Positions 1-64,000 of a stretch of DNA of 64,000 bases are shown in pieces. Position 1 is the stretch's first letter. Every line of letters begins with the position of its first letter. The translations under genes and the position numbers were made by a program. This DNA is from Asterionellopsis glacialis (taxonomy: Eukaryota; Bacillariophyta; Plagiogrammaphyceae; Rhaphoneidales; Asterionellopsidaceae), in the NCBI GenBank assembly GCA_014885115.2, contig WKLE02001195.1, positions 27,070-91,069 of the forward strand. The letters are read 5' to 3'. The notes beneath the pieces were generated by a model, which did no database searches, was not told the DNA's origin, and worked only from the letters and a program-made list of their open reading frames with translations.

Positions 1-184
1 AGACCATATCATAATGACATTGGACAGCACCTTCCTTAATCATTTTATCATCCAATACAAGCCTTCCTACACCAGCACCACCAGTCCATTGTGGTCCACC
101 ACCAGCAACTTCAAAGCCGCTTACAGAAGTTGCACCGAGAAGAAGAAGGAGAGAAGCTGAAATTGATCGAGGTGACATCATCAT
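1..184 (-). CDS. Secreted or plastid-targeted protein, N-terminal part only
   Basis: Reading the minus strand from three consecutive ATGs (first at 184) gives an open frame to the window edge, about 61 residues. It opens with MMMSPRSISASLLLLLGATS, a clear signal peptide, followed by VSGFEVAGGGPQW. The Phe right after the likely cleavage site resembles the diatom plastid-targeting motif, but a simple secretory protein is equally possible. The rest of the gene lies outside the window, so no family can be named. The open frame and signal peptide are seen; targeting is inferred. Confidence 0.6.
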   Translation of the reverse strand, partial: MMMSPRSISASLLLLLGATSVSGFEVAGGGPQWTGGAGVGRLVLDDKMIKEGAVQCHYDMV

Positions 185-924
185 GATATATTGTGTGTGT
201 TTTTTAAACTGATGCGTCTGAATAATTTTGTAATTACAAGTTCTCGAATTATGAAATGCAATAAGTTCTCTTTGACCTTGTTGTGATTGTTGTTTCTAGG
301 TCTCTTCCCTGTCGCAAGTGTTGTCGCGTTGTGCAGTGATAATGATGTATGCAATAGAGAGGATCTCCGATAGCTCTGCGACAAAGAAAAAAGAGAAATC
401 GGTGATGGGTTTTCGTACGTCAACATGAGCGCCACTGCCGGGTTCCTCTCGGAATTTCTAGGTCAGTCAGAGCCACCCACGCGAACCCGCATATCGTTTA
501 GTGCGCATTCCCTCGCGTGAAGGGCTTCTGCAGTACTTTCTTTTTATGTTTTCGTGTTTTGGACGACGAAGGCAAGACAGCCTGCAGCACCGCTGGCTGG
601 GAATCTAAAAGATCGATTCCGATGTTGCCAGTCTGTGACAAAAATGCCCCGAAATAGAAATTAGGTGTATGTAAATAGTGCTTTTAGTTACATTTTATTT
701 TTATATATTGATATATAGGTAATTGCAGAAGATTCTCTCAAAATGAAGGTTTTAGTAACACCTATTTCTGCTTGTCTGCCAACTGTACGCTGACAAGGTT
801 GTCCACCACCAAGCCACAAACACAACACAAAAAGTAAAAGAGCACTGTTGTGATACCATTAATCTACTAGAAAGCATCACTACTTTTCTTTTCCATTTGA
901 TTTTAATTCTATGAAGTAAAAATC
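185..924. other. Intergenic, divergent promoters
   Basis: Spacer between two divergently transcribed genes. It is AT-rich near 660-720 and holds no convincing ORF; the short minus-strand frame at 181-435 lacks protein-like character. Confidence 0.5.
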
Positions 925-3900
925 ATGTCAGACGAAGAGCAGGAACTTTATGATGAATTTGGGAATTACATTGGTCCTGATTTAGACGATGACGATTCCT
1001 CGTCAGATGAAGAGTCTTCGGCAGCATCATCAGAAGATGGAGAAAAGCCTAGTGCACCGGATGACGCCTCGGATGTTTCGGATGAAGATGGTGGTGGTAC
1101 TCAAGCCATGGTAATTCACGAAGAGCAAGAACTACAAGAGACGGGTGATCCTGCGAGTGCCATTGTCTTACATGAAGATAAGGAGCATTATCCATCAGCA
1201 GATCAAGTTTATGGCGAAGAAGTCCGAACAGCGGTATTAGATGAAGATGCTATGGATTTAGATGTACCACTTGTAGAGCCTGTATCGACAAAAAGTAATT
1301 TAGCTGTTTCCACGGGTGCCATTGCGACTATATTGGAGGAAACCTTACACAAGGAAGAAAATTTAGTATTTAGAGATGATTACTTATCTGCAATTTTATC
1401 CAATGAAACAACACGAACACGACGTGGTGTCGCCTTAGTAGGTCATTTACATTGTGGGAAAACAACACTATTAGACCTGTGGTTAGAACAAACATCACGT
1501 AAACCTGATGCGTGGGGTCCTAAAGCTGCCCTAGAGCAGGAAGCGTATCCAAGATATACAGATACTCTGGAGAGTGAACAAAAGCGACGTATGAGTTTAG
1601 TAAGTACACCTCTCACAACAATTTTGCCTGATAGTCGTGGAAAGAGTTATGCCATGACTATTCTAGATTGTCCTGGACATGCCAATTTTCATGACGAATC
1701 AGTTGCAGCCTTACGCGGTGTTGATGGTGCTGTGGTTGTACTTGATGCTGTCGAGGGTATCATGCTCCATACAGAAATGGTGGTGCGACAAGCTGTATCA
1801 GACGGCCTGCCTATATGCCTGATGATTAACAAAGTCGACCGCCTCATTTTAGAATTAAAGATGCCACCACGGGATACATATTACAAACTATTGAATTTGA
1901 TTGATTCTATGAATGATTTGATTGGCAAGGCATCCAACGGACGGTATCCTAAATTAAGTCCTGAGAGGGGCAATGTTGCATTTGCATCGGCTCTACATGG
2001 GTGGTGCTTTACACTTGGAAGTTATGCCCAATTGTATTTAGATCATTGTTGTTTAGAAGATGATGAAGGCTTGGGTGATAACCTATCAACCGAAGACTTT
2101 GCCAAACGGCTTTGGGGTGATTCATTTTATGACATGTCAACTAAAACATTCCATACCAAATCAAGAGATTGTCAACAATCTGGTACGGAACGTACCTTTT
2201 GCACCTTTATATTAGAACCATTATACAAGATTTATACAGCGTGTCTGGCAGAGAGTGAAACAGATGTGTCTAAGTTGTTAAGAAGTGTCGGTGTTTTACT
2301 TAATCGTGATCAGTTGAGATCAAGTGCAAGACAACTTTTACGTGCTGCACTTTCACGGTTCTTTGGCAGTGCAAGTGGTGGATTTGTTGATATGGTAGCT
2401 AAACATATGTGAGTTTTTGGTTTCTATTCCTGTTTGTGCTGGGATTGTGTAGTCATAGACATGGGCTTGGATAACGGACAGTGTTTCCAAATGATGACAA
2501 CTTTGAAGCGGACTAGAGTCTCCGATATAAACACCAGGGTAGTAGCTGGTGGTGTGGATATTTTGCTTGCCTGAAGGAACATTACACCGCGTTCGACTTG
2601 CCCCACCGTTGACGATTGCACTCGTATTGACCTATAATACGAGGCAAGTTCTAACACTTTTGCCTTCATCGTGCCGATCCTTTTACTCTTATTTGCAAAA
2701 TTTTAGCCCATGTCCTGCAGCTGCTGCCAGGGGAAAGGTAGCACGTTGTTATTCGGGTCCGATGGATTCTTCTATAGCATCCGCCATGATGAAGTGTGAT
2801 CCTAGAGGACCTCTCATGATCCATTGTATCAAATTATATGCTTCGCCAGATGGACAATCTTTTTCAACCTTGGGGCGGATTTATTCGGGAACAGTTCGCC
2901 CTGGTAAGTTTGCAATTTCTATTTTGAATGATTTGACAGTTCCACATATGCAAAATTCAACTGAATTCTTATTATTATTTCGATCTTCTTTTGTATTCTT
3001 CTCTCGTTATGAAGGCGATCAAGTTCGTGTTTTGGGTGAAGGGTATTCTCCTGATGACGACGAAGACATGGCTGTTGCAACAGTATCTGCGGTGTCGATT
3101 CCACGCGGTCGTAGTCGAACAGAAGTAACAATGGCGAAAGCGGGGAATTGGGTATTATTGGAAGGAGTTGATTCCAATATATCGAAAACAGCAACAATCA
3201 CTGCCACTCCAGAAGGACAGAAAGACCCTGCTGTAGATGAACAAGACGAGCCACATATTTTTACCCCCTTGAAGTTTTCACAGGTACGTATCGATTACTT
3301 TTTATGATGGGCCTAGAACTAAACGGATATATTGCTAGGTACTTCTTTGTTCTCCTTGTGGCCCAAAAGCTCATGAGCAGTTTCTCTTCTTCTTTTTCGT
3401 ATCATTGTATCTTGCACAGGCTGGGGGTGAATCTGTTGTAAAATTAGCAGTTGAACCATTGAATCCAGCAGAACTTCCAAAAATGGTGGAAGGATTACGC
3501 CGTATTTCCAAGGCGTATCCTATGGCACGAACAAGAGTCGAAGAGAGCGGTGAACATGTGTTATTCGGCACTGGTGAATTATATTTGGATTGCATTATGC
3601 ATGATCTTCGTCATGTGTATTCTGATATTGAAGTTAAAGTTGCAGATCCTGTAGTTGGATTCCGTGAAACGGTTTCAGAAACCAGTAGTATTAAATGCTT
3701 CGCCGAGGTAAGGCCAGAAAGAAAGAATAAGTATCGGGAACATTGTGAAAACTAAACCTGAAGGAGAAATGCATTCCGTAGTCTAACCAACTTCTTTTAT
3801 ATTTAACAGACGGCGAACAAGCGAAACAAATTAACATTGATTGCTGAACCACTTGATGATGGACTAGCAGAAAAGTTGGAGTCAGGCAAAGTAAATATTG

Positions 3901-4789
3901 ATTGGGACAATAAAAAGGTAGGCATACTTCTGACGCTTCCTATTCTCACAGTACAATGGGTATCAATACTGACTTATTATTATTTTCTCACCCGTTTTCG
4001 CTACAGCTTGGCAGATTTTTTCAAACGAAATATGATTGGGATTTGTTATCTTCTCGATCCGTTTGGGCATTTGGATCGTCACCAACACATGGTACGAATT
4101 TGCTCATGGATGATACCCTACCCAGTGAAGTTGATAAGGTGTTACTCAATACTTGTAAACAAAGCATTGTTCAAGGATTCCAATGGGCTACAAGAGAAGG
4201 TCCACTTTGTGAAGAACCTGTCCGAGGTACTAAAATTAAAATTTTGGATGCCATTCTTGCTGATAAACCTATTCATCGTGGAGGTGGACAAATGATCCCC
4301 ACAGCTCGACGGACTGTTCATTCATCTTTGTTGACAGCCACACCACGCCTTATGGAACCTATATATCGATTACAGATTCAATGCGTAGGTGAAATTGTTG
4401 AATCAATTCAGCCTGTCCTAACGAAACGTCGAGGTCATATTGTTCAAGACAAGCCTATTACAGGCTCCACTCTCTATAGTTTACGAGGATTCATTCCGGT
4501 ATTGGATAGTTTTGGATTCGAAACAGATCTTCGTACCTTTACGCAGGGCCAGGCTATGGTCCATTCGGTGTTTGATCATTGGGAGGTTGTTCCTGGTGAT
4601 CCGTTGGATAGAAATGTTATTCTTCATCCTCTTGAACCAAGTCCACCTGGAGTACTCGCTAGAGAGTTACTAGTAAAAACTCGTAGACGTAAGGGATTGT
4701 CAGAAGATGTGTCAACCAGCAAATTCTTCGACGAGGGCATGAAGGAGCACCTTGCAGGAGAGGCAGATATTGAAGAAGTTGAACAGTGA
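925..4789 (+). CDS. EFTUD2: U5 snRNP GTPase EFTUD2/Snu114, six exons
   Basis: This is the EF-2-like GTPase of the U5 snRNP that controls spliceosome activation and disassembly in the nucleus. Exons read as 925-2408, 2707-2903, 3015-3283, 3420-3707, 3810-3917 and 4007-4789, giving about 1042 residues (animal orthologues about 970). All junctions are GT-AG and restore family sequence, for example KHI-PCP, LKFSQ-AGGES, CFAE-TANKRNK and [17 protein letters not shown]. The N-terminal 130 residues are acidic, as in the family. GTPase motifs are GHLHCGKTT (173-181), DCPGH (from 248) and NKVD (from 302). The conserved blocks [19 protein letters not shown] and [11 protein letters not shown], and the C-terminal [19 protein letters not shown], are intact. 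The ATG at 925 starts the acidic region. Family assignment is very secure; exon borders are by eye. Confidence 0.95.
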
Positions 4790-5254
4790 GCCAAACCCTG
4801 TCATAGTTGGGGCCGTTGGTGCAGTATCAAATTGAAATTTGGGTCATGCCATTTGAGGCGACGATGGTTTTTCCTGTAACACCCTATAGATAATACCGAC
4901 TTTTTCTACTAGTAAATTCATCAGCTGCTTTATGATTCGAGAGAACTGGCGTAGATTTTTCTGTGCTGCATCCCAAAAGTGTAGGACTGGAGGAGTGGAG
5001 TCCCTCGCACTAGTTAACCGAGGAAGAAAGCTACAAGAACTTTTCTATGAACTTTGGTAGGGTGTTTGTGCTTCTCAGTTGATAACGTATTTATATGTTT
5101 TATTATTTTTAAATAAAGAATATTCCCCAAAAAATAGCAAATTACATTTTATGGAAGTAGAAACTCGAAAAGGATCTTTCCCTATTGTCATGATAATGTG
5201 TACGCATACTTATTTTTACAATAAAGGATGCAAAAGCAAAAGCAGAAGCAAGCA
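4790..5254. other. Intergenic between convergent genes
   Basis: Shared 3' spacer of EFTUD2 and the lumen protein gene. AT-rich with an A/T-run around 5100-5150, probably 3' UTR and polyadenylation signals. No gene seen. Confidence 0.5.
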
Positions 5255-6051
5255 TTAACAACCACGTCCGAGTTCCTCGCAAAGCGCAGCGCGTCTTTCT
5301 TCCTTGGATTTCTGTAATTCTTTTTGTTTACTTTTTTCTGCTTGCATGGATTCTCCGAATGTCATGGGTCTAGTAGCTTTTTTCTGTAGTTCAGCCTTCT
5401 TCCTCAAACGTTCTTCCATGGCTGCTTTCTATGTATCATGGAATATAAGATTATAATATAGAGGAGAAATAAAATACGAGTTAGTGATTTGAATTGACAA
5501 AAAATCCATAAGTCCATGAAATCCTAATATAGCAGAAAAAATATAGTACTGTTGGGATAGAGAGACCCTCCATGGAAAATTGGAGACACTCAGCATCAGC
5601 ACCATGGATATGAATCGCGCCTTCTCAAGCGCGTCCATTTGATATTCCCCTTGTTTCCAAAAAAAGAAACAGCAGAGACAATCGAAGTTATAAAAATGCT
5701 TCAAAGATCTTTGCAGTTGTCGAGTTGAGGGGTTTTCCAAGACAATGTCTATGCATCATCATACACAACTACAAACCAAATTTTCAGTTTTTAAGACAAT
5801 CGTACCTCGGCAGCCTTTTGTTCTTCTTCGGAAGGCATGGCCAAATCGTCCACAGCATCTTCTGCGAATACAACAACAGGTGGAGTCATAATTCCTCCAG
5901 CTACAAAAGCTGCAGCTGCTGTACCTAAAAAGGCTCTACGGTCTTCAATAGCATGCAAAGCAGTTGCTTGTTGTTGGATGTCTTGTGGGACAAACGCATC
6001 TGACTTGGCCAAACAAAAAGCGGCGGTAGCAATAATAGATAAGGAACGCAT
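5255..6051 (-). CDS. Small thylakoid-lumen protein, Tat-type signal, two exons
   Basis: Exon 1 is 6051-5806 and exon 2 is 5428-5255; the intron (5805-5429, GT-AG) joins EEEQKAAE to KAAMEERLRKKAELQ in frame, giving 139 residues. The N-terminus is a signal peptide ending SDAFVP, the diatom plastid motif, followed by a transit segment and then DRRAFLGTAAAAFVAGG, a twin-arginine signal, with an AxA-like site VFA before EDAVDD. That order predicts transport through the plastid envelopes and then across the thylakoid membrane by the Tat route. The mature protein is only about 75 residues, highly charged, probably helical, and ends CEELGRGC. I do not recognise the family; a small photosystem-associated subunit is possible but not shown. 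The intron is long (377 bp) for this window. Confidence 0.75.
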
Positions 6052-6879
6052 TGTGGTGGTACTTTTCTTCTAGCTAACTAATACAGCTGTGATGTAGTTA
6101 CAGAGATGAGGTATGGACAACGGACTGATATTTTGACTTGATTGACACAATAACCAACAACCATAATATTATAGAAACCAAATACCGGTAGATTTCGTTC
6201 GGTGTCAGCGAAAACAACAGTGCGACTGTCATCAGTGCCAAATAACAACATGAAAACACAAAGTGGCGAATCTTTTTCCAACCACTGACGCAGTTGGATA
6301 GTGCGCACGATGTTTGATGTTTTGCGTGCATTTATTTTATCTTCATCTGTACGTCATCCGTACACAATTTTGACCAGGGAGTCTTGCCATCTTCCTCTTT
6401 GCACCCGAACGAGACATCCGTCCAGTCAACAGCCGGGACAAAATGAGGTTCATGATCTAAGCTTTAGCTAATGCATTATATAAAAATATGTTTTTAAATA
6501 TCAGCATTACATTTTCAAAACAACATTTTGGAAAATTAGTCAACTATTTTATTTCAATTAAAAGGATTTGCAAATAGCTAAACACAAGATGAGAAATATC
6601 TGCTGCTGCGTCCTGTGTCTCTGATCTGAGATCTTGTCAAGACTCGATCGCCATCATTACCGCCATCTTATTCACCTTTCTCGGGGGAGTAACAATCAGG
6701 AAAGCACATTTGTCATCACTTACCGTCAACCCAGGTGCCTTTCCGCTGCAAGCATAGACCCTCCACATACGTTTCACTGATAACTTGGTTTCAAAGAGTC
6801 CATTTTACAAAAAAAAATTGTTTTAAAAACAAGACGACACATTATCACATATTATAATACTACGAAAAATAAAGCAAAC
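6052..6879. other. Intergenic, divergent promoters
   Basis: Promoter region between the lumen protein gene (minus) and the FAM133-like gene (plus). AT-rich towards 6470-6560 and 6805-6875. The two overlapping minus frames at 6078-6331 look spurious. Confidence 0.5.
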
Positions 6880-7569
6880 ATGGCTGGTAATGATAGTGCA
6901 AGTGCACCGAAGAAAATGTCCGCTCAAATGGATGCTGTCTATAGGTTGATGACGGGAAAGGAGGAACGTACGATTGCTGAAAAGTTAGCGGATTCAAATC
7001 GCCCTACATGGGAACAGTACAAAAAAGACAATAAGGATAAGTTGGATATATCTGGATTAGATCAGAAACAAATGGAGGAATATCGTAAAGAATTAGATCA
7101 AGATCGTGATAAGAAATTAAATCGTGGTTTGAATCATGGTGCTGGGGATAAAAGTAGCAGTAAGAAAAAAGATCGGAAAAGTAGTAGTAGGAAGAAGCGA
7201 AAAAAACGAGATTATTACAGTGATGAAAGTGATGATTACTCATCCAACAGTGATGATGATGAATCATCTGACGATAGTCGCAGACGTCGAAGAAAAAAAC
7301 ACCACAAGAAGAAGAAACGAAAACGAAGTAGCAGCAAACACCGTAAAAGACATAGTTCAGATAGTTCTTCGGAAGATGATTATAGTAGTGACGATGATGG
7401 TGGTCGACGAAGCAAGAAGCATCATAAAAAGAAAAAGAAGCGCAAGCATCACAGGGAAAAGGAAAGGGGAAAGAAATCGTCATCATCTAGTGCTAAAAAA
7501 GAAGAAGGAATGGATGATGGGTATCGGCTATCAAATTTCTTTACCAAAGGTTCAGATAGCGATGAGTAA
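6880..7569 (+). CDS. FAM133-like Lys/Ser/Arg-rich nuclear protein
   Basis: Single exon, 229 residues. The N-terminal segment NRPTWEQYKKDNKDK followed by MEEYRKELDQDRDKKLNRG matches the layout of the FAM133 family (RPTWEEVKEQ..., WKKELEKHREKLLSG), and as in that family the rest is a low-complexity tail of KKKRK, DD and SSS runs (residues 85-215). Such tails resemble those of splicing-associated SR-like proteins; the molecular role of FAM133 is poorly known. The protein ends YRLSNFFTKGSDSDE. The start is supported by an A-rich context before the ATG. The large antisense frames here are shadows of the biased codons. Family call is by eye on a short conserved segment. Confidence 0.65.
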   Translation: MAGNDSASAPKKMSAQMDAVYRLMTGKEERTIAEKLADSNRPTWEQYKKDNKDKLDISGLDQKQMEEYRKELDQDRDKKLNRGLNHGAGDKSSSKKKDRKSSSRKKRKKRDYYSDESDDYSSNSDDDESSDDSRRRRRKKHHKKKKRKRSSSKHRKRHSSDSSSEDDYSSDDDGGRRSKKHHKKKKKRKHHREKERGKKSSSSSAKKEEGMDDGYRLSNFFTKGSDSDE

Positions 7570-7639
7570 ACCATAGAACTAAGGATTAGAGTGATGGGTG
7601 GAATGACCTTTTTTTAAAATAGAAAGGTCTTAGACCTAG

Positions 7640-7706
7640 AATTCATGTCATGGTGATTTGTTCAATTGTTTTAATTCATGTCATGGCGATTTGTTCAATT
7701 GCTTTT
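7640..7706. repeat. 33-bp tandem duplication over a stop codon
   Basis: Two near-identical copies, 7640-7672 and 7673-7706, both starting AATTCATGTCATGG and differing at a few positions. The second copy contains the last codons and stop of the adjacent minus-strand oxygenase gene, so the duplication copies its C-terminus into the 3' UTR. Confidence 0.8.
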
Positions 7707-9516
7707 CACAAAAAATAAGTAATCGCGTCGCGTCATGAACGACTCGTTTTGCTTCAAAAGCTCTCTTATCAAGGGTTTCGTCTGCTCCTGGATCTGTTGG
7801 TGATGTGTCTGCAACAATACCATCTACACATATTTGTCGGAGTATTGGAACAGCTTTGTCAAATTCATCACGATTGGCATGCCATGAACCCCAATTCAAG
7901 AGTGCTGACCGAGCTTCTACTGCTGTACCCATACACCCCATAAGGGCTGCATGCTTGTGAATTTTTGCGGCCTTTGCAAAGGCAATGGGGATTTCATTGT
8001 CATAATCTTTTGGTGATGAATTTTTTGATGCATCTAGTTCGGCTGATGCAAGCTGCATCAATTGTTGTTGTTGCTGCAATGCAATTCCCAACATGTTGTA
8101 AACTCGACCATCAGTAGGATTGAATGTTTTTGCCGTATCAAAACATTCCACTATTTCTTCGTACAAAGCAATTTGATTTTGTAAGGAATCACAAGGTGGT
8201 TTCGATAGGAGTGCCATTCCTAAGTATAACCACGCTTCACCATCGGTTGGGTCAGATTTGACAGCCGCCCGATAACACAGAATTTGATCCTCTTTGCCAT
8301 TTAAAGGTGGCGTTGACGATGAAGATGACCCTTCAGATGGCACCTGAATTTCAGAACCTCCTCCTAGAGACATTCCAAGACATTTGCATCTTCCTGCAAG
8401 CTCCAACTTTGGACATGAAGTGGATGACAATGCCCCTACATTAGCATCATCATCGCGACCAATACGTGTCCCTGTAACAAAGAGGACCAAAATAGTTCGT
8501 CGACCTGAGATCAAGGCTCCACCCGCATGGCGTTCACGGCATGGATGTGCTACAGCATAACCTGCTTCCCGAGGAAGAATACTACAAGTAGTGGGACTAG
8601 ATAATGATTCTTCACGAGCTTCGGTTTCCTCGAAATTTTCACCCATAGGAAAACGTCTTTCAAAAACAGTACCACCACCTTCAAATTGTGACGGGTCGTC
8701 CAACGCAATATTCACTGAGAACAAACCTAGATCGCGATGCAATGGTTGGGCTGGACGTTCCGATACTGGTAATAAATGTTCGGTCGAAGAAGCATCATAT
8801 TCAATCACAAGTGCATCATATAACAAGAGCGACCAATCATTGTTTGATGTTGTTGCTGTTTCTTTCTCGTTGTGACATAGTTCCTCGACTTGTTCTCCAA
8901 ATGACTCCCGAAGCATGGGGTAAATCGATCCAAGTGCATCATTGATTGTCTCAATCGCCTCTGACGGTAAATCAGATGCATGGAGTTCCCTTTTATTTGG
9001 ACCTTGCAGTGTAAATCGACTATTCCCGCCACCATTATTGGAATCTTCAGACATTGATTCTTTTTGTTTTTGCTCTTCCCAATACTGAAGAGCAGATTGG
9101 AGAATGAGCTGTCGCGAGTTGTCATTGAGTACAGGCCTTGTAGTTTCAATGACGGAAACATCGTCCTGCCACCATTTGTATGGTATTATTTCTTTGGGTG
9201 AATAAGCAAAAGCATGCTCTGCCAACATATTTGTTCGAATCGATGCAGCAACATCTTTGGCATGCTTTGCAGATGCAACTGTCAGGATATCACGGATGCG
9301 GCGATCTTGTTGATCACTTATTTGGTTGTCGCAACTTCCACTACTTTTACTAATTGTTTCTGCAAAATAAACACTTTTTCGTCTGCTGGTGTCATATATA
9401 TTCTTAAGAAAGGCCGAAGTTTGCAAAGCCGTAAACAGTACAACAATTAACGTGAATTGGAAACGTTGTAACGTAGATGCGGAACCTAAAGACGTCATGG
9501 CACTGAGATCTCGCAT
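7681..9516 (-). CDS. Prolyl-4-hydroxylase-like 2OG-Fe(II) oxygenase with TPRs, plastid-type leader
   Basis: Single exon; from the ATG at 9516 the protein has 611 residues (the frame continues upstream to an ATG at 9615). Hydrophobic segment FQFTLIVVLFTALQTSAF then KN gives a signal peptide with Phe at the cleavage site, suggesting plastid import. The middle holds a dioxygenase double-stranded beta-helix: iron ligands H260 and D262 (PLHRD), distal H330 (RERHAGG) and the 2-oxoglutarate-binding R340 in SGRRTILVLF, the arrangement of prolyl 4-hydroxylases. The C-terminal 200 residues contain TPR-like helical pairs (DPTDGEAWLYLGMALL, NPTDGRVYNMLGIAL). Family chemistry is hydroxylation of a peptidyl or similar substrate using 2OG and O2; the substrate here is unknown. 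It shares a 365-bp promoter with the divergent gene at 9882. Confidence 0.8.
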   Translation of the reverse strand: MRDLSAMTSLGSASTLQRFQFTLIVVLFTALQTSAFLKNIYDTSRRKSVYFAETISKSSGSCDNQISDQQDRRIRDILTVASAKHAKDVAASIRTNMLAEHAFAYSPKEIIPYKWWQDDVSVIETTRPVLNDNSRQLILQSALQYWEEQKQKESMSEDSNNGGGNSRFTLQGPNKRELHASDLPSEAIETINDALGSIYPMLRESFGEQVEELCHNEKETATTSNNDWSLLLYDALVIEYDASSTEHLLPVSERPAQPLHRDLGLFSVNIALDDPSQFEGGGTVFERRFPMGENFEETEAREESLSSPTTCSILPREAGYAVAHPCRERHAGGALISGRRTILVLFVTGTRIGRDDDANVGALSSTSCPKLELAGRCKCLGMSLGGGSEIQVPSEGSSSSSTPPLNGKEDQILCYRAAVKSDPTDGEAWLYLGMALLSKPPCDSLQNQIALYEEIVECFDTAKTFNPTDGRVYNMLGIALQQQQQLMQLASAELDASKNSSPKDYDNEIPIAFAKAAKIHKHAALMGCMGTAVEARSALLNWGSWHANRDEFDKAVPILRQICVDGIVADTSPTDPGADETLDKRAFEAKRVVHDATRLLIFCEKQLNKSP

Positions 9517-9881
9517 GATGTTATGGTTAGACTGCAATGTTTTTGTGATGATGGATAATGTATTCGATGTACAGGTGTCACGAAAAAAAAAAATCGACTT
9601 TTCTGTGTTCAACAAAACGTACGATGACGTACGATATGATCGAATGAGTCAAAACGAATGCCGAACACGAACTGACACCACATCGAGCGTTCGGGTTTTA
9701 CAATCGACAGAATTTCTTGTTCGTGATGCGCTTGACGCCACTTTTTGGTGTACTTTGAGAAATTTCGCTCTTGTCCCGTTTTAATCGTATGTTATACTAC
9801 AAATAACAACATCAACAAGAAACCAACCTTGGTCATCAAAGAAAAGAAATTAACAAGCGTACACTATACATTTTAATTCAA
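9517..9881. other. Short bidirectional promoter
   Basis: Region of 365 bp between the oxygenase and the HxxxD acyltransferase genes. It includes an A9 run near 9584 and short inverted words (ACGTACGATGACGTACG near 9620). No gene of its own. Confidence 0.5.
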
Positions 9882-12101
9882 ATGAGGACCCTCTTAGCGT
9901 GGAGTACCTACCTATTTTTGTTCCTGCTTCCCTTAACAGATGTTATTCCTGTGGCAGGTTTTTCTATCCGACCAATCGTGTTCCCAAAGACTTACTATGA
10001 CACTGCCAGTCGTAGTGTTGCAACTACTACCCATACTAGAGCTGGAGCGATCCAACATGAATCGCCAACACCGACAGAGACTGGAACACCACAGAAACGA
10101 ATTCTTGGATCTCAAGAGCTACTTTTCAAACCTCGCCAGTATTCGATAAATGGCACTTTCCCAATGCAAAGTCATGTGGCCGTTGTCAAGTTATCTAAAA
10201 CACCAAGTACGGATGCACTTATATGGGCTATTAATGAAGCTCTACGGACTCATCCCTTGATGAGAGCACACATCGAAGGTGACGGTCAACCAACCAAACG
10301 CATTGACCTGAATAAAATGGTTCGACAAGGAAATCCTAATCCCGAAACTTTCGTTTGTTGTCCCTTTTTTACCATTACGTCTCAGGGAAATAATGTCGTG
10401 ACGGTTGTGCATGTCCCACAGGGGCAAGCATTAGATCAAAGCTGGCAAAAACAATATTTAAAAGATTTAGACAACCCAGATGCATGGTGTAATGTCGAAA
10501 CAGGGCCGTTATGGAAAATGGAACTTCATCGAGAAATAGAAGGCAACGAAGGAGGAGAGAAGCCCTGTGCATTATTGATTTCGCTCAATCACGTCATATC
10601 GGATCAAGGGAGTTTAAATGTTGTCATTGATCAAATCGTATCAGACTTGGCACGTTATGAAGAGATGAATGTAACTAGTAGCTCATCCATGAAACTTTAT
10701 TCTCCAGCGGTGGAACAAGAAATTCCAGTATCCATGGAAGAATCCGTTTTGGGAAAACACAAAACCTGGGAGGATATTGGAGTCAAGGGCTTATCATTTG
10801 ATACAGTTAAATATATAGCAGGAAAATCTGTAGAAGGGCTTCGCTGGCCTGTGTTTTTACCTGACGCCAATAAAATGAAACCAGCAGGTGGAGGTTGGTA
10901 TGCCACGGAAGTATTTGATCGTATGGCACCAGGAGGGCAAGATCCACACAGCTCTGAACGTAAAACTACAGTTCAATACAGAACAATTTCGGAGGAAACA
11001 GCAACTGCACTTTTGCAAAAATGTAGAGAAAGGGGATTGTAAGTTATTTCAATTGAAAATAAACGAAGAATGCAGTAAGAAAGTGCTTACAGTATATTGA
11101 TTGGCATTTAAGAGCTCTTGTTGTTAAACTCGTGAATTTTTAATTGATTTTCTTTTTCTATCTCTCAAAACAAAACTAAAAAGATCGATTTCCAGTGCTC
11201 TAGCAGCAGCATTGGCACTCACATGTTCAGATTATATCGACAGTGGTGTTCTAAAGAAGAATAAAAAACGGACATATAAATTACTTCAGAGCCTTGATAT
11301 GAGAAGATTTGGTGCCCAATTAGACAAATGTGAAACATTAGCTTGTGAAGCTGGTAGTATGGATCTTATGATTGGTAAATTACGAGATCGTTCAGGAGAA
11401 AGAATCCGATTACGTGATGCTTTATCGTCCTCTGTGACATCTACCAATAATCCCGCAATAGATGTGTTTTGGGACGTTGCATCAGATGCCATGGTACAGA
11501 CGAAATCGTTCATTGGGGAACATTCGTCACAAGTGAAGCAAGCGGTCCGGGTGTTTGACTTGGGAATGCAGATTAGTGAAATTAACAAACTGGTTGACAT
11601 GGTGGCTCAATCAAAGGACATGATGGGAAGATACTACAGTGGAGGTATAACCAACGCAGGAGTTTATCAACGTCAGAAAGCCGTACGAAGAGAGGGACAA
11701 AATGAGAGAGACAACATCAAGGTTAGTTTTGGAGTGTCTCGTCTTTTGCACTTCCAGAATTGCTGTTGTTACTAAGTACTAAGTATTGCAAGTACGATTT
11801 CTTTCTTACTGCTTTCACCGATTGTTTTCTCTAGGTGAAACATGGAACGTACGAGGTTCTTGATATCTACTATGGTACATCACATGCTAGAGCAGGATGC
11901 TTGTTTCCAGTATCATGCCTTACGGTGGGTGGAAAGATTTGTTGTAACTTTAATCCTGCGTCTCCCATTGTAAGTGAAGAAACAAATAAGAAATTTGCTG
12001 ACTCGTTTGTGAAACTTTTAGACGTAGTTGCTGGAGTAGTCAACAATGTCAATGAGACGGAAGAAATTCCCGTGAGTTCTCCACAGCTAGCTATGAATTA
12101 A
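9882..12101 (+). CDS. HxxxD acyltransferase, condensation-domain superfamily, three exons
   Basis: Exons 9882-11038, 11196-11721 and 11835-12101 give 649 residues; both introns are GT-AG and keep frame (CRERGF-ALAAALALTC, RDNIK-VKHGTYEVLD). Residues 1-28 are a signal peptide ending VAGF, so secretion or plastid import is likely. The N-terminal half shows the chloramphenicol-acetyltransferase-like fold of alcohol acyltransferases and NRPS condensation domains, with the catalytic motif NHVISDQGS (H237, D241). The segment after intron 1 matches the usual 'LL..CR..G.t..aal.aA..l' helix, and the C-terminal NFNPASPIVSEETNKKFADSF fits the end of such enzymes. There are no adenylation or carrier domains, so this is a stand-alone acyltransferase. 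Acyl donor and acceptor cannot be told from sequence. Confidence 0.75.
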
Positions 12102-12305
12102 CGACATCCTGTCTTCACGTGTGATTTACAAGGTAATCCCCTAATGGAAAGTTTTCTGTTTAGTGAGGTAACCACAAGTAGCTACGAAATAACAACATCA
12201 TGCCGTAGTGTGGTTTCTATTATTATAATGCAAGATAGTGCACGCTTCGAGTAAAAGACTTTTTATCAGTGAAAGGTTCTCTAGTAGAACCTATTTTTAT
12301 CATGA

Positions 12306-14320
12306 TCATAATGATGCGAAAAAATCATCAAGATCTTCGTCATTATTGTCTGGTTCTACAGCCTTGTCATCTTCCTTCTTACCATCCGAGTTCATATTGT
12401 TATTGTCATGATCATTCGATACTTCACCCTCTTCTAATTCTGCTTCAGTCGATGATGAGGATGGTCCATAATAGCCCACATTGACTGTTTTTGTAGACTG
12501 CTGTTTCGGTGTCGATAATTTGGGAGCATTAGCAGTACCAATCATGCTTTTCTTTTGTTTGGATTTGTATTCCGAATCTGCTGGTTCAACTTTGAGAATA
12601 CTACCACACGAAAGTTCAGCACCCGTCATCTAGGATTTTGTTTTGTTTTTGTTTTTAATTCAGCAAAATTTGTTAGTTTTTGCATACAACATGACCACTG
12701 GGTTTTTGCAAATAATAATGATTTTGTAGTATGTAGGTAGATATCAAGATGAATCTTGGGGGGAAAGGAGTTTCTAGGCATACAAGATTACACTTTAGTA
12801 GTAGAGAGAATCCCCTTACCCCCCCGTGTACAACTCAAAAGAACACACGGAAATAACCATAAACTAAGAAAACACAAACGAGCCGTAGTCCCCCGCAGCA
12901 AGGAATGACGAGTTGGAATCATGATATATAAAATCAAATGAACCGCAATCTGCATCATGATTTAGCCAGGCGCAAGACGATACAGCCGTCACAAGTTCCA
13001 TATAGACACAAAACAAAAAGAAAGAATCATCTTCGTCACCCACTATACAACAACAAAAAGTCAAAGTCTTCCATCTCCATTCTCAGAGCTGTCCTTGAAA
13101 AAAAAAAAAAAACTCACCTGTGAACATACTGTATCTAATAATATGTGTTTCTTGTCTTTTTCGTCATCATCACCACTAGTTTCATAAACAACCAATGCAT
13201 CACCCTTGATTTGATTTGTTGTTTTATTTCTATACAAATGTATTTTTTGAATAGGCCCATAGGAAGAAAACAATTGTTGAAGATGCAGTTGTTGTATGGA
13301 ACCATCTGTAGGCAATCCTGAAACATAAATAGCAATACCCCGTTGCTGTTGCTGCTGATGTTGTTGTTTCTTGACAGCATGTCCTTTTTGTTGTTTAACA
13401 GATTCTAGTTGATGACGACGTGCTGTTCCTATACCAGCCCTTGAACTAAAATGTTGTGCTTGTTGTCCTTTATTATTTTTCGTTTGTTGTTGCTGTTGTA
13501 TGTGTTGTCGTTGTTGTAAAATATTCGAATGATGTTGAGTCAGTTGTTGTTCCATATACTTGGTTTGTTGAATTTGTTGTAATTGACGTTCATATCGTTC
13601 TTCTTCTTTCTTGGCTACATATTCAAAGTTTTTCAACATGGCTTTATGAAATCGTTCTTGTTCCTTGATGAAAAAATCTTCTCGTTGTTTACGATATACC
13701 ATGGGTGTTGTTATTATACTAGAAGACGACGCTGTTGCTGCTCCTGGTGGTGTCAAACCGATTGTGTTATCTACAACTCCTAGGTTACAATTCACAGATA
13801 TTTGATTTTGTTGTTGCATTTGGAATTTTCGTATAATATCACGAGCTTTTGCCATGGCTTGCTGGGCAGCTTGATACGTTGAATCTGTAATTTCTGTAGT
13901 GGAGGAGGAAGCAGTTACAGTATGTACAGGAAAACTTTCTTGTGACTGTATCGGTGGCAGCAGCTGAGATGGTAATGGATCTTGTTGTTGTTGGTTGACA
14001 GATGCAAGATGATGTTGCTCTTGTTGTTGTGCCGCGACAAATTGAATTGGTGTTTCAGTTGTAGCGTTTGAATTCACATTATTATTATTATTATTATGTG
14101 AGGTTTCCGATTGATCTTGATGAGTTTGTAATTCGTGATCATGATGATATACTATGCATTGCTGTAAATAATGTTTCATCAATACATCCGCTTGATTAGC
14201 TGCAGTGGATGGTGTTGTCGTTGTTGTGATAGAGGTAGCACCGTCACCAACTACATGGTTGTTTTCCCCGGATGCAGATGCTGAGAAACCAAGTCCAAAT
14301 AAGGAAGCTTCCTCCTCCAT
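12306..14320 (-). CDS. Gln-rich RNA-binding protein with one RRM, two exons
   Basis: Exon 1 is 14320-13118 and exon 2 12629-12306; the 488-bp intron is GT-AG and lies inside the RRM. Protein of 508 residues. The first 320 residues are low complexity with many CAA/CAG glutamine and asparagine runs plus a charged coiled-coil-like stretch (KEEERYERQLQQIQQTKYMEQQ). The RRM starts at GIAIYVSGLPTDGS, has KIHLYRNKTTNQIKGDALVVY, and after the intron ends GAELSCGSILKVEPAD; this form resembles the first RRM of HTATSF1/CUS2-type splicing factors. The tail is acidic and ends DDFFASL. A role in pre-mRNA processing is inferred from the RRM type. The spliced frame restoring the beta-4 strand supports the intron. 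Confidence 0.8.
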
Positions 14321-14537
14321 TTTCGTTTAATGATTCTATAAATGACAATAATGTTGCCGAAGACAGTTAGTTATACAGTGGCGTGAGTAAATGTGCTGTT
14401 GTTGCGTTGCGTTGGGGTGTGTGGCTGGTAATCAATGTTCATAGGGTTCGGACCATTGCCGCAAATGAAAATGGAAGGGACCCAATACTTGTTTGTGACA
14501 TGAGAACCTTATCCTTTTTGCTTTCGCCGAGAGGCAC

Positions 14538-14880
14538 ACCGAGCAAAATCCACACAAGGGATAAAAGTTAAAAGCAGGCCATGGGAAGAAATAGAGATAA
14601 CTCCAACCTTATATGCATAACACAGCATGCCTGTGAAGAACATGATGTTGTGTCATGTGACTGTGTTGATGCTTTGGGATATGGGAAAGCCACAGCCTGA
14701 GCAGTGGACTCACGGACTGACGAATGCATCTGGCTTGGAGGTAGTTTCAATGATACAACTATTTTAGAGAATTTCAAATTGCGATAAAGAGCTGTTGATT
14801 GTTGATACATTCCTCCAAGCCCATCATTAGACGCGGATAGGCATTATACCGAGCAAAATTCACACAAGGGATAAAAGTTA
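14538..14880. repeat. Pair of direct repeats about 35 bp, 310 bp apart
   Basis: The words ACCGAGCAAAATCCACACAA (14538 on) and ACCGAGCAAAATTCACACAA (14848 on) both continue into GGGATAAAAGTTAAA. Similar but weaker matching follows each copy (AGCAGGCC / TCAGGTC, TATGCATA), so an old tandem duplication is likely. Confidence 0.75.
14724..14828. repeat. Dispersed repeat, copy A
   Basis: About 105 bp matching 21449-21555: shared GCATCT, GGTAGTTTCAATGATACAAC, AATTGCGATA, AGCTGTTGAT and CTCCAAGC followed by CATTA, with small indels. Probably the remnant of a non-autonomous transposon. Confidence 0.75.
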
Positions 14881-15693
14881 AATCAGGTCTTTTATGCATA
14901 TAAAACAACAAGAATACGGGAACGCACACAGCACACATCATGGCTCTTGATGTTGCGAAGTTCCAGACGTGTGGCGGAATGACCATCGACTCGCCGGATC
15001 TCGTATCATACATAATTGAGAGTAGCGACTACTCTTAGTAAGATATTAAAATATGAACTATTTTTACTCCTCTAATGAATAATTTTCCCCGAAAAAAATT
15101 TAAATGCATCTTAATGAATCTGAATTCAAAAATACTCCTCATTTAAAAAAGAAGTAGTAAGTGGAAATAGGCTATAGGTATCAATATCGGACAATTAAAA
15201 AAAAATCCTTAAATCATTCCCCTGTTTCGATTTGGTTCTTTCAATCGTACGGTAGTGCTATGTGTCCTCTGAACCATAGTCGGAGTACTTTTATATCTAA
15301 ATTCCAGTACCTTGTACGTATCAAGGTATCTCTCCATCCAGGGAGATTTCAGCACGTACTTCTTTTATGTATATTTTAAAGTGTATTTTTTGAAAAAAAA
15401 GGCCTTCCTAGTAGAAATACTGTCCAAATTGTGAGACCTAGAACTGGAACTGGTACCGGTATACCAGTCAAGTTTTACCTGGTATTTATACTGGATAAGT
15501 CAGTCCTAATCCTTTTGACATCACATGCAAAATTTCAAACGAGAAGCCTACCCGCGTCAATCGAGCATCAATGCGAACCCTCCCTCCAACAAGTCGACAA
15601 AATTTCTTATCATGCACATAAAAATTAAGTTACGACAACAAGTTTTCAAAGTTCAAAGTTTCAAAGAAAGAGATTCAAAAGAAAGAAGAGATC

Positions 15694-18600
15694 ATGATAA
15701 AAAATTGGTTTTATATTCTATTTCATTGCATCACTTTGACTTTCCTTCTACTATTAGCCAACGCTGAGACTACTAATAGTACTGCCGGAACTGTTACGAA
15801 GAAAAAAGTTTCAAATGAAAAGGAGTTTAGGCTACTTCGAGGATCAGACCAATCAACAATCGAGAACCCATCCACTCAAGAATATTCCAATACCAAGCAT
15901 AGAGCCTATTCTTCCCATCGTAATGTTGGAAAGAAAACAAGCCGCAGTAGGTATAACCGAGGAAGGAGAAACTCCCGCCACCACAACAAAGTCAGAGTCC
16001 GTGGTGGGAATCACGACAACTTTTACGATAGAGAACCTAACAAAATCGCCACAAACTATGCTCGGAGACAAGTAGACCCACCCACACTTTCAGATACAGC
16101 ACAACGCAAACCTGACTCGTCAGAGCAAGATACCAACACCATTTACAATGCAGCAACATCAAGCTTAGTGTTCAGAGGGGTGAGAGATGCTATTTCATAC
16201 CTCAACGGAACAATCACTCTCTCCTGGGCTGAGCCCACTTTGCTCCTTTCTGGGTATACAAGTACTACACTCACAAACCAAGAAAGCTCCCAAGTCAAGT
16301 ACGACATTTTCTTGGAAAAGGCACCTTATAACTTCACAACTTGCAACTCATTGGATCTCAAAAATACTCAACCAGGACTTCAACATTTTGCTACCCAAGG
16401 GAGTCTACAACACACGGTCACTGGGTTACAGGGAGGTGAAGAATATGCAGTTATTGTAACTGCGACTTTTGATACAATGTCAAGTGAATCGTGCGCATTC
16501 ACAAGTCTCAAAGTGTCCTCTCAGGATCCGGAAATTCGAGATGACGTACAAATCATTGGACCATTTCAATCTTCTGAAACTTTGGCCATCGATTTGCTCG
16601 ATGAAGGATTGTTGCGCTTTTCTGGCAATGTTCCATTCAATGTAACGAATGCAGCTGTGGGAACATTTATAAGCGGAGAAGTTTCTGATGGGTCTTTTCT
16701 TCGCCAAGTATTGGCAACTGTGACCTCTTCCAATGCAGAGGTTGTTTTTGAAACTGAGCTTGCTACTCCAGAACAATTGTTCAACCGTTTTTCCTTTCAT
16801 GCTGATTTTGATCCTGGTGCATTCGACAGTCCTTCAGATGAAGCTTCTAGAGGGTTATTGAAGTTGGCTAATGATATCAAGGTGGACCCAATAGACTTAC
16901 TGAAATTCGAATTGGAGGAAGATGTGACAGAGTTTCTCAATTCTGATCCCGATGAAAGTAGCAGCAGCAGTAGCACCAGCAGCTCATCGTCGGATGATGA
17001 CGACCAGTGCCTCCCAACTCCAGATAACTTTCCTTTCTATGATGATATGACTGTTACGGCTGAGCTCACTTTGTCTGCAGGGTTTACACTTAACTACGAT
17101 TTCGATAGTTCAGAAACCGAGAGCTTGCGTTTATTTGATGCTTCCCTCAAAGGTAGATTCTCAGCAGAAGCTGGCGTAACCGTTTCTAATGAATTTTGCC
17201 TTGCTGATAAAGAATTTCCCATCGCAGAAAAGACATTGGAAAAATTTAAGAAGAGGATCACCTTTTGGGTCTGGATCATTCCATTTGTGATTACATTTGA
17301 ACCCTCTGCAAAAGTTGAAGTGGAAGCATCAGTAGCAGTAGGTTTGCAAAGTACAGCATCTGTTACGGTCGAGTCTGGGATGGATCTGAATGTAAAAAAG
17401 ACCTCCGATACCGATTGGAAAGCTTCCGTGACTCCTCTTCCCTTCGAACCTGAACCAAGTTTCGAACCGGAGGCATCCATAGCACTAGAGGCATCTGCCA
17501 CGCTAAAACTTACAATATCTGTCCTTGTTGATGAGTTGGTTGGGGTCGATTTTAGTATTGCAGCGGGTCCGGAGTTTTCGGGCAAAGTAGTTCTAAGAGC
17601 AGACCCTCCGCTATTAGCAGAAGGCCCACTTTTCCTGGATGAACTCGACATTAACTTTAACATAGAGTTTCCAGTTGGGGTGAGATGGAGGTACCACTGG
17701 TTTGACGATTTCGAGGAAAAAGAATTGTTCTCACTCTTTCCACTAGAATTTCCAATTTTTAGTCTTCCGTCCGTGGAACTTGAAGGCAGTGCAGACCTGT
17801 TATGTACAGGCCCAAATGAGAAAGAGGCAGTACTAAAGATCGTTGCGAAGGAAGAAGACTCTGATGCTCTTATATCTAATAGACTCGTTAGTGGTAGTCA
17901 TAAATGGTTCATTGATTTTGGCAGCGACAATGATTGGACCATCCAAGATGACAGAACGAAATCCGTAACCATGAGGAAAATTGTCCAATATGGTGCAAAA
18001 GTAAATTTCCCAGAAGAGATCATATTTATCTCAACTCCACAAAAACCCACCCAATTGCTGCGGGTGCTAGTAGAAGAGGACGATATGACAGAGCTTTTTG
18101 GTTCAATACTTGAATGCTGCACCGCATCTGAATGTGCCGTCATTTACAACAAAAATGAAGGCGACATGAAATGTCAAAACGGAAGTTGCATTAATAACTT
18201 TCCAACATCGACATCCACTATTTCAAGTTCTGGTGGATCAACATCCCTATCCGATGGGGCGGATGTGGATTTTCCTGACGGAACATTCCCTGTTGATACT
18301 GTTGTAACACTCTCGAAACAGCCAACAGCCCCCCTTGACCAGGCATTCACTGAGCTAACTGAAGTATTTCGTACGGGAGCTCCATCAGCACACAAGATTC
18401 ACATCAATGTAGACAACAAGGTCCCATCTGATAAGAATGTCATTGTTTCCATACCTGCACCAGAAAATGGTGGTCTGGAAGATCAGGCTGAAGTCTTTGT
18501 TTTGATGCCAAATTCAAGTCCTGAAGAAGGACCATATAATATTTTTGCTCTTTTCGAGTCTGATCACGGTAATACGCCTGGTACTATTTCGTTTGAACTA

Positions 18601-19422
18601 CCCGGGTATGCCTTTTCTCGTACGCCTCAAGGAAAGTATGAGGCTGTATTCACTACAGCCCCTACACCTGGTCAAGGCAGCACAAGTGGTGGAAACCCAA
18701 ATGAGTGTCAAGGGGCCTCCATACGATGTCCTCTGGAACACGGTTGTGAAGTTAGTTCTCATTATGGCTTGTGGACTGACCCAAACTCGGATGAAGCTAG
18801 GATACACTATGGCGTGGATTACCTGGCAGAAGAAGGCGCACCTGTTGTAGCCGCTGCCGAAGGAACCATTGAAAATACATCCACATATGACGGTTACGGC
18901 AGGATTATTATTTTGCGACACGTTGATGGCAGTGCTACTCTATATGGTCATCTATCTTCCAGTATTGTTCAAGTTGGAGACAAGGTCGACGCAGGACAAC
19001 CAATTGCCTATGCTGGTAGTTCGGGAGTATCTAAAAATGCTCATTTGCATTTTGAATATGCACCAAATGGCGTTCTAGTCCAGACAAAACGTCGAATTGA
19101 CCCACATCCTTGTGTGGGAATATACACAAGTGGTAGTATCGCAGTGGGTGACAATGGGTCTGAGGCAGATGATGTGTTTGAGTTGTCTATTGATGGCATT
19201 GTCATAGGAAGGACTTTCAAAGGTCAAAAGAATAATCTTAGCTTGAGCAATTTACGACCAGGAGTTCACGAACTCAAATTACAAGTAGTTGAAGATGATT
19301 ATAGTCCTGGTACATGGGAGATTGAACTTGAGGACAATATAATATTTTCAGATGGAACCACGTACAAAAGTGGTCGAACCGATCTTAATGACTATGTTAT
19401 ATTTAATATTGTTGTACCATAG
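15694..19422 (+). CDS. Large secreted protein with C-terminal M23 (LytM) peptidase domain
   Basis: Single exon, 1242 residues. Signal peptide at 1-25 (MIKNWFYILFHCITLTFLLLLANA), then a basic, disordered region. Residues about 165-260 look like a fibronectin type III fold (ITLSWAEP ... GEEYAVIVTATF). A Ser/Asp linker sits near 425-440. A long beta-rich region follows, with alternating ASVAVGLQSTASVTV and EASIALEASATLKLT stretches. Residues 840-880 (GGSTSLSDGADVDFPDGTFP) resemble a ZU5-like segment. The M23 domain at 1010-1145 keeps every expected residue: zinc ligands H1038 and D1042 (HYGVD) and H1119, and catalytic H1086 (YGHLS) and H1117 (HLHFE). M23 enzymes normally cut peptide bonds in bacterial walls or related peptides. 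An outer cell-surface or periplastid location is inferred; the substrate is unknown. Confidence 0.85.
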   Translation: MIKNWFYILFHCITLTFLLLLANAETTNSTAGTVTKKKVSNEKEFRLLRGSDQSTIENPSTQEYSNTKHRAYSSHRNVGKKTSRSRYNRGRRNSRHHNKVRVRGGNHDNFYDREPNKIATNYARRQVDPPTLSDTAQRKPDSSEQDTNTIYNAATSSLVFRGVRDAISYLNGTITLSWAEPTLLLSGYTSTTLTNQESSQVKYDIFLEKAPYNFTTCNSLDLKNTQPGLQHFATQGSLQHTVTGLQGGEEYAVIVTATFDTMSSESCAFTSLKVSSQDPEIRDDVQIIGPFQSSETLAIDLLDEGLLRFSGNVPFNVTNAAVGTFISGEVSDGSFLRQVLATVTSSNAEVVFETELATPEQLFNRFSFHADFDPGAFDSPSDEASRGLLKLANDIKVDPIDLLKFELEEDVTEFLNSDPDESSSSSSTSSSSSDDDDQCLPTPDNFPFYDDMTVTAELTLSAGFTLNYDFDSSETESLRLFDASLKGRFSAEAGVTVSNEFCLADKEFPIAEKTLEKFKKRITFWVWIIPFVITFEPSAKVEVEASVAVGLQSTASVTVESGMDLNVKKTSDTDWKASVTPLPFEPEPSFEPEASIALEASATLKLTISVLVDELVGVDFSIAAGPEFSGKVVLRADPPLLAEGPLFLDELDINFNIEFPVGVRWRYHWFDDFEEKELFSLFPLEFPIFSLPSVELEGSADLLCTGPNEKEAVLKIVAKEEDSDALISNRLVSGSHKWFIDFGSDNDWTIQDDRTKSVTMRKIVQYGAKVNFPEEIIFISTPQKPTQLLRVLVEEDDMTELFGSILECCTASECAVIYNKNEGDMKCQNGSCINNFPTSTSTISSSGGSTSLSDGADVDFPDGTFPVDTVVTLSKQPTAPLDQAFTELTEVFRTGAPSAHKIHINVDNKVPSDKNVIVSIPAPENGGLEDQAEVFVLMPNSSPEEGPYNIFALFESDHGNTPGTISFELPGYAFSRTPQGKYEAVFTTAPTPGQGSTSGGNPNECQGASIRCPLEHGCEVSSHYGLWTDPNSDEARIHYGVDYLAEEGAPVVAAAEGTIENTSTYDGYGRIIILRHVDGSATLYGHLSSSIVQVGDKVDAGQPIAYAGSSGVSKNAHLHFEYAPNGVLVQTKRRIDPHPCVGIYTSGSIAVGDNGSEADDVFELSIDGIVIGRTFKGQKNNLSLSNLRPGVHELKLQVVEDDYSPGTWEIELEDNIIFSDGTTYKSGRTDLNDYVIFNIVVP

Positions 19423-19871
19423 GCATGACCCCAGTTTAAATGAAGTAACGAAAGGTACCTTCTTACATCTTGCTGGGTGCAAAATAAAGCTACATCCTGG
19501 ATCTTCTCTATCTTTGCCAGATCATCCACAAGGTGCTCACAAATGTAAAATAGATGGATCAAGGTTCTACGATTGCACCAACATCCCTGTATGAAGCGAT
19601 ACCAGGGGCATTAAAATTATACCCATATACATCATGGGGTTAAACGTTCTGAGAGTTTTTTTCTTTATTCGTATCTTCTTTTTGTAGAGGAGTAGTAAAA
19701 AAATCATATATTGCACATAAATATATAATTGGTGGTACGGAAATCTTTAGTGTTATCCTCAAAATAAAATAATTTTTTTTTAAAAAATAATTACCCTAGC
19801 TAAACCCCAAGAAAGACGAGTGTTGATGCGTATATTATAGATGATCAAAAACTTGATGGTCGGCACTTCAA
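19423..19871. other. Intergenic, 3' flanks
   Basis: Spacer after the M23 gene. AT-rich with T and A runs at 19760-19790, likely 3' UTR signals. No further gene. Confidence 0.45.
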
Positions 19872-20001
19872 TTACAAAATGGTATCTTTCTTCATACCAA
19901 GTTTTGTGCGAAGCATGTAGGCATAGTATCCAACTGCATAACAAACTGCGGCAAAGAGAACAATAAAAAAAGGTGACCACAGGACTTGGCTTGGTTGTCA
20001 T
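19872..20001 (-). pseudogene. Small one-helix membrane protein ORF broken by a 1-base shift
   Basis: From an ATG at 20001 the frame reads MTTKPSPVVTFF, reaches a T7 run (plus-strand A7 at 19965-19971), and there leaves the protein-like frame. Skipping one T, the next frame reads IVLFAAVCYAVGYYAYML and then RTKLGMKKDTIL to a TAA at 19872-19874. The two pieces together describe a 42-residue protein with one membrane helix and a positive tail, typical of small respiratory-chain or organelle membrane subunits. The break may be an assembly error in the homopolymer, a frameshifted pseudogene, or a missed intron. The family is not recognised. It lies just downstream of the carbonyl reductase on the same strand. 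Confidence 0.5.
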
Positions 20002-20144
20002 GATATATCCTATTTTATAGTCATTACCTCCGATATTTTGTTTTGCATATACATATATCCTTGTTTTTTGACATTTTCATTCTATCGGCAAATAAAAAAC
20101 GATTCTGTCGATCTTATTGTTTTTGGTAATAGCCAATTTTAAGT

Positions 20145-20990
20145 TCACCATTCAGCTATACCATAATCTGCAAAGAATTCACCTGATGGACAATTTTCCA
20201 TTGTAGCCGGAAGAACTGCGTTTTTAGCACCATCGTTGGGATCGCGTGGGCCACGTTGAGATGTCATATCAGTCTTACAATATCCAGGACAACAACAATT
20301 CACTTTAATTCCATTCTGTCCTTCCTCACGAGCCCATACCTTGGTCGCAGCAATCACAGCAAGTTTACTCAAACCATAATTCGAATTTCCCCATCCTTTT
20401 TGTTGGTGAACACCCTGTTGGACGTCCGATTCAAATTCATTGACTAATTCTTGTAACTCGGGCATGGAAAGTGTGGAAGAGGTAAATTTCTCACGTAATT
20501 CGTTACTTTTTAATTGTGACAAATATCCAGATTTCGATGCCACATTCACAATTCGTGCATCTGTGCCCTTCCTTAAAAGTGGTAACATTTGTTCTGTAAA
20601 GTCAACTGTTCCTCGAAAATTGATATCTATGGTAGGTTTACATTGTCCCTTGAAGGGTGTTGGATCAGCACCCTTGAATGCAAATCCTGCGTTATTCACC
20701 AAGACATCCACCTTGCCACCAAAAGTTTGATCCATCTTTTGACAGAAGGATGCATGACTTGCCGTATCTCCTAATGCCAATGGTTCATAGGAGACAGTTG
20801 TATTGACATTCGATGGCAAAGCTTGGATAATTTGTTCAGCAGCAGTTTGTCCTCGAACAGGATCACGACAAGCTAAAATTAAGTTTTGAAATAGACCTGA
20901 TGATGCCAGTTGCAAGGCAACGTAAAATCCAATACCCTTGTTGGAACCAGTCACTATAGCTACTCGACCAGCGGTAGATGGTGCAATCAT
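20145..20990 (-). CDS. Short-chain dehydrogenase, carbonyl-reductase (CBR1) type
   Basis: Single exon; ATG at 20990 (MIAPSTAGRVAIVTGSNKG) is preferred because upstream residues of the longer frame are unlike the family. 281 residues, close to the usual 277 for CBR1. NAD(P)-binding TGSNKGIG at 14-21, VNNAG at 98-102, catalytic YGLSK with Y205 and K209, and serines in NVASKSG. The 40-residue insertion before the active Tyr (QLKSNELREKFTSS...) and the PGYCKTDMT motif are hallmarks of the SDR21C carbonyl reductases, which reduce ketones, quinones and lipid aldehydes with NADPH in the cytosol. No targeting peptide is seen at the chosen start. Function assigned by family. Confidence 0.88.
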   Translation of the reverse strand: MIAPSTAGRVAIVTGSNKGIGFYVALQLASSGLFQNLILACRDPVRGQTAAEQIIQALPSNVNTTVSYEPLALGDTASHASFCQKMDQTFGGKVDVLVNNAGFAFKGADPTPFKGQCKPTIDINFRGTVDFTEQMLPLLRKGTDARIVNVASKSGYLSQLKSNELREKFTSSTLSMPELQELVNEFESDVQQGVHQQKGWGNSNYGLSKLAVIAATKVWAREEGQNGIKVNCCCPGYCKTDMTSQRGPRDPNDGAKNAVLPATMENCPSGEFFADYGIAEW

Positions 20991-21608
20991 CGTAACAAGA
21001 CAGTTGAGTTTAAGTTCTTTTTTTGAATGACAGCAACAACACAGTCCGCGGCGGAAGGGTTCGCATCTCCGCCCGATCTTTCTTGACCCCTCTGATAGAT
21101 CGTCCGACTTGGTCAGATTCAGAAAGACAATGTACCTGGTACAGTACAAAGTGAACGTCATATATCCTAATCACGTATCACTTGGCCGTAGTATGTACGA
21201 GTAGGAAAAAAGCGTGTATCAGACGGAAAAAATCTAAATGGAGGATTGTCGCAATAAGTTGCGCAAGTCGTTGCGTTCCCTGAAAATGCGTGTGTTCCAG
21301 TTAGGATGAAGTCCTAAAAAGCAATATCAAAGGGCAAAAGGAGGATTGGCGTTTTTGCTTGTCAAATCTCCCAACCTAATCCTTGTCGGTACATATTCAT
21401 GTTTTTTTTTGGCTCCAGACTTACTGAAATTATAAGGAAATATTCTGCCATGCATCTCGCTTGAAGGTAGTTTCAATGATACAACTAGTTTAAAGAATTG
21501 CGATACACAGCTGTTGATACTTTGTTTGCAACAATGAAAGCTCCAAGCACATTATTACCAACTCAAATTCCTTGCTGGGGTAATAGATCATAGCAAAAGT
21601 TTTTTTCC
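20991..21608. other. Intergenic with dispersed repeat copy B
   Basis: Promoter side of the reductase gene and 3' flank of the methyltransferase. Contains the repeat at 21449-21555. The word TACCTGGTACAG occurs near 21134. Confidence 0.5.
21449..21555. repeat. Dispersed repeat, copy B
   Basis: Same orientation and order of matching words as copy A at 14724-14828 (GGTAGTTTCAATGATACAAC, AATTGCGATA, AGCTGTTGAT, CTCCAAGC). It is diverged by substitutions and small indels, so it is an old element. Confidence 0.75.
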
Positions 21609-22514
21609 TCATTCCTTTCTTCGAGAAACATGCCATATTTCAATATCATCTACCGAAAATACAGGATCGTGTTGGTTTTGAGGGATGACATCAACTTGTA
21701 AGTTTCGTAACGCAGCTAACTCTTTGAATCGTTCTTTTGGGTTGAACTCTGGAAAGTATCGGTGCTCATAACTGATAATAGCTATTCCGTTATCGGAAAG
21801 TAATTCATCGATACCGTCTACCAACGGTCCAATAGGATAAAGTTTGGGAAGGACACAATCTGACACTAACACTATATCAAAAAGTCTTTTCCCTAATGAT
21901 CCATCACCCCACCAATAGTATTGTACATCAATCTCACAATTCCCTATCTTGGTCTTGCTACTTGATGACGGTTGTGTTTCCGTTGTTTGAGACGGAATTT
22001 GAGATTGCAATTTCTCCTGAGCATGTGCAATATTTTCTTGCGCAAGTTGAACAACTTTTGAACATCCATCTGTGCATATGCAGTGTGACGCTCCCAATAA
22101 AGCCGCGCCAATTGTTGTAATCCCTGTACCTGCACCAAGATCAACTAGTTTGATTTGGTTTTCCGTCCCTTGCCCTTGTAAAAATAAGGTTGGGTGACGT
22201 TCTAAATATTTCAATAATACCATTGATGCAGGCCAAACTGTGGCACCAGTGCCATAAGTTCCTTCGATTTCTCCACGTTGGACTTGCTTTACAGAGAATG
22301 AACAATGACGCATGTCGTCCTTAGTTTGACCCGATAATTTCATCGTCACTGGATATTGTTCAGCCTGTGAGTAGCGATTTCTCCAACCAGCAACAACTGC
22401 ATTCTTATTCAATTTCATCCTCGATGAAGAACCATTATCTAGAGCATCAAACAAAGCGCGAGCCGTAGGGTGTGGTTGAGCACGTGGATTCACTTGAGAT
22501 TGGGACGGTTCCAT
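21609..22514 (-). CDS. METTL21-like (methyltransferase 16 family) protein methyltransferase
   Basis: Single exon, 301 residues. A class I SAM-binding fold: GATVWPASMVLLKYL, then VDLGAGTGITTIGAALLGA (motif I, 124-131) and CTDG (acidic end of strand 2). FDIVLVSDCVLPKLY gives strand 4 and a DxxY-like catalytic-site motif, and IISYEHR matches the strand 5 to 6 region. This is the layout of the lysine methyltransferase family 16 (METTL21/METTL22 group), which trimethylate chaperones, eEF1A and similar cytosolic proteins. The target cannot be told here. The start at 22514 is the only ATG before the SAM domain with room for the N-terminal helix. It is divergent from the bestrophin gene. Confidence 0.8.
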   Translation of the reverse strand: MEPSQSQVNPRAQPHPTARALFDALDNGSSSRMKLNKNAVVAGWRNRYSQAEQYPVTMKLSGQTKDDMRHCSFSVKQVQRGEIEGTYGTGATVWPASMVLLKYLERHPTLFLQGQGTENQIKLVDLGAGTGITTIGAALLGASHCICTDGCSKVVQLAQENIAHAQEKLQSQIPSQTTETQPSSSSKTKIGNCEIDVQYYWWGDGSLGKRLFDIVLVSDCVLPKLYPIGPLVDGIDELLSDNGIAIISYEHRYFPEFNPKERFKELAALRNLQVDVIPQNQHDPVFSVDDIEIWHVSRRKE

Positions 22515-23192
22515 CTTGGATGCTTTCCCCGTCTTTGACTTCTTGCATAATGTAATAATGTGTCATTTTTTCTACAAAATCGAAATAGTATGGTCTTCGA
22601 TCTTTTTTCTTTTTTTTCATCGCCGCGAAATCGAATCTTTCCTTTTCGTTTTATGATGTGAAAACGAAACACGCGCGCTGTGGGAGGCGAAGGAAACAGG
22701 TGAGCAAGGTCACTCCTTCATAAGTCCTCTCTCTAGAGAGAGGTCTGGTTGGTCCTAGAGAGACCTTAGGTCCAAGTCCTACGTAGACTAGTACTACTCT
22801 CCTACAGAAAATGGATGGGTAGCCTACTTTCTACACTAGCTAAAAACTCTCTCTATGAGAAGTGATGCATACGCACTTCCGTTTCATCCACAAATAATAT
22901 GAAAACCTGTCATATTTGCATTGATGTTTTCTGGCTCGCTCTCTTTTAAATATATGTTCTCAATATGTTGTGAGACTACTGTCGTCCCATCATTATTTTG
23001 ATTTATTCCCCATCACCCATTTTTCATCCTATTCAACAACACCTTTGAAGTTCGAAGAGACTAAGTTGAAAAATTGAGGGCTCGCAACAACCTCCTTATC
23101 ATTCCTAATAGACAAGATATTATCACTTAAATCAAGAAAATTACCACGCGTCCATTGCATTCTCCCTTGTTGGACAATACGTTTTGTACATA
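22515..23192. other. Intergenic, divergent promoters
   Basis: Promoter region between the methyltransferase and bestrophin genes. Contains clustered CTAGAG words and a perfect 18-bp palindrome (separate entry). Confidence 0.5.
22726..22743. repeat. Perfect palindrome CCTCTCTCTAGAGAGAGG
   Basis: An 18-base perfect inverted repeat. It is followed at 22751-22765 by GGTCCTAGAGAGACC, a second near-palindrome. Could form a cruciform or bind a dimeric factor; function unknown. Confidence 0.8.
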
Positions 23193-24584
23193 ATGTTGTT
23201 GTTGCCAGCTCTCACAACAGTACTGCTTACATCAGGGACTGGTAAGCATCAACCTGCAATGATGGGTCAATCACCAGGGAGGCTCCCGTTTTCAATTTCA
23301 CGACAACAACGGCGCGGGGCGTCCTCTTTGCTACCACGTGGTATTGTTGCCCAACGTAATCTTTTGGATGGCGATGGTGTCCCTTCCAAACCAGGATGGA
23401 AAAGTGGGCGTTTAGATCGACTTACTGATTGGGCTGCTTCCAAGCAAGCCAACCGTGATGTTATTTGTCAATACGAACCGAGCAGTTCTTTTTTGTGGTT
23501 CCGTTGGAAAGGAACAGTTCTTAAATTAACCATCCGATCAGTGTTATTATCCATGCTTCTTGGATTAGCCGTTGATTGTACAGTTCGATCTCTTGCCGTT
23601 CAACGTTGGCCGCGATTTGCCGTTCCACCGTCGACAGATCCCATAGTTGCAGGTTTAGAAGGTCTTCGCAGACTTTGGGGATATCAATTCACGCTTGCTA
23701 CGTTCATCTTGACATTTTTCACCTCAGAAGCCTATGGTTATTGGCAAAAGGTTTACAATACCACTCGTGCTATTCAGGGTCGTATCAATGATATTTGTAT
23801 GCTAATCACAATGGCAGCTCAACGGGTCACTAACACTCAAAACAAACCTAATAAATACAGTCGCAAGGCAGAAAATTTGGTTCGATTGTGTTCAAGACTA
23901 ATTCGCGTGAGTCATATTTTTTTTTGGGCAGCAACACCTACAGCATCGAATGGATTAAGTGATTGTGATAAATTTATATCGGATACAGCAAACTGTCCTC
24001 TTCCTATCGATGATGAACACATTGGCCCGTTGTTACTAAGTCCGTATGGACTAAAGGCACTTGCTAACACGGGACAACTAACACAATCTGAAGTTGATGG
24101 GTTAAAACGTTCAGGTTTACCGCCACATGAATACCATTTGGTCTTGTTAACATGGGTTGGCATGCATGCGATGAATGGTTTGAAACAAGGAATTCTTGCT
24201 TGTGGTAATGGCTTTGAGGAGAATCTTTTGCGACAAATAACAGCTCTGAGGGGTGAATATTTTAATATCGATGACTTTCGGGCAGGACGGATGCCACTTG
24301 CCTATGTGCAATTAGTCCAGGTTTTAGTCGATTCATTGGTGTTTTTAGCACCATGTGCCCTCTATCCAGAACTTGGATTTTTATCCATTCCCCTTGCAGG
24401 ACTCATGACATTATTTTTCAAGGGTCTTATGGAACTGTCCAAATCATTTCTGGATCCCTTTGGGGTGGAAGGCTTTCCGGGTCAAAATATACGCGTGGAC
24501 GTACTAGTGTCAGAACTCAACTTTGGAGCAGGAAGTCGGTGGTTCCAAGCAGGTGAGAGACTGCCACTTCCACCTGAAGACTAG
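23193..24584 (+). CDS. Bestrophin-like anion channel
   Basis: Single exon; the first ATG of the frame is at 23193, giving 463 residues. The N-terminal MLLLPALTTVLLTSG may be a signal peptide, although no clear Phe motif follows. The core shows the bestrophin/RFP-TM family: a first helix pair around TIRSVLLSMLLGLAVDC, then LRRLWGYQFTLATFILTFFTSEAYGYWQKVYNTTRAIQGR, later helices LVQVLVDSLVFLAPCALYP and LSIPLAGLMTLFFKGLMEL, and the diagnostic DPFGVEG followed by NIRVDVLVSELN. Plant and algal relatives are thylakoid or plastid chloride or bicarbonate channels involved in photosynthesis; which membrane applies here is not shown. The typical acidic clamp after DPFG is replaced by VEGFPGQ, a deviation worth noting. 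Confidence 0.8.
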   Translation: MLLLPALTTVLLTSGTGKHQPAMMGQSPGRLPFSISRQQRRGASSLLPRGIVAQRNLLDGDGVPSKPGWKSGRLDRLTDWAASKQANRDVICQYEPSSSFLWFRWKGTVLKLTIRSVLLSMLLGLAVDCTVRSLAVQRWPRFAVPPSTDPIVAGLEGLRRLWGYQFTLATFILTFFTSEAYGYWQKVYNTTRAIQGRINDICMLITMAAQRVTNTQNKPNKYSRKAENLVRLCSRLIRVSHIFFWAATPTASNGLSDCDKFISDTANCPLPIDDEHIGPLLLSPYGLKALANTGQLTQSEVDGLKRSGLPPHEYHLVLLTWVGMHAMNGLKQGILACGNGFEENLLRQITALRGEYFNIDDFRAGRMPLAYVQLVQVLVDSLVFLAPCALYPELGFLSIPLAGLMTLFFKGLMELSKSFLDPFGVEGFPGQNIRVDVLVSELNFGAGSRWFQAGERLPLPPED

Positions 24585-24942
24585 CAGCAATCTTTTGAGA
24601 AACATAAAATTAATAGAAATAGGTTTTACTTCTGGCCTTTTCCTTTTGTTTCTACAATTTCAAATTTGAAAGGGGGTGGGCGCGCTAGGCTAGGAATAAC
24701 AACCCCTCTTCCTAGTGAAGTATACAGATTAAACAGCATTGAAAATCAGTAAACAATCATAATAACTTTTCTGTTATAATAATTTATAGTCACTACATAA
24801 CAACAGCAAAATCCATCCCATCTCCACTCAACTGTATAGATCCTTTCATCTTTTCCGTACCTTTGTTTATATTCTTGCATGATTGTTCGACATTAACCTC
24901 CCCCCTTTCACAATCATATTTCACTTTTCTCTTTTTAAAATT
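24585..24942. other. Intergenic between convergent genes
   Basis: 3' spacer of bestrophin and metacaspase genes, AT-rich, with poly(A)-signal-like AATAAT/TATAAT words near 24760-24780. No gene. Confidence 0.45.
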
Positions 24943-25878
24943 TTAATCAAATACTTTTCCAATCTTTTTGAACAATTTATTGAAATTGAAATCATCATCA
25001 ATAGACATATCAACATTACCAGAACCATCAGCCTTGAATGTGTAGGGTAAATCTAAAATCGTACCTGAATGACAACAATCCATCAAACATGTCAAGGTAA
25101 CACCCTCTTTCATGGGGTGTACCAATGTATCGAACAAATCATCATCGCGTATAATACCAGCAGTTTTATAATCTACAGGTATTAAAGTTTCATCTTTACC
25201 ATCTTCTTCCTCGCCATAATCATCATCACGTGTGGATCCACCATGTCCAGAATAATGACAAAAGACAGAATCACCTGCCTCCGATTCGTCCACTAATTTA
25301 CGATAGGCATTTAAAATATTTTCCTTGGTGGGCGGGTCATGTTCACCATCGTCCAAGAGTAAAGTAATATTTTCCTCTTCAAATCCGTGTACATCCATAA
25401 TGTATTCTTTCATATTTAAGGCATCATTGTGACAACCACTCAATACACCTGAATCATGTCCAACATAATTAATACCAATTAATAAGGCACGGCGTTTATC
25501 CGTGGCATCTTCTTTTTGAGATACTAAATGGAATGGTAATTCCATATCCATTAATCGACTAGAAGATAATTGGGGAATTTGTGTATACTCCCCCTCGGAT
25601 AAGATTTCTCTCATTTTGTCCAAGACTTCCACAAATGTTAAATCATCATCCAACTTTTTATGATCCGCATACAATACCTTGAGTAAGGCGGATGTGCATG
25701 CACCACCAGACCGTCCAGCTGGATCTGGCAACCCAAATGATTGAACATTCCATACATCTGCGGAAGTTTGAGAATCTTGACATCCAGAGATCATCCGCAC
25801 ATCCGCCGGTAACACAGCTGACTGTTGTTCGTCAAACTTTTCTTCAATTCTCTTTTTCATACGACTAAGGAAACCCAT
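24943..25878 (-). CDS. Type III metacaspase (p10 before p20)
   Basis: Single exon, 311 residues. Residues 26-115 are a p10-like domain (RMISGCQDSQTSADV, GRSGGACTSALLKVL), the part that normally follows p20. Residues 128-285 are p20: RRALLIGINYVG, then catalytic H212 in HYSGHGG and catalytic C269 in DCCHSGT. The swapped order defines type III metacaspases, known from algae with secondary plastids. They are calcium-dependent cysteine proteases cutting after Arg or Lys and are linked in diatoms to stress and programmed cell death. There is an acidic loop (YGEEEDGKDE) after the catalytic His. No signal peptide; the N-terminus is a short amphipathic basic helix. Cys268 next to the nucleophile could take part in redox control, as reported for a diatom homologue; here that is inference. 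Confidence 0.92.
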   Translation of the reverse strand: MGFLSRMKKRIEEKFDEQQSAVLPADVRMISGCQDSQTSADVWNVQSFGLPDPAGRSGGACTSALLKVLYADHKKLDDDLTFVEVLDKMREILSEGEYTQIPQLSSSRLMDMELPFHLVSQKEDATDKRRALLIGINYVGHDSGVLSGCHNDALNMKEYIMDVHGFEEENITLLLDDGEHDPPTKENILNAYRKLVDESEAGDSVFCHYSGHGGSTRDDDYGEEEDGKDETLIPVDYKTAGIIRDDDLFDTLVHPMKEGVTLTCLMDCCHSGTILDLPYTFKADGSGNVDMSIDDDFNFNKLFKKIGKVFD

Positions 25879-26614
25879 GGTGTTGTTGTAAGGATGGTTT
25901 CTAATTACTTACTGATGGACAATGTCTCTCTCTTGCAAATTAAATTGTCAGAGAGCAACCAAAGATTTGTGTGATGGATCTTGTGGAATCGGCGACCAGG
26001 GAAAAAAATCTTGAGCAAGGAGGACCCAGCATGAATCCTTGAGTTGAAGGAATTTCATACCAGATAGGCAAGACCTACCTACGTACTGGTAGGTAGGAAG
26101 GTAGACAATGAAAGCGAACCACACAGTATCAGCTGGCCGAAAGCGAATCACATTGAAAATGTCTTCTATTACCAGTTAAACAGATTTACAAAGTAAAATA
26201 GACATGTACTGACTATCCAGACGATTTCAAACGGTTAGTAAATAGGACTACTTTCCCGATGGAGCTGTCGACTCCTCTAGAGAGACGGTGGGTCATACGA
26301 TCGATACGACATTCATCTTGAAGACCAATCAATAATAACGGATGTTTAACGGCGTTCGCAAAACTAATCAAGATCAAAAAATCCCTGCCTTTGCTTTTGT
26401 TCTTTTGGTATCTATCTTGAGAAACGAGTGAGAAAAACCAAAATCAAGAAAGGGTGACATAAGACGACGACTAATCAATCGAGAGCAAAAGATCGATAGA
26501 CAAGACAAGAACACATTGGAGAATACAAGAATTTTTACACCAAGTCAAAACAAGAATACAGTAACAACAACAACAACTTAAATTCTAGAGTCTGCTACCA
26601 AAAAAACACACACC
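25879..26614. other. Intergenic, divergent promoters
   Basis: Region between the metacaspase and PNPOx-like genes. Contains a 24-base hairpin at 26074-26097 and a purine/A-rich 5' UTR-like stretch 26380-26614. No gene. Confidence 0.5.
26074..26097. repeat. Short hairpin, 9-bp stem
   Basis: CCTACCTAC and GTAGGTAGG separated by six bases form a perfect stem-loop about 200 bp upstream of the metacaspase start. Possible regulatory element; no function shown. Confidence 0.7.
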
Positions 26615-27793
26615 ATGATGAAAAGTAGTATGACATGTTTAGGAAGTAACAATTTAAGATTAGCAATACTTCGAGGCAGAGTTACATCTTTAGCAGCAAC
26701 GCCTCGTATCATTGATATAGCAACAAGGCATACCTCATATCCTACTACTTGCATTCGTCATTTTCATTCGCCCTACCATGTTCCTGACACCGGGAATAAC
26801 AAAAGGTTGTTTACAACAACAATATCAACAAAACAATCTATACCCGGAAAAGATCCATTATCACTCTTACAACAAGATGCTATAACACGTAAATTATGTA
26901 ATGATGATGGATATCGTCTCCCAGATGTACATTGGGTATTTTCCATAGCAATCAATGGCCATACTAATGACGACGCACAACAAGAAGAACCACCTAATCT
27001 TCGTACAGTTGGATTCCAACGTGTGACAAGTAATGGAATTGATTTTGTGATGAAACGTGGTGGACCCCTAGTAGAACAACTACTTCTTGGCGAAAACCAA
27101 AAGCCCTTGTCTATGCTATATATGCAAGGTAAATATAAACCAGGTGAAATTGTAACGCAGTGGCGTGGTGAAGGCAAATGTGAATCGTTACCATTGGAGG
27201 ATGAAATCATTACAAAAATTCCAATCTATACCATGACTGGTATGGTAGCTACCAAACGAACGGAAAAAGAACATCTAGATGATGGTTCTACTATTGCAGA
27301 CCACGAAACAGATGTAAGTTATTATTCCTTTCTTTACTTTACAAATATGTATGTGTGAATGCCTTCATTTGGTACCAAATATTATAAAAATCTCACGATA
27401 TTGTTTCCCCCTTTTTTTTGGCACCACCGACTGTACACACTCTTCCAACTACCTTACTCACAACTATCTCCACCATTGTCACCTACGACGACGACGATGA
27501 CGACATTTACAACCAACAAATGGAAATTATGGTATACATAGTCATATCGAATCATGATGGAACGCAAAACACATTTTACTCAAGTAACACAACAAACGCG
27601 TATGGAAATTGAAAATAACACAATATCATTTGATGAATTAAATGAATCCATTCAAGTATTAAGATTTCGTCCTACACGGATGGAATTGATGGAAGGTGGT
27701 CCATCAGAAATTTTATGGAATAGATGGGAATGGTTGTTACATTCTCAAGATGGTAATGATTGGAAGGATCCAAAACAACTTTTACCACATTAG
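26615..27793 (+). CDS. PNPOx-like (pyridoxamine-phosphate-oxidase fold) flavoprotein, two exons
   Basis: Exons 26615-27313 and 27542-27793 join in phase 0 across a GT-AG intron, giving 316 residues. The N-terminal 70 residues are rich in Arg, Ser and Thr with few acidic residues and look like a mitochondrial presequence. The core matches the split-barrel FMN-binding fold: NLRTVGFQRVTSNGIDFVMK, then PLSMLYMQGKYKPGEIVTQW and RGEGKCESL. The second exon gives LRFRPTRMELMEGGPSEILW and WNRWEWLLHS, corresponding to the C-terminal PxRxEfxxGxxxRlhdR...W region of pyridoxamine 5'-phosphate oxidase. The substrate-binding Arg/His of true PNPO (RLHDR) is replaced by EILWNR, so a related FMN protein rather than the vitamin B6 enzyme is possible. 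Confidence 0.65.
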
Positions 27794-28008
27794 TTTGTAA
27801 ACACTTTACTAGAAGAGGGAATTGATGATCGAACCAAATAATGTGTTGTATGTATATAGGTACTTTGATGAAGGAGTGTACACAGAAGAAATATGAAGAA
27901 GAGAAAAGAAAAAAAGTACAAATGCTCGAGTCATTGTAGGTATGTTTTCAAATTATTGATTAGCGTACCTCTCAAGAAAACAAAGACCTGATATAAATTA
28001 AAGATATT

Positions 28009-30519
28009 TCAAGGTGAAATGGCAATTGTGACCACACAATCGCTTGTGCTTCCCTTCCTATCTTGTGATTTGCCTTTATTACCATCATGGTTTGCTGTCT
28101 TCTTTCTCTTGTTCTTTTTGGCACCACGTGGAAGACGGAAATTGCGTTGTGGTATATGCGCTTGACCCTTCACAATGAAACCAAAGTGTTTCAAATCTTC
28201 TTCTACTTGTTGAGCTGATTTACTTACAAAAGCACATGGTGTTCCCGAAGAAAGGCATTTGGAAAGTCTCCATAAAATTTGTTTATTCTCTTCATGATAA
28301 CTAATTGTATTTTGACCCCAAGGTAAATTTGCTACCATGCAATCATAGCCACGTTGTGACTGTTGTTGCTGTTGCATTTCTTCTTGTCGTTGAAGACTTT
28401 GAGTAGCATCACATAGTTCAACCTTCCATGGTTTATGACAAGGGATATCGTTAGTTTCTATAAGTGCGTACTCCAAGTTGCGTTTTGTCCCAGCAACACA
28501 AAGTGGATTGATATCCCAACCTTCTGCCTGTATACCTTTTAATACTGCCAAGGCTAAGAATGTACCACTACCACATGTAGGATCAAGTAACGTAATTGTA
28601 TCCTTCCCATCGTCAACATGACCATCTTTGGTAGCATTATCAAGTAACAATAATGCTTGTTGCCGTTTCCGTTGCACCATATCAATCAGCAAATCAACTA
28701 CAATCTCCGCAATAGCAGGGTTGATTGCTGAACTGTATTGAAATGGTCGTTTTGCCCATACTTTGGCAAAATTATTGTTGTTGCTACTATCGTTGCTTTC
28801 GTAAGTTTGTAAAATACCGCTGCTCAAAAACGTCTTGTCCCCTTCCTTTCTTGTTTGTGAAGACAATGGAGAATGATCAATTTTTCGTACCAAAAATATA
28901 CCATGATCTGTTGAACCAGTATCAATAATCATCAAGATTTCGGATGCTAATTTTGGATTTAAAGCTGCTGGAGTTGGAAGCTGTTGGGATATGCAACACA
29001 TGAGAGATTTTGATGTGTAGTGGTGAGAAGAAGATCCTTCTTGAACGTTTTTCGAAGAAGCAGGGCTAGAATCCTTATTTTGCATTCGAATATAATCTAA
29101 AACCCAACCACCTGTGGAATGTGGAGGATGGTTCTTCTCAGTAGCATGCATTTTGAGTGGATTTGAGTTTTGTTTCTTTGTGTTGGTGTTGATAGTGACA
29201 TGATAATGTTGAATAGAATTATTTGTTTGTCCACCAGATTCATAATGAAAGTATCCATCAAAATAAGTTGTATCATGATTTGTCAATATATGGGTAAGCC
29301 ATATAGAATTATCAATAAACATTTCATCTAAAGGTATATCATACCAATTCTGAAACCAAACAGGCGTTATGTCATTATCACAAGAACTTTTCACAAGTTC
29401 ATGAATGTTTGGATCAATTTCAATCGATGACATGGACGATGATGAGCAAGTTTTTGCTTTTTCGGAGGTAGCAGTAGTGGTGGTTGGAGTTGTTCTTGTT
29501 GTTATAACATCGATACGAAAAACATGCATGAGCATAATTTCATGGTTGACATCATCATCAAATGTAAAGCTCAATTTCCCAATTTTATGCTTTGCCATGG
29601 TAGAGGAGGGTATTTTAATTCCTGCTTCTTCTTGCAGCTCTCGTGAAGCACATTCAGCATCCGATTCTACATGTACTACTTGGTTACCACTATCATCACT
29701 AGATTGATTATTGTTCTTTCCTGCAACGGATGTGTAAAACCCTTTTCCAAATCCACGATTTTTCATTCCCAATAATATCGGTCTTTGATTCTCCGTATTA
29801 CTGAGGTCTGCAACTACGACAAGTGAAAACTCTTTCATACCATCCTTCTTCTTCTTGGATGTTCGTTGTTGATATGGAACAGCTGACATGAAAGATTCCA
29901 AAGATTCGTGACATTTACCAAGTCTGGATGGTTCTATCCGCGTATTTTTAGTGAAGTAGGAATTTGATGTTCTAATATCCTCCATGGTTAGACTACTGCG
30001 CGATTGTCTCGTCGTTCTTGATGCTTCTAAAGCATTACTTTGTTTTTTGCTGTTTGCCATGTTTTGTATAAGATCTATGGGTGTTGCCCCATGTGCTATT
30101 ACTTGAGCAATCCATTCACAACGTTGACTTGCAGAAGATGGTGCTACTTTGGATGATGATGATTCTGTATTTGTATAATGATTGTTTATTGGATTGTTAT
30201 CAAATTGTAATAACATAGATCCAGTCGTAGCATCCATAAGTAGACGCTGACAGTCACCATGTTGAAATTTCATTTCAAGATATTGTAAATCGGCAAGTTT
30301 AAATGTTTCTGTTGTTTTAGCCAACCACGATGTCGATGGTGGTGGTCCGGTATTGCTATTGCCACCCTTACCATCATGATAATTGATGTTTGTCAAAGAA
30401 AAACCGCAAGTCTCATTTCCTTTGTTAGATAATAGAACCACCAATGCAACAATCAAGATAATAAGACTATTATTACCATATTGGGAGTACACAAATAATA
30501 ATGATATCAAACAAAACAT
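28009..30519 (-). CDS. MTH1-like Nudix hydrolase fused to a Trm11/RlmKL-type methyltransferase
   Basis: Single exon, 836 residues. Residues 17-31 form a hydrophobic segment near the N-terminus, possibly a signal anchor or organelle leader. Residues 230-440 are a Nudix domain closest in pattern to MTH1/NUDT1: FSLVVVADL, box residues RELQEEAGI (293-301), KIGKLSFTF, LMHVFRI, then PVWFQNWYDIPLDEMF and FDGYFHYE as in human MTH1's WF...IP...W and GYF. MTH1 removes 8-oxo-dGTP from nucleotide pools. The usual box glycine region before the glutamates is altered. Residues 585-836 are a class I methyltransferase: AINPAIAEIVVDLL, LDPTCGSGTFLALAVLKG (motif I 646-653), GWDINPLC, and VANLPWG (731-735) in place of NPPY, as in Trm11/THUMP-type RNA guanine or adenine methyltransferases. 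The combination is unusual. No intron supports a genuine fusion. Confidence 0.82.
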   Translation of the reverse strand: MFCLISLLFVYSQYGNNSLIILIVALVVLLSNKGNETCGFSLTNINYHDGKGGNSNTGPPPSTSWLAKTTETFKLADLQYLEMKFQHGDCQRLLMDATTGSMLLQFDNNPINNHYTNTESSSSKVAPSSASQRCEWIAQVIAHGATPIDLIQNMANSKKQSNALEASRTTRQSRSSLTMEDIRTSNSYFTKNTRIEPSRLGKCHESLESFMSAVPYQQRTSKKKKDGMKEFSLVVVADLSNTENQRPILLGMKNRGFGKGFYTSVAGKNNNQSSDDSGNQVVHVESDAECASRELQEEAGIKIPSSTMAKHKIGKLSFTFDDDVNHEIMLMHVFRIDVITTRTTPTTTTATSEKAKTCSSSSMSSIEIDPNIHELVKSSCDNDITPVWFQNWYDIPLDEMFIDNSIWLTHILTNHDTTYFDGYFHYESGGQTNNSIQHYHVTINTNTKKQNSNPLKMHATEKNHPPHSTGGWVLDYIRMQNKDSSPASSKNVQEGSSSHHYTSKSLMCCISQQLPTPAALNPKLASEILMIIDTGSTDHGIFLVRKIDHSPLSSQTRKEGDKTFLSSGILQTYESNDSSNNNNFAKVWAKRPFQYSSAINPAIAEIVVDLLIDMVQRKRQQALLLLDNATKDGHVDDGKDTITLLDPTCGSGTFLALAVLKGIQAEGWDINPLCVAGTKRNLEYALIETNDIPCHKPWKVELCDATQSLQRQEEMQQQQQSQRGYDCMVANLPWGQNTISYHEENKQILWRLSKCLSSGTPCAFVSKSAQQVEEDLKHFGFIVKGQAHIPQRNFRLPRGAKKNKRKKTANHDGNKGKSQDRKGSTSDCVVTIAISP

Positions 30520-31570
30520 CTTGTGGAAGAATTTTATTTTTAAAAATTGTGGACATATCGACGATCTGACGAGCTCTAAAGTTCTTCGTAGTAAGTTTCT
30601 ATTGTTTTTATTAACCCCTGAACCTTGTAGTTTCTTTAGACTCTTTTAATCTGTAAAAAAAGGGGATTCCTTGTCATGAAGAGTAATAAGGCAATTCGAA
30701 TTTCGAACAGACCGCTTATCTGTAACCACAAAAATTTTGACTGCGCACCTGCATGTTTAGATGGTACATAACCAAATTCGACCTGAGCCAACCCATCTCA
30801 GGTGGTCTCATAACCAATTAAATAACCCGGAAAATGAGTTTAGGATTTGGACTTGAGTCGGCGTAGAAAACATGCACTCTTATTTAATATATTAATAGGA
30901 CTAGAGAGTACTCGAAATAAACACTGTACGCAGGATGCCCAGAACTATCTTCTCTATCGGCGCTTTTAACCTGTTCATCTGAAAGAAGCCTTTCCAATTT
31001 ATCGTTGTCTCTTACAGCATCTTGGTCTTACAAATTGCTTTGTCAAGTATTCCAGAGCATCAGAGACACTCTTCAAAAATGACTTCAAAAAATGAAGTAG
31101 ATATTTCGAATGCAGCACAGACATTTATTGTCAACAAAATGCAAAGAACAGATCTTTCGACTTCAACACCTGAATTTTCTACAAAATGAAGAAGGAAAGA
31201 TTTCACTGTGCGCAGCATCATGGATACCAAAGAGAAACATAGCATTCTAATATACACGTGATATTTTGAAATCACTATTTCAGATCATATAAGGTCTTTA
31301 GAGTATGCAATTAATTTTGTTTCGTAGTAATAAAACGGAAAGTTAAGAAAAAGGTATTTGGTTTGGTACATTGAGCAAAGGGCACAATTCCAAATAATTA
31401 TAATCGTTCCGTTACATGATTGATTCCTTCACAATTGGAAGATGCATACATATTTCCACTTAAAAATCCGGGAACTGTTAGTTCGACTAGGTTGGCTATT
31501 GCCTGGACTTCAATAAATACTGTAGGATGATCTTCGATCAAAGTGCTTGGAGCTGTTGGTTCTAGCTTGA
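30520..31570. other. Intergenic
   Basis: Promoter of the Nudix-methyltransferase gene followed by 3' flank of a small ORF. The minus frame 31060-31275 is not persuasive. Two imperfect copies of TATTGCCTGGA in similar context lie at about 31499 and 31572. Confidence 0.4.
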
Positions 31571-31852
31571 CTATTGCCTGGAAGCTCCATGCATTCGCGT
31601 ATGAGAAGACCTTCTATTGAAACTCAGTGGTTGATGGAAATGAGAGGTATCTGTATCCGTGTTGTCCATGATTCTCAGAGCAGATTCTAAAACGGATGCA
31701 AGGTGTAGGCGCCTCTCTTCTGGAGAAAGTTGTGCGCTTGCTCTTCTTGTTGATGAATTTGATCTCATTTTCGGTAGGGACTTGTTTCTCATTACAGACA
31801 TTAATGGTGCAGCGGCTCCAAGAGCTAGGGGTGACTTGTCAATGTTCTCCAT
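31571..31852 (-). CDS. Hypothetical small basic protein
   Basis: 93 residues from the ATG at 31852. It is Ser/Arg-rich, with a central charged helix-like stretch LSPEERRLHLASVLESALRIMD between low-complexity flanks. No family recognised, no signal peptide or membrane segment. The composition and the helix make it more protein-like than the surrounding random frames, but no splice evidence or homologue is visible. Could be a genuine short gene or chance. Confidence 0.4.
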   Translation of the reverse strand: MENIDKSPLALGAAAPLMSVMRNKSLPKMRSNSSTRRASAQLSPEERRLHLASVLESALRIMDNTDTDTSHFHQPLSFNRRSSHTRMHGASRQ

Positions 31853-33407
31853 ATTTTGTTAGTGTGAACTAATGGGAATGTGCGAAAATTGTGTGGTGAT
31901 TTAGGGATTTTTCTCTTGAAAGTAAATCGGGCTTTCGACCGTTGACACGGTTTTTTATTTATAATAATAATTATTTCCTGGCTCTACCGGTACTTGCATC
32001 TCGAATCCACGAATACCGCCGATCCACGCGTATAAAAGTGACTTTAAGGATGACCATCCAACGTAGAAAGTAATGACGTGATTCCTTGGTTCACGGGATT
32101 TATTTCTCTAAAGTACTGTAACTGTACCTTTATTATGAGAGGGACAGGTACAGTACACTGATGATTACTGGCTGGTATTACCAATCATCGCCGATCATTT
32201 ATAAATAATCTTTTTGATGTCTTACTTATTTAACATGACCCTGTATTTTAGTAAGAATGAAAGTGTACAGAGGTTTAACTGGTAATGGTACCAGTCGTGC
32301 AAAGTCTTCTCGAACCTGTATGCAGTATTTGTATAGCCCTTTCGATAGAAGAAACGAAGATACTGTTTTTTAAAAGAGCCAATGCCAGTGGAAGGATAAT
32401 CGCTTGAAATCTCATTACTCATTACCTGTACTGTACATATCTTTGTTATATAAAAGCATGGTTTTGTTCACAAGACAATCAATACAATTCCACCACTACA
32501 GTAAGAACACGTCATTCAGCATCAGAATCGTAGGTCCTAGAGTCCTTCAACAAGTGTATTAGTAGGAGATAGAGAAGCTGGTTCAACGACATCAATCTGT
32601 GTATCATTGTGGCTTCCTATTCTAATCGGTGTTAACGTTTTATGCTGCATGAAAGCTCCATCGAACTGACCACGCACTTTAAAAGGATGTGTGCTTGAAA
32701 AACAAAGCAGCTACTATAATACTCACATTACACCAAGTAACGGTCGTGAATAATTAATATCTTTGTTATTGTTGAATTTTTTAGTATCAAGTATGTTGGA
32801 CTCTAGGACCTCGATTCCTTCTGATGCTCGACCGGCACTCGTTTTCAGGGCTGTTTGTGAGAGGGATCAATTGACTTTCACGTAAATCTAGACCAGAAGT
32901 AGGACCTGCAGAAGTCAAGAGAGCAGCTGGGGGATCCTGACACGTACGAAAAAGCGAATCTGAGAGAAAGTACTTTAAATAGCTACCGGTACTGCATAGG
33001 GTTTTCGCTTTTATGGAAAAGAGGTGTTTCCTGGCATGCAAAAGGTATTCAAAAGAATATCGCCTGGTTGGCTTTTCCGAGGTGTTTTTGTGTGTCGTGC
33101 TGAGTGGACTCACGTATATTAAAAAATAATACAATCGATCGATAAAAAACAATAATATCCAGAGTACCTGTAATGGTACGGTCCCCCATTATTAAAAGTG
33201 TTTCGTTTTGATTTATTTTTCTGTCGTGTTACTCTGTGATATTGTGTATGAATGAAGAGGAGTTGGATCAAGCTAGACTAGAGGACCCTCTCTAGTAGTA
33301 AGTAAATACCTGAATGCAGAAGATTGCAGCCAAGTTCGTAGTAGAAAGTACAGTTATCTACCATGTATGATAAAAGTGGGACCCTACTTATGATTCTATG
33401 ATATTTA
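31853..33407. other. Intergenic with coding-like fragments and an inverted repeat
   Basis: On the minus strand, 32711-32537 reads CFSSTHPFKVRGQFDGAF and on through IRIGSHNDTQIDVVEP to a stop at 32537. 32970-32793 reads CQDPPAALLTSAGPTSGLD then LRESQLIPLTNSPENECR. Both look like translated sequence but have no start and no recognised family. Copies of GGACTCTAGGACCT in opposite orientation lie at 32531-32544 and 32799-32812. This may be a decayed or rearranged small gene. Confidence 0.35.
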
Positions 33408-34478
33408 CTAGTTCTCACGCTTCCCATAAGGATTTAAAAACAAGGGGTGTATACTTTCTGCACTATCCGAAGTGTGACAACTTTCATCCATAATGAGTTC
33501 ACAGTATCCCTTGCAATAAGACCTTAAAACTTTATCAAATATTGGAAAATCCATTCGTTTCAATGGTAGTTCTTCCACAAGACCACCAGAAGGATGATAT
33601 ATATGACCAAATGGTATACTTGGAACGTCTAATCCTTGATGTATGTTTGCATTTTTATCGGTAATTGGAACTTCTACAAATTTGATTTCATTTTTGAACT
33701 CTTTTGCCAAACGATAATAAAATGGCGCCACAGCACGACATGCCTGATATTTTGTCGGTGCAATGACAGAGCAATCCCAAGAAACACATAAAGCAAGTGA
33801 GTTAAACGTATGTAGACAAGGGATATCCCAACCAAGTCAAATCGACACATTGCATCATGAGGATCGTAATGTATGGAAAAACGTATTTCTCAAAGTTCAA
33901 TCCAATCCAAAAAGCAACTCATGCTTCATGCAAATATATAGTTACTAGGAAAAAGTGATCAAAAAATACACAGCTTCGAAAGAACGCACCTTGCACCATT
34001 CAGCATAAAATCGCACAACAACTATTTTGTCATGTTCGTCTCCAACTTCTCTCTTATATTCTTGAAGAGTATGCACCGTGTGAATGTAGGATGGTTTGTC
34101 ACCACCAATTTTCTTCTTTTTCTTTTCGATAGGTTGACGGCGACCGTTCTTTTTGGAGCTCAATGATGACTTGAGATGATTATTCTGTCCATCCAATGCT
34201 AATTTCCTCATGCGTTGTTCAAAAGAAGATGATGATGATGAATCCTCAGCTGGTTTTTTATTCACCATATCAGGAGAAACATAATGTCTAAATGTGTTGA
34301 CACTATTGGAATAACTGTTTCTACACCTGTTCATTGGTGTGAAGGATTCAACACTCGTTAGGGTTGTCCAAGAAACCAAAATGATGAGCCACATGCCAAT
34401 GACGATTTTGCTAGATAAAACACTAAAATGGTCATGAGACGGCATGATGCGACGATCGCTAGTCTCTAGTTTTTTCAT
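33408..34478 (-). CDS. Thioredoxin-like protein with WCKAC site, plastid leader, two exons
   Basis: Exon 1 ends at 33990 and exon 2 is 33743-33408; the GT-AG intron splits the active site, and splicing gives FYAEWCK-ACRAVAPFYYRLA. Starts at 34478 or 34445 give 274 or 263 residues. The leader has a hydrophobic stretch (IVIGMWLIILVSWTTLTSVE) followed by SFTPM, a plastid-type motif, then a Ser/Lys-rich linker. The thioredoxin fold covers about 120 residues: HTLQEYKREV, VVVRFYAEWCKACR, FVEVPITDKNANIHQGLDVPSIPFGHIYHP with the cis-Pro in SIPF. Site WCKAC differs from the classical WCGPC, as in atypical plastid thioredoxins (ACHT-like), so a less reducing, regulatory role is inferred. The C-terminal 40 residues contain extra cysteines (YCKGYC). 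Confidence 0.8.
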
Positions 34479-35549
34479 TCCCCTCTCTACCTTTCTGTTC
34501 GGAATGATAATCCCAATAGTGAATTCTGTGGTATACTATAGTTTTTCGTCAACGTTTTCATTACTCGTGCTATCTATGAATATAATATGCAAAGAGAGAT
34601 TGCGACAAGATTCAGATGATTGTTCTCGTGTACGACTACACTAGAGACTTTTTCTTTCAGCAGTGGTTGTCGCCAATGCTTGAAATAGCCAACCAGGAAT
34701 TATGATATCAGTACAAGAGCAACAGTTGCCGTCTCCGACCAACCAATTCTTCTACGACAGATGCTTGTGGCTGTGAAAGAACAGAATGTTTACAAGCCGT
34801 CAATGCATGCAATCTGCACTGGCAATCTGTCGGAGGCCGGACTTGAAGTATGATGGCTCGTGGACGAATACATAAATTGTATTGGTGGATCGGCGACGTC
34901 TTCATTTTTTGAAAGTTCGGTCCGAACTGTGAAGTTCCGGCGATACCGTGTGTCAGAAAAGTTTCGAAAAAAATACTTAACAGTGTAAGCCTTAGTTTGA
35001 CATCTTATCCAATCAAATTCATTCGTTCGATTCCAGAAAAATAAAAAAGTGACAGATGTCTCGCTCAAAATCCATACCTATTATTCTTCCTCAACGGTAC
35101 TATACCGAGGTATGTACGTACCTTTTTTCTAGAGATGTCTGCCCAATCATACCCTTCATTGTTTTGGCACGACTTGAGTCGACAAGTTCGACTTGTCTGT
35201 GCTGCACGGCGTCAAACTGAAAAAAGCTGACGTCTTTTTCTCCCTCTCTCTTTCATTCCGACCTCCAACCAACAGCTTTGTGACATGCAATGCATCTTCT
35301 CACACAGGACCTACTCCTGCCGTACTCGTACATCACGAGAAACGAGAGTTCACACACATTTTACAAGTTGTCTTGGACGATTGGGTTGTCATTAGACCGT
35401 CTCTATCAAGAAAAAAATATCGCGAAGGCAAATTTGAAAGTAGAATTGTTTAGAAACAAAGAAAACCACACACATCCATAGTTGGTAGAGCTCACGAGCA
35501 GTACCCACAACATAAATTCTTCAGTCTGACAACGGCCGTTTTTTTTTTC
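34479..35549. other. Intergenic, divergent promoters
   Basis: Spacer between the thioredoxin-like and FSH hydrolase genes. No convincing ORF (the frames at 34708-35068 minus and 35193-35481 plus look random). ACCGAGGTATGTACGTACC near 35103 is one of the GTAC-rich words common in this genome. Confidence 0.45.
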
Positions 35550-36350
35550 ATGTGGCTTTTCGTCCCATTGAAACTCATTGTATCTCCATTGTTATTGTTG
35601 CTTTCCATGTCTTCCAGCAGTAGCAAGCAGAATAATAACAATAAAAACAACAACGATCAAACGAAAGCAATGGATAAATTGAGAATTTTGTGCTTGCATG
35701 GCAAGACCCAGTCTGGTGCGATTTTTCGGAATAAAATTGCAGGTGCACGTCGTAAACTGGAACGTCCCTATGAATTGCATTTTTTAGATGGTCCAATTCT
35801 ACTTGACCAGGATGGTGTAGGAATGGCGAGCAGTAGTAGTAACAAACAAGATGAGACAGCGGAAGCCTCCCCTCCGTTAAAGACGTATGCTTGGTGGTTA
35901 CGTGATGAAAATGGACAACACATTCATGTCCGTGAAGCATTTGAATATATTCAAAAGGAAACCAAAGGGCAACAATATGATGCCATCCTTGGTTTTTCAC
36001 AGGGTGGGACAGTAGCAACCTGTGTAGCATTAGCAGGAATCATACCGGGGATTCGCGCAGTGGTAACAGCTGGTGCCCCCTATGTGGAAGAAACATTTGA
36101 AATCGCACAAGAATTTAAACCAAATCCAAATCAACAAGATGGGTTACAAATACCGAAATTTCATTTAGCAGGGGAAACAGATGCAATGATATCAGTAGAT
36201 TCTACAAAGGCATTGTGCGATAATGGTGGTAACGGCATTTTACAAGTTCATGAACAAGGTCATTTGTTTCCCACACGAGCTGCCATTGTCAATCGTGTAC
36301 TTGAGTTTTTGGAAGAAGCATTAGTGGAAGAGAAGATGCAAGAATCATAA
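35550..36350 (+). CDS. FSH-family serine hydrolase (OVCA2/FSH1-like)
   Basis: Single exon, 266 residues from 35550; internal starts at Met20 or Met41 are possible and would remove the hydrophobic leader MWLFVPLKLIVSPLLLLLS. The alpha/beta-hydrolase core begins KLRILCLHGKTQSGAIFR, typical of the FSH (DUF341) family. Catalytic triad: S150 in GFSQGG, D211 in GETDAMIS and H238 in HEQGHLFP. Family members are small carboxylesterases (yeast Fsh1, human OVCA2) acting on long-chain esters; the natural substrate is uncertain. If the first Met is used, the protein would enter the secretory pathway. The Ser/Asn-rich stretch 20-40 is low complexity and may be an untranslated leader. Confidence 0.85.
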   Translation: MWLFVPLKLIVSPLLLLLSMSSSSSKQNNNNKNNNDQTKAMDKLRILCLHGKTQSGAIFRNKIAGARRKLERPYELHFLDGPILLDQDGVGMASSSSNKQDETAEASPPLKTYAWWLRDENGQHIHVREAFEYIQKETKGQQYDAILGFSQGGTVATCVALAGIIPGIRAVVTAGAPYVEETFEIAQEFKPNPNQQDGLQIPKFHLAGETDAMISVDSTKALCDNGGNGILQVHEQGHLFPTRAAIVNRVLEFLEEALVEEKMQES

Positions 36351-37063
36351 CAATAGATGTATAGCATTTTGATGATGGTGGTGATGGAAGAAAGAATGGC
36401 TTTGTCATCACATACCATGCACACTCCATCCGGTAAAGCGCTTGAGCTAAAACATGGAGCTCTGAATTTTTGCTTTGTTGTACGCCCGCATTTTTTCGCT
36501 AGGCCATTTCTACAAATATACAAAGCACAGAACAGCCATGCGTTATCGACCATTCTTTTTTATTCTAATCGAAAACGGTCGTTATGTATCCTGAATGTTG
36601 GAAATCAACGGAGTAATTTTGCTAATTTTTAGACAATCCATGTTTTGTGAACGGGAACCTTTAATACTCAATTTTGTGAGAAACGCATTATTCTGTGTAA
36701 TAAAGGTCTTGACTATTCTTAGATTATGGAGAGTGTTTATATTTTACCATCTTTTGTGTTCGTTTCGGATTGTGTAGTTTACTAGCTAGAGTAATCATTT
36801 CAGTCGTGATTGCGGCCCGTTAGATGCGTTGAATGCTACTATAAGTAAGATTCAATCACGTGGGTTCATTTTCAACTAATTGTTTATAATATTGCACATG
36901 ATACGGGACTCGATGCTCGCCTAATTTTCTATTCATGTGCCATAGTGTATGTATTCAAATGCAGCCCATTTTAAAAAGTTGTTGTTCTTTCTATAGGGAA
37001 GATATCAGATAGTGATGGCATAAGATCTTGGGGAAAAGAAGAAAAAAACGACCAAAACGAAAA
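36351..37063. other. Intergenic
   Basis: AT-rich spacer between two plus-strand genes; no supported feature. Confidence 0.4.
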
Positions 37064-37699
37064 ATGATCAAGAAGCGGCTATGTTCGAGTCGCAATCGCA
37101 ATGATCCAGCACCAGATGCATTTGCTCCTCAGCATGGAGATCATGATTATAACCAAACTCTTAAAGATTTATACAAAACAGCTCATCATAACAAAACTGC
37201 AGTTGTAAACCAAGCTAATCAAGTACAAGAGAATTATGACCAATTTCAGTTGCATCAAGGCACCTACTACAGCAGCACTGACCACAAAAAGAAAACGTTC
37301 ACAGCCACGATGAAAGGTCCTAGTATTCTTTTTTGTGGCTGTGCGAACATGAATAAGTCCAAAAGTGGCAATCGTCATCGTATGTATTCTTCAGGTTGTA
37401 TTTCAGAAACATCATCTGATACAGGAGGTGATACATCTTCTGAAACACCTATACTTTTTGAAACGGATGAAAATGAAGGACTTTTGGATCCCTATAGATT
37501 ATCATCTTACAATATGTTGGCTCGGATGTCTGGATCATTGAAATCTTTGAAACAGCGAACTCAGCATGTACTCTGTCAAAGCACAGCGCCTGCACCGATA
37601 TTTACAGCTGGAAAGAAGAAGAAGCAGGATCAACGCTTGAGACGTCAATTTAATCAGAGACGTGTTGAAGATCGTGCTGGGGCATTTCCAAGTTTATGA
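37064..37699 (+). CDS. Hypothetical protein, basic N-terminus
   Basis: 211 residues from the first ATG at 37064; the open frame continues upstream without ATG to about 37028, so a further 5' exon cannot be excluded. The N-terminus MIKKRLCSSRNRNDP is basic. The middle contains HHNKTAVVNQANQVQENYDQF, the core GPSILFCGCANMNKSKSG with three closely spaced cysteines or polar residues, then a Ser/Thr/Glu stretch (SETSSDTGGDTSSETP). The tail is basic and includes KKKKQDQRLRRQFNQRR. No domain recognised. Codon use and length suggest a real gene, perhaps a diatom-specific regulatory protein; that is inference. Confidence 0.55.
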   Translation: MIKKRLCSSRNRNDPAPDAFAPQHGDHDYNQTLKDLYKTAHHNKTAVVNQANQVQENYDQFQLHQGTYYSSTDHKKKTFTATMKGPSILFCGCANMNKSKSGNRHRMYSSGCISETSSDTGGDTSSETPILFETDENEGLLDPYRLSSYNMLARMSGSLKSLKQRTQHVLCQSTAPAPIFTAGKKKKQDQRLRRQFNQRRVEDRAGAFPSL

Positions 37700-37887
37700 A
37701 ACTGGAAAAACATACCCGACTTGGTGAGAGATAGAAGGCCCGTGTGGATTTTTGTTTTTCAATGATATAATTATCCATTCTGGTGTTATTTTTGTCAAGA
37801 AGAGACATGTGCACACTATAAGACTAGAGAATACTTAGAAGATAAATTGTGTTGTAATACTTCAAACTTATTTGCATGGTCTATTTT

Positions 37888-38841
37888 CTAAATACTAAAT
37901 CTCTGCCTTCTAACAACTTTTCCACCGCCTTCAGTTTCTGTAACTTCAACTACCTCGGAAGAAGAGGAAGACGATGACGGTAATGATGATTCTGTAGTTT
38001 CATTTGTTGCGGCTAGTTGAGTCAATAATTTTTCAGGTGAAGAAGATAATAACATTTGCTCTTCCATCGACTTTCTTTCCATTTCACTTTTTAGTTCGTC
38101 AACTATCTTCACTTTTCTTTGTTCTTCGCTTAATCCTGAATCACCAATTCGATTTTGCAAAATGGTTCGAATAGCAGGTTTCAGTTTTTCCATTATGGAG
38201 TCCTTATTGTTGGCAGTAATATTTACAATCTTAGTTGATCGCGATAGTCCCCATATACTACTGGTACTGGACCCATCAGTTTCACTTTTGCTCGTCAGTG
38301 CTTCTACACATTCCTTGGCAACACTTTGTACAAATTCTTCATCCGTTAAAGATTGGAGTGTTTGTTGTGTTTGTTCTAATTGTGTTTCTGACTTTTGTAA
38401 CTTTTCTTCCAGCTTACGTCCAGCTTGTCTCATCCCTACAATTTGATGTGCAAATATGACACAAACAAATGAGACACCAATATTCAACAGTTGCGATTTG
38501 TTTGTCTTTAAGAATTTTGCAAATCCTGAACCGAAGCCAGCAGCCTGTTCCTCTGCACGACGCTTTGCATTGGCAGATAACAAATCATTCAGTTCTGCAT
38601 GCAATTGTTCAGCACGCTTCGCTTTTTCTTCCATGATGCTCATGTTAGGCTTAATAGTCAGTGGCTGTTGCCCTTGTTGTGGTGGTGGTAGTGATTTGTC
38701 GGTTGGCTTTTTACTGTCATTACCTGTCATCCATCTCTTTTGTAGGGTGCGACTTTGATGTTCTTTACAGCCGTTTCCAACATGAATATTTTTTGGTAAA
38801 AATGCAACACGTGTTGCAGTTCTTACTGCAGAGGATCTCAT
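37888..38841 (-). CDS. Hypothetical mitochondrial membrane coiled-coil protein
   Basis: Single exon, 317 residues. The N-terminus (MRSSAVRTATRVAFLPKN, then RTLQKRWMTG) is Arg/Ser/Thr-rich without acids, fitting a mitochondrial presequence. A helical region (EEKAKRAEQLHAELNDLLSA) precedes a single membrane helix, LLNIGVSFVCVIFAHQIVG. Next comes a coiled coil, GRKLEEKLQKSETQLEQTQQ, and a further charged helical part. The tail is Ser/Glu-rich and ends VVRRQRFSI. A one-helix inner-membrane protein with a coiled-coil domain is inferred; no family recognised. Confidence 0.65.
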   Translation of the reverse strand: MRSSAVRTATRVAFLPKNIHVGNGCKEHQSRTLQKRWMTGNDSKKPTDKSLPPPQQGQQPLTIKPNMSIMEEKAKRAEQLHAELNDLLSANAKRRAEEQAAGFGSGFAKFLKTNKSQLLNIGVSFVCVIFAHQIVGMRQAGRKLEEKLQKSETQLEQTQQTLQSLTDEEFVQSVAKECVEALTSKSETDGSSTSSIWGLSRSTKIVNITANNKDSIMEKLKPAIRTILQNRIGDSGLSEEQRKVKIVDELKSEMERKSMEEQMLLSSSPEKLLTQLAATNETTESSLPSSSSSSSEVVEVTETEGGGKVVRRQRFSI

Positions 38842-39765
38842 TGTTTCAGGTCTCCGTTTCAGCCAACAATGACAATGTCAAGAACGGTCAATCTAGGACC
38901 TCTAGAGTGTTCTTTGTTGAGCTGGTTGGTGGATCTCGTTGATGCAATGATTCATGGCGGGATACGGCTCTGTCTAGAGTGGTCCTCCCTAAAGGACCTA
39001 ATATTTTATTAGTAAGAAGTAGTCTAGTCCTCTGACAGACAGTCGGTCCCACGTATTTCTACGATGATCGATGATACTATGCTACCAGCGGTATCTGCAT
39101 CAGGTTGTTTCTGCAGTAGTGGGGCTTTCGATCACTTCTTGGAGCAAGGTTTGGAGGGAGTGACTCAGAAGGCAGACGGACGGATTCATGAGGTATGGTA
39201 CTCTAGAGTACGAGTACCAATCGCGCGATGGCTCGTAAGTCATCAAGAACGAAGGGGCAACGCGAGGCGGAGAGATCTCAAGATCTGTACCGGTACCTCT
39301 GGTACCTCTTCACCGGTACCTGGTAGGTCATACAGTACCTGGTACCGGTACCTGTACAGGTAGGACCTTGGGACCAGAGATCCACCCTATCGAGAGCTCG
39401 CCATATGTCTGTACCCCGTACGTAGTTACCGGTACCACTACCCCCATGAACAACAGGACTAGAGCTACCGTAGGACCTACGTAGGACCTCGAATCAGGCC
39501 TCTACTAACTATGTGATACCGGTAGGACCTACCGTACGGTAGTCCTCGAGACTAGAGAGGACTAGTAAATACCTCAAGAGTAACTCCTACTTCCTTCGTG
39601 ATGCTAAATTCTGAAATTTTAGAATCTGTATATTTTTAGAATTATATTCTTGTTTACAAAAGTTCTTTAAAAGCATTCACATATATTGCATACCACAAGT
39701 ATTCTCTCTCTTTCTCTTTCTTCATTTTAAAAGTCTCTTTTTTTTTCTCTCTCTCTATGTCTGTT
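38842..39765. repeat. Intergenic block dense in GGTACC, ACCTGG and CTAGAG words
   Basis: Between 38890 and 39570 the spacer is built largely from short palindromic words: GGTACC and ACCGGTACC (39285-39350 especially), TAGGACCTAC, CTCTAGAG and GTACGTAC. No true tandem period. The plus frame at 39064-39363 runs through it but has no protein character. A CT-rich microsatellite follows at 39703-39757. Confidence 0.6.
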
Positions 39766-41607
39766 TTACAACGACATTCTTTGTTTTACCTTACCAATAG
39801 CATAATCTCTTTGTATCGTTTTTTCAACTTCACGCTCTAATGCCAAATATAGAGCTTGTGATGATGGGCGAGATGTTGGATCTGGATTCCAACTACATCG
39901 AGTTATATGACTTAGAACATGTGACCATGTATTATCTAGTAGTGGACGTTCATTCTGCATTACGACACGATCATAATGCATAGCTCTTGTATATCCATCA
40001 AAGGGTTCTTCAAATGTCCGTACCCTCCACAACAATATAGAAAAACTATATACATCTGCACTTAACCCATATGGCTTCTCCATGGCAACTTCTGGTGCCA
40101 TATACCGTCTTGAACCTACAGCACCACCAGACATTAAATCATTAGATCTTCCACTTGAAGCATTTTCTAATTCCTTGATTAAACCAAAATCAAACAACTT
40201 CACATTACCTCTCATGTCAAAACCAACATTGTCTGGTTTCAAATCACGAAAGATTACATTAAATTTATGTAAATGTGCTAGTGCAGAGCACACTTTCAAT
40301 GTTATACGTAATCGTTCGCCCTCTGATAAATCTTGCGCAGATAGTGGCCTTTCCGTATCTGCTGCGCCACCAGCACCCGAAAGAAGATCTGAGATTGAAG
40401 ATCGACGCTTTAGCGTTACTTTTGCTTCACCGCCAGTTGACGATGATGCTTTTTTCCAGGTTTTAATACGGCTTTCCAATGTTTCCACAAGACGATCTAC
40501 AATTAGAAAGTATCCACCTTCTAATCCACTTGAAAAACCTTTATGGCCTGCTGCTGCTACACCATGTAAGCCAATGATGTTAGAATGTGGATATAGCGAG
40601 CTTAAATATGCGGTTTCAATCATAAGGTCTGCTGCACCACGACAAAATTTTTCAGGGTGACTCATACATTTTTTATTCAAGAATTTGATAGCATATGGTC
40701 CTTTCCCTTTCAATGCGGCTAGTTCTCGTCCTGGCTTTCCTTTCATTTTGCCACCACTAGGTTGTGTTTTCAAGGCCATAGAAGAGCGCGCGTGCTGTTC
40801 TTGTGGTGAATAATCAAAGCTAAATCTTTTATCTAACTTGATTTCATGAACACCATACACATCATTGAATCCACCTGATCCTAACAAGTCACCCAAGACA
40901 ATTTCTTCGCGTTTAAACTTTGGTAAAGATTCCATCATTTTTGGATCTAACAATCGTGAGTACGATGTCACCTTTTTCATAGTGCGAAATGCGTGTTTAC
41001 TTGCATAGGCCCATACTTCTCGTTGATCGACGGGTCTCGTAGTACTAGAGAAGGGAAACGTAACTGATTTTGTTGATGACGTTTTTCCTCCATCAGATAA
41101 TCTTCTTCGAGGGTTGCTATCTTTCGAGTGGTTACTATCTTTCGTCAAATGTTGTTTTGTGGTAGATGTTTCAAGGCATGTGAGTGAACTACTGCGTCGA
41201 GTTTTCATCCGAAGATTTGTCGTTGACATGGTCTTGTTGTTGGCAGAAGATGATGATTGACCGCCCGTGAGCGATGGGAGCGATTTTCTACGATGTGTTT
41301 CCATTGTCGCTGATCCTCTTCGAGGTTGCCTTGGTTCGGGAAGTACACGTGGTTCCATGTACCCATCATGATTAGAACGTGGATTATTCTTTGTCGCTAT
41401 CATCATTTTGTTGCCTTCGTGTGTTCGAAAATCGATTTTTTTCTCGACAATGATACCCTGACAATTAATGTTGGAAATACTAAGTTGATTTGTAGCAGTG
41501 GGATGTTTATTGGAACCAATATTTCTTGGTGATCTGTCGACCAATAAAGGATTCTCTCTACTCGAAAACATTTGTGCTTTATTTTTTAAGTTTGTTGACG
41601 TTGACAT
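39766..41607 (-). CDS. Protein kinase, stramenopile-type, FRD catalytic loop
   Basis: Single exon, 613 residues. Residues 1-230 are Ser/Arg/Lys-rich and likely disordered. The kinase domain, about 233-600, has glycine loop LGSGGFNDVYG, lysine K308 in YAIKFLNKK, helix-C E331, catalytic loop FRDLKPDNVGFD (D455, N460), DFG 473-475 and MAPEVA 503-508. All catalytic residues are present, so it should be active, but HRD is FRD, which is rare in animals yet seen in diatom kinases of this kind. Inserts of 35-45 residues lie before the VAIK lysine (HARSSMALKTQPSGGKMKG) and before the catalytic loop (KASSSTGGEAKVTLKRR...). It resembles tyrosine-kinase-like Ser/Thr kinases. Substrate unknown. Confidence 0.88.
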   Translation of the reverse strand: MSTSTNLKNKAQMFSSRENPLLVDRSPRNIGSNKHPTATNQLSISNINCQGIIVEKKIDFRTHEGNKMMIATKNNPRSNHDGYMEPRVLPEPRQPRRGSATMETHRRKSLPSLTGGQSSSSANNKTMSTTNLRMKTRRSSSLTCLETSTTKQHLTKDSNHSKDSNPRRRLSDGGKTSSTKSVTFPFSSTTRPVDQREVWAYASKHAFRTMKKVTSYSRLLDPKMMESLPKFKREEIVLGDLLGSGGFNDVYGVHEIKLDKRFSFDYSPQEQHARSSMALKTQPSGGKMKGKPGRELAALKGKGPYAIKFLNKKCMSHPEKFCRGAADLMIETAYLSSLYPHSNIIGLHGVAAAGHKGFSSGLEGGYFLIVDRLVETLESRIKTWKKASSSTGGEAKVTLKRRSSISDLLSGAGGAADTERPLSAQDLSEGERLRITLKVCSALAHLHKFNVIFRDLKPDNVGFDMRGNVKLFDFGLIKELENASSGRSNDLMSGGAVGSRRYMAPEVAMEKPYGLSADVYSFSILLWRVRTFEEPFDGYTRAMHYDRVVMQNERPLLDNTWSHVLSHITRCSWNPDPTSRPSSQALYLALEREVEKTIQRDYAIGKVKQRMSL

Positions 41608-44432
41608 TTAGGGACAACACAACAAGGGATTTTACCTGCGTACTAGCAAGTAGCAGATTACATGCAAATTCCTTGACTCTCTCACCCCTTCCTACGGGGT
41701 GTTCCTTCTCCGACAAGGTGAAACGCAACCGATCACAAAAACACGAAAAGTTCCGTGGTGGAGTGCTCGGTAATCCGATCTCGAATTTCCTGATTTGAGA
41801 TTGTTTTCCCTGAAAGCTCTGGAATAATACGGTATGATACTGCACCTTGCCGTGAGCTGTACCCTCAGTGATTTAAAATAGTCCGACAGCTCCGTTCGTA
41901 TTTAGTAGCATAGCACAGCTTCAAAAGAAACCTTGTCGTTGATCGATGCATTTACAAAAGTCCCACTCAAGTTCGGACTGTACAATCTCACTGAGTTGTG
42001 AAGAGAGTAGTTGGGAACTCTACTTGCTACTTGAGACAACAACTAAAGTCTATGAGTAGTCCTAGATGATGAACTACCAGGTACCAGGTATGTAGGATAT
42101 CATCGATATCGAAGTCCCTATATTGCTGCTATACCAGGTAGTGGAGGTCCTATTTTTATACCTTTACAACATGTACAGGTACCAGTACCTGGTAGCTCGT
42201 ACTGATTGTCCTACTGTACCTCTAGCTAGAACGGTATCCAAATAACTTGTATTGTACCACATGTTCTATGACTTTTATGAACTTGTAGATAGCGCAAATA
42301 CAAGGTATTGTACTGGAAAGTACAATTTTTTTCAGACGTCTTTACCTTGGTATCCGGTATCTGTGAAGCCATACAGTGCAATTCAGTCGGGTGCATGAAG
42401 AAGGAGGTCAAGCATATGTAGAGAACTCAATATTTCAATGTTATTGTAGTTCCACGAAATTCTCAAATATTTTAGTATATCAGCAAGTGTACGTTTTGAA
42501 TGTTTAAGTCCCAACAGATCAATGTACTAGAGCTGTATCGACATTTACGAATTAAAGTCTATAGGGTACGTATGGTATACTTACTAGAGGTTTATCAACT
42601 GTATAAAAAAGGTACCCGGAAATAAGTAACCGATGTGAAATATATTTGAATTATTGACTAAAATTACGGATATCGCTAGACCAGCAAGTAAAAAGTTTAA
42701 TAAAAAACAAGCCCAGGACTACTTCTGATGAAAGTATGTAAATACATATTTTTGTTAAAAACCCAACAAGATTCTATAGATTCTCTTGGGCAACTCGAAT
42801 AATATTAAATTATAGAAGTCTTATAAGTAATGCTTGTATCACGCATGTCATGGGAAATTATCCTATGAATATTTTATATTTTGCTAACGTAGGGTTCATC
42901 CAAGTTTCAGACTACTTTATTACAGTGAAGTTTCCCGTGATCTCATGTACGATGCTCTGGTTTATGAGCATACCAGGCATAATGTACTTCTTGTATTTTA
43001 TGTTTGTAGATAAAACGTACGCATCATGCTTCTTTCAAAAAAGAGAATCATCAAGGCGGACGATCATCTGTCTCCGAAATGTCTCATCGAAATATGTATG
43101 CCCCTAAATCCAAGGACATATGGCTATGAAGCATCTTGAATTCTACAGTACAGTACAATACAGGAAAGCATAGTATAGTGCAGTAAGAGTCACACTACTA
43201 TATTATACATCAACTCATACCTGTACAGGTAAAATATTTTGATGAAGACCTGGTCTGAGACGGTCATCAGTTAAATCTTGAAGTGGCAACACATGTTAAC
43301 CAATGACGTAGCTGATATCTCCAGAATGATGAAGCGAAGGGGCATATATCTTATCCCACTCACATTGAAGTTTTCCAGCAAAACTACCCAAAGTCAGTAT
43401 TGAAAATACCAAATAGTACTAATAATTTTATTTATACATGGTACAAGGTACAGTACTTATTGGTTGGACTAGAATCGACTTATTCTCTAGAAAATACCAG
43501 GTAAGATTGTCGTATGTGGAAAACGACCTGATTTAATCGTGATGCTCATAATAAAACAGGTTGGCCAAGCTGAAAAATGCTATGTATTGATTATTGAAGG
43601 GTACGTGATACCTAGTAGTAATAGTGTCTCCGGTACATCAATTAAAAGTGTTCATCGTTCTTATTTTTACCTTCAACTGTACCGTACCTGGTACCTAGTA
43701 AACTACAAGTAATTCTTTACTTTTCAGGTTAGACATATCTGTTGTTTGCACGGCGAGTCCCTTTACCATGTACAAAATACATAAATTCTCTCTTCACGAC
43801 GTGACCAACTAGGAATCTATTTTTTAAGTCTCACTGAGTCAGTTCCAGAAGTTGTTTTGATATTATTGGCACCATCTACCCCAATTCATATGTACCCTTT
43901 ATTTCAGGATGCGAGGTTTAACTTGATACAAGGGGGAACCTCGATACAGGTATGATTTCTTACAGGTATGATGCCTGGTAGTCCATTACATTTCTACGCA
44001 AGTATCATACTATTCGACAGGAGTAAAATTGGTACCTACCTGTCTGGGTATCCATTTGCTTTTAGTCTTAACAGTCCCTTACCAGGTAGGACCTACTTCG
44101 TTGGTAACTGGTAGGTCATACCAGTACTTAGTGGAAACAAGTACCAGATAGGAAAGGTACCGTAGGTTCATCATTCAATAAATACTGTGCAGTAGGGACT
44201 ACCGTACCAGCAAACGCCAGTTCAGGAATCTGGAAACGAATCGATCGCACGATAATTGCGCATGGACGGGCGGGATTTGTTATTGTGAACACACAGGCAT
44301 CAAAATAAGATTTTTTTTTCCTCCCTCACTTGTTCTCATTCTTCAGAAAACCGCAGCGAAATAATAGTTCCCCTCGACCTAAACGCACACATATTTCCAG
44401 CAACTCGTTTCACATCCAAAAGCTGTATCAAC
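41608..44432. other. Long intergenic region, repeat-word rich
   Basis: 2.8 kb with no gene I can support; the plus frame at 42850-43107 (hydrophobic, 85 residues) is doubtful. Dense in ACCAGGTA/TACCTGGT and GGTACC at 42075-42200 and 43610-44190, AT-rich between. Close to 44433 it becomes the A-rich leader of the next gene. Confidence 0.5.
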
Positions 44433-45308
44433 ATGGCTCCATCCAATGAACAAATAGATCAAACTGTTGCTAATGATCCTAAGAAACAGAACAAACGTGA
44501 CTTGGAGACGCATGAACTTTTCAGTGACAACTTAGATTCCCTTCTTCAAGATGAACCTGTATTCTTTGATTTCGACGACATTGAAATTGAACATGAATCC
44601 AAAAAGCCAAGAAGATCAAGCCTCCCTTCAATGCACATTCGTTGTGACAATTTCTTTGACAGTTACACCGACAGTGCCAAATCCGCCACTTCCAAGAAAG
44701 GATCTGTCAAGAGAAGCAAAAGTTTGTCGATGTTCCATCCTGACAACGACCAAAAGCCCAAGCACTTTGACAATGACGACATTTCTGTCATTGATTACAA
44801 ACTTGGGAAAATCAACGAAGACGATTATGACAGTGATGGTGAATCCTCTACTGGCGAAATCATTGTTGAAGAAATCAATGATGCCGAAGACTCAAAGGAA
44901 ACTACCAAGACCTTATTGTTAACTGAAGATTTAATTCTACCTACTACCACTGACCAAAACAAAAATAACGATAGCAAGCAAGACGACGAAGATTCTGATC
45001 AAGAGCAAGATGAAGAAGCAGAGGAGAAAAAGAGAGTTGACTTTAATCAAGAATTTGAAGATCGCCTTGAAAAACTTCAACATCTGATGATGCGATCATC
45101 AACCACACAAAAAGCATTACAACGATGGGATAAGAAACGTGGTCTTCCAAAAAACCATTCTGTTACGATGGTCAAGTCAGAAGATTCAAGGCAAAAGATT
45201 CAAGATGAAGTTATCCTATCAAAGGTAGTGGCAGAAGCTAATGCCTTAGCAGCAAGTGGCGGCGGTTACAATTACACCTCCATGGTGGATATTTCATCAT
45301 TTCTATGA
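44433..45308 (+). CDS. Hypothetical acidic protein
   Basis: Single exon, 291 residues. Strongly charged, with acidic runs (NEDDYDSDGESSTGEIIVEE, DDEDSDQEQDEEAEEKKR) and basic Ser patches that look like phosphorylation or nuclear-localisation sites (SKKPRRSSLPS, KKGSVKRSKSLSM). The C-terminal third is the most structured: FNQEFEDRLEKLQHLMMRSS, TQKALQRWDKKRGLPKNHSV and a final ALAASGGGYNYTSMVDISSF. No domain recognised. The KKPRRSSLPS and KRSKSLS motifs suggest a regulated nuclear or cytosolic protein; that is inference. The ATG context AACATGGCT is good. Confidence 0.65.
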   Translation: MAPSNEQIDQTVANDPKKQNKRDLETHELFSDNLDSLLQDEPVFFDFDDIEIEHESKKPRRSSLPSMHIRCDNFFDSYTDSAKSATSKKGSVKRSKSLSMFHPDNDQKPKHFDNDDISVIDYKLGKINEDDYDSDGESSTGEIIVEEINDAEDSKETTKTLLLTEDLILPTTTDQNKNNDSKQDDEDSDQEQDEEAEEKKRVDFNQEFEDRLEKLQHLMMRSSTTQKALQRWDKKRGLPKNHSVTMVKSEDSRQKIQDEVILSKVVAEANALAASGGGYNYTSMVDISSFL

Positions 45309-48000
45309 GATATTCAGCAATAGAGACTGTTTAAACTACAAATACTACACCAACAGGTGACCGTGAGAACGGAGTTCAAAATATGAGAACAATTCTTTAA
45401 CTGGACATTACAGAAAACTTCCCAGCTCTTTAGTGATGGCTGAAAAGGCATTCCCCGACAAGCCGCTATCATAGGATCTAACCATATAAAATACATAGGT
45501 GTAACAATTTTTAATTCACTCAAACAAATTTTATTCAGTATTCCCAATTTAACGGCGCAGTGGCAGCAACTTCTGCTGCCGATAACTTCTAAAGATCAGT
45601 CACGAATTTCTCTGTACTTGGAGGTCATTGGTATCTCCATGCTTAACTACGGGTGGAAAAAGATTTTTCCTTTTCCTGTTAGAGGACCATAATGTAAATG
45701 CTGATGTCGCTTTCTACGCTTTGTTTCGGACTAGAGGACCTATTCACTCGTACCTGTACCTGGTACCTGGTATGTAAACATGTTGTGTACATCGTAGGGT
45801 ACAGCCTGTACCAGGTACACTGTTTTTAACGAAGATACCAGGTACCAGGTACACTGTATGTACCAGGTATTAATATATATATTACTTACCTCAAGTAGAT
45901 TGGATTTTATTTTTTGAACAAGGCATAAACGCAACAAAGATGACCTGTTAGCCGAAAGGCATAGCAAAGGCACTTAATTTTTTCTTTTTTTGGATGATTT
46001 GATTGGTCCGAAAGCAACATTTTTATATAAGATACACGCAGTGATCGATTTGATTAGCAGCTCACCTGTAGGGTCCTACCTGGTACAGTTACATCGTGCA
46101 GTAACTTACCTGGTACCTGGTACCTGGTACCTGGTACCAGGTAAAGGATGCTAGAATTATTCGTGGGCCATTGTCGGATGAGGCAACAGCGAACGACAGC
46201 TTGGGATCTTTTGTGTCCTCTTCCTACTGATATCTGCTACCATGTACCTTTCAGGGAATTATGGATCATCATCTTTATCTTGTGTACAGATACATGTCAT
46301 ATCAATTACCTTTTGCTGTTACAGGTACTAGGTATTATAGATATATGACAGGCCAGTTACCTGGTAAGTACAGTCCATGGCACCAGGTAGACTGTACCTG
46401 GTACAGGTATATGGTATCGTACTGGCCTCTCGTAGATTGGGAAGAAAGACCCACCCGCAAGAAGTCACAAAAACCCGATCACAGGCAGTCATCAAAAAAT
46501 AATAAGTGTTCTTGCCAAGAGTACGACTGCAGGTACCGGTACTAAAGATTTATGTTCATGAAAGAAAACCCGATCCGTAGCGGTCATGGATTCGGAAAAA
46601 ACCAAAGAAAGAACAAAAACCCGAATCACGTGAGACGTTTCCCCGAAGGTATCATCGGAATCTTATGCAGAATTTTATTTTTCATTGCTTTTCACCTGCT
46701 GAACATGAATAAAAATACAACCATGTTTCTTTTTCAGAAGTCAATTCACATCCATCTAACTGAATGAGTGTCGATTCAATTTTTTGTTCAAAATACGACA
46801 ATTGATAATAAACATCCTGTGAAACAATGATTGTGATGACATCTTAATAAAATCAAGGACCCTGATCTTTTAACGCAACGAAGTAGAAGTAGCAAGAAGT
46901 TATACTAAACATACAACAAGATGTGTCCTTGGTGCCAGTCACAGGTGTATTAGTTTATGAAACTGTAAAGCCACCTGTCAATGATGCAGAAAAAAAAACA
47001 TGAGTGAAGCTGCTTCTGTTATGTTTGTGACACAAAAAATCGAATTGCCTTCCTTGAATTTACAGTCGTAGCAAGCGAAGTGCATACGGATTTTCTACTG
47101 GTACCTCAACCTAGTGCCTAGCTAAACATCTATTCAACTAATTGAATGACGAGATGTGAATGTCTTTCAGGCAGCATGAAGAGGTGCACCAACAGCAATC
47201 GAAAGGGCTCATCAAAGCTGTTCACGTGAATGGCAAACTCACTTCATCTAAATCTCCGTCAACCCAATGCCTTTTGTCTTTAGCTCGGCACAAAAAGCAT
47301 CAAACAAGGAAGCTGCAGAGTGTCCAAGACATCATGTAAGCTAGTTGGAGTCGAGGAACATCATTTTATGTTCAAAGTAAATAGAGCATTTAATTGTACT
47401 GTTGCACTCGAGGTCTTTTCGATTTATCACATTCTTGGTCTTGTCATAGTCTGTGGTAGGAATGTTTTATTTTGTGAAAATAATAGGCCTTTAGTCACTT
47501 TTTCTTTTACTTCTCTCCCACGCACATCATGGTCGAACGTAGTGGTGGTAGAATGTGAAAAGGAAAGTGCTGCAGGCGGCAAGGCTCTCGGAAAACCGAC
47601 TCTTGGGTCTTAAAAAATCAGAGCTTGGTATCTAAGAAGTTGCTGGCTTTGAGTTTGGTTGTGTTGCGGTTTGAATTTTTTGAAAATAATTTGTCTAGCA
47701 ACAGTCTACTTTAACAGCCAATCGGCTCACAATGCTCAAAGAAGCTTACAAACATGCAGTCCTGTTCGATGCTTCCGCTGTAAAAGGAGAATTTTCAACA
47801 CCTGCAAACTTCATCCTCCCAAAATTGGATTTTTTTCCTTAAATGAGCCAAATAGTATTCTGAAAAAGAAAAGCACATAATTCTGAAAGCAGCATAGCGC
47901 TATCTCTCTTAATAACAGTGTGATGTTGGAAAGCAAAGGGGTGAAAAGTGCCTTGAGCTATATTCAGACAAATTTCGAATTGTTATCTTGTGCATTTTAT
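45309..48000. other. Long intergenic region, ACCTGGT arrays and a possible gene relic
   Basis: 2.7 kb. 45740-46420 is dense in ACCTGGT/ACCAGGT. At 47290-47613 a plus-strand stretch has coding-like pieces (LGTKSIKQGSCRVSKTS, WSNVVVVECEKESAAGGK) in one frame preceded by TTTAG, but no start and no family; it may be a decayed gene. Nothing else supported. Confidence 0.4.
46108..46142. repeat. Heptamer array (ACCTGGT)4 plus one inverted unit
   Basis: Four exact head-to-tail copies of ACCTGGT (46108-46135) followed by ACCAGGT, its reverse complement. Because the unit and its complement alternate, the stretch is self-complementary and can fold. The same word occurs singly in most spacers of the window. 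Confidence 0.9.
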
Positions 48001-49587
48001 TTACAATTCACCTCTCTTCTCCATGTCCCGAACTCTTTGTTTCAAATTTTTCAGTTTGAATGCTTCTTTGCTTGCAGCTTGTTGCTCTTCGTTCTCAGAC
48101 AGGCTCAAAGCTGCATAACCATCATCATTGTCATCATCGTAATAAATATCATTATTGTCTTCAGTGTCATCATAATAACCCATACCATCGTCGACGTCAC
48201 CTTCGTATACAACTCCACTGTCGTGGATCCAATCATAGCCCATATCATATTGAATATCATCTTCACTTTCTTCATCGTCGATGTCAACGTCGTTGTCATC
48301 ATCCGATCCTGCCCTTTCCAATTTGACTCTGAATTCTTCTAAGCATGTTTCACAAGCCTCTAAAATAATCGTCCAAAGATCTTTTGTTCCTTCTCCAGTT
48401 ACACTAGAGACACAGAATGGTTGCCCATCTGGTAAGCCTAATCCATCACGTACAGTTTCTAAACAGGAATCACGTTCCTTTTTTGATAATTTATCCACCT
48501 TGGTGGCTACTACCACCAATGGAACACCCATATCATACAAAGCTGCCAACACTGCGCGATCATCATCACTAGGTGTTCGCCGAGCGTCCACCAATAGAAT
48601 ACCTAAAGCCAACTCTTGACGTTTTTCTAAATACCTTTCGGCTGCTTCTTGTACTTGTTCTTTAATATCTTTGGATAATCTTGCATATCCAAATCCAGGA
48701 AGATCTGCAAAACCCAACAATGGTTTAGAATTGGATATAGAACGCCTACCTCGATTGCCAGTCATGACATACATATTAACACTTGCTGTTGCACCTGGTG
48801 TTTTTCCAACGCGTGCTTGATCATTTTGATTTGATTCTGCTCCCTTTTGACGTGCTGATGTTGTGAGGCAATTCAACAAGGATGATTTACCTACGTTGGA
48901 ACGTCCCAGAAATGCAATTTCAGGGACACCAAGACGTGGTGGTAATCGTCGTTCTAAATACGATCCAACAAATGTCATACCATTGGGCGCAGTGTTTGGA
49001 TTGAATCGTTTCCATGATAGTAATTGTCGATCAGCTTCACCCAGCAGTGCCTTAGAAAGAGTTGCTGGACCTTGCTCTTCATCGGAATTCAAATCTTCAT
49101 TGGGTTTTGCCAAGCCTTGACTAATACGATCACGTCTGATTTTTTCAGCTTCAACGTTTTTCTTAGCATCCTTGGAGCTTAATACTTGCCACGGTGGTGC
49201 ACGAGTTTTCAAGGAGGGAAGAGCCACAGCAGCTTTGGTTTCGGTTCTTGATTTTTCAGTTTCATGCAGAGATTTTTTGGGAGAACTTTTGTTGCTGCTC
49301 TTGGTTTGTTTTGTATTCTTTTTGGTTTGTCTCTTGCCGTTGCCGCCGCTTTGATTTTTCTTCTTTTTATTTCCGCCACCGGGTGATGATCTCCGTGCCA
49401 GGGACAAAGAGGTGCTACGAAATTGTATTCTTGCGGGGAAGCTTAGGTCTGTGCTGAATGTTTTTGATATCGAAATTTCATGAGGGAGGTGGCAGTGCAT
49501 TTGTTTTGGAAACGTAAATGCATGAACGAAAGACGAGACACATGATGTGGTTAGAAGGAGAATTGATAATTGTGCTGCGGAACTCAT
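48001..49587 (-). CDS. engB: Plastid EngB/YihA ribosome-assembly GTPase
   Basis: Single exon, 528 residues. Leader LSILLLTTSCVSSFVHAFTFP ends in a plastid-type HAF motif, followed by a Lys/Ser/Gly-rich transit region. The GTPase domain (220-425) has P-loop GRSNVGKSS (228-236), G2 region KTPGATASVN, DLPGFGYA (295-302), TKVD (362-365) and SSVTGEG (394-400), and the switch signature of the EngB family. Bacterial EngB helps assemble the large ribosomal subunit; the plastid form should do the same for plastid ribosomes. Bacterial enzymes are about 200 residues; the extra length is the leader, a 170-residue lysine-rich N-terminal region and a very acidic C-tail (DDDNDVDIDDEESEDD onward) that is not found in bacteria. 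Confidence 0.92.
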   Translation of the reverse strand: MSSAAQLSILLLTTSCVSSFVHAFTFPKQMHCHLPHEISISKTFSTDLSFPARIQFRSTSLSLARRSSPGGGNKKKKNQSGGNGKRQTKKNTKQTKSSNKSSPKKSLHETEKSRTETKAAVALPSLKTRAPPWQVLSSKDAKKNVEAEKIRRDRISQGLAKPNEDLNSDEEQGPATLSKALLGEADRQLLSWKRFNPNTAPNGMTFVGSYLERRLPPRLGVPEIAFLGRSNVGKSSLLNCLTTSARQKGAESNQNDQARVGKTPGATASVNMYVMTGNRGRRSISNSKPLLGFADLPGFGYARLSKDIKEQVQEAAERYLEKRQELALGILLVDARRTPSDDDRAVLAALYDMGVPLVVVATKVDKLSKKERDSCLETVRDGLGLPDGQPFCVSSVTGEGTKDLWTIILEACETCLEEFRVKLERAGSDDDNDVDIDDEESEDDIQYDMGYDWIHDSGVVYEGDVDDGMGYYDDTEDNNDIYYDDDNDDGYAALSLSENEEQQAASKEAFKLKNLKQRVRDMEKRGEL

Positions 49588-50626
49588 TCTTTTTCGTCTT
49601 GTCCTTTTTTTAGAGTCTTCCTCGTTGTCCAGGAGATCAAGATGATTATCTCGGATTGATAAAGTTTTGTATTTGATGTCGAGGTACTGGTATATTGGTG
49701 GTAGATGCTAGTCTGGTGGCAAGATCCAATGGCGGTCTTCACTATTCCTAGAGAGAGAAAGTGTGGTGTTCTTTGAGTGTTGAGTGGTTGAGTCCTCCAA
49801 TACTCTCACAACTCACAACATGCTATCATGTCCATCAAATTCTTTTTCACACAAGTTTGACTCTGGTAGGACCTACGACCCTACCCGTTCAAAACTTTGA
49901 TGTGTGGTCTTTTTTCTAGAACAGGTAACACCTATTTTGTCTAAAATACATAACAAAATAGTATTTCCTAAACACCGAGTGGATCAAAATGTATTTTGCT
50001 ACCAGATGTACAGGTATCTGCATTACCTGTGGTACAGGCAGAACTGTGTTAGTACCTGTATTATACACTCTGTTACGTAGGACCAACGTCCAAACGAGAT
50101 GTACCCCAATGTAAATGGTACCGTAGATACGATATTATGGTGTATCGTCCGTCCATCGACAACTTTACCTTGTAAATCACTAGAGTTGAAGCTATTTATT
50201 TAGTCTTGACACGCAAGGAACACCGCACATTTTTTATTTTACACTTGGCATCATCCTATTTTTGGTTTTTGATAAATCACAAGTCAAAAAAGAACTGCGT
50301 GTAGCATACGGTGTACAACAACCAGACTGCTAATGAAATTCCTTCACTGACGTACCGCAGTACCGACGGTAGAACAGTTCGACCATTTTTTCAGAGCAAA
50401 AGAAGCTCCAAAGCATTCTTTCATACCGCAGTGAAGAATACTATTCGAGCTGGCTCTGGAGTAGAGAGCCAGAGTTCTACTTTTGTTGACGTTCCACTTC
50501 TCCTTCTATTCCTTCTCCGCCGTCCCTTTTGTTGCAGCTGCAATCATAAAATCTTGGCACTTTCCTCTTTTTTCCGACAGATCTATCACTACCTGTCCTG
50601 TTACTATCTAAATTAAACAGTTCAAG
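49588..50626. other. Intergenic, divergent promoters
   Basis: Spacer between engB and the FKBP gene. AGGACC, CTAGAG and TACCTG words scattered at 49680-50100. No gene; the plus frame from 50311 is 5' leader of FKBP or chance. Confidence 0.45.
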
Positions 50627-51681
50627 ATGAAATTCAATTTATGTTCCCTAATGCTTCTTGTGGCATCATCTTCTGCCTTCGTTGTCAAACCTACTGGTAG
50701 TAGCACCAAGGCAATCACCAGTGGTAGAAATAACAACCCGACCGTGTTGTTCAGTGAAGAATCATCATCCAACGAAGCAAAGTCTGACCTTAGTAAAGTA
50801 ATGGAGGCAGGATCACATGAAGAGCTATTGTATGCCTTGGGTGTTAACTTAGCAAGACAACTTGGTGATGTAAGACCGTTGGTAGAAAATGGTGATGAAT
50901 TGGCATGTGTTGCGAAGGGATTATTGGATGCTGTTGTTGGAAGATTGGAGGATGATGGTCAAAAGGCATTACTAGCAGCACGTGGAAAAGAACTAAACGA
51001 ACTCATTTCTACACGGGCGTAAGTTTATTGTTTGTTTTCGAGTAGGCAAAGCGCTAGTATACTCGGCATATTGCGCGTCTAAAACAGTACGTGTCCTTAC
51101 TTTACTTTTCCGTTTGCCTTGTCTCTAAATGAATATCTGTATTTGCGTGCAATAGAAACAATATTCGTCAAAAGTTGGAAACTGCTGGTCGTCTAATGTT
51201 GGAAGAAATGTCAAAGACCGAGGGTACTGTCACACTTGATTCAGGCGTTGTTATTGATGTGTTGGAACATGGTCCCGAAGGACCTGGTGCTGGTGTGCGT
51301 CCTACGCAATCTAGCACAGTCAAGGTGCATTATCATGGAACATTACCAGATGGAACTGTCTTTGATTCAACCTTGGCAGATGATGAACCTGTAAAATTTC
51401 CATTGGCAGGTGTCATCCCGGGATGGAAGGAAGGACTTCTCAAAATGCATGAAGGTGAAACTGCCATGTTGGGGATCCCGCCAGAATTAGCCTACGGTGA
51501 AGAGGGAACGCCTGATGGAAGGATTCCTGGTGGTTCTACATTATTTTTCAAAGTTCAACTGGTTGAAGTAATGACAGCTGGTATTGGTGGAAGTCCAACT
51601 TTGTTAGGCGCTGATGGACAAAAATTGAAAAAAGGTGGTAAATCAGCTGGATTATTAGGTCCTGATGGAAGGCCTCTTTAG
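50627..51681 (+). CDS. Plastid FKBP-type peptidyl-prolyl isomerase, two exons
   Basis: Exons 50627-51018 and 51156-51681; the GT-AG intron joins LISTRA to NNIRQKLETAGRLMLEEM in frame, giving 305 residues. Signal peptide MKFNLCSLMLLVASSSAF ends in the diatom plastid motif SSAF-V. Residues 60-165 form an N-terminal helical region (YALGVNLARQLGDVRPLVEN, LDAVVGRLEDDGQKAL) like the dimerisation domain of FkpA/Mip-type FKBPs. The isomerase domain follows: SSTVKVHYHGTLPDGTVFDS, FPLAGVIPGWKEGLLKMHEG, IPPELAYGEEGTPDGRIPGG, LFFKVQLVEV. All the hydrophobic and Tyr/Trp residues of the proline pocket are present. It should speed proline isomerisation and act as a folding helper in the plastid or thylakoid lumen. 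The C-terminal 40 residues are Gly/Lys-rich. Confidence 0.92.
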
Positions 51682-52331
51682 AATGGATCAAAATTGTATA
51701 AACACACACACACTTTTTAAAACGCATTTTGATAACAAGAAAGAATATTCTTGGTTCGTATTATAATTTACCATCTGCTACCATGATTGTTTACGTGCTG
51801 TTAGAAAGTAGTTAGTTCTTAAGAAAGAACACAGTAGCCTACACAATTTCTAAGAAGTGCGTCAGAGAAATTCTACATGCACAATGTTATTTGACTCGTT
51901 TCAAAAAATAGAAGTTAAGTGTAGAGCTTGTAGATAGACTCGATTGAGAGAGTCCTTCATTTTCAAAAAAAAAACGTTCTTTTGTGATGCTATCCGGTGT
52001 TGATATGGTTCAATGGTTTCTATTTGAGATTCAAACATGTCATGTTTTCTGATACTCAAACTGCAATAGACCTATCAACCCTTCATTCTTCGGGAGATAC
52101 CCTGGAAAAAAGACAGTCGTCCTTTTTATTTTCGATGGCATGTAGAGAGAGACCACCTAGATATTGTAAATTTCAAAGGACTTGTCGTCATCATTATTTA
52201 CCAAGGAGGTCATCATCTACACACAACTGGATGTCATGCTTAACATTATCAGATAACTTCGCCTATCTCTCTGTCTGCTAGGGTGCTCACGCAACGTTGA
52301 TCTTGCTGTTCGTTCTTCTTTTATTCTAATA
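51682..52331. other. Intergenic between convergent genes
   Basis: 3' spacer of FKBP and the CRAL-TRIO gene. Contains A10 run at 51966-51975. The plus frame 51997-52281 has no protein character. Confidence 0.45.
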
Positions 52332-53857
52332 TCATTCATCAGATAATGAGTCTTCCTCCTCGTGGTCGAAATCGTCAGACAATTCCTCATTGCTGTCGGA
52401 TTCGAAAGAGTTAACTTCAAGTTCTTCTAACATATCTCGTATTTCATCGTCATCTTCATCCAAGTCGTCTTCTGCGTCCGAGTCTCCCACAGACGAATCA
52501 TCCATTTCCATATAAAGTTGCTCTTCGACCCAGCTTAACTTCTGTCCATTTCGTGCTTCTCGTTCAAATGACCCCCCTATTGTCCCCGGTAATGATTCCG
52601 GATAAATCCCATATTTCTCCAAGGACATGTGCACTTCATGGTCAGCATTCCCTGTGTGATAGTAACTCCGTGTGCGGAAAGATCGTCCTGCCAAAAATGC
52701 CACTACTTCCAACGTCTTCATATATAATGCATGAGGACGGATCACATGAACAGCGCGGAGCCGGATTGGTAAGGCATACCTCATCGAAAGAATCAACATT
52801 TTAGCTCGGCGAGGATTAAAATGGTGTAACCGACTTGGCCGATGATTTGTCAAATACACTATTCCTCGTGTTTGTGTACTTTCCTTTTCTAAAGCCAAAT
52901 GTAACACATACCAATAAATTCGATTCTACGAAATATTCGATGCGCCGCAAAAGTGGGGGAAAAAACACACATGCATGAACAAACAAAAATATGTGAGAAA
53001 ATAAATTTCATATAGCTTTGTAATAGAATAATCAATCCCATTCAGTTTCTGAGAGAAAACGCAAAAAGCCAAAACTTCCGACAACTGCAACTAAAGGATA
53101 AAATGCAACCTACACGTACCATAGAGTTCTGGTCCGCCAAGGCTCCAAAATCAACTCCTGTTGGATCTCTAAAAATGACAGTTCGTCCAAATTTATCATT
53201 CGGTAAAATTCGGAAGAAATTAGGAAAGGCTGTCATCACATCTATATCATCAGACATGGCTCCACTAAGAGTCATCGGTAAAAAGGCTTTGTCCCTAAAA
53301 GTTAGTACCCTTTGTTTCCAATACGCAACCAATAAATTTGCTGCTTCCTGTGAAATGAAAATATTCCCCAGAAACCCAAAAAAGAAAAAAGGGGAACAAC
53401 AAAAAATGAGTTGAAACCCAATTTTGAGGAAAACGATTAGTACCAAATCTGGGTAATATTGATTCATCGAAAGTAAACGACAGCTGCGATGCGGAGTTTC
53501 TCTCTGTCTATATTGATCATTCTCACGCTCTCTCCGTTGTCTTACCACAACATTATAGTATCTTGCACGAAGACATCTTGTTGCGCTACTTTCCCGTTCT
53601 ACTAAGTCTGGACATTCTTGAACGGCCTGAAGATAATCGAGTTTATCGAGGTCTGGAATCCTATCAAGTGCATCTGCGAATTCTTCAAATAGTGTAAAGT
53701 TAATTTCACGATTCTCCTCTTCCTCTATTTCAGCTATATTACGACAAAATGCATCATCTTCAATAGAAATTTGTTCGGCTTCACTCAACGATTTAATCTC
53801 TTTTCTAATTTGATCTCGGCTAATCGATGGGGCACTAAATAACGAGTATGATGCCAT
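52332..53857 (-). CDS. CRAL-TRIO (Sec14-like) domain protein, three exons
   Basis: Exons 53857-53444, 53347-53120 and 52925-52332 join in phase 0 across GT-AG introns to give 411 residues. Junctions read NQYYPDL-EAANLLVAYWKQRV and ALADQNSM-NRIYWYVLHLALEKES. The upstream frame to 54097 has no ATG before MASYSLFSAPS, so the start is 53857. The N-terminal helical region ends in a typical CRAL-TRIO-N pattern (CLRARYYNV, LLVAYWKQRVLTFRDKAFLP). The lipid-binding domain is marked by PIRLRAVHVIRPHALYMKTL and by YGIYPESLPGTIGG. Such proteins move or present phosphoinositides, tocopherols or other hydrophobic ligands; the ligand here is unknown. The tail is highly acidic (DSDAEDDLDEDDDEIRD and onward). 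Introns are short (96 and 194 bp). Confidence 0.8.
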
Positions 53858-55039
53858 GTTTTTATGTGTATGTTTGTCGTTCTCTGATTGCCTGTTTATA
53901 CACCGTATGAGATTGCGTTCCTTTCTTATCTTTTGCTTCTGCTGCTGCTTCTCTAAGGCTACAATAGTCTCAGATATACTTCCTAAGTCTGCCGCCGTGT
54001 GTTTTCGTTGTGAAAGGGTTTCTTGCTCGTTGGCACCGTTCTTTTTTCGTTGTGTAATCGATGCCCTTCGCTGCTTTCCTTTCCACAACAGCGACAAATA
54101 TATTATATCGCACGAACCCTTGCACTCGGATTAGCAAGGTGTGTGTTTGCTGCTACTATTGTACGAGTAAGCCTGGACGTGTTTTAGATAAAGAGATTAA
54201 TTTGATAGTATTGTAATTCAGTAAGTACGAAGTAGTCAGAGATGGTCTTGAGATGCGGCACTGAGCCAACAGGATGAGAATGCCGCTCGGGCACAGGTGG
54301 TCTTGCTTGTTCTCTAAGTATACTAGACAAACAACCCAAACGAGAGCGAGAAATAATAGTACTGTAATATTATTTTATAATATTATCCGATCAGTAGCAG
54401 TATATTGGAATATGCAGATATTGAACAAGGTTTGTTGCAGTTGCAGAAGCAGACGAGGGATACAAACCGTCTACCTGTATAATACCTATAGTACAACCAC
54501 AATATCGAAGGAGAAGTCTACAGTTTCAACTATATAAAAAAGTACTATCGTAAAATGTCTATTTATAACACAAGTTGTTTGCTAAATCCCATAAAAAGAC
54601 TACAGGATGATGCGTTCACTATAAAGAAAGAAGTGATAAGCGGCAACCTCAACTTACGGAAAGAAACACGTGCGTGCCCTTGCTGTAGAAGAGCCGGATT
54701 TCAGTAGTACTTTCCCAATTGCAGACAGTATTTAACAAATAATATTATAAAAGCGAGTTAACGTAACTTACTCTCCGAGAGTATGGGGGTCGAAGCCTAC
54801 TATATAGTCCTCAGATAAATAATATTTATAAGAAAAAAGTACTTTTACTGATTAATAGACTTTCGATATACTGTACGGTAATACACAAAGTTAGTACTGT
54901 ACCAGTACCACATGATGGTAAAATTGCATTGCATTTTCATTATACAGTTCAATATCAGCCACAAGAAGGGATATCAAAAATTGAGTTTACAGTACCAGGT
55001 AGTAGAAATACCTAACAAATTCTCTTTTTTTCGCAATCT
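53858..55039. other. Intergenic, 5' flank of the CRAL-TRIO gene
   Basis: Includes an open minus frame 53858-54097 without ATG, probably 5' leader. The remainder (54140-55039) is AT-rich with scattered ACCAGTACC words and no gene. Confidence 0.45.
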
Positions 55040-55292
55040 CTAGTGTCTACTCTACCATTGTCCTCAATTGAGGCACTATGCCTCAATTGAGGACAATTTT
55101 CAACCAATCAGAAAACACCAAAGAACGCATTTTCACAATCAACCGATGTCACCACCGAATTCTCCATCAAATTCTGTAAGGTATGTTGGAGTAAGGCCGG
55201 TGTGCTTTAATTTTCAGAAGGGTGCTGTCCAGTTTCTGATTGGTTGAAAATTTCCTCAATTGAGGGAAAACGGCCGGTAGAGTAGACACTAG
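55040..55292. mobile_element. MITE-like palindromic element with 17-bp terminal inverted repeats
   Basis: Left end CTAGTGTCTACTCTACC (55040-55056) is the exact reverse complement of the right end 55276-55292. A second inverted pair lies inside: AATTTTCAACCAATCAGAA at 55095 on and its complement ending at 55252. CCTCAATTGAGG, itself palindromic, occurs near both ends. Length 253 bp, no coding capacity. This is the anatomy of a miniature inverted-repeat DNA transposon; the target duplication may be the outer CTAG or TA, which cannot be separated from the palindrome. It sits 126 bp upstream of the exon at 55418. Confidence 0.85.
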
Positions 55293-55417
55293 TTTCACTA
55301 TGTGAGTTATTAGGGTGCCCGGGCAAAAAGACGTCGATGATGATGACTTGACAACGTCCACAGCAATGGCGACAGTGGCAACAGCACAACAATCAACAGT
55401 TTTCTCACAATATCAAG

Positions 55418-55593
55418 ATGCATCAGCCAAACAATACTAACACAAATGATGTCCATGAAGATGAAGATGATTCTTGGTCATCGTCCGAAGATTTAGAGCT
55501 ATTCCTACGAGAAGAGACAAGAAACAAAAGTTGGAGGTACAGGTCGGATTCTTTAATTGTGGCTCATCAACGTACTCTCTCTTTTCTCAAAAG
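55418..55593 (+). CDS. Possible first exon of an unknown or interrupted gene
   Basis: From an ATG at 55418 the frame reads MHQPNNTNTNDVHEDEDDSW, then SSSEDLELFLREETRNKSW, and runs to LSFLK at a perfect donor AG|GTAAGT (55594). The composition is protein-like (acidic start, charged helix). No continuing exon could be recognised: the next kilobase has only weak frames (plus 55714-56094) and then the CpG-poor block starts. Either the gene continues with exons I cannot place, or it was cut by the insertion of that block. No family recognised. Confidence 0.4.
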
Positions 55594-56762
55594 GTAAGTT
55601 TCAAAAGCAAAACTTCATTTCAAAATATATCAATTCTAATGCCTCAGTTAACCAACATCTTCTTCCTGATTTCTTCATGCCTACTACCATCAGGTACAAA
55701 ATTGTGAGGATGATTGTTGTTGATATCCTCATTAGTATCTTGTTTGATATTTTTCTTGTGTGGCACAGTACCTAGACTACATAGCAATGGTGGTAGTCCA
55801 GTAGTAGTACAAGGATATTACCTGGTACAGAGAAAAAATCTGATGCTGCGGCTTGATGTTTCCCAGAAGGAATCTTCTTTTCCCATTGTGTTAGAGGGAG
55901 AAACATGCAGCCGTTTTTGGACATACCAGATGGCACTGGTAGGATTCTACCAGCACCATTTTGGTATGTCTTTGTGTAGATTCTACCAGCAACAACAAAT
56001 GAGAAAGATTTGCAATTTGTTGACGCAGATCAAATTGCCACTTCAAATCGCCACTTCAAGTTTTGGCGAACATCCAGGTCTTTTCAAAAACTAGGATGTG
56101 AGTGGGCATGCATTTGCCATTTTTCAAGAGGTGATTTGATGCCCGACACCCTATTGAATCAAAATTCACAAACACAGTGACTGCTTTCCAACATGGTCTT
56201 GATTCAAAGCATCTACTGCATCCCCGTACTACAGGTAGTACCTGGTGAGTTCCCACACTGTCTAAACCAGACCGGGTACTACTACTGTTACCTTAGGACC
56301 TTTGGAAATAGGAATTTTCCTCTTTTTGATATATTATACACAAGAACTTCTTGAACTCTAAGTACAGGGGTTCTCCTTGATCTTGGTAAAGTACATGACT
56401 TGCTGAATGGCAACACCAAGAACAGATTTTCTATATGGATACCAAAGTTTACTGTTCACATATCGTTTATTCTGGAAGGACAAGATTTCTTTCACAGCAA
56501 GGTTTTTTAAGGTATTGGATTAGGAGTGATCTTCATTTTCATCCTCACTTTCATTGGACTTGGAAGATTCTTTGTCTGAAAGAACATTCTTTCTGCTCTT
56601 CTGTCTTTTTCTTTTTTCTTCCAGTCTTCTTCTTTTAGCAGCTGCTTGTTCCTTCTGTTTTGCAGCCTGTTCTTTTTTCTTTCTTTGGCGGTGTAGTGCA
56701 GATGCTTCTTTAGAAGCTACTAGGACAGTATCACCTCCATGGTTTTGACCTTAGGGGTAACG
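55594..56762. other. Transition region, low CpG, weak coding-like frames
   Basis: Minus strand 56752-56526 has an open frame without ATG reading NHGGDTVLVASKEASALHRQ, then lysine/arginine-rich helix QAAAKRRRLEEKRKRQ and an acidic end SNESEDENEDHS before a stop. It looks like the C-terminal tail of a lost protein. Around 55930-56000 GGATTCTACCAGCA and GATTCTACCAGCA repeat. CpG is already scarce. Confidence 0.4.
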
Positions 56763-59652
56763 CATCTCTTGTGTCTTGAAGGAAACTATCAGGGTGCTTA
56801 TTTATTTCTTTGTAACAACTTTAGTACTTTTCTGAGATTGTTCCTGAGATTTGGGTAATTTATACCAGCTGGAGGAGGAAGCTTTCTTGCTGCTGGTGTA
56901 CTGCATTGAAATTCTTGTATGGCCCAAATTCTTTCCATTCAACAATGATGACCAGGATGTCATCATAAAACTATCTCCAATGCAGCTGATGGACCAAATT
57001 AATGTCAACAAGTGTGTCATGATGCAACTGGTGGAATACAACCCAAAACTGTACTGGTGGTGGGACATTGCTCTGCAAAATGCTCAATTAAAACCAAGAA
57101 ACAAACAGCTGGAAGATGAGTTGTCTGAATTAATGATACTTACCTCTTCTTATGCTAAAGCTGTTTCTAACTTAAAAACAAATCTTACAACAGCCATGTT
57201 TGAATTTAATGAAGAATCATGCCAAATATTGAGAAAAAGTAGCCTTATGGTGGATGAGGATGACCATTTTCACCACCCATTACCAAAGAAAGCCAAAGCA
57301 GCAAAGAAAACAAGAACTACTACTGAAGATGAATAAAACAACAACAATGAGAAGAAAGTTAGGAAGGTTGGTGATCAGGAATTTGTAAAGGTGAGATACA
57401 TTAGTGACAATGATAGTAAAACAACCTGGAATGATATTGAAGAACAAAAGAAGAATGAGCAGTCACCAACCAAACCAGTGAAAATAATCATTTACAAAAA
57501 CATAAATTGTTGATAATGACAACACGAGTAATTTAGATAGTTTTGTGTTCAAACAACATTACAATAAAACTTTTTTTGAAAATGATGCACCAGCACCATT
57601 CAATTCTCCATTCAAAAATACATCATATTGTTGTGTTTTTTGTGGTTGATTTGATGAGTTGTTCCAGGATTGGGGGAGACAGAATGACCAAAAAGTAACA
57701 CAGTCACTCTGTATGTCAAATTTTGTACAGTATGAACTGCTCACACAAATAACACACATCACAACACACAAAATATTGGTAAAACCATGATTCCATTGTG
57801 TAGAAGTTCTGCAAGCAAATCAACACAATAATCAACTCAAAAAGGTAATCAAAGGTGCGTAATGCATACAGAAAATGTTCAAATTTTCATTATTCAATTT
57901 TTTGGGTGATTTATGCGTGCAGAATTTCTGCACCTATTTTTCATCACAATGACAATGGTGATAAATCACCAAAAAACACAACAATAACCCTTTTTAATAC
58001 TGACAATGATGATACCTTTTGAATCATCATCATCATTGATTTAGTCAGATGGAACAATAACAGCCTTTGAAATGGAAAATTGTTGATTAAATTTAGCCAT
58101 TTTGTGTGATCACAAAAAAAGTGGCTTCACTGGCAAAACAACAATTAACCATATTTTGCTGCTCAGGTCACCATTTTTCATTATACTTTGCCATGGTGGT
58201 TCCAATAGATGTATTATTGATACATTAGGTAGGTTTTTGTGTTTGTTTTGGTTGGTTGTGGCATGCAAACAGCTTTTTTGCCATTGTCCATTCACTGTGA
58301 TATTACATGTGCATGCAAGACAAGAAAAAAAATTGAATCTTGTGACAATCAGACATACCAGTACAATCACATAGAAGCTACTATGTAGGGGAGATGGACC
58401 AAAATTGTTACCGTTAGTCTCACCTAATCCTGGAACAGCTCTGATCAAGAAATCAATGAAAGTTGATGACATTGTATTTGATGTTGAAATCAATGGTCAA
58501 AATTACTCAATAATATACTCTTGACATTTTACAGATATAAAGATATTCACAATTACTGTTGCAGTACATCAGTGGATCCTTATATTTAACTTACCTGTTG
58601 TTAGGTAGTCATGCCCAAAACCTGCCATTGTTGTTGGATTTTGAATCTTGGCATACAGTACTATCCTGTTTATCCCAAGGGTTTAGGTTACAGAATTCTG
58701 GCAGATTCCAGTAGATTCCAGCAATTCTGGGGAATTTCATTCCTTCACATATTCCCAGACCTACTGCATTCTGGCATAGTACCAGAACAGAACATCAAAA
58801 TGGAGGGTCATTCCAATTTCCCAGAAGCTGCAACTAAGCTTCACATCCACTTACACAATCAACCTATATTAGGACTCTATCATATTCTACAGAGTGTCTA
58901 CAGAATGTGATAGGCTTGGGCAATTAAAATTATCTATTAATGGATACCTTGAAAAGTGCACCATAAGATTGTGACACAAAATCATCACAGCAAAAAATAT
59001 AAGGGGATTTTCCTAGCATTTGACTAAGTCATCTCAACTCAAGTCAAAATGTCATAGCCCAGTACTGGAGTGATCCACACCTACAACTGGAACTACTCTG
59101 ATATATTCCATAACCATAACTATAACCACTTTCATACCACAGTACACTAATCCTAGCATGTTTTGAAACTTACTCATTTTAGTTCAATTGGTTTACCTAC
59201 TGTACCATTTTTTTTGTTTTACAAAAAGCTGAATTATTTTTTTTTTTTGCCTGGATAAAATCATATTTTTAAGTGTCATAAAAGCTATATATTAGATGTT
59301 TCATCTATACTTTCATTGGGACAAAAAATTTCAATATCAGGTGCTGCATTGTATCTGTCCCAACTCCACAAGAGGTTGATTTTTATTATGTGGTCCATTG
59401 CAGTTGTTAGAAGTAGTAGTACCATGTATTATACCTTTTCTTCCTAACCAACCAACTGTAGAGCCAAAATGAGCAAGAACAAGGAATTATTTAAGCCACA
59501 AAGACTTGTTCTTTTTGAAGAATCCTCAATGTGTTTTAGTAGAACTGTTCTGCTTGGTATAGTAGTTGTCTTGATTGTGTTTGGTTTCTGCTTGATAAAA
59601 CTCCATTATAATGAGAAGACTCTGTAGTGAACAAAAAAAGTAAGATTGTAAT
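56763..59652. other. CpG-depleted block with relic ORFs
   Basis: Over 2,890 bases I count only four CpG dinucleotides (near 57525, 57857, 57916 and 58412). The stretches 56763-57524 and 58414-59652 have none. Flanking DNA has CpG at ordinary density (for example about ten in 400 bases of the FKBP exon). The block is rich in TG and CA. Coding-like fragments occur at 56851-57510, 58110-58260 and 58390-58524 (plus) and 57770-57559 (minus), none intact. It ends abruptly near 59653, and GC-rich GAGCGCGC follows at about 60047. Most likely an old mobile element or foreign insert that has lost CpG by methylation and deamination; inference. Confidence 0.8.
56851..57510 (+). pseudogene. Relic ORF with one in-frame stop, family unknown
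   Basis: A plus frame without ATG at its start reads LYQLEEEAFLLLVYCIEILV and on through MQLVEYNPKLYWWWDIALQN and LEDELSELMILTSSYAKAVS. It reaches KKAKAAKKTRTTTEDE and a TAA at 57334-57336, then continues open in the same frame (NNNNEKKVRKVGDQEFVKV, WNDIEEQKKNEQ) to a TGA near 57510. The protein-like character on both sides of the stop indicates a gene carrying a nonsense mutation. Helical, with a basic linker. No family recognised. Confidence 0.5.
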
Positions 59653-60578
59653 GCGGGCTGGGAGGGCTATACCAAAAATGCATAAAATTCTACATCTTTT
59701 TGCTTAGTATACTTGTAACAATAACTCTTTATAGTCTGAAATGCCCCGCAAGACAAGTACTGGAGTCAAGGCCTGTAATTTTATGTAAAAAAAGTGATAA
59801 TTAGCAAACTTTGGTGAAAATGGTGATAATATATCTTCATGTTCCGATCACCTGGCAGGGCATTTCAATCAATAGTATGATAAAAGAGTAACACGTAAGA
59901 ACATTCCTAATCTGTTTTCTTATCAGAAGGTAAGCATTTGATGATCCTTCTGAGGAGGTTGGGAAGGAAAACAACAAATTTGTTTAAAAATAAAGATCTA
60001 GAAATGTTAGTGTGGAGAAAAAAATTATAGACAAATTTTTGGGGGAGCGCGCAGGGGAGCGATAGGGGTCGAAATCACACGGTGGGGTTTCTTGTAGTAC
60101 ATTTTCTACCAGTACAACAATGAGTTCTTCCCATGTTTCGACAATGGTCTAGTCTTACATAACATTCTACTTGTATATATATCATGTACCATACAGTGCT
60201 GAAACATGTAGAATTTATACGTAACTTACCAGGTAGACTGTAACTCCTCTGTCAGACTGACATATTTTTTCTCTCTAGAGACTAGAGAACGGGATAATTC
60301 CGAATCTTGAAATTCCAATGACTTTTTGCAACAACAATATCAAATACCCTGCAAAGCTCAAAAACCAAAAAAAGGAAAATCCCTCGAATCGATTTCTAAA
60401 CGACACCGCCGAGAACACATCTCCCAGGCATCCATAACATCTCTTTGTAGAAGACTTGCACATTAGAGCATTAGTTCATATCTGCAATAGTCAAACGGAC
60501 AAGTCAGATTGAGCCGTACAAGAACAGAATTATCACATCCAGAGAACACAACTGTGGCACATCATAATACAAAATAGA
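59653..60578. other. Intergenic, promoter of TMEM222
   Basis: CpG returns here (GGGGGAGCGCGCAGGGGAGC near 60042). No gene; the minus frame 60275-60463 is not supported. Confidence 0.4.
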
Positions 60579-61342
60579 ATGTCGTCGTCATCCTCCTCAT
60601 CATCATCACCATCGTTTCATAATAATGATTTATCATTTACAATTCTTTGGTCACCTTTACCGCCAATAACATGGATACTTCCATTTATTGGTCATCTGGG
60701 TATAGCAACATCCACGGGTATTGCATGTGATTTTCAAGGTCCATATTATGTTGGAGATTCTGGTCGAATGGCATTCGGTAAACCAACAAGAGCATTCAAA
60801 ATAAATGAGGCTGATATTCCTGGTACGTAAGCATGTCAAGAATTTTGTATGTACGTACAGGTGTTTTACAGTGTTAGTGATTGAAAAAAACTACTGTACA
60901 GTACTCTATGTTGAATGCAGTAACATCATGTCATCCATATCTCTGCTAACATCCAATATTATCTGTTTATTTGTTGGCATTCAAAATTCTGAATTTCAAC
61001 TTTTTCTACTCAAATGAATATTCACTTAATCTTCTTTTCATTCTCGTCATGCATTGTCTGAAAAAAGGTGGTGCAGAACGATGGGATACATGTATTGAAG
61101 AAGCGAATGATATTTATCGTCAACGTATGCATAATTTATTCTGTGATAATTGTCATTCTCATGTAGCATGCGCCTTAAATCGTATCCCGTATCAAGGAGG
61201 AAAATGGAATATGGTACATCTTTGTTTTCTTGTGTTTTTCAAGGGACGCTTTTTATCCACTCGAGCCATCTTTAGCCAATTTGGTCCATTTTTATTTCTT
61301 GTCCTAGTTATTTGGTTATCCAAATTCTTGACGACAAAGTAA
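60579..61342 (+). CDS. TMEM222: TMEM222 (DUF778) membrane protein, two exons
   Basis: Exons 60579-60822 and 61068-61342 join across a GT-AG intron (ADIPG-GAERWDTCIEEAN) to give 172 residues; human TMEM222 has about 208. Conserved family blocks: TILWSPLPPITWILPFIGHL, GIATSTGIACDFQGPYYVG, MAFGKPTRAFKI, WDTCIEEANDIYRQRMHNLF, CDNCHSHVACALNRI and KWNMVHLCFLVFFKGRFLS. A final membrane helix, FLFLVLVIWLSKFL, is present. The conserved CDNCHSHVA with its Cys and His residues suggests a catalytic or metal site, but the molecular function of the family is not established. Serine-rich first ten residues are low complexity. Identification is strong. Confidence 0.95.
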
Positions 61343-62314
61343 GTGGTACAGTAAGTAATCCGAATAAATTAATATTCAATTGGCATCCAACGAGAATAGC
61401 CTGTCTATCGTCATGCACAATAAGTAGTAGAATGGTATCGTGTACAAATATGATGTGTTTTTGGGAAGTGATGTACGTGGAAGATATAGAACATGGACAA
61501 TCTGCAAAGTTAGTCGAAATTTTTAGTTGAAAACTGAAAGGAACTTTTTCTTTTTGTTTTTTACAAATGTTGACGAAAATATTTTGTATGTGACTTTTCA
61601 TGGTACATAACAAAGCAGATGAAACTAATACAGATCGTACAAAGTTCTGGGCGTGAAAAAATAAAATTTCAAATAAATACCTTGCTTGTCTCTGACAACA
61701 AAATTTCAAGATGAATCATCTCGCCAACAACAACATGGTCATCTCTATCTCTCTTCCAATCAGTATCATGAAAAAATAAAAAACGGAAAACACTCCCGAG
61801 AATGACACACGAAACAAATACTCATAACATAGGCTCATAACCCAGTAAGCTTTATGAAGTAGATATCCGAAAAAACCAAGCCCTGCCTGATGTCACTACT
61901 ACTCTAGAGTGCTTTCATGGTTAGCAGTCGAAGATCTTTTGTTGGTTTCTCGGTTCAAAACAGTCTTTAGAATAAAATAACAAATAGCACGAGACATTAC
62001 ACTAGTCTACCCAAGCTCCAACTAACTACAATAAAGAGTCGCCCTCTCTAAATTCCAATTTCAGAGCCAGGAGAGTACCGGTACGATGCAAACAATATGT
62101 TTTCTTACTTCTCTCCAGTTAATAGGTCCTAAAGAATTAGCAGCTAAATAGATCGTTTCTCAAACTAAGGAACCAGAAAACAACCACACTTTGATGCATG
62201 TACAGGGTCTAAATTAAGCCACACCATAGTTGCACTAGTTTTTTGCATACAAAAGTCTTCACTTTGCTTTGTTGTCAGCGAGGATGAACTTTCTAAGAAG
62301 GCGTATGGACCCTT
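61343..62314. other. Intergenic between convergent genes
   Basis: 3' flanks of TMEM222 and TFB4. No gene. The plus and minus frames at 61308-61709 overlap each other and look spurious. Confidence 0.45.
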
Positions 62315-63508
62315 CTAGCCTTTCCAGTCGGTACTTTCTATCCGTTTTTTGTCATCTGAAGATTCGGCAGCTTTCCTTATTTCCGAGCCGCAAGTTGGGC
62401 AGTACTGTTTTGGTTTGTTTTTGAAAATACTTAGACATTGGTTACATACATGAGCAATGTCGACACTTTCTCCTGTTTCGAAACATCGAGCACGAAAATC
62501 GACCTTGTTTAGAGCAGGGAGATTGAGATCAGGTCTTACAGATCGTGGTGCTAAGAAGACTGCTAGTAGCACTTCAGTAAGGCACCCTCCAACCTGAGAA
62601 GGGCCAGATGGAGCTAGATAAACGCCTTCAGTAAGATCCACTGCCTGCTCAAGGAAATGACTCGTGTCCTCGCCTCTACGAAGATAGCAACCGTCTAACG
62701 AAATATTTTGTTTTGATGCAGCAAATGCACAATTCATGAAGGCGTTGTAATCTTGTGTTCTATCCTCTGAAGCTTGTATCATTAAAACTCGAGGAGACCA
62801 GACACTTCCACTTCGGCCACGTCGACGTTTCTTCCCCCCAAGAAGGGATAAAACCCCTTCGTCATCTTGTCTATTCCACATCGCGGATGAGTCAGCAGCC
62901 AATGCACTTACTCCAGTTCCTGCTGCAACGAGAAAACGATTAATAAGAGCCAAAGCACGGGACAACGCTGCTGCCATTCCAGCATTTCCAAATTCTGAAG
63001 GTTTCTGACCCTTCTTCTCCCCACCTGTTACCACATCTTCTGCACTATTCACTTTATCTGCAGAGCTCATCTTTTCAAATCTTTCTTTCACTTTTAAGGA
63101 TGATCGTTGGACCAGGTCAGCTACTCCCAAAGCAAAATTCTCCTGAAGTTTGCGTATGTCCACTTTGCCTCCCTCGGTGAAGAATCGATGCAATTCTTCT
63201 TTTTGAGGATATATCAAGGATGAATCATTCCCTGCTACAGCCATTACTACAAGGACAGCATCACGTGACAAACTATCATATGCACCGCAAAATGCACGGA
63301 CTGCATTCATGCATTCATTCATGGTTGCCGGACCCACGCTTATCCGTCTTTTATCTGTTTGTCGCTTTTTATCATTTTCAGCACGCTCCATCTCCCTTTC
63401 ACCCCATGATTCTGGCGTCACATCCACTATTATTGTTAGGAGTGACCGTTCGTCATACAGAGTATCATGTTTTCTAGGACGTTTCGATGATGGCTCTGAT
63501 GTTGCCAT
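62315..63508 (-). CDS. GTF2H3: TFIIH subunit TFB4/p34 (GTF2H3)
   Basis: Single exon, 397 residues (human p34 308, yeast Tfb4 338). An N-terminal von Willebrand A-like domain begins SLLTIIVDVTPESWGE and continues with MNAVRAFCGAYDSLSRDAVL, RVLMIQASEDRTQDYNAFMN and then QNISLDGCYL. The C-terminal zinc finger is CNQCLSIFKNKPKQYCPTCG. These are the hallmarks of the p34 subunit, which pairs with p44/Ssl1 in the core of TFIIH for transcription start and nucleotide excision repair. The extra length is a basic insert around residues 140-230 (VNSAEDVVTGGEKKGQKPS; GGKKRRRGRSGSVW). N-terminal SSKRPRKHD is a likely nuclear signal. Confidence 0.93.
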   Translation of the reverse strand: MATSEPSSKRPRKHDTLYDERSLLTIIVDVTPESWGEREMERAENDKKRQTDKRRISVGPATMNECMNAVRAFCGAYDSLSRDAVLVVMAVAGNDSSLIYPQKEELHRFFTEGGKVDIRKLQENFALGVADLVQRSSLKVKERFEKMSSADKVNSAEDVVTGGEKKGQKPSEFGNAGMAAALSRALALINRFLVAAGTGVSALAADSSAMWNRQDDEGVLSLLGGKKRRRGRSGSVWSPRVLMIQASEDRTQDYNAFMNCAFAASKQNISLDGCYLRRGEDTSHFLEQAVDLTEGVYLAPSGPSQVGGCLTEVLLAVFLAPRSVRPDLNLPALNKVDFRARCFETGESVDIAHVCNQCLSIFKNKPKQYCPTCGSEIRKAAESSDDKKRIESTDWKG

Positions 63509-64000
63509 GATTTGCTAACAAGTTCTTGTTCTTGTTCCAAAATTATCAACCGCAGTAAACTTTGGGGAGAGAAGATATATATTTCTGCGACAATGATATT
63601 ATTTTCGATCTATATCAATCTTTTGTTGTTTGTGTTGTTGGGGTGTATCGACGGTGGTTGTGTATTCTCTCTTGTTTGATTGGTTTGGGTGTTGGGCAGC
63701 CCTGGTCCATGTCTTGTCGATCCTTCCACCATTATATATTTTAGGAATCAACCGATTACCTGTACCGTATCCCCCCCGACAATATTTCACTGGGGCTACC
63801 TGGTACACCCACAACAGCACACGATGCCACAGATGGACCCTAACCCTAACCCCTATATATAAGGCTAACGCCAACTTGCCCAGGGAAAATATGCAATGTC
63901 GGTCCTACTGTACCAGGGTACGTAAGTGTAGCGGCCAGTTGCGCGAGCGCGTCGGAGCGTGATAGATTGCTGCAAGTTAGTCACAGAGATGCATTTCGGG
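63509..64000. other. Intergenic, right edge of window
   Basis: Promoter of TFB4 and flank of an unseen gene. CTATATATAAGG at 63852-63863 resembles a TATA box facing right. A short telomere-like stretch precedes it. Confidence 0.4.
63838..63853. repeat. Interstitial telomere-like CCCTAACCCTAACCCC
   Basis: Two full CCCTAA units and part of a third on the plus strand, the TTAGGG-type telomere repeat of diatoms and many eukaryotes. Too short to be a chromosome end; probably chance or a repair scar. Confidence 0.7.

Follow-up and report, generated by a model that had tools for sequence, protein, structure and literature searches.

A Nudix domain nested within a Trm11-like methyltransferase gene of the diatom Asterionellopsis glacialis, a probable domain transplant

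The window, i.e., the whole stretch of 64,000 nucleotides of Asterionellopsis glacialis DNA that was analysed, contains on its reverse strand a single frame that runs from ATG to stop through 836 codons, without an internal stop, and would be translated as one chain (Table 1). All the motifs quoted in the earlier note lie in this frame, including RELQEEAGI (residues 293–301), PVWFQNW (from residue 386) and FDGYFHYE (residues 420–427), so the note's claim of one uninterrupted frame stands. A codon score, for which 13 further ORFs of the window with at least 300 aa each served as the training set, was computed for blocks of 30 codons; the frame of this ORF ranks above the other two in 27 of the 28, the exception being block 571–600, and the score is weak in several blocks, linker 2 included. 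Given the frequency of stop triplets in the window (0.049), the 315 open codons of the insert described below have a probability of about 1e-7, and their openness is therefore not a matter of chance. Of the neighboring ORFs, one at 24943–25878 on the reverse strand encodes 311 aa and gives a strong Peptidase_C14 (caspase) match, and another at 21609–22514 on the same strand encodes 301 aa and contains Methyltransf_16 (lysine methyltransferase). A third, at 26615–27358 on the forward strand, encodes 247 aa without a Pfam match at 0.001; it seemingly has a further exon near 27550–27790 and, judging by eye, we take it to resemble pyridoxamine-phosphate-oxidase-like proteins.

Table 1. Features of the 836-codon frame, with residue limits, coordinates in the window and the evidence used
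Feature	Coordinates	Strand	Evidence
Whole ORF, 836 aa plus stop	28009..30519	-	ORF reading; codon score by frame
N-terminal leader, residues 1-63, hydrophobic, possible signal/transit peptide	30331..30519	-	Kyte-Doolittle scan
N-terminal ferredoxin-like domain, residues 64-146	30082..30330	-	Relatives; model secondary structure; fold alignment; limits inferred
Start of THUMP-like region, residues 147-160, severed by the insert	30040..30081	-	Model helix from 147; relatives mostly end at ~154
Linker 1, residues 161-190, Ser/Thr/Arg-rich, without clear counterpart in relatives	29950..30039	-	Alignments
Inserted MTH1-type Nudix domain, residues 191-456, with RLG..HESLESF lead-in	29152..29949	-	Sequence, profile, fold
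Nudix box, residues 267-301, REL-x-EE kept	29617..29721	-	Alignments
Linker 2, residues 457-470	29110..29151	-	Matches of relatives, alignment
Remaining THUMP-like region, residues 471-546, begins GWVLDY	28882..29109	-	Relatives match from about 470; model
Class I methyltransferase domain, residues 578-836, with RPFQYSSAIN	28012..28788	-	UPF0020; TIGR01177; 5e71 fold match
SAM motif I DPTCGSGT, residues 646-653	28561..28584	-	Sequence, alignment
Motif IV NLPWG, residues 731-735	28315..28329	-	Aligns with Trm14 NLPYG and archaeal Trm11 DPPYG

The earlier note had recognized a Trm11-type class I methyltransferase from DPTCGSGT and NLPWG, in agreement with the match to the Pfam family UPF0020 at residues 639–757 (24.5 bits, above the cut-off of 22.3). 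Both SAM motif I and a motif IV of the form (N/D)xP(Y/F/W)G are present, as in THUMP-type m2G methyltransferases, and the fold match to archaeal Trm11 (PDB 5e71) begins at residue 64 and extends over model residues 64–835. Membership in Trm11 proper, i.e., the position 10 enzyme, is contradicted by the TIGR01177 score (38.9 bits, far below the cut-off of 316.55) and by the motif IV, which is not DPPYG. Furthermore, a separate Trm11-looking gene with the sequence DPPYGIRES is present in this genome (locus L017, contig C464); orthology with Trm11 was thus rejected, and the gene in the window is a Trm11-like paralog rather than Trm11 itself. The gene at L017 lies in two ORFs and is probably split by an intron, with the donor CAG/GTAAGG. 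Based on the fold match, the two segments that surround the insert, residues 147–160 and 471–546 (the latter modelled as a strand, a helix and two more strands), are putatively parts of a THUMP domain; no THUMP family is among the best 25 of 30 families in a family search at E up to 10. The leader reaches a Kyte-Doolittle maximum of 3.91 over 12 residues, and values of at least 1.9, a threshold of our own choice applied in a plain scan, are found in 31 of the 39 methyltransferase-family proteins scanned, the window protein among them. Such a leader would fit either the secretory pathway or import into an organelle, in line with the possible organellar location raised in the earlier note.

The whole-protein database search retrieved 39 proteins, 38 of which match on both sides of the insert but not within the Nudix block itself (local BLAST); the remaining protein (P0036) matches just residues 199–453. 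In these 38 relatives, the N-terminal matches start at residues 23–68 and end at 82–194 (most commonly from 64–66 to 154), and the C-terminal matches start at 443–586 (most commonly at about 470) and end at 745–836. In an alignment of the window protein with 34 of the 38 relatives (all but P0014, P0026, P0033 and P0034), 317 residues separate alignment positions 154 and 472 in the window protein, against 9–38 in the relatives, and a Pfam search of all 35 rows identifies NUDIX in the window protein alone. The relatives that carry a species name, Cylindrotheca closterium, Nitzschia inconspicua and Attheya sp., are all diatoms; most of the matches are without a name. Given that the relatives match on both flanks, a plain end-to-end fusion was rejected, and the suggestion of the earlier note that the Nudix module is inserted within a longer RNA methyltransferase is borne out. 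The accompanying suggestion, that residues 65–215 look like part of a separate N-terminal domain, holds for residues 64–154 or so but not from about 190–199 onward, where the sequence is the lead-in of the Nudix family. No direct repeats of note, a potential trace of insertion, were detected at the borders of the insert.

At the sequence level, the inserted block is similar to MTH1 entries of the PDB (E 2.9e-8, residues 246–340 and 382–428), and a profile of the Nudix part and its relatives matches the MTH1 chains with E 6e-27. The 50 best fold matches listed by Foldseek are MTH1 chains (E 2.6e-13 to 1.5e-10; TM normalised to target 0.74–0.86; probability 1.00), which supports the MTH1-pattern Nudix domain originally proposed for this frame. 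The assignment to the Nudix fold thus comes from Foldseek, with Pfam NUDIX at residues 285–345 just below the cut-off (19.1 against 21.1 bits), so that of the two Pfam families named as a check in the earlier note, UPF0020 passes and NUDIX does not. The model of the methyltransferase is of low quality inside the insert, with pLDDT of about 25–40, where no relatives align. The Nudix signature G-x5-E-x7-R-E-U-x-E-E-x-G-U is represented in part, by E-x7-REL-Q-EE-A-G-I; the G-x5-E spacing is stretched by 10–12 residues, i.e., the loop of the Nudix box ahead of REL-x-EE is longer by this length in the alignment. When the genome was scanned with both Pfam families (E up to 0.001), NUDIX was located at 22 places and UPF0020 at 5, but this gene is not one of them, so both domains are diverged.

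With the Nudix region as the query, 14 database proteins were found within full-length limits, and a query lengthened to cover the beginning of the following domain retrieved 20 proteins that include these 14 (P0036 and P0041–P0059). These proteins combine an MTH1-type Nudix domain with Methyltransf_32, usually with a hydrophobic C-terminal tail, and the named member is from the diatom Cylindrotheca fusiformis. Methyltransf_32 follows the Nudix domain in all 14, with several scores below the curated cut-off, and the tail is present in 13 of the 14 at our own threshold; P0054–P0057 and P0059 end just past the first Methyltransf_32 motif, perhaps at an intron, and P0058 ends earlier. In P0036 and P0041–P0053, the Nudix half is 37–42% identical to that of the window protein, including the RLG..HESLESF lead-in. 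Because the shared part begins ahead of the Nudix fold, most of the N-terminal half of the donor seems to have been moved. In the tree of the Nudix domain, the window branch arises at a fork with 83/89 support, and the closest donor is not resolved.

Taken together, these observations indicate that the gene is probably a domain transplant, in which the Nudix domain of the Nudix-Methyltransf_32 family entered a Trm11-like methyltransferase. A Nudix-Methyltransf_32 protein, from a family with diatoms as the named members, would have contributed its N-terminal half with the MTH1-type Nudix domain, and the recipient would have been an RNA methyltransferase with a leader, similar to archaeal Trm11, in which this half came to lie in frame within a loop of the THUMP-like region. 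The open frame, the two domains, the place of the insertion, the donor family and the altered residues can be read from the sequence itself, whereas translation into one chain, a tRNA substrate, import into an organelle, activity of the Nudix domain and the direction in which it was transferred are predictions. The predicted product of 836 aa would consist of the leader, the ferredoxin-like domain, the split THUMP-like region with the nested Nudix domain and the methyltransferase. As far as can be judged from sequence, the Nudix domain may also have changed compartment, given the C-terminal tail of the donor family and the leader of the recipient family.

In the assembly of this genome (40.3 Mb, 1503 contigs), the 836-aa protein has a single place, and no second copy of its methyltransferase was detected at E up to 0.001. 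No other MTH1-type Nudix domain was found at the same limit with hMTH1 or P0042 as queries, which match none of the 22 genomic NUDIX places. The Methyltransf_32 half, 52–67% identical to that of P0042 among five donor-family sequences, gave best genomic matches with E 0.067 (P0042) and 0.016 (P0047). P0053 matches contig C744 with E 1.2e-4 and 29% identity; the locus there (L028) scores E 7e-10 with 25% identity in a tblastn search against just 33 loci, a tiny database. The ORF of L028 encodes a further PF13679 protein, but it lacks AGGHG, ACHAC and CCQKD, motifs that a scan detected in none of the 33 loci; L028 is therefore read as a paralog, although a very diverged partner is conceivable. 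The other half of the donor gene, not found in this genome, has either been lost, diverged beyond recognition or escaped the assembly.

For the residue comparison, the hMTH1 sequence was aligned with the window domain and its 20 relatives. The positions of Lys23, Phe27, Arg51, Glu52, Leu53, Glu55, Glu56, Phe72, Asp119 and Trp123 are kept and Glu43 reads Asp, whereas Asn33 is changed to Thr, Gly36 to Ala, Glu100 to Asp and Asp120 to Asn, each in none of the 20 relatives; the change of Trp117 to Phe is shared with 19 of the 20. At the base-recognition positions Asn33, Asp119 and Asp120, the window domain thus has Thr, Asp and Asn against Asn, Asp and Asp in all 20 relatives, and by these residues it departs from MTH1. 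These changes, along with the longer loop of the Nudix box, which is likewise absent from the 20 relatives, and an end branch of 1.3 in the tree (at most 0.76 among the relatives), raise the possibility, one we hold tentatively and below even chances, that the Nudix domain is a degenerate passenger, folded yet devoid of nucleotide binding and cleavage, with the methyltransferase as the sole function; this would be one form of the transplant and not an alternative to it. Nevertheless, the retention of the positions of Arg51, Glu52, Glu55, Glu56, Phe27, Phe72, Asp119 and Trp123, and a frame that is still open across the entire block, argue against degeneration.

The Nudix block could also be an intron-like segment, the splicing of which would give a normal methyltransferase of ~527 aa and leave the long frame as an unspliced or minor form. 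The donor AAA/GTAATG at residue 160 and the acceptor CCACAG/G at residue 469 are in phase, and their use would remove 927 nt (309 codons) and leave a loop of 8 residues, against 9–38 in the 34 relatives. However, no donor fits the strong pattern used, the donor at residue 160 being weak and the acceptor fair, and this donor lacks the G at +5 of the likely real genomic donor at L017 (chosen by eye). Moreover, 457 of 2000 codon shuffles of the border regions yield at least as many in-phase pairs, so the presence of such pairs is no evidence, and we consider splicing unlikely. An independent nested gene would have no need for a frame open into the host and would retain its own stop. The 46 open codons of the linkers on their own have a probability of about 0.1. 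The frame is open through both linkers and there is no stop after the Nudix domain, which favors a single chain.

It is quite improbable that the protein is a bifunctional organellar enzyme with an active 8-oxo-dGTPase and an RNA methyltransferase part, despite the MTH1 fold with its catalytic box, the leader and the fact that a search at E up to 0.001 found no other MTH1-type gene in the assembly. It has been reported that the D120N variant of hMTH1 retains 4% of the 8-oxo-dGTPase and 85% of the 2-oxo-dATPase efficiency and that Asn33 touches the 8-oxoguanine base (PMC5314174); the equivalents of both residues are changed in the window domain, as noted above. The link to oxidised-nucleotide clearance put forward in the earlier note is accordingly doubtful, given that the base-recognition positions are altered here and in none of the 20 relatives, and an 8-oxo-dGTPase function appears unlikely from the sequence. 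A misassembly of fragments from two genes, a notion to which reliance on one assembly and the failure to find the other half of the donor gene lend some substance, is hardly credible because the Nudix block lies inside the methyltransferase with both junctions open and in frame, as a chance misjoin rarely does, and the methyltransferase pieces are in the expected order.

Under the transplant scenario, the methyltransferase most likely keeps the job of its family, i.e., the N2-methylation of a guanosine in tRNA, and this function is the safer half of the interpretation. The nested Nudix domain most likely adopts its fold and may have retained nucleotide cleavage or binding, though with a different base preference; it would not be a standard 8-oxo-dGTPase. 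In archaeal Trm11, the region that corresponds by fold match to that of the insertion is reported to capture the CCA end of tRNA (PMC9957541); therefore, the insert would either be tolerated there or alter the way enzyme and tRNA meet. As a long shot, a re-tuned pocket of the nested domain might sense or hydrolyse a modified nucleotide (2-oxo-dATP-like or other) and gate the tRNA methyltransferase from inside the THUMP region, which, if true, would tie the organellar pool of oxidised nucleotides to tRNA modification. The natural equivalents of the Asp120 to Asn and Asn33 to Thr changes make for a sharp, testable prediction on MTH1-type specificity. More generally, this looks like a clear example of an entire catalytic domain relocated to the interior of an unrelated enzyme, and the recipient family and the presumed donor family can both be recognized.

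The domain architecture is unusual and has been seen so far in one genome. The earlier note knew of no described protein with both domains, and none is mentioned in the titles and abstract openings of the papers retrieved by searches of the open-licence part of PubMed Central. The note had treated absence of the joined order from related diatoms as evidence against the fusion; this order is found in no database relative, with no close relative of the species known to be sampled, which weakens the Nudix-Trm11 fusion reading. Compared with the known systems, the methyltransferase part shares over its whole extent the fold of archaeal Trm11 (tRNA m2G10/m2,2G10 methyltransferase; PDB 5e71, 6zxv), and putatively the order of ferredoxin-like domain, THUMP, linker and Rossmann methyltransferase that is reported for that enzyme (PMC9957541), at 16–19% identity in the fold alignment; the window protein differs in having NLPWG instead of DPPYG, the leader and the nested Nudix domain. 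This putative domain order would also be shared with Trm14/TrmN (tRNA m2G6 methyltransferase; PDB 3tm5, 3tlj, 3tma), whose NLPYG motif IV aligns with NLPWG. The leader-bearing Trm11-like methyltransferases (P0002–P0035 and P0037–P0040) share the whole methyltransferase part but are devoid of the Nudix block. With MTH1/NUDT1 (8-oxo-dGTPase), the window domain has in common the fold and the REL-x-EE box, whereas its loop is longer, its residues are altered and it resides inside a larger protein. Finally, the Nudix-Methyltransf_32 proteins keep the Asn33, Glu100 and Asp120 positions of MTH1, all changed in the window domain, and link their Nudix half to a methyltransferase of a different family.
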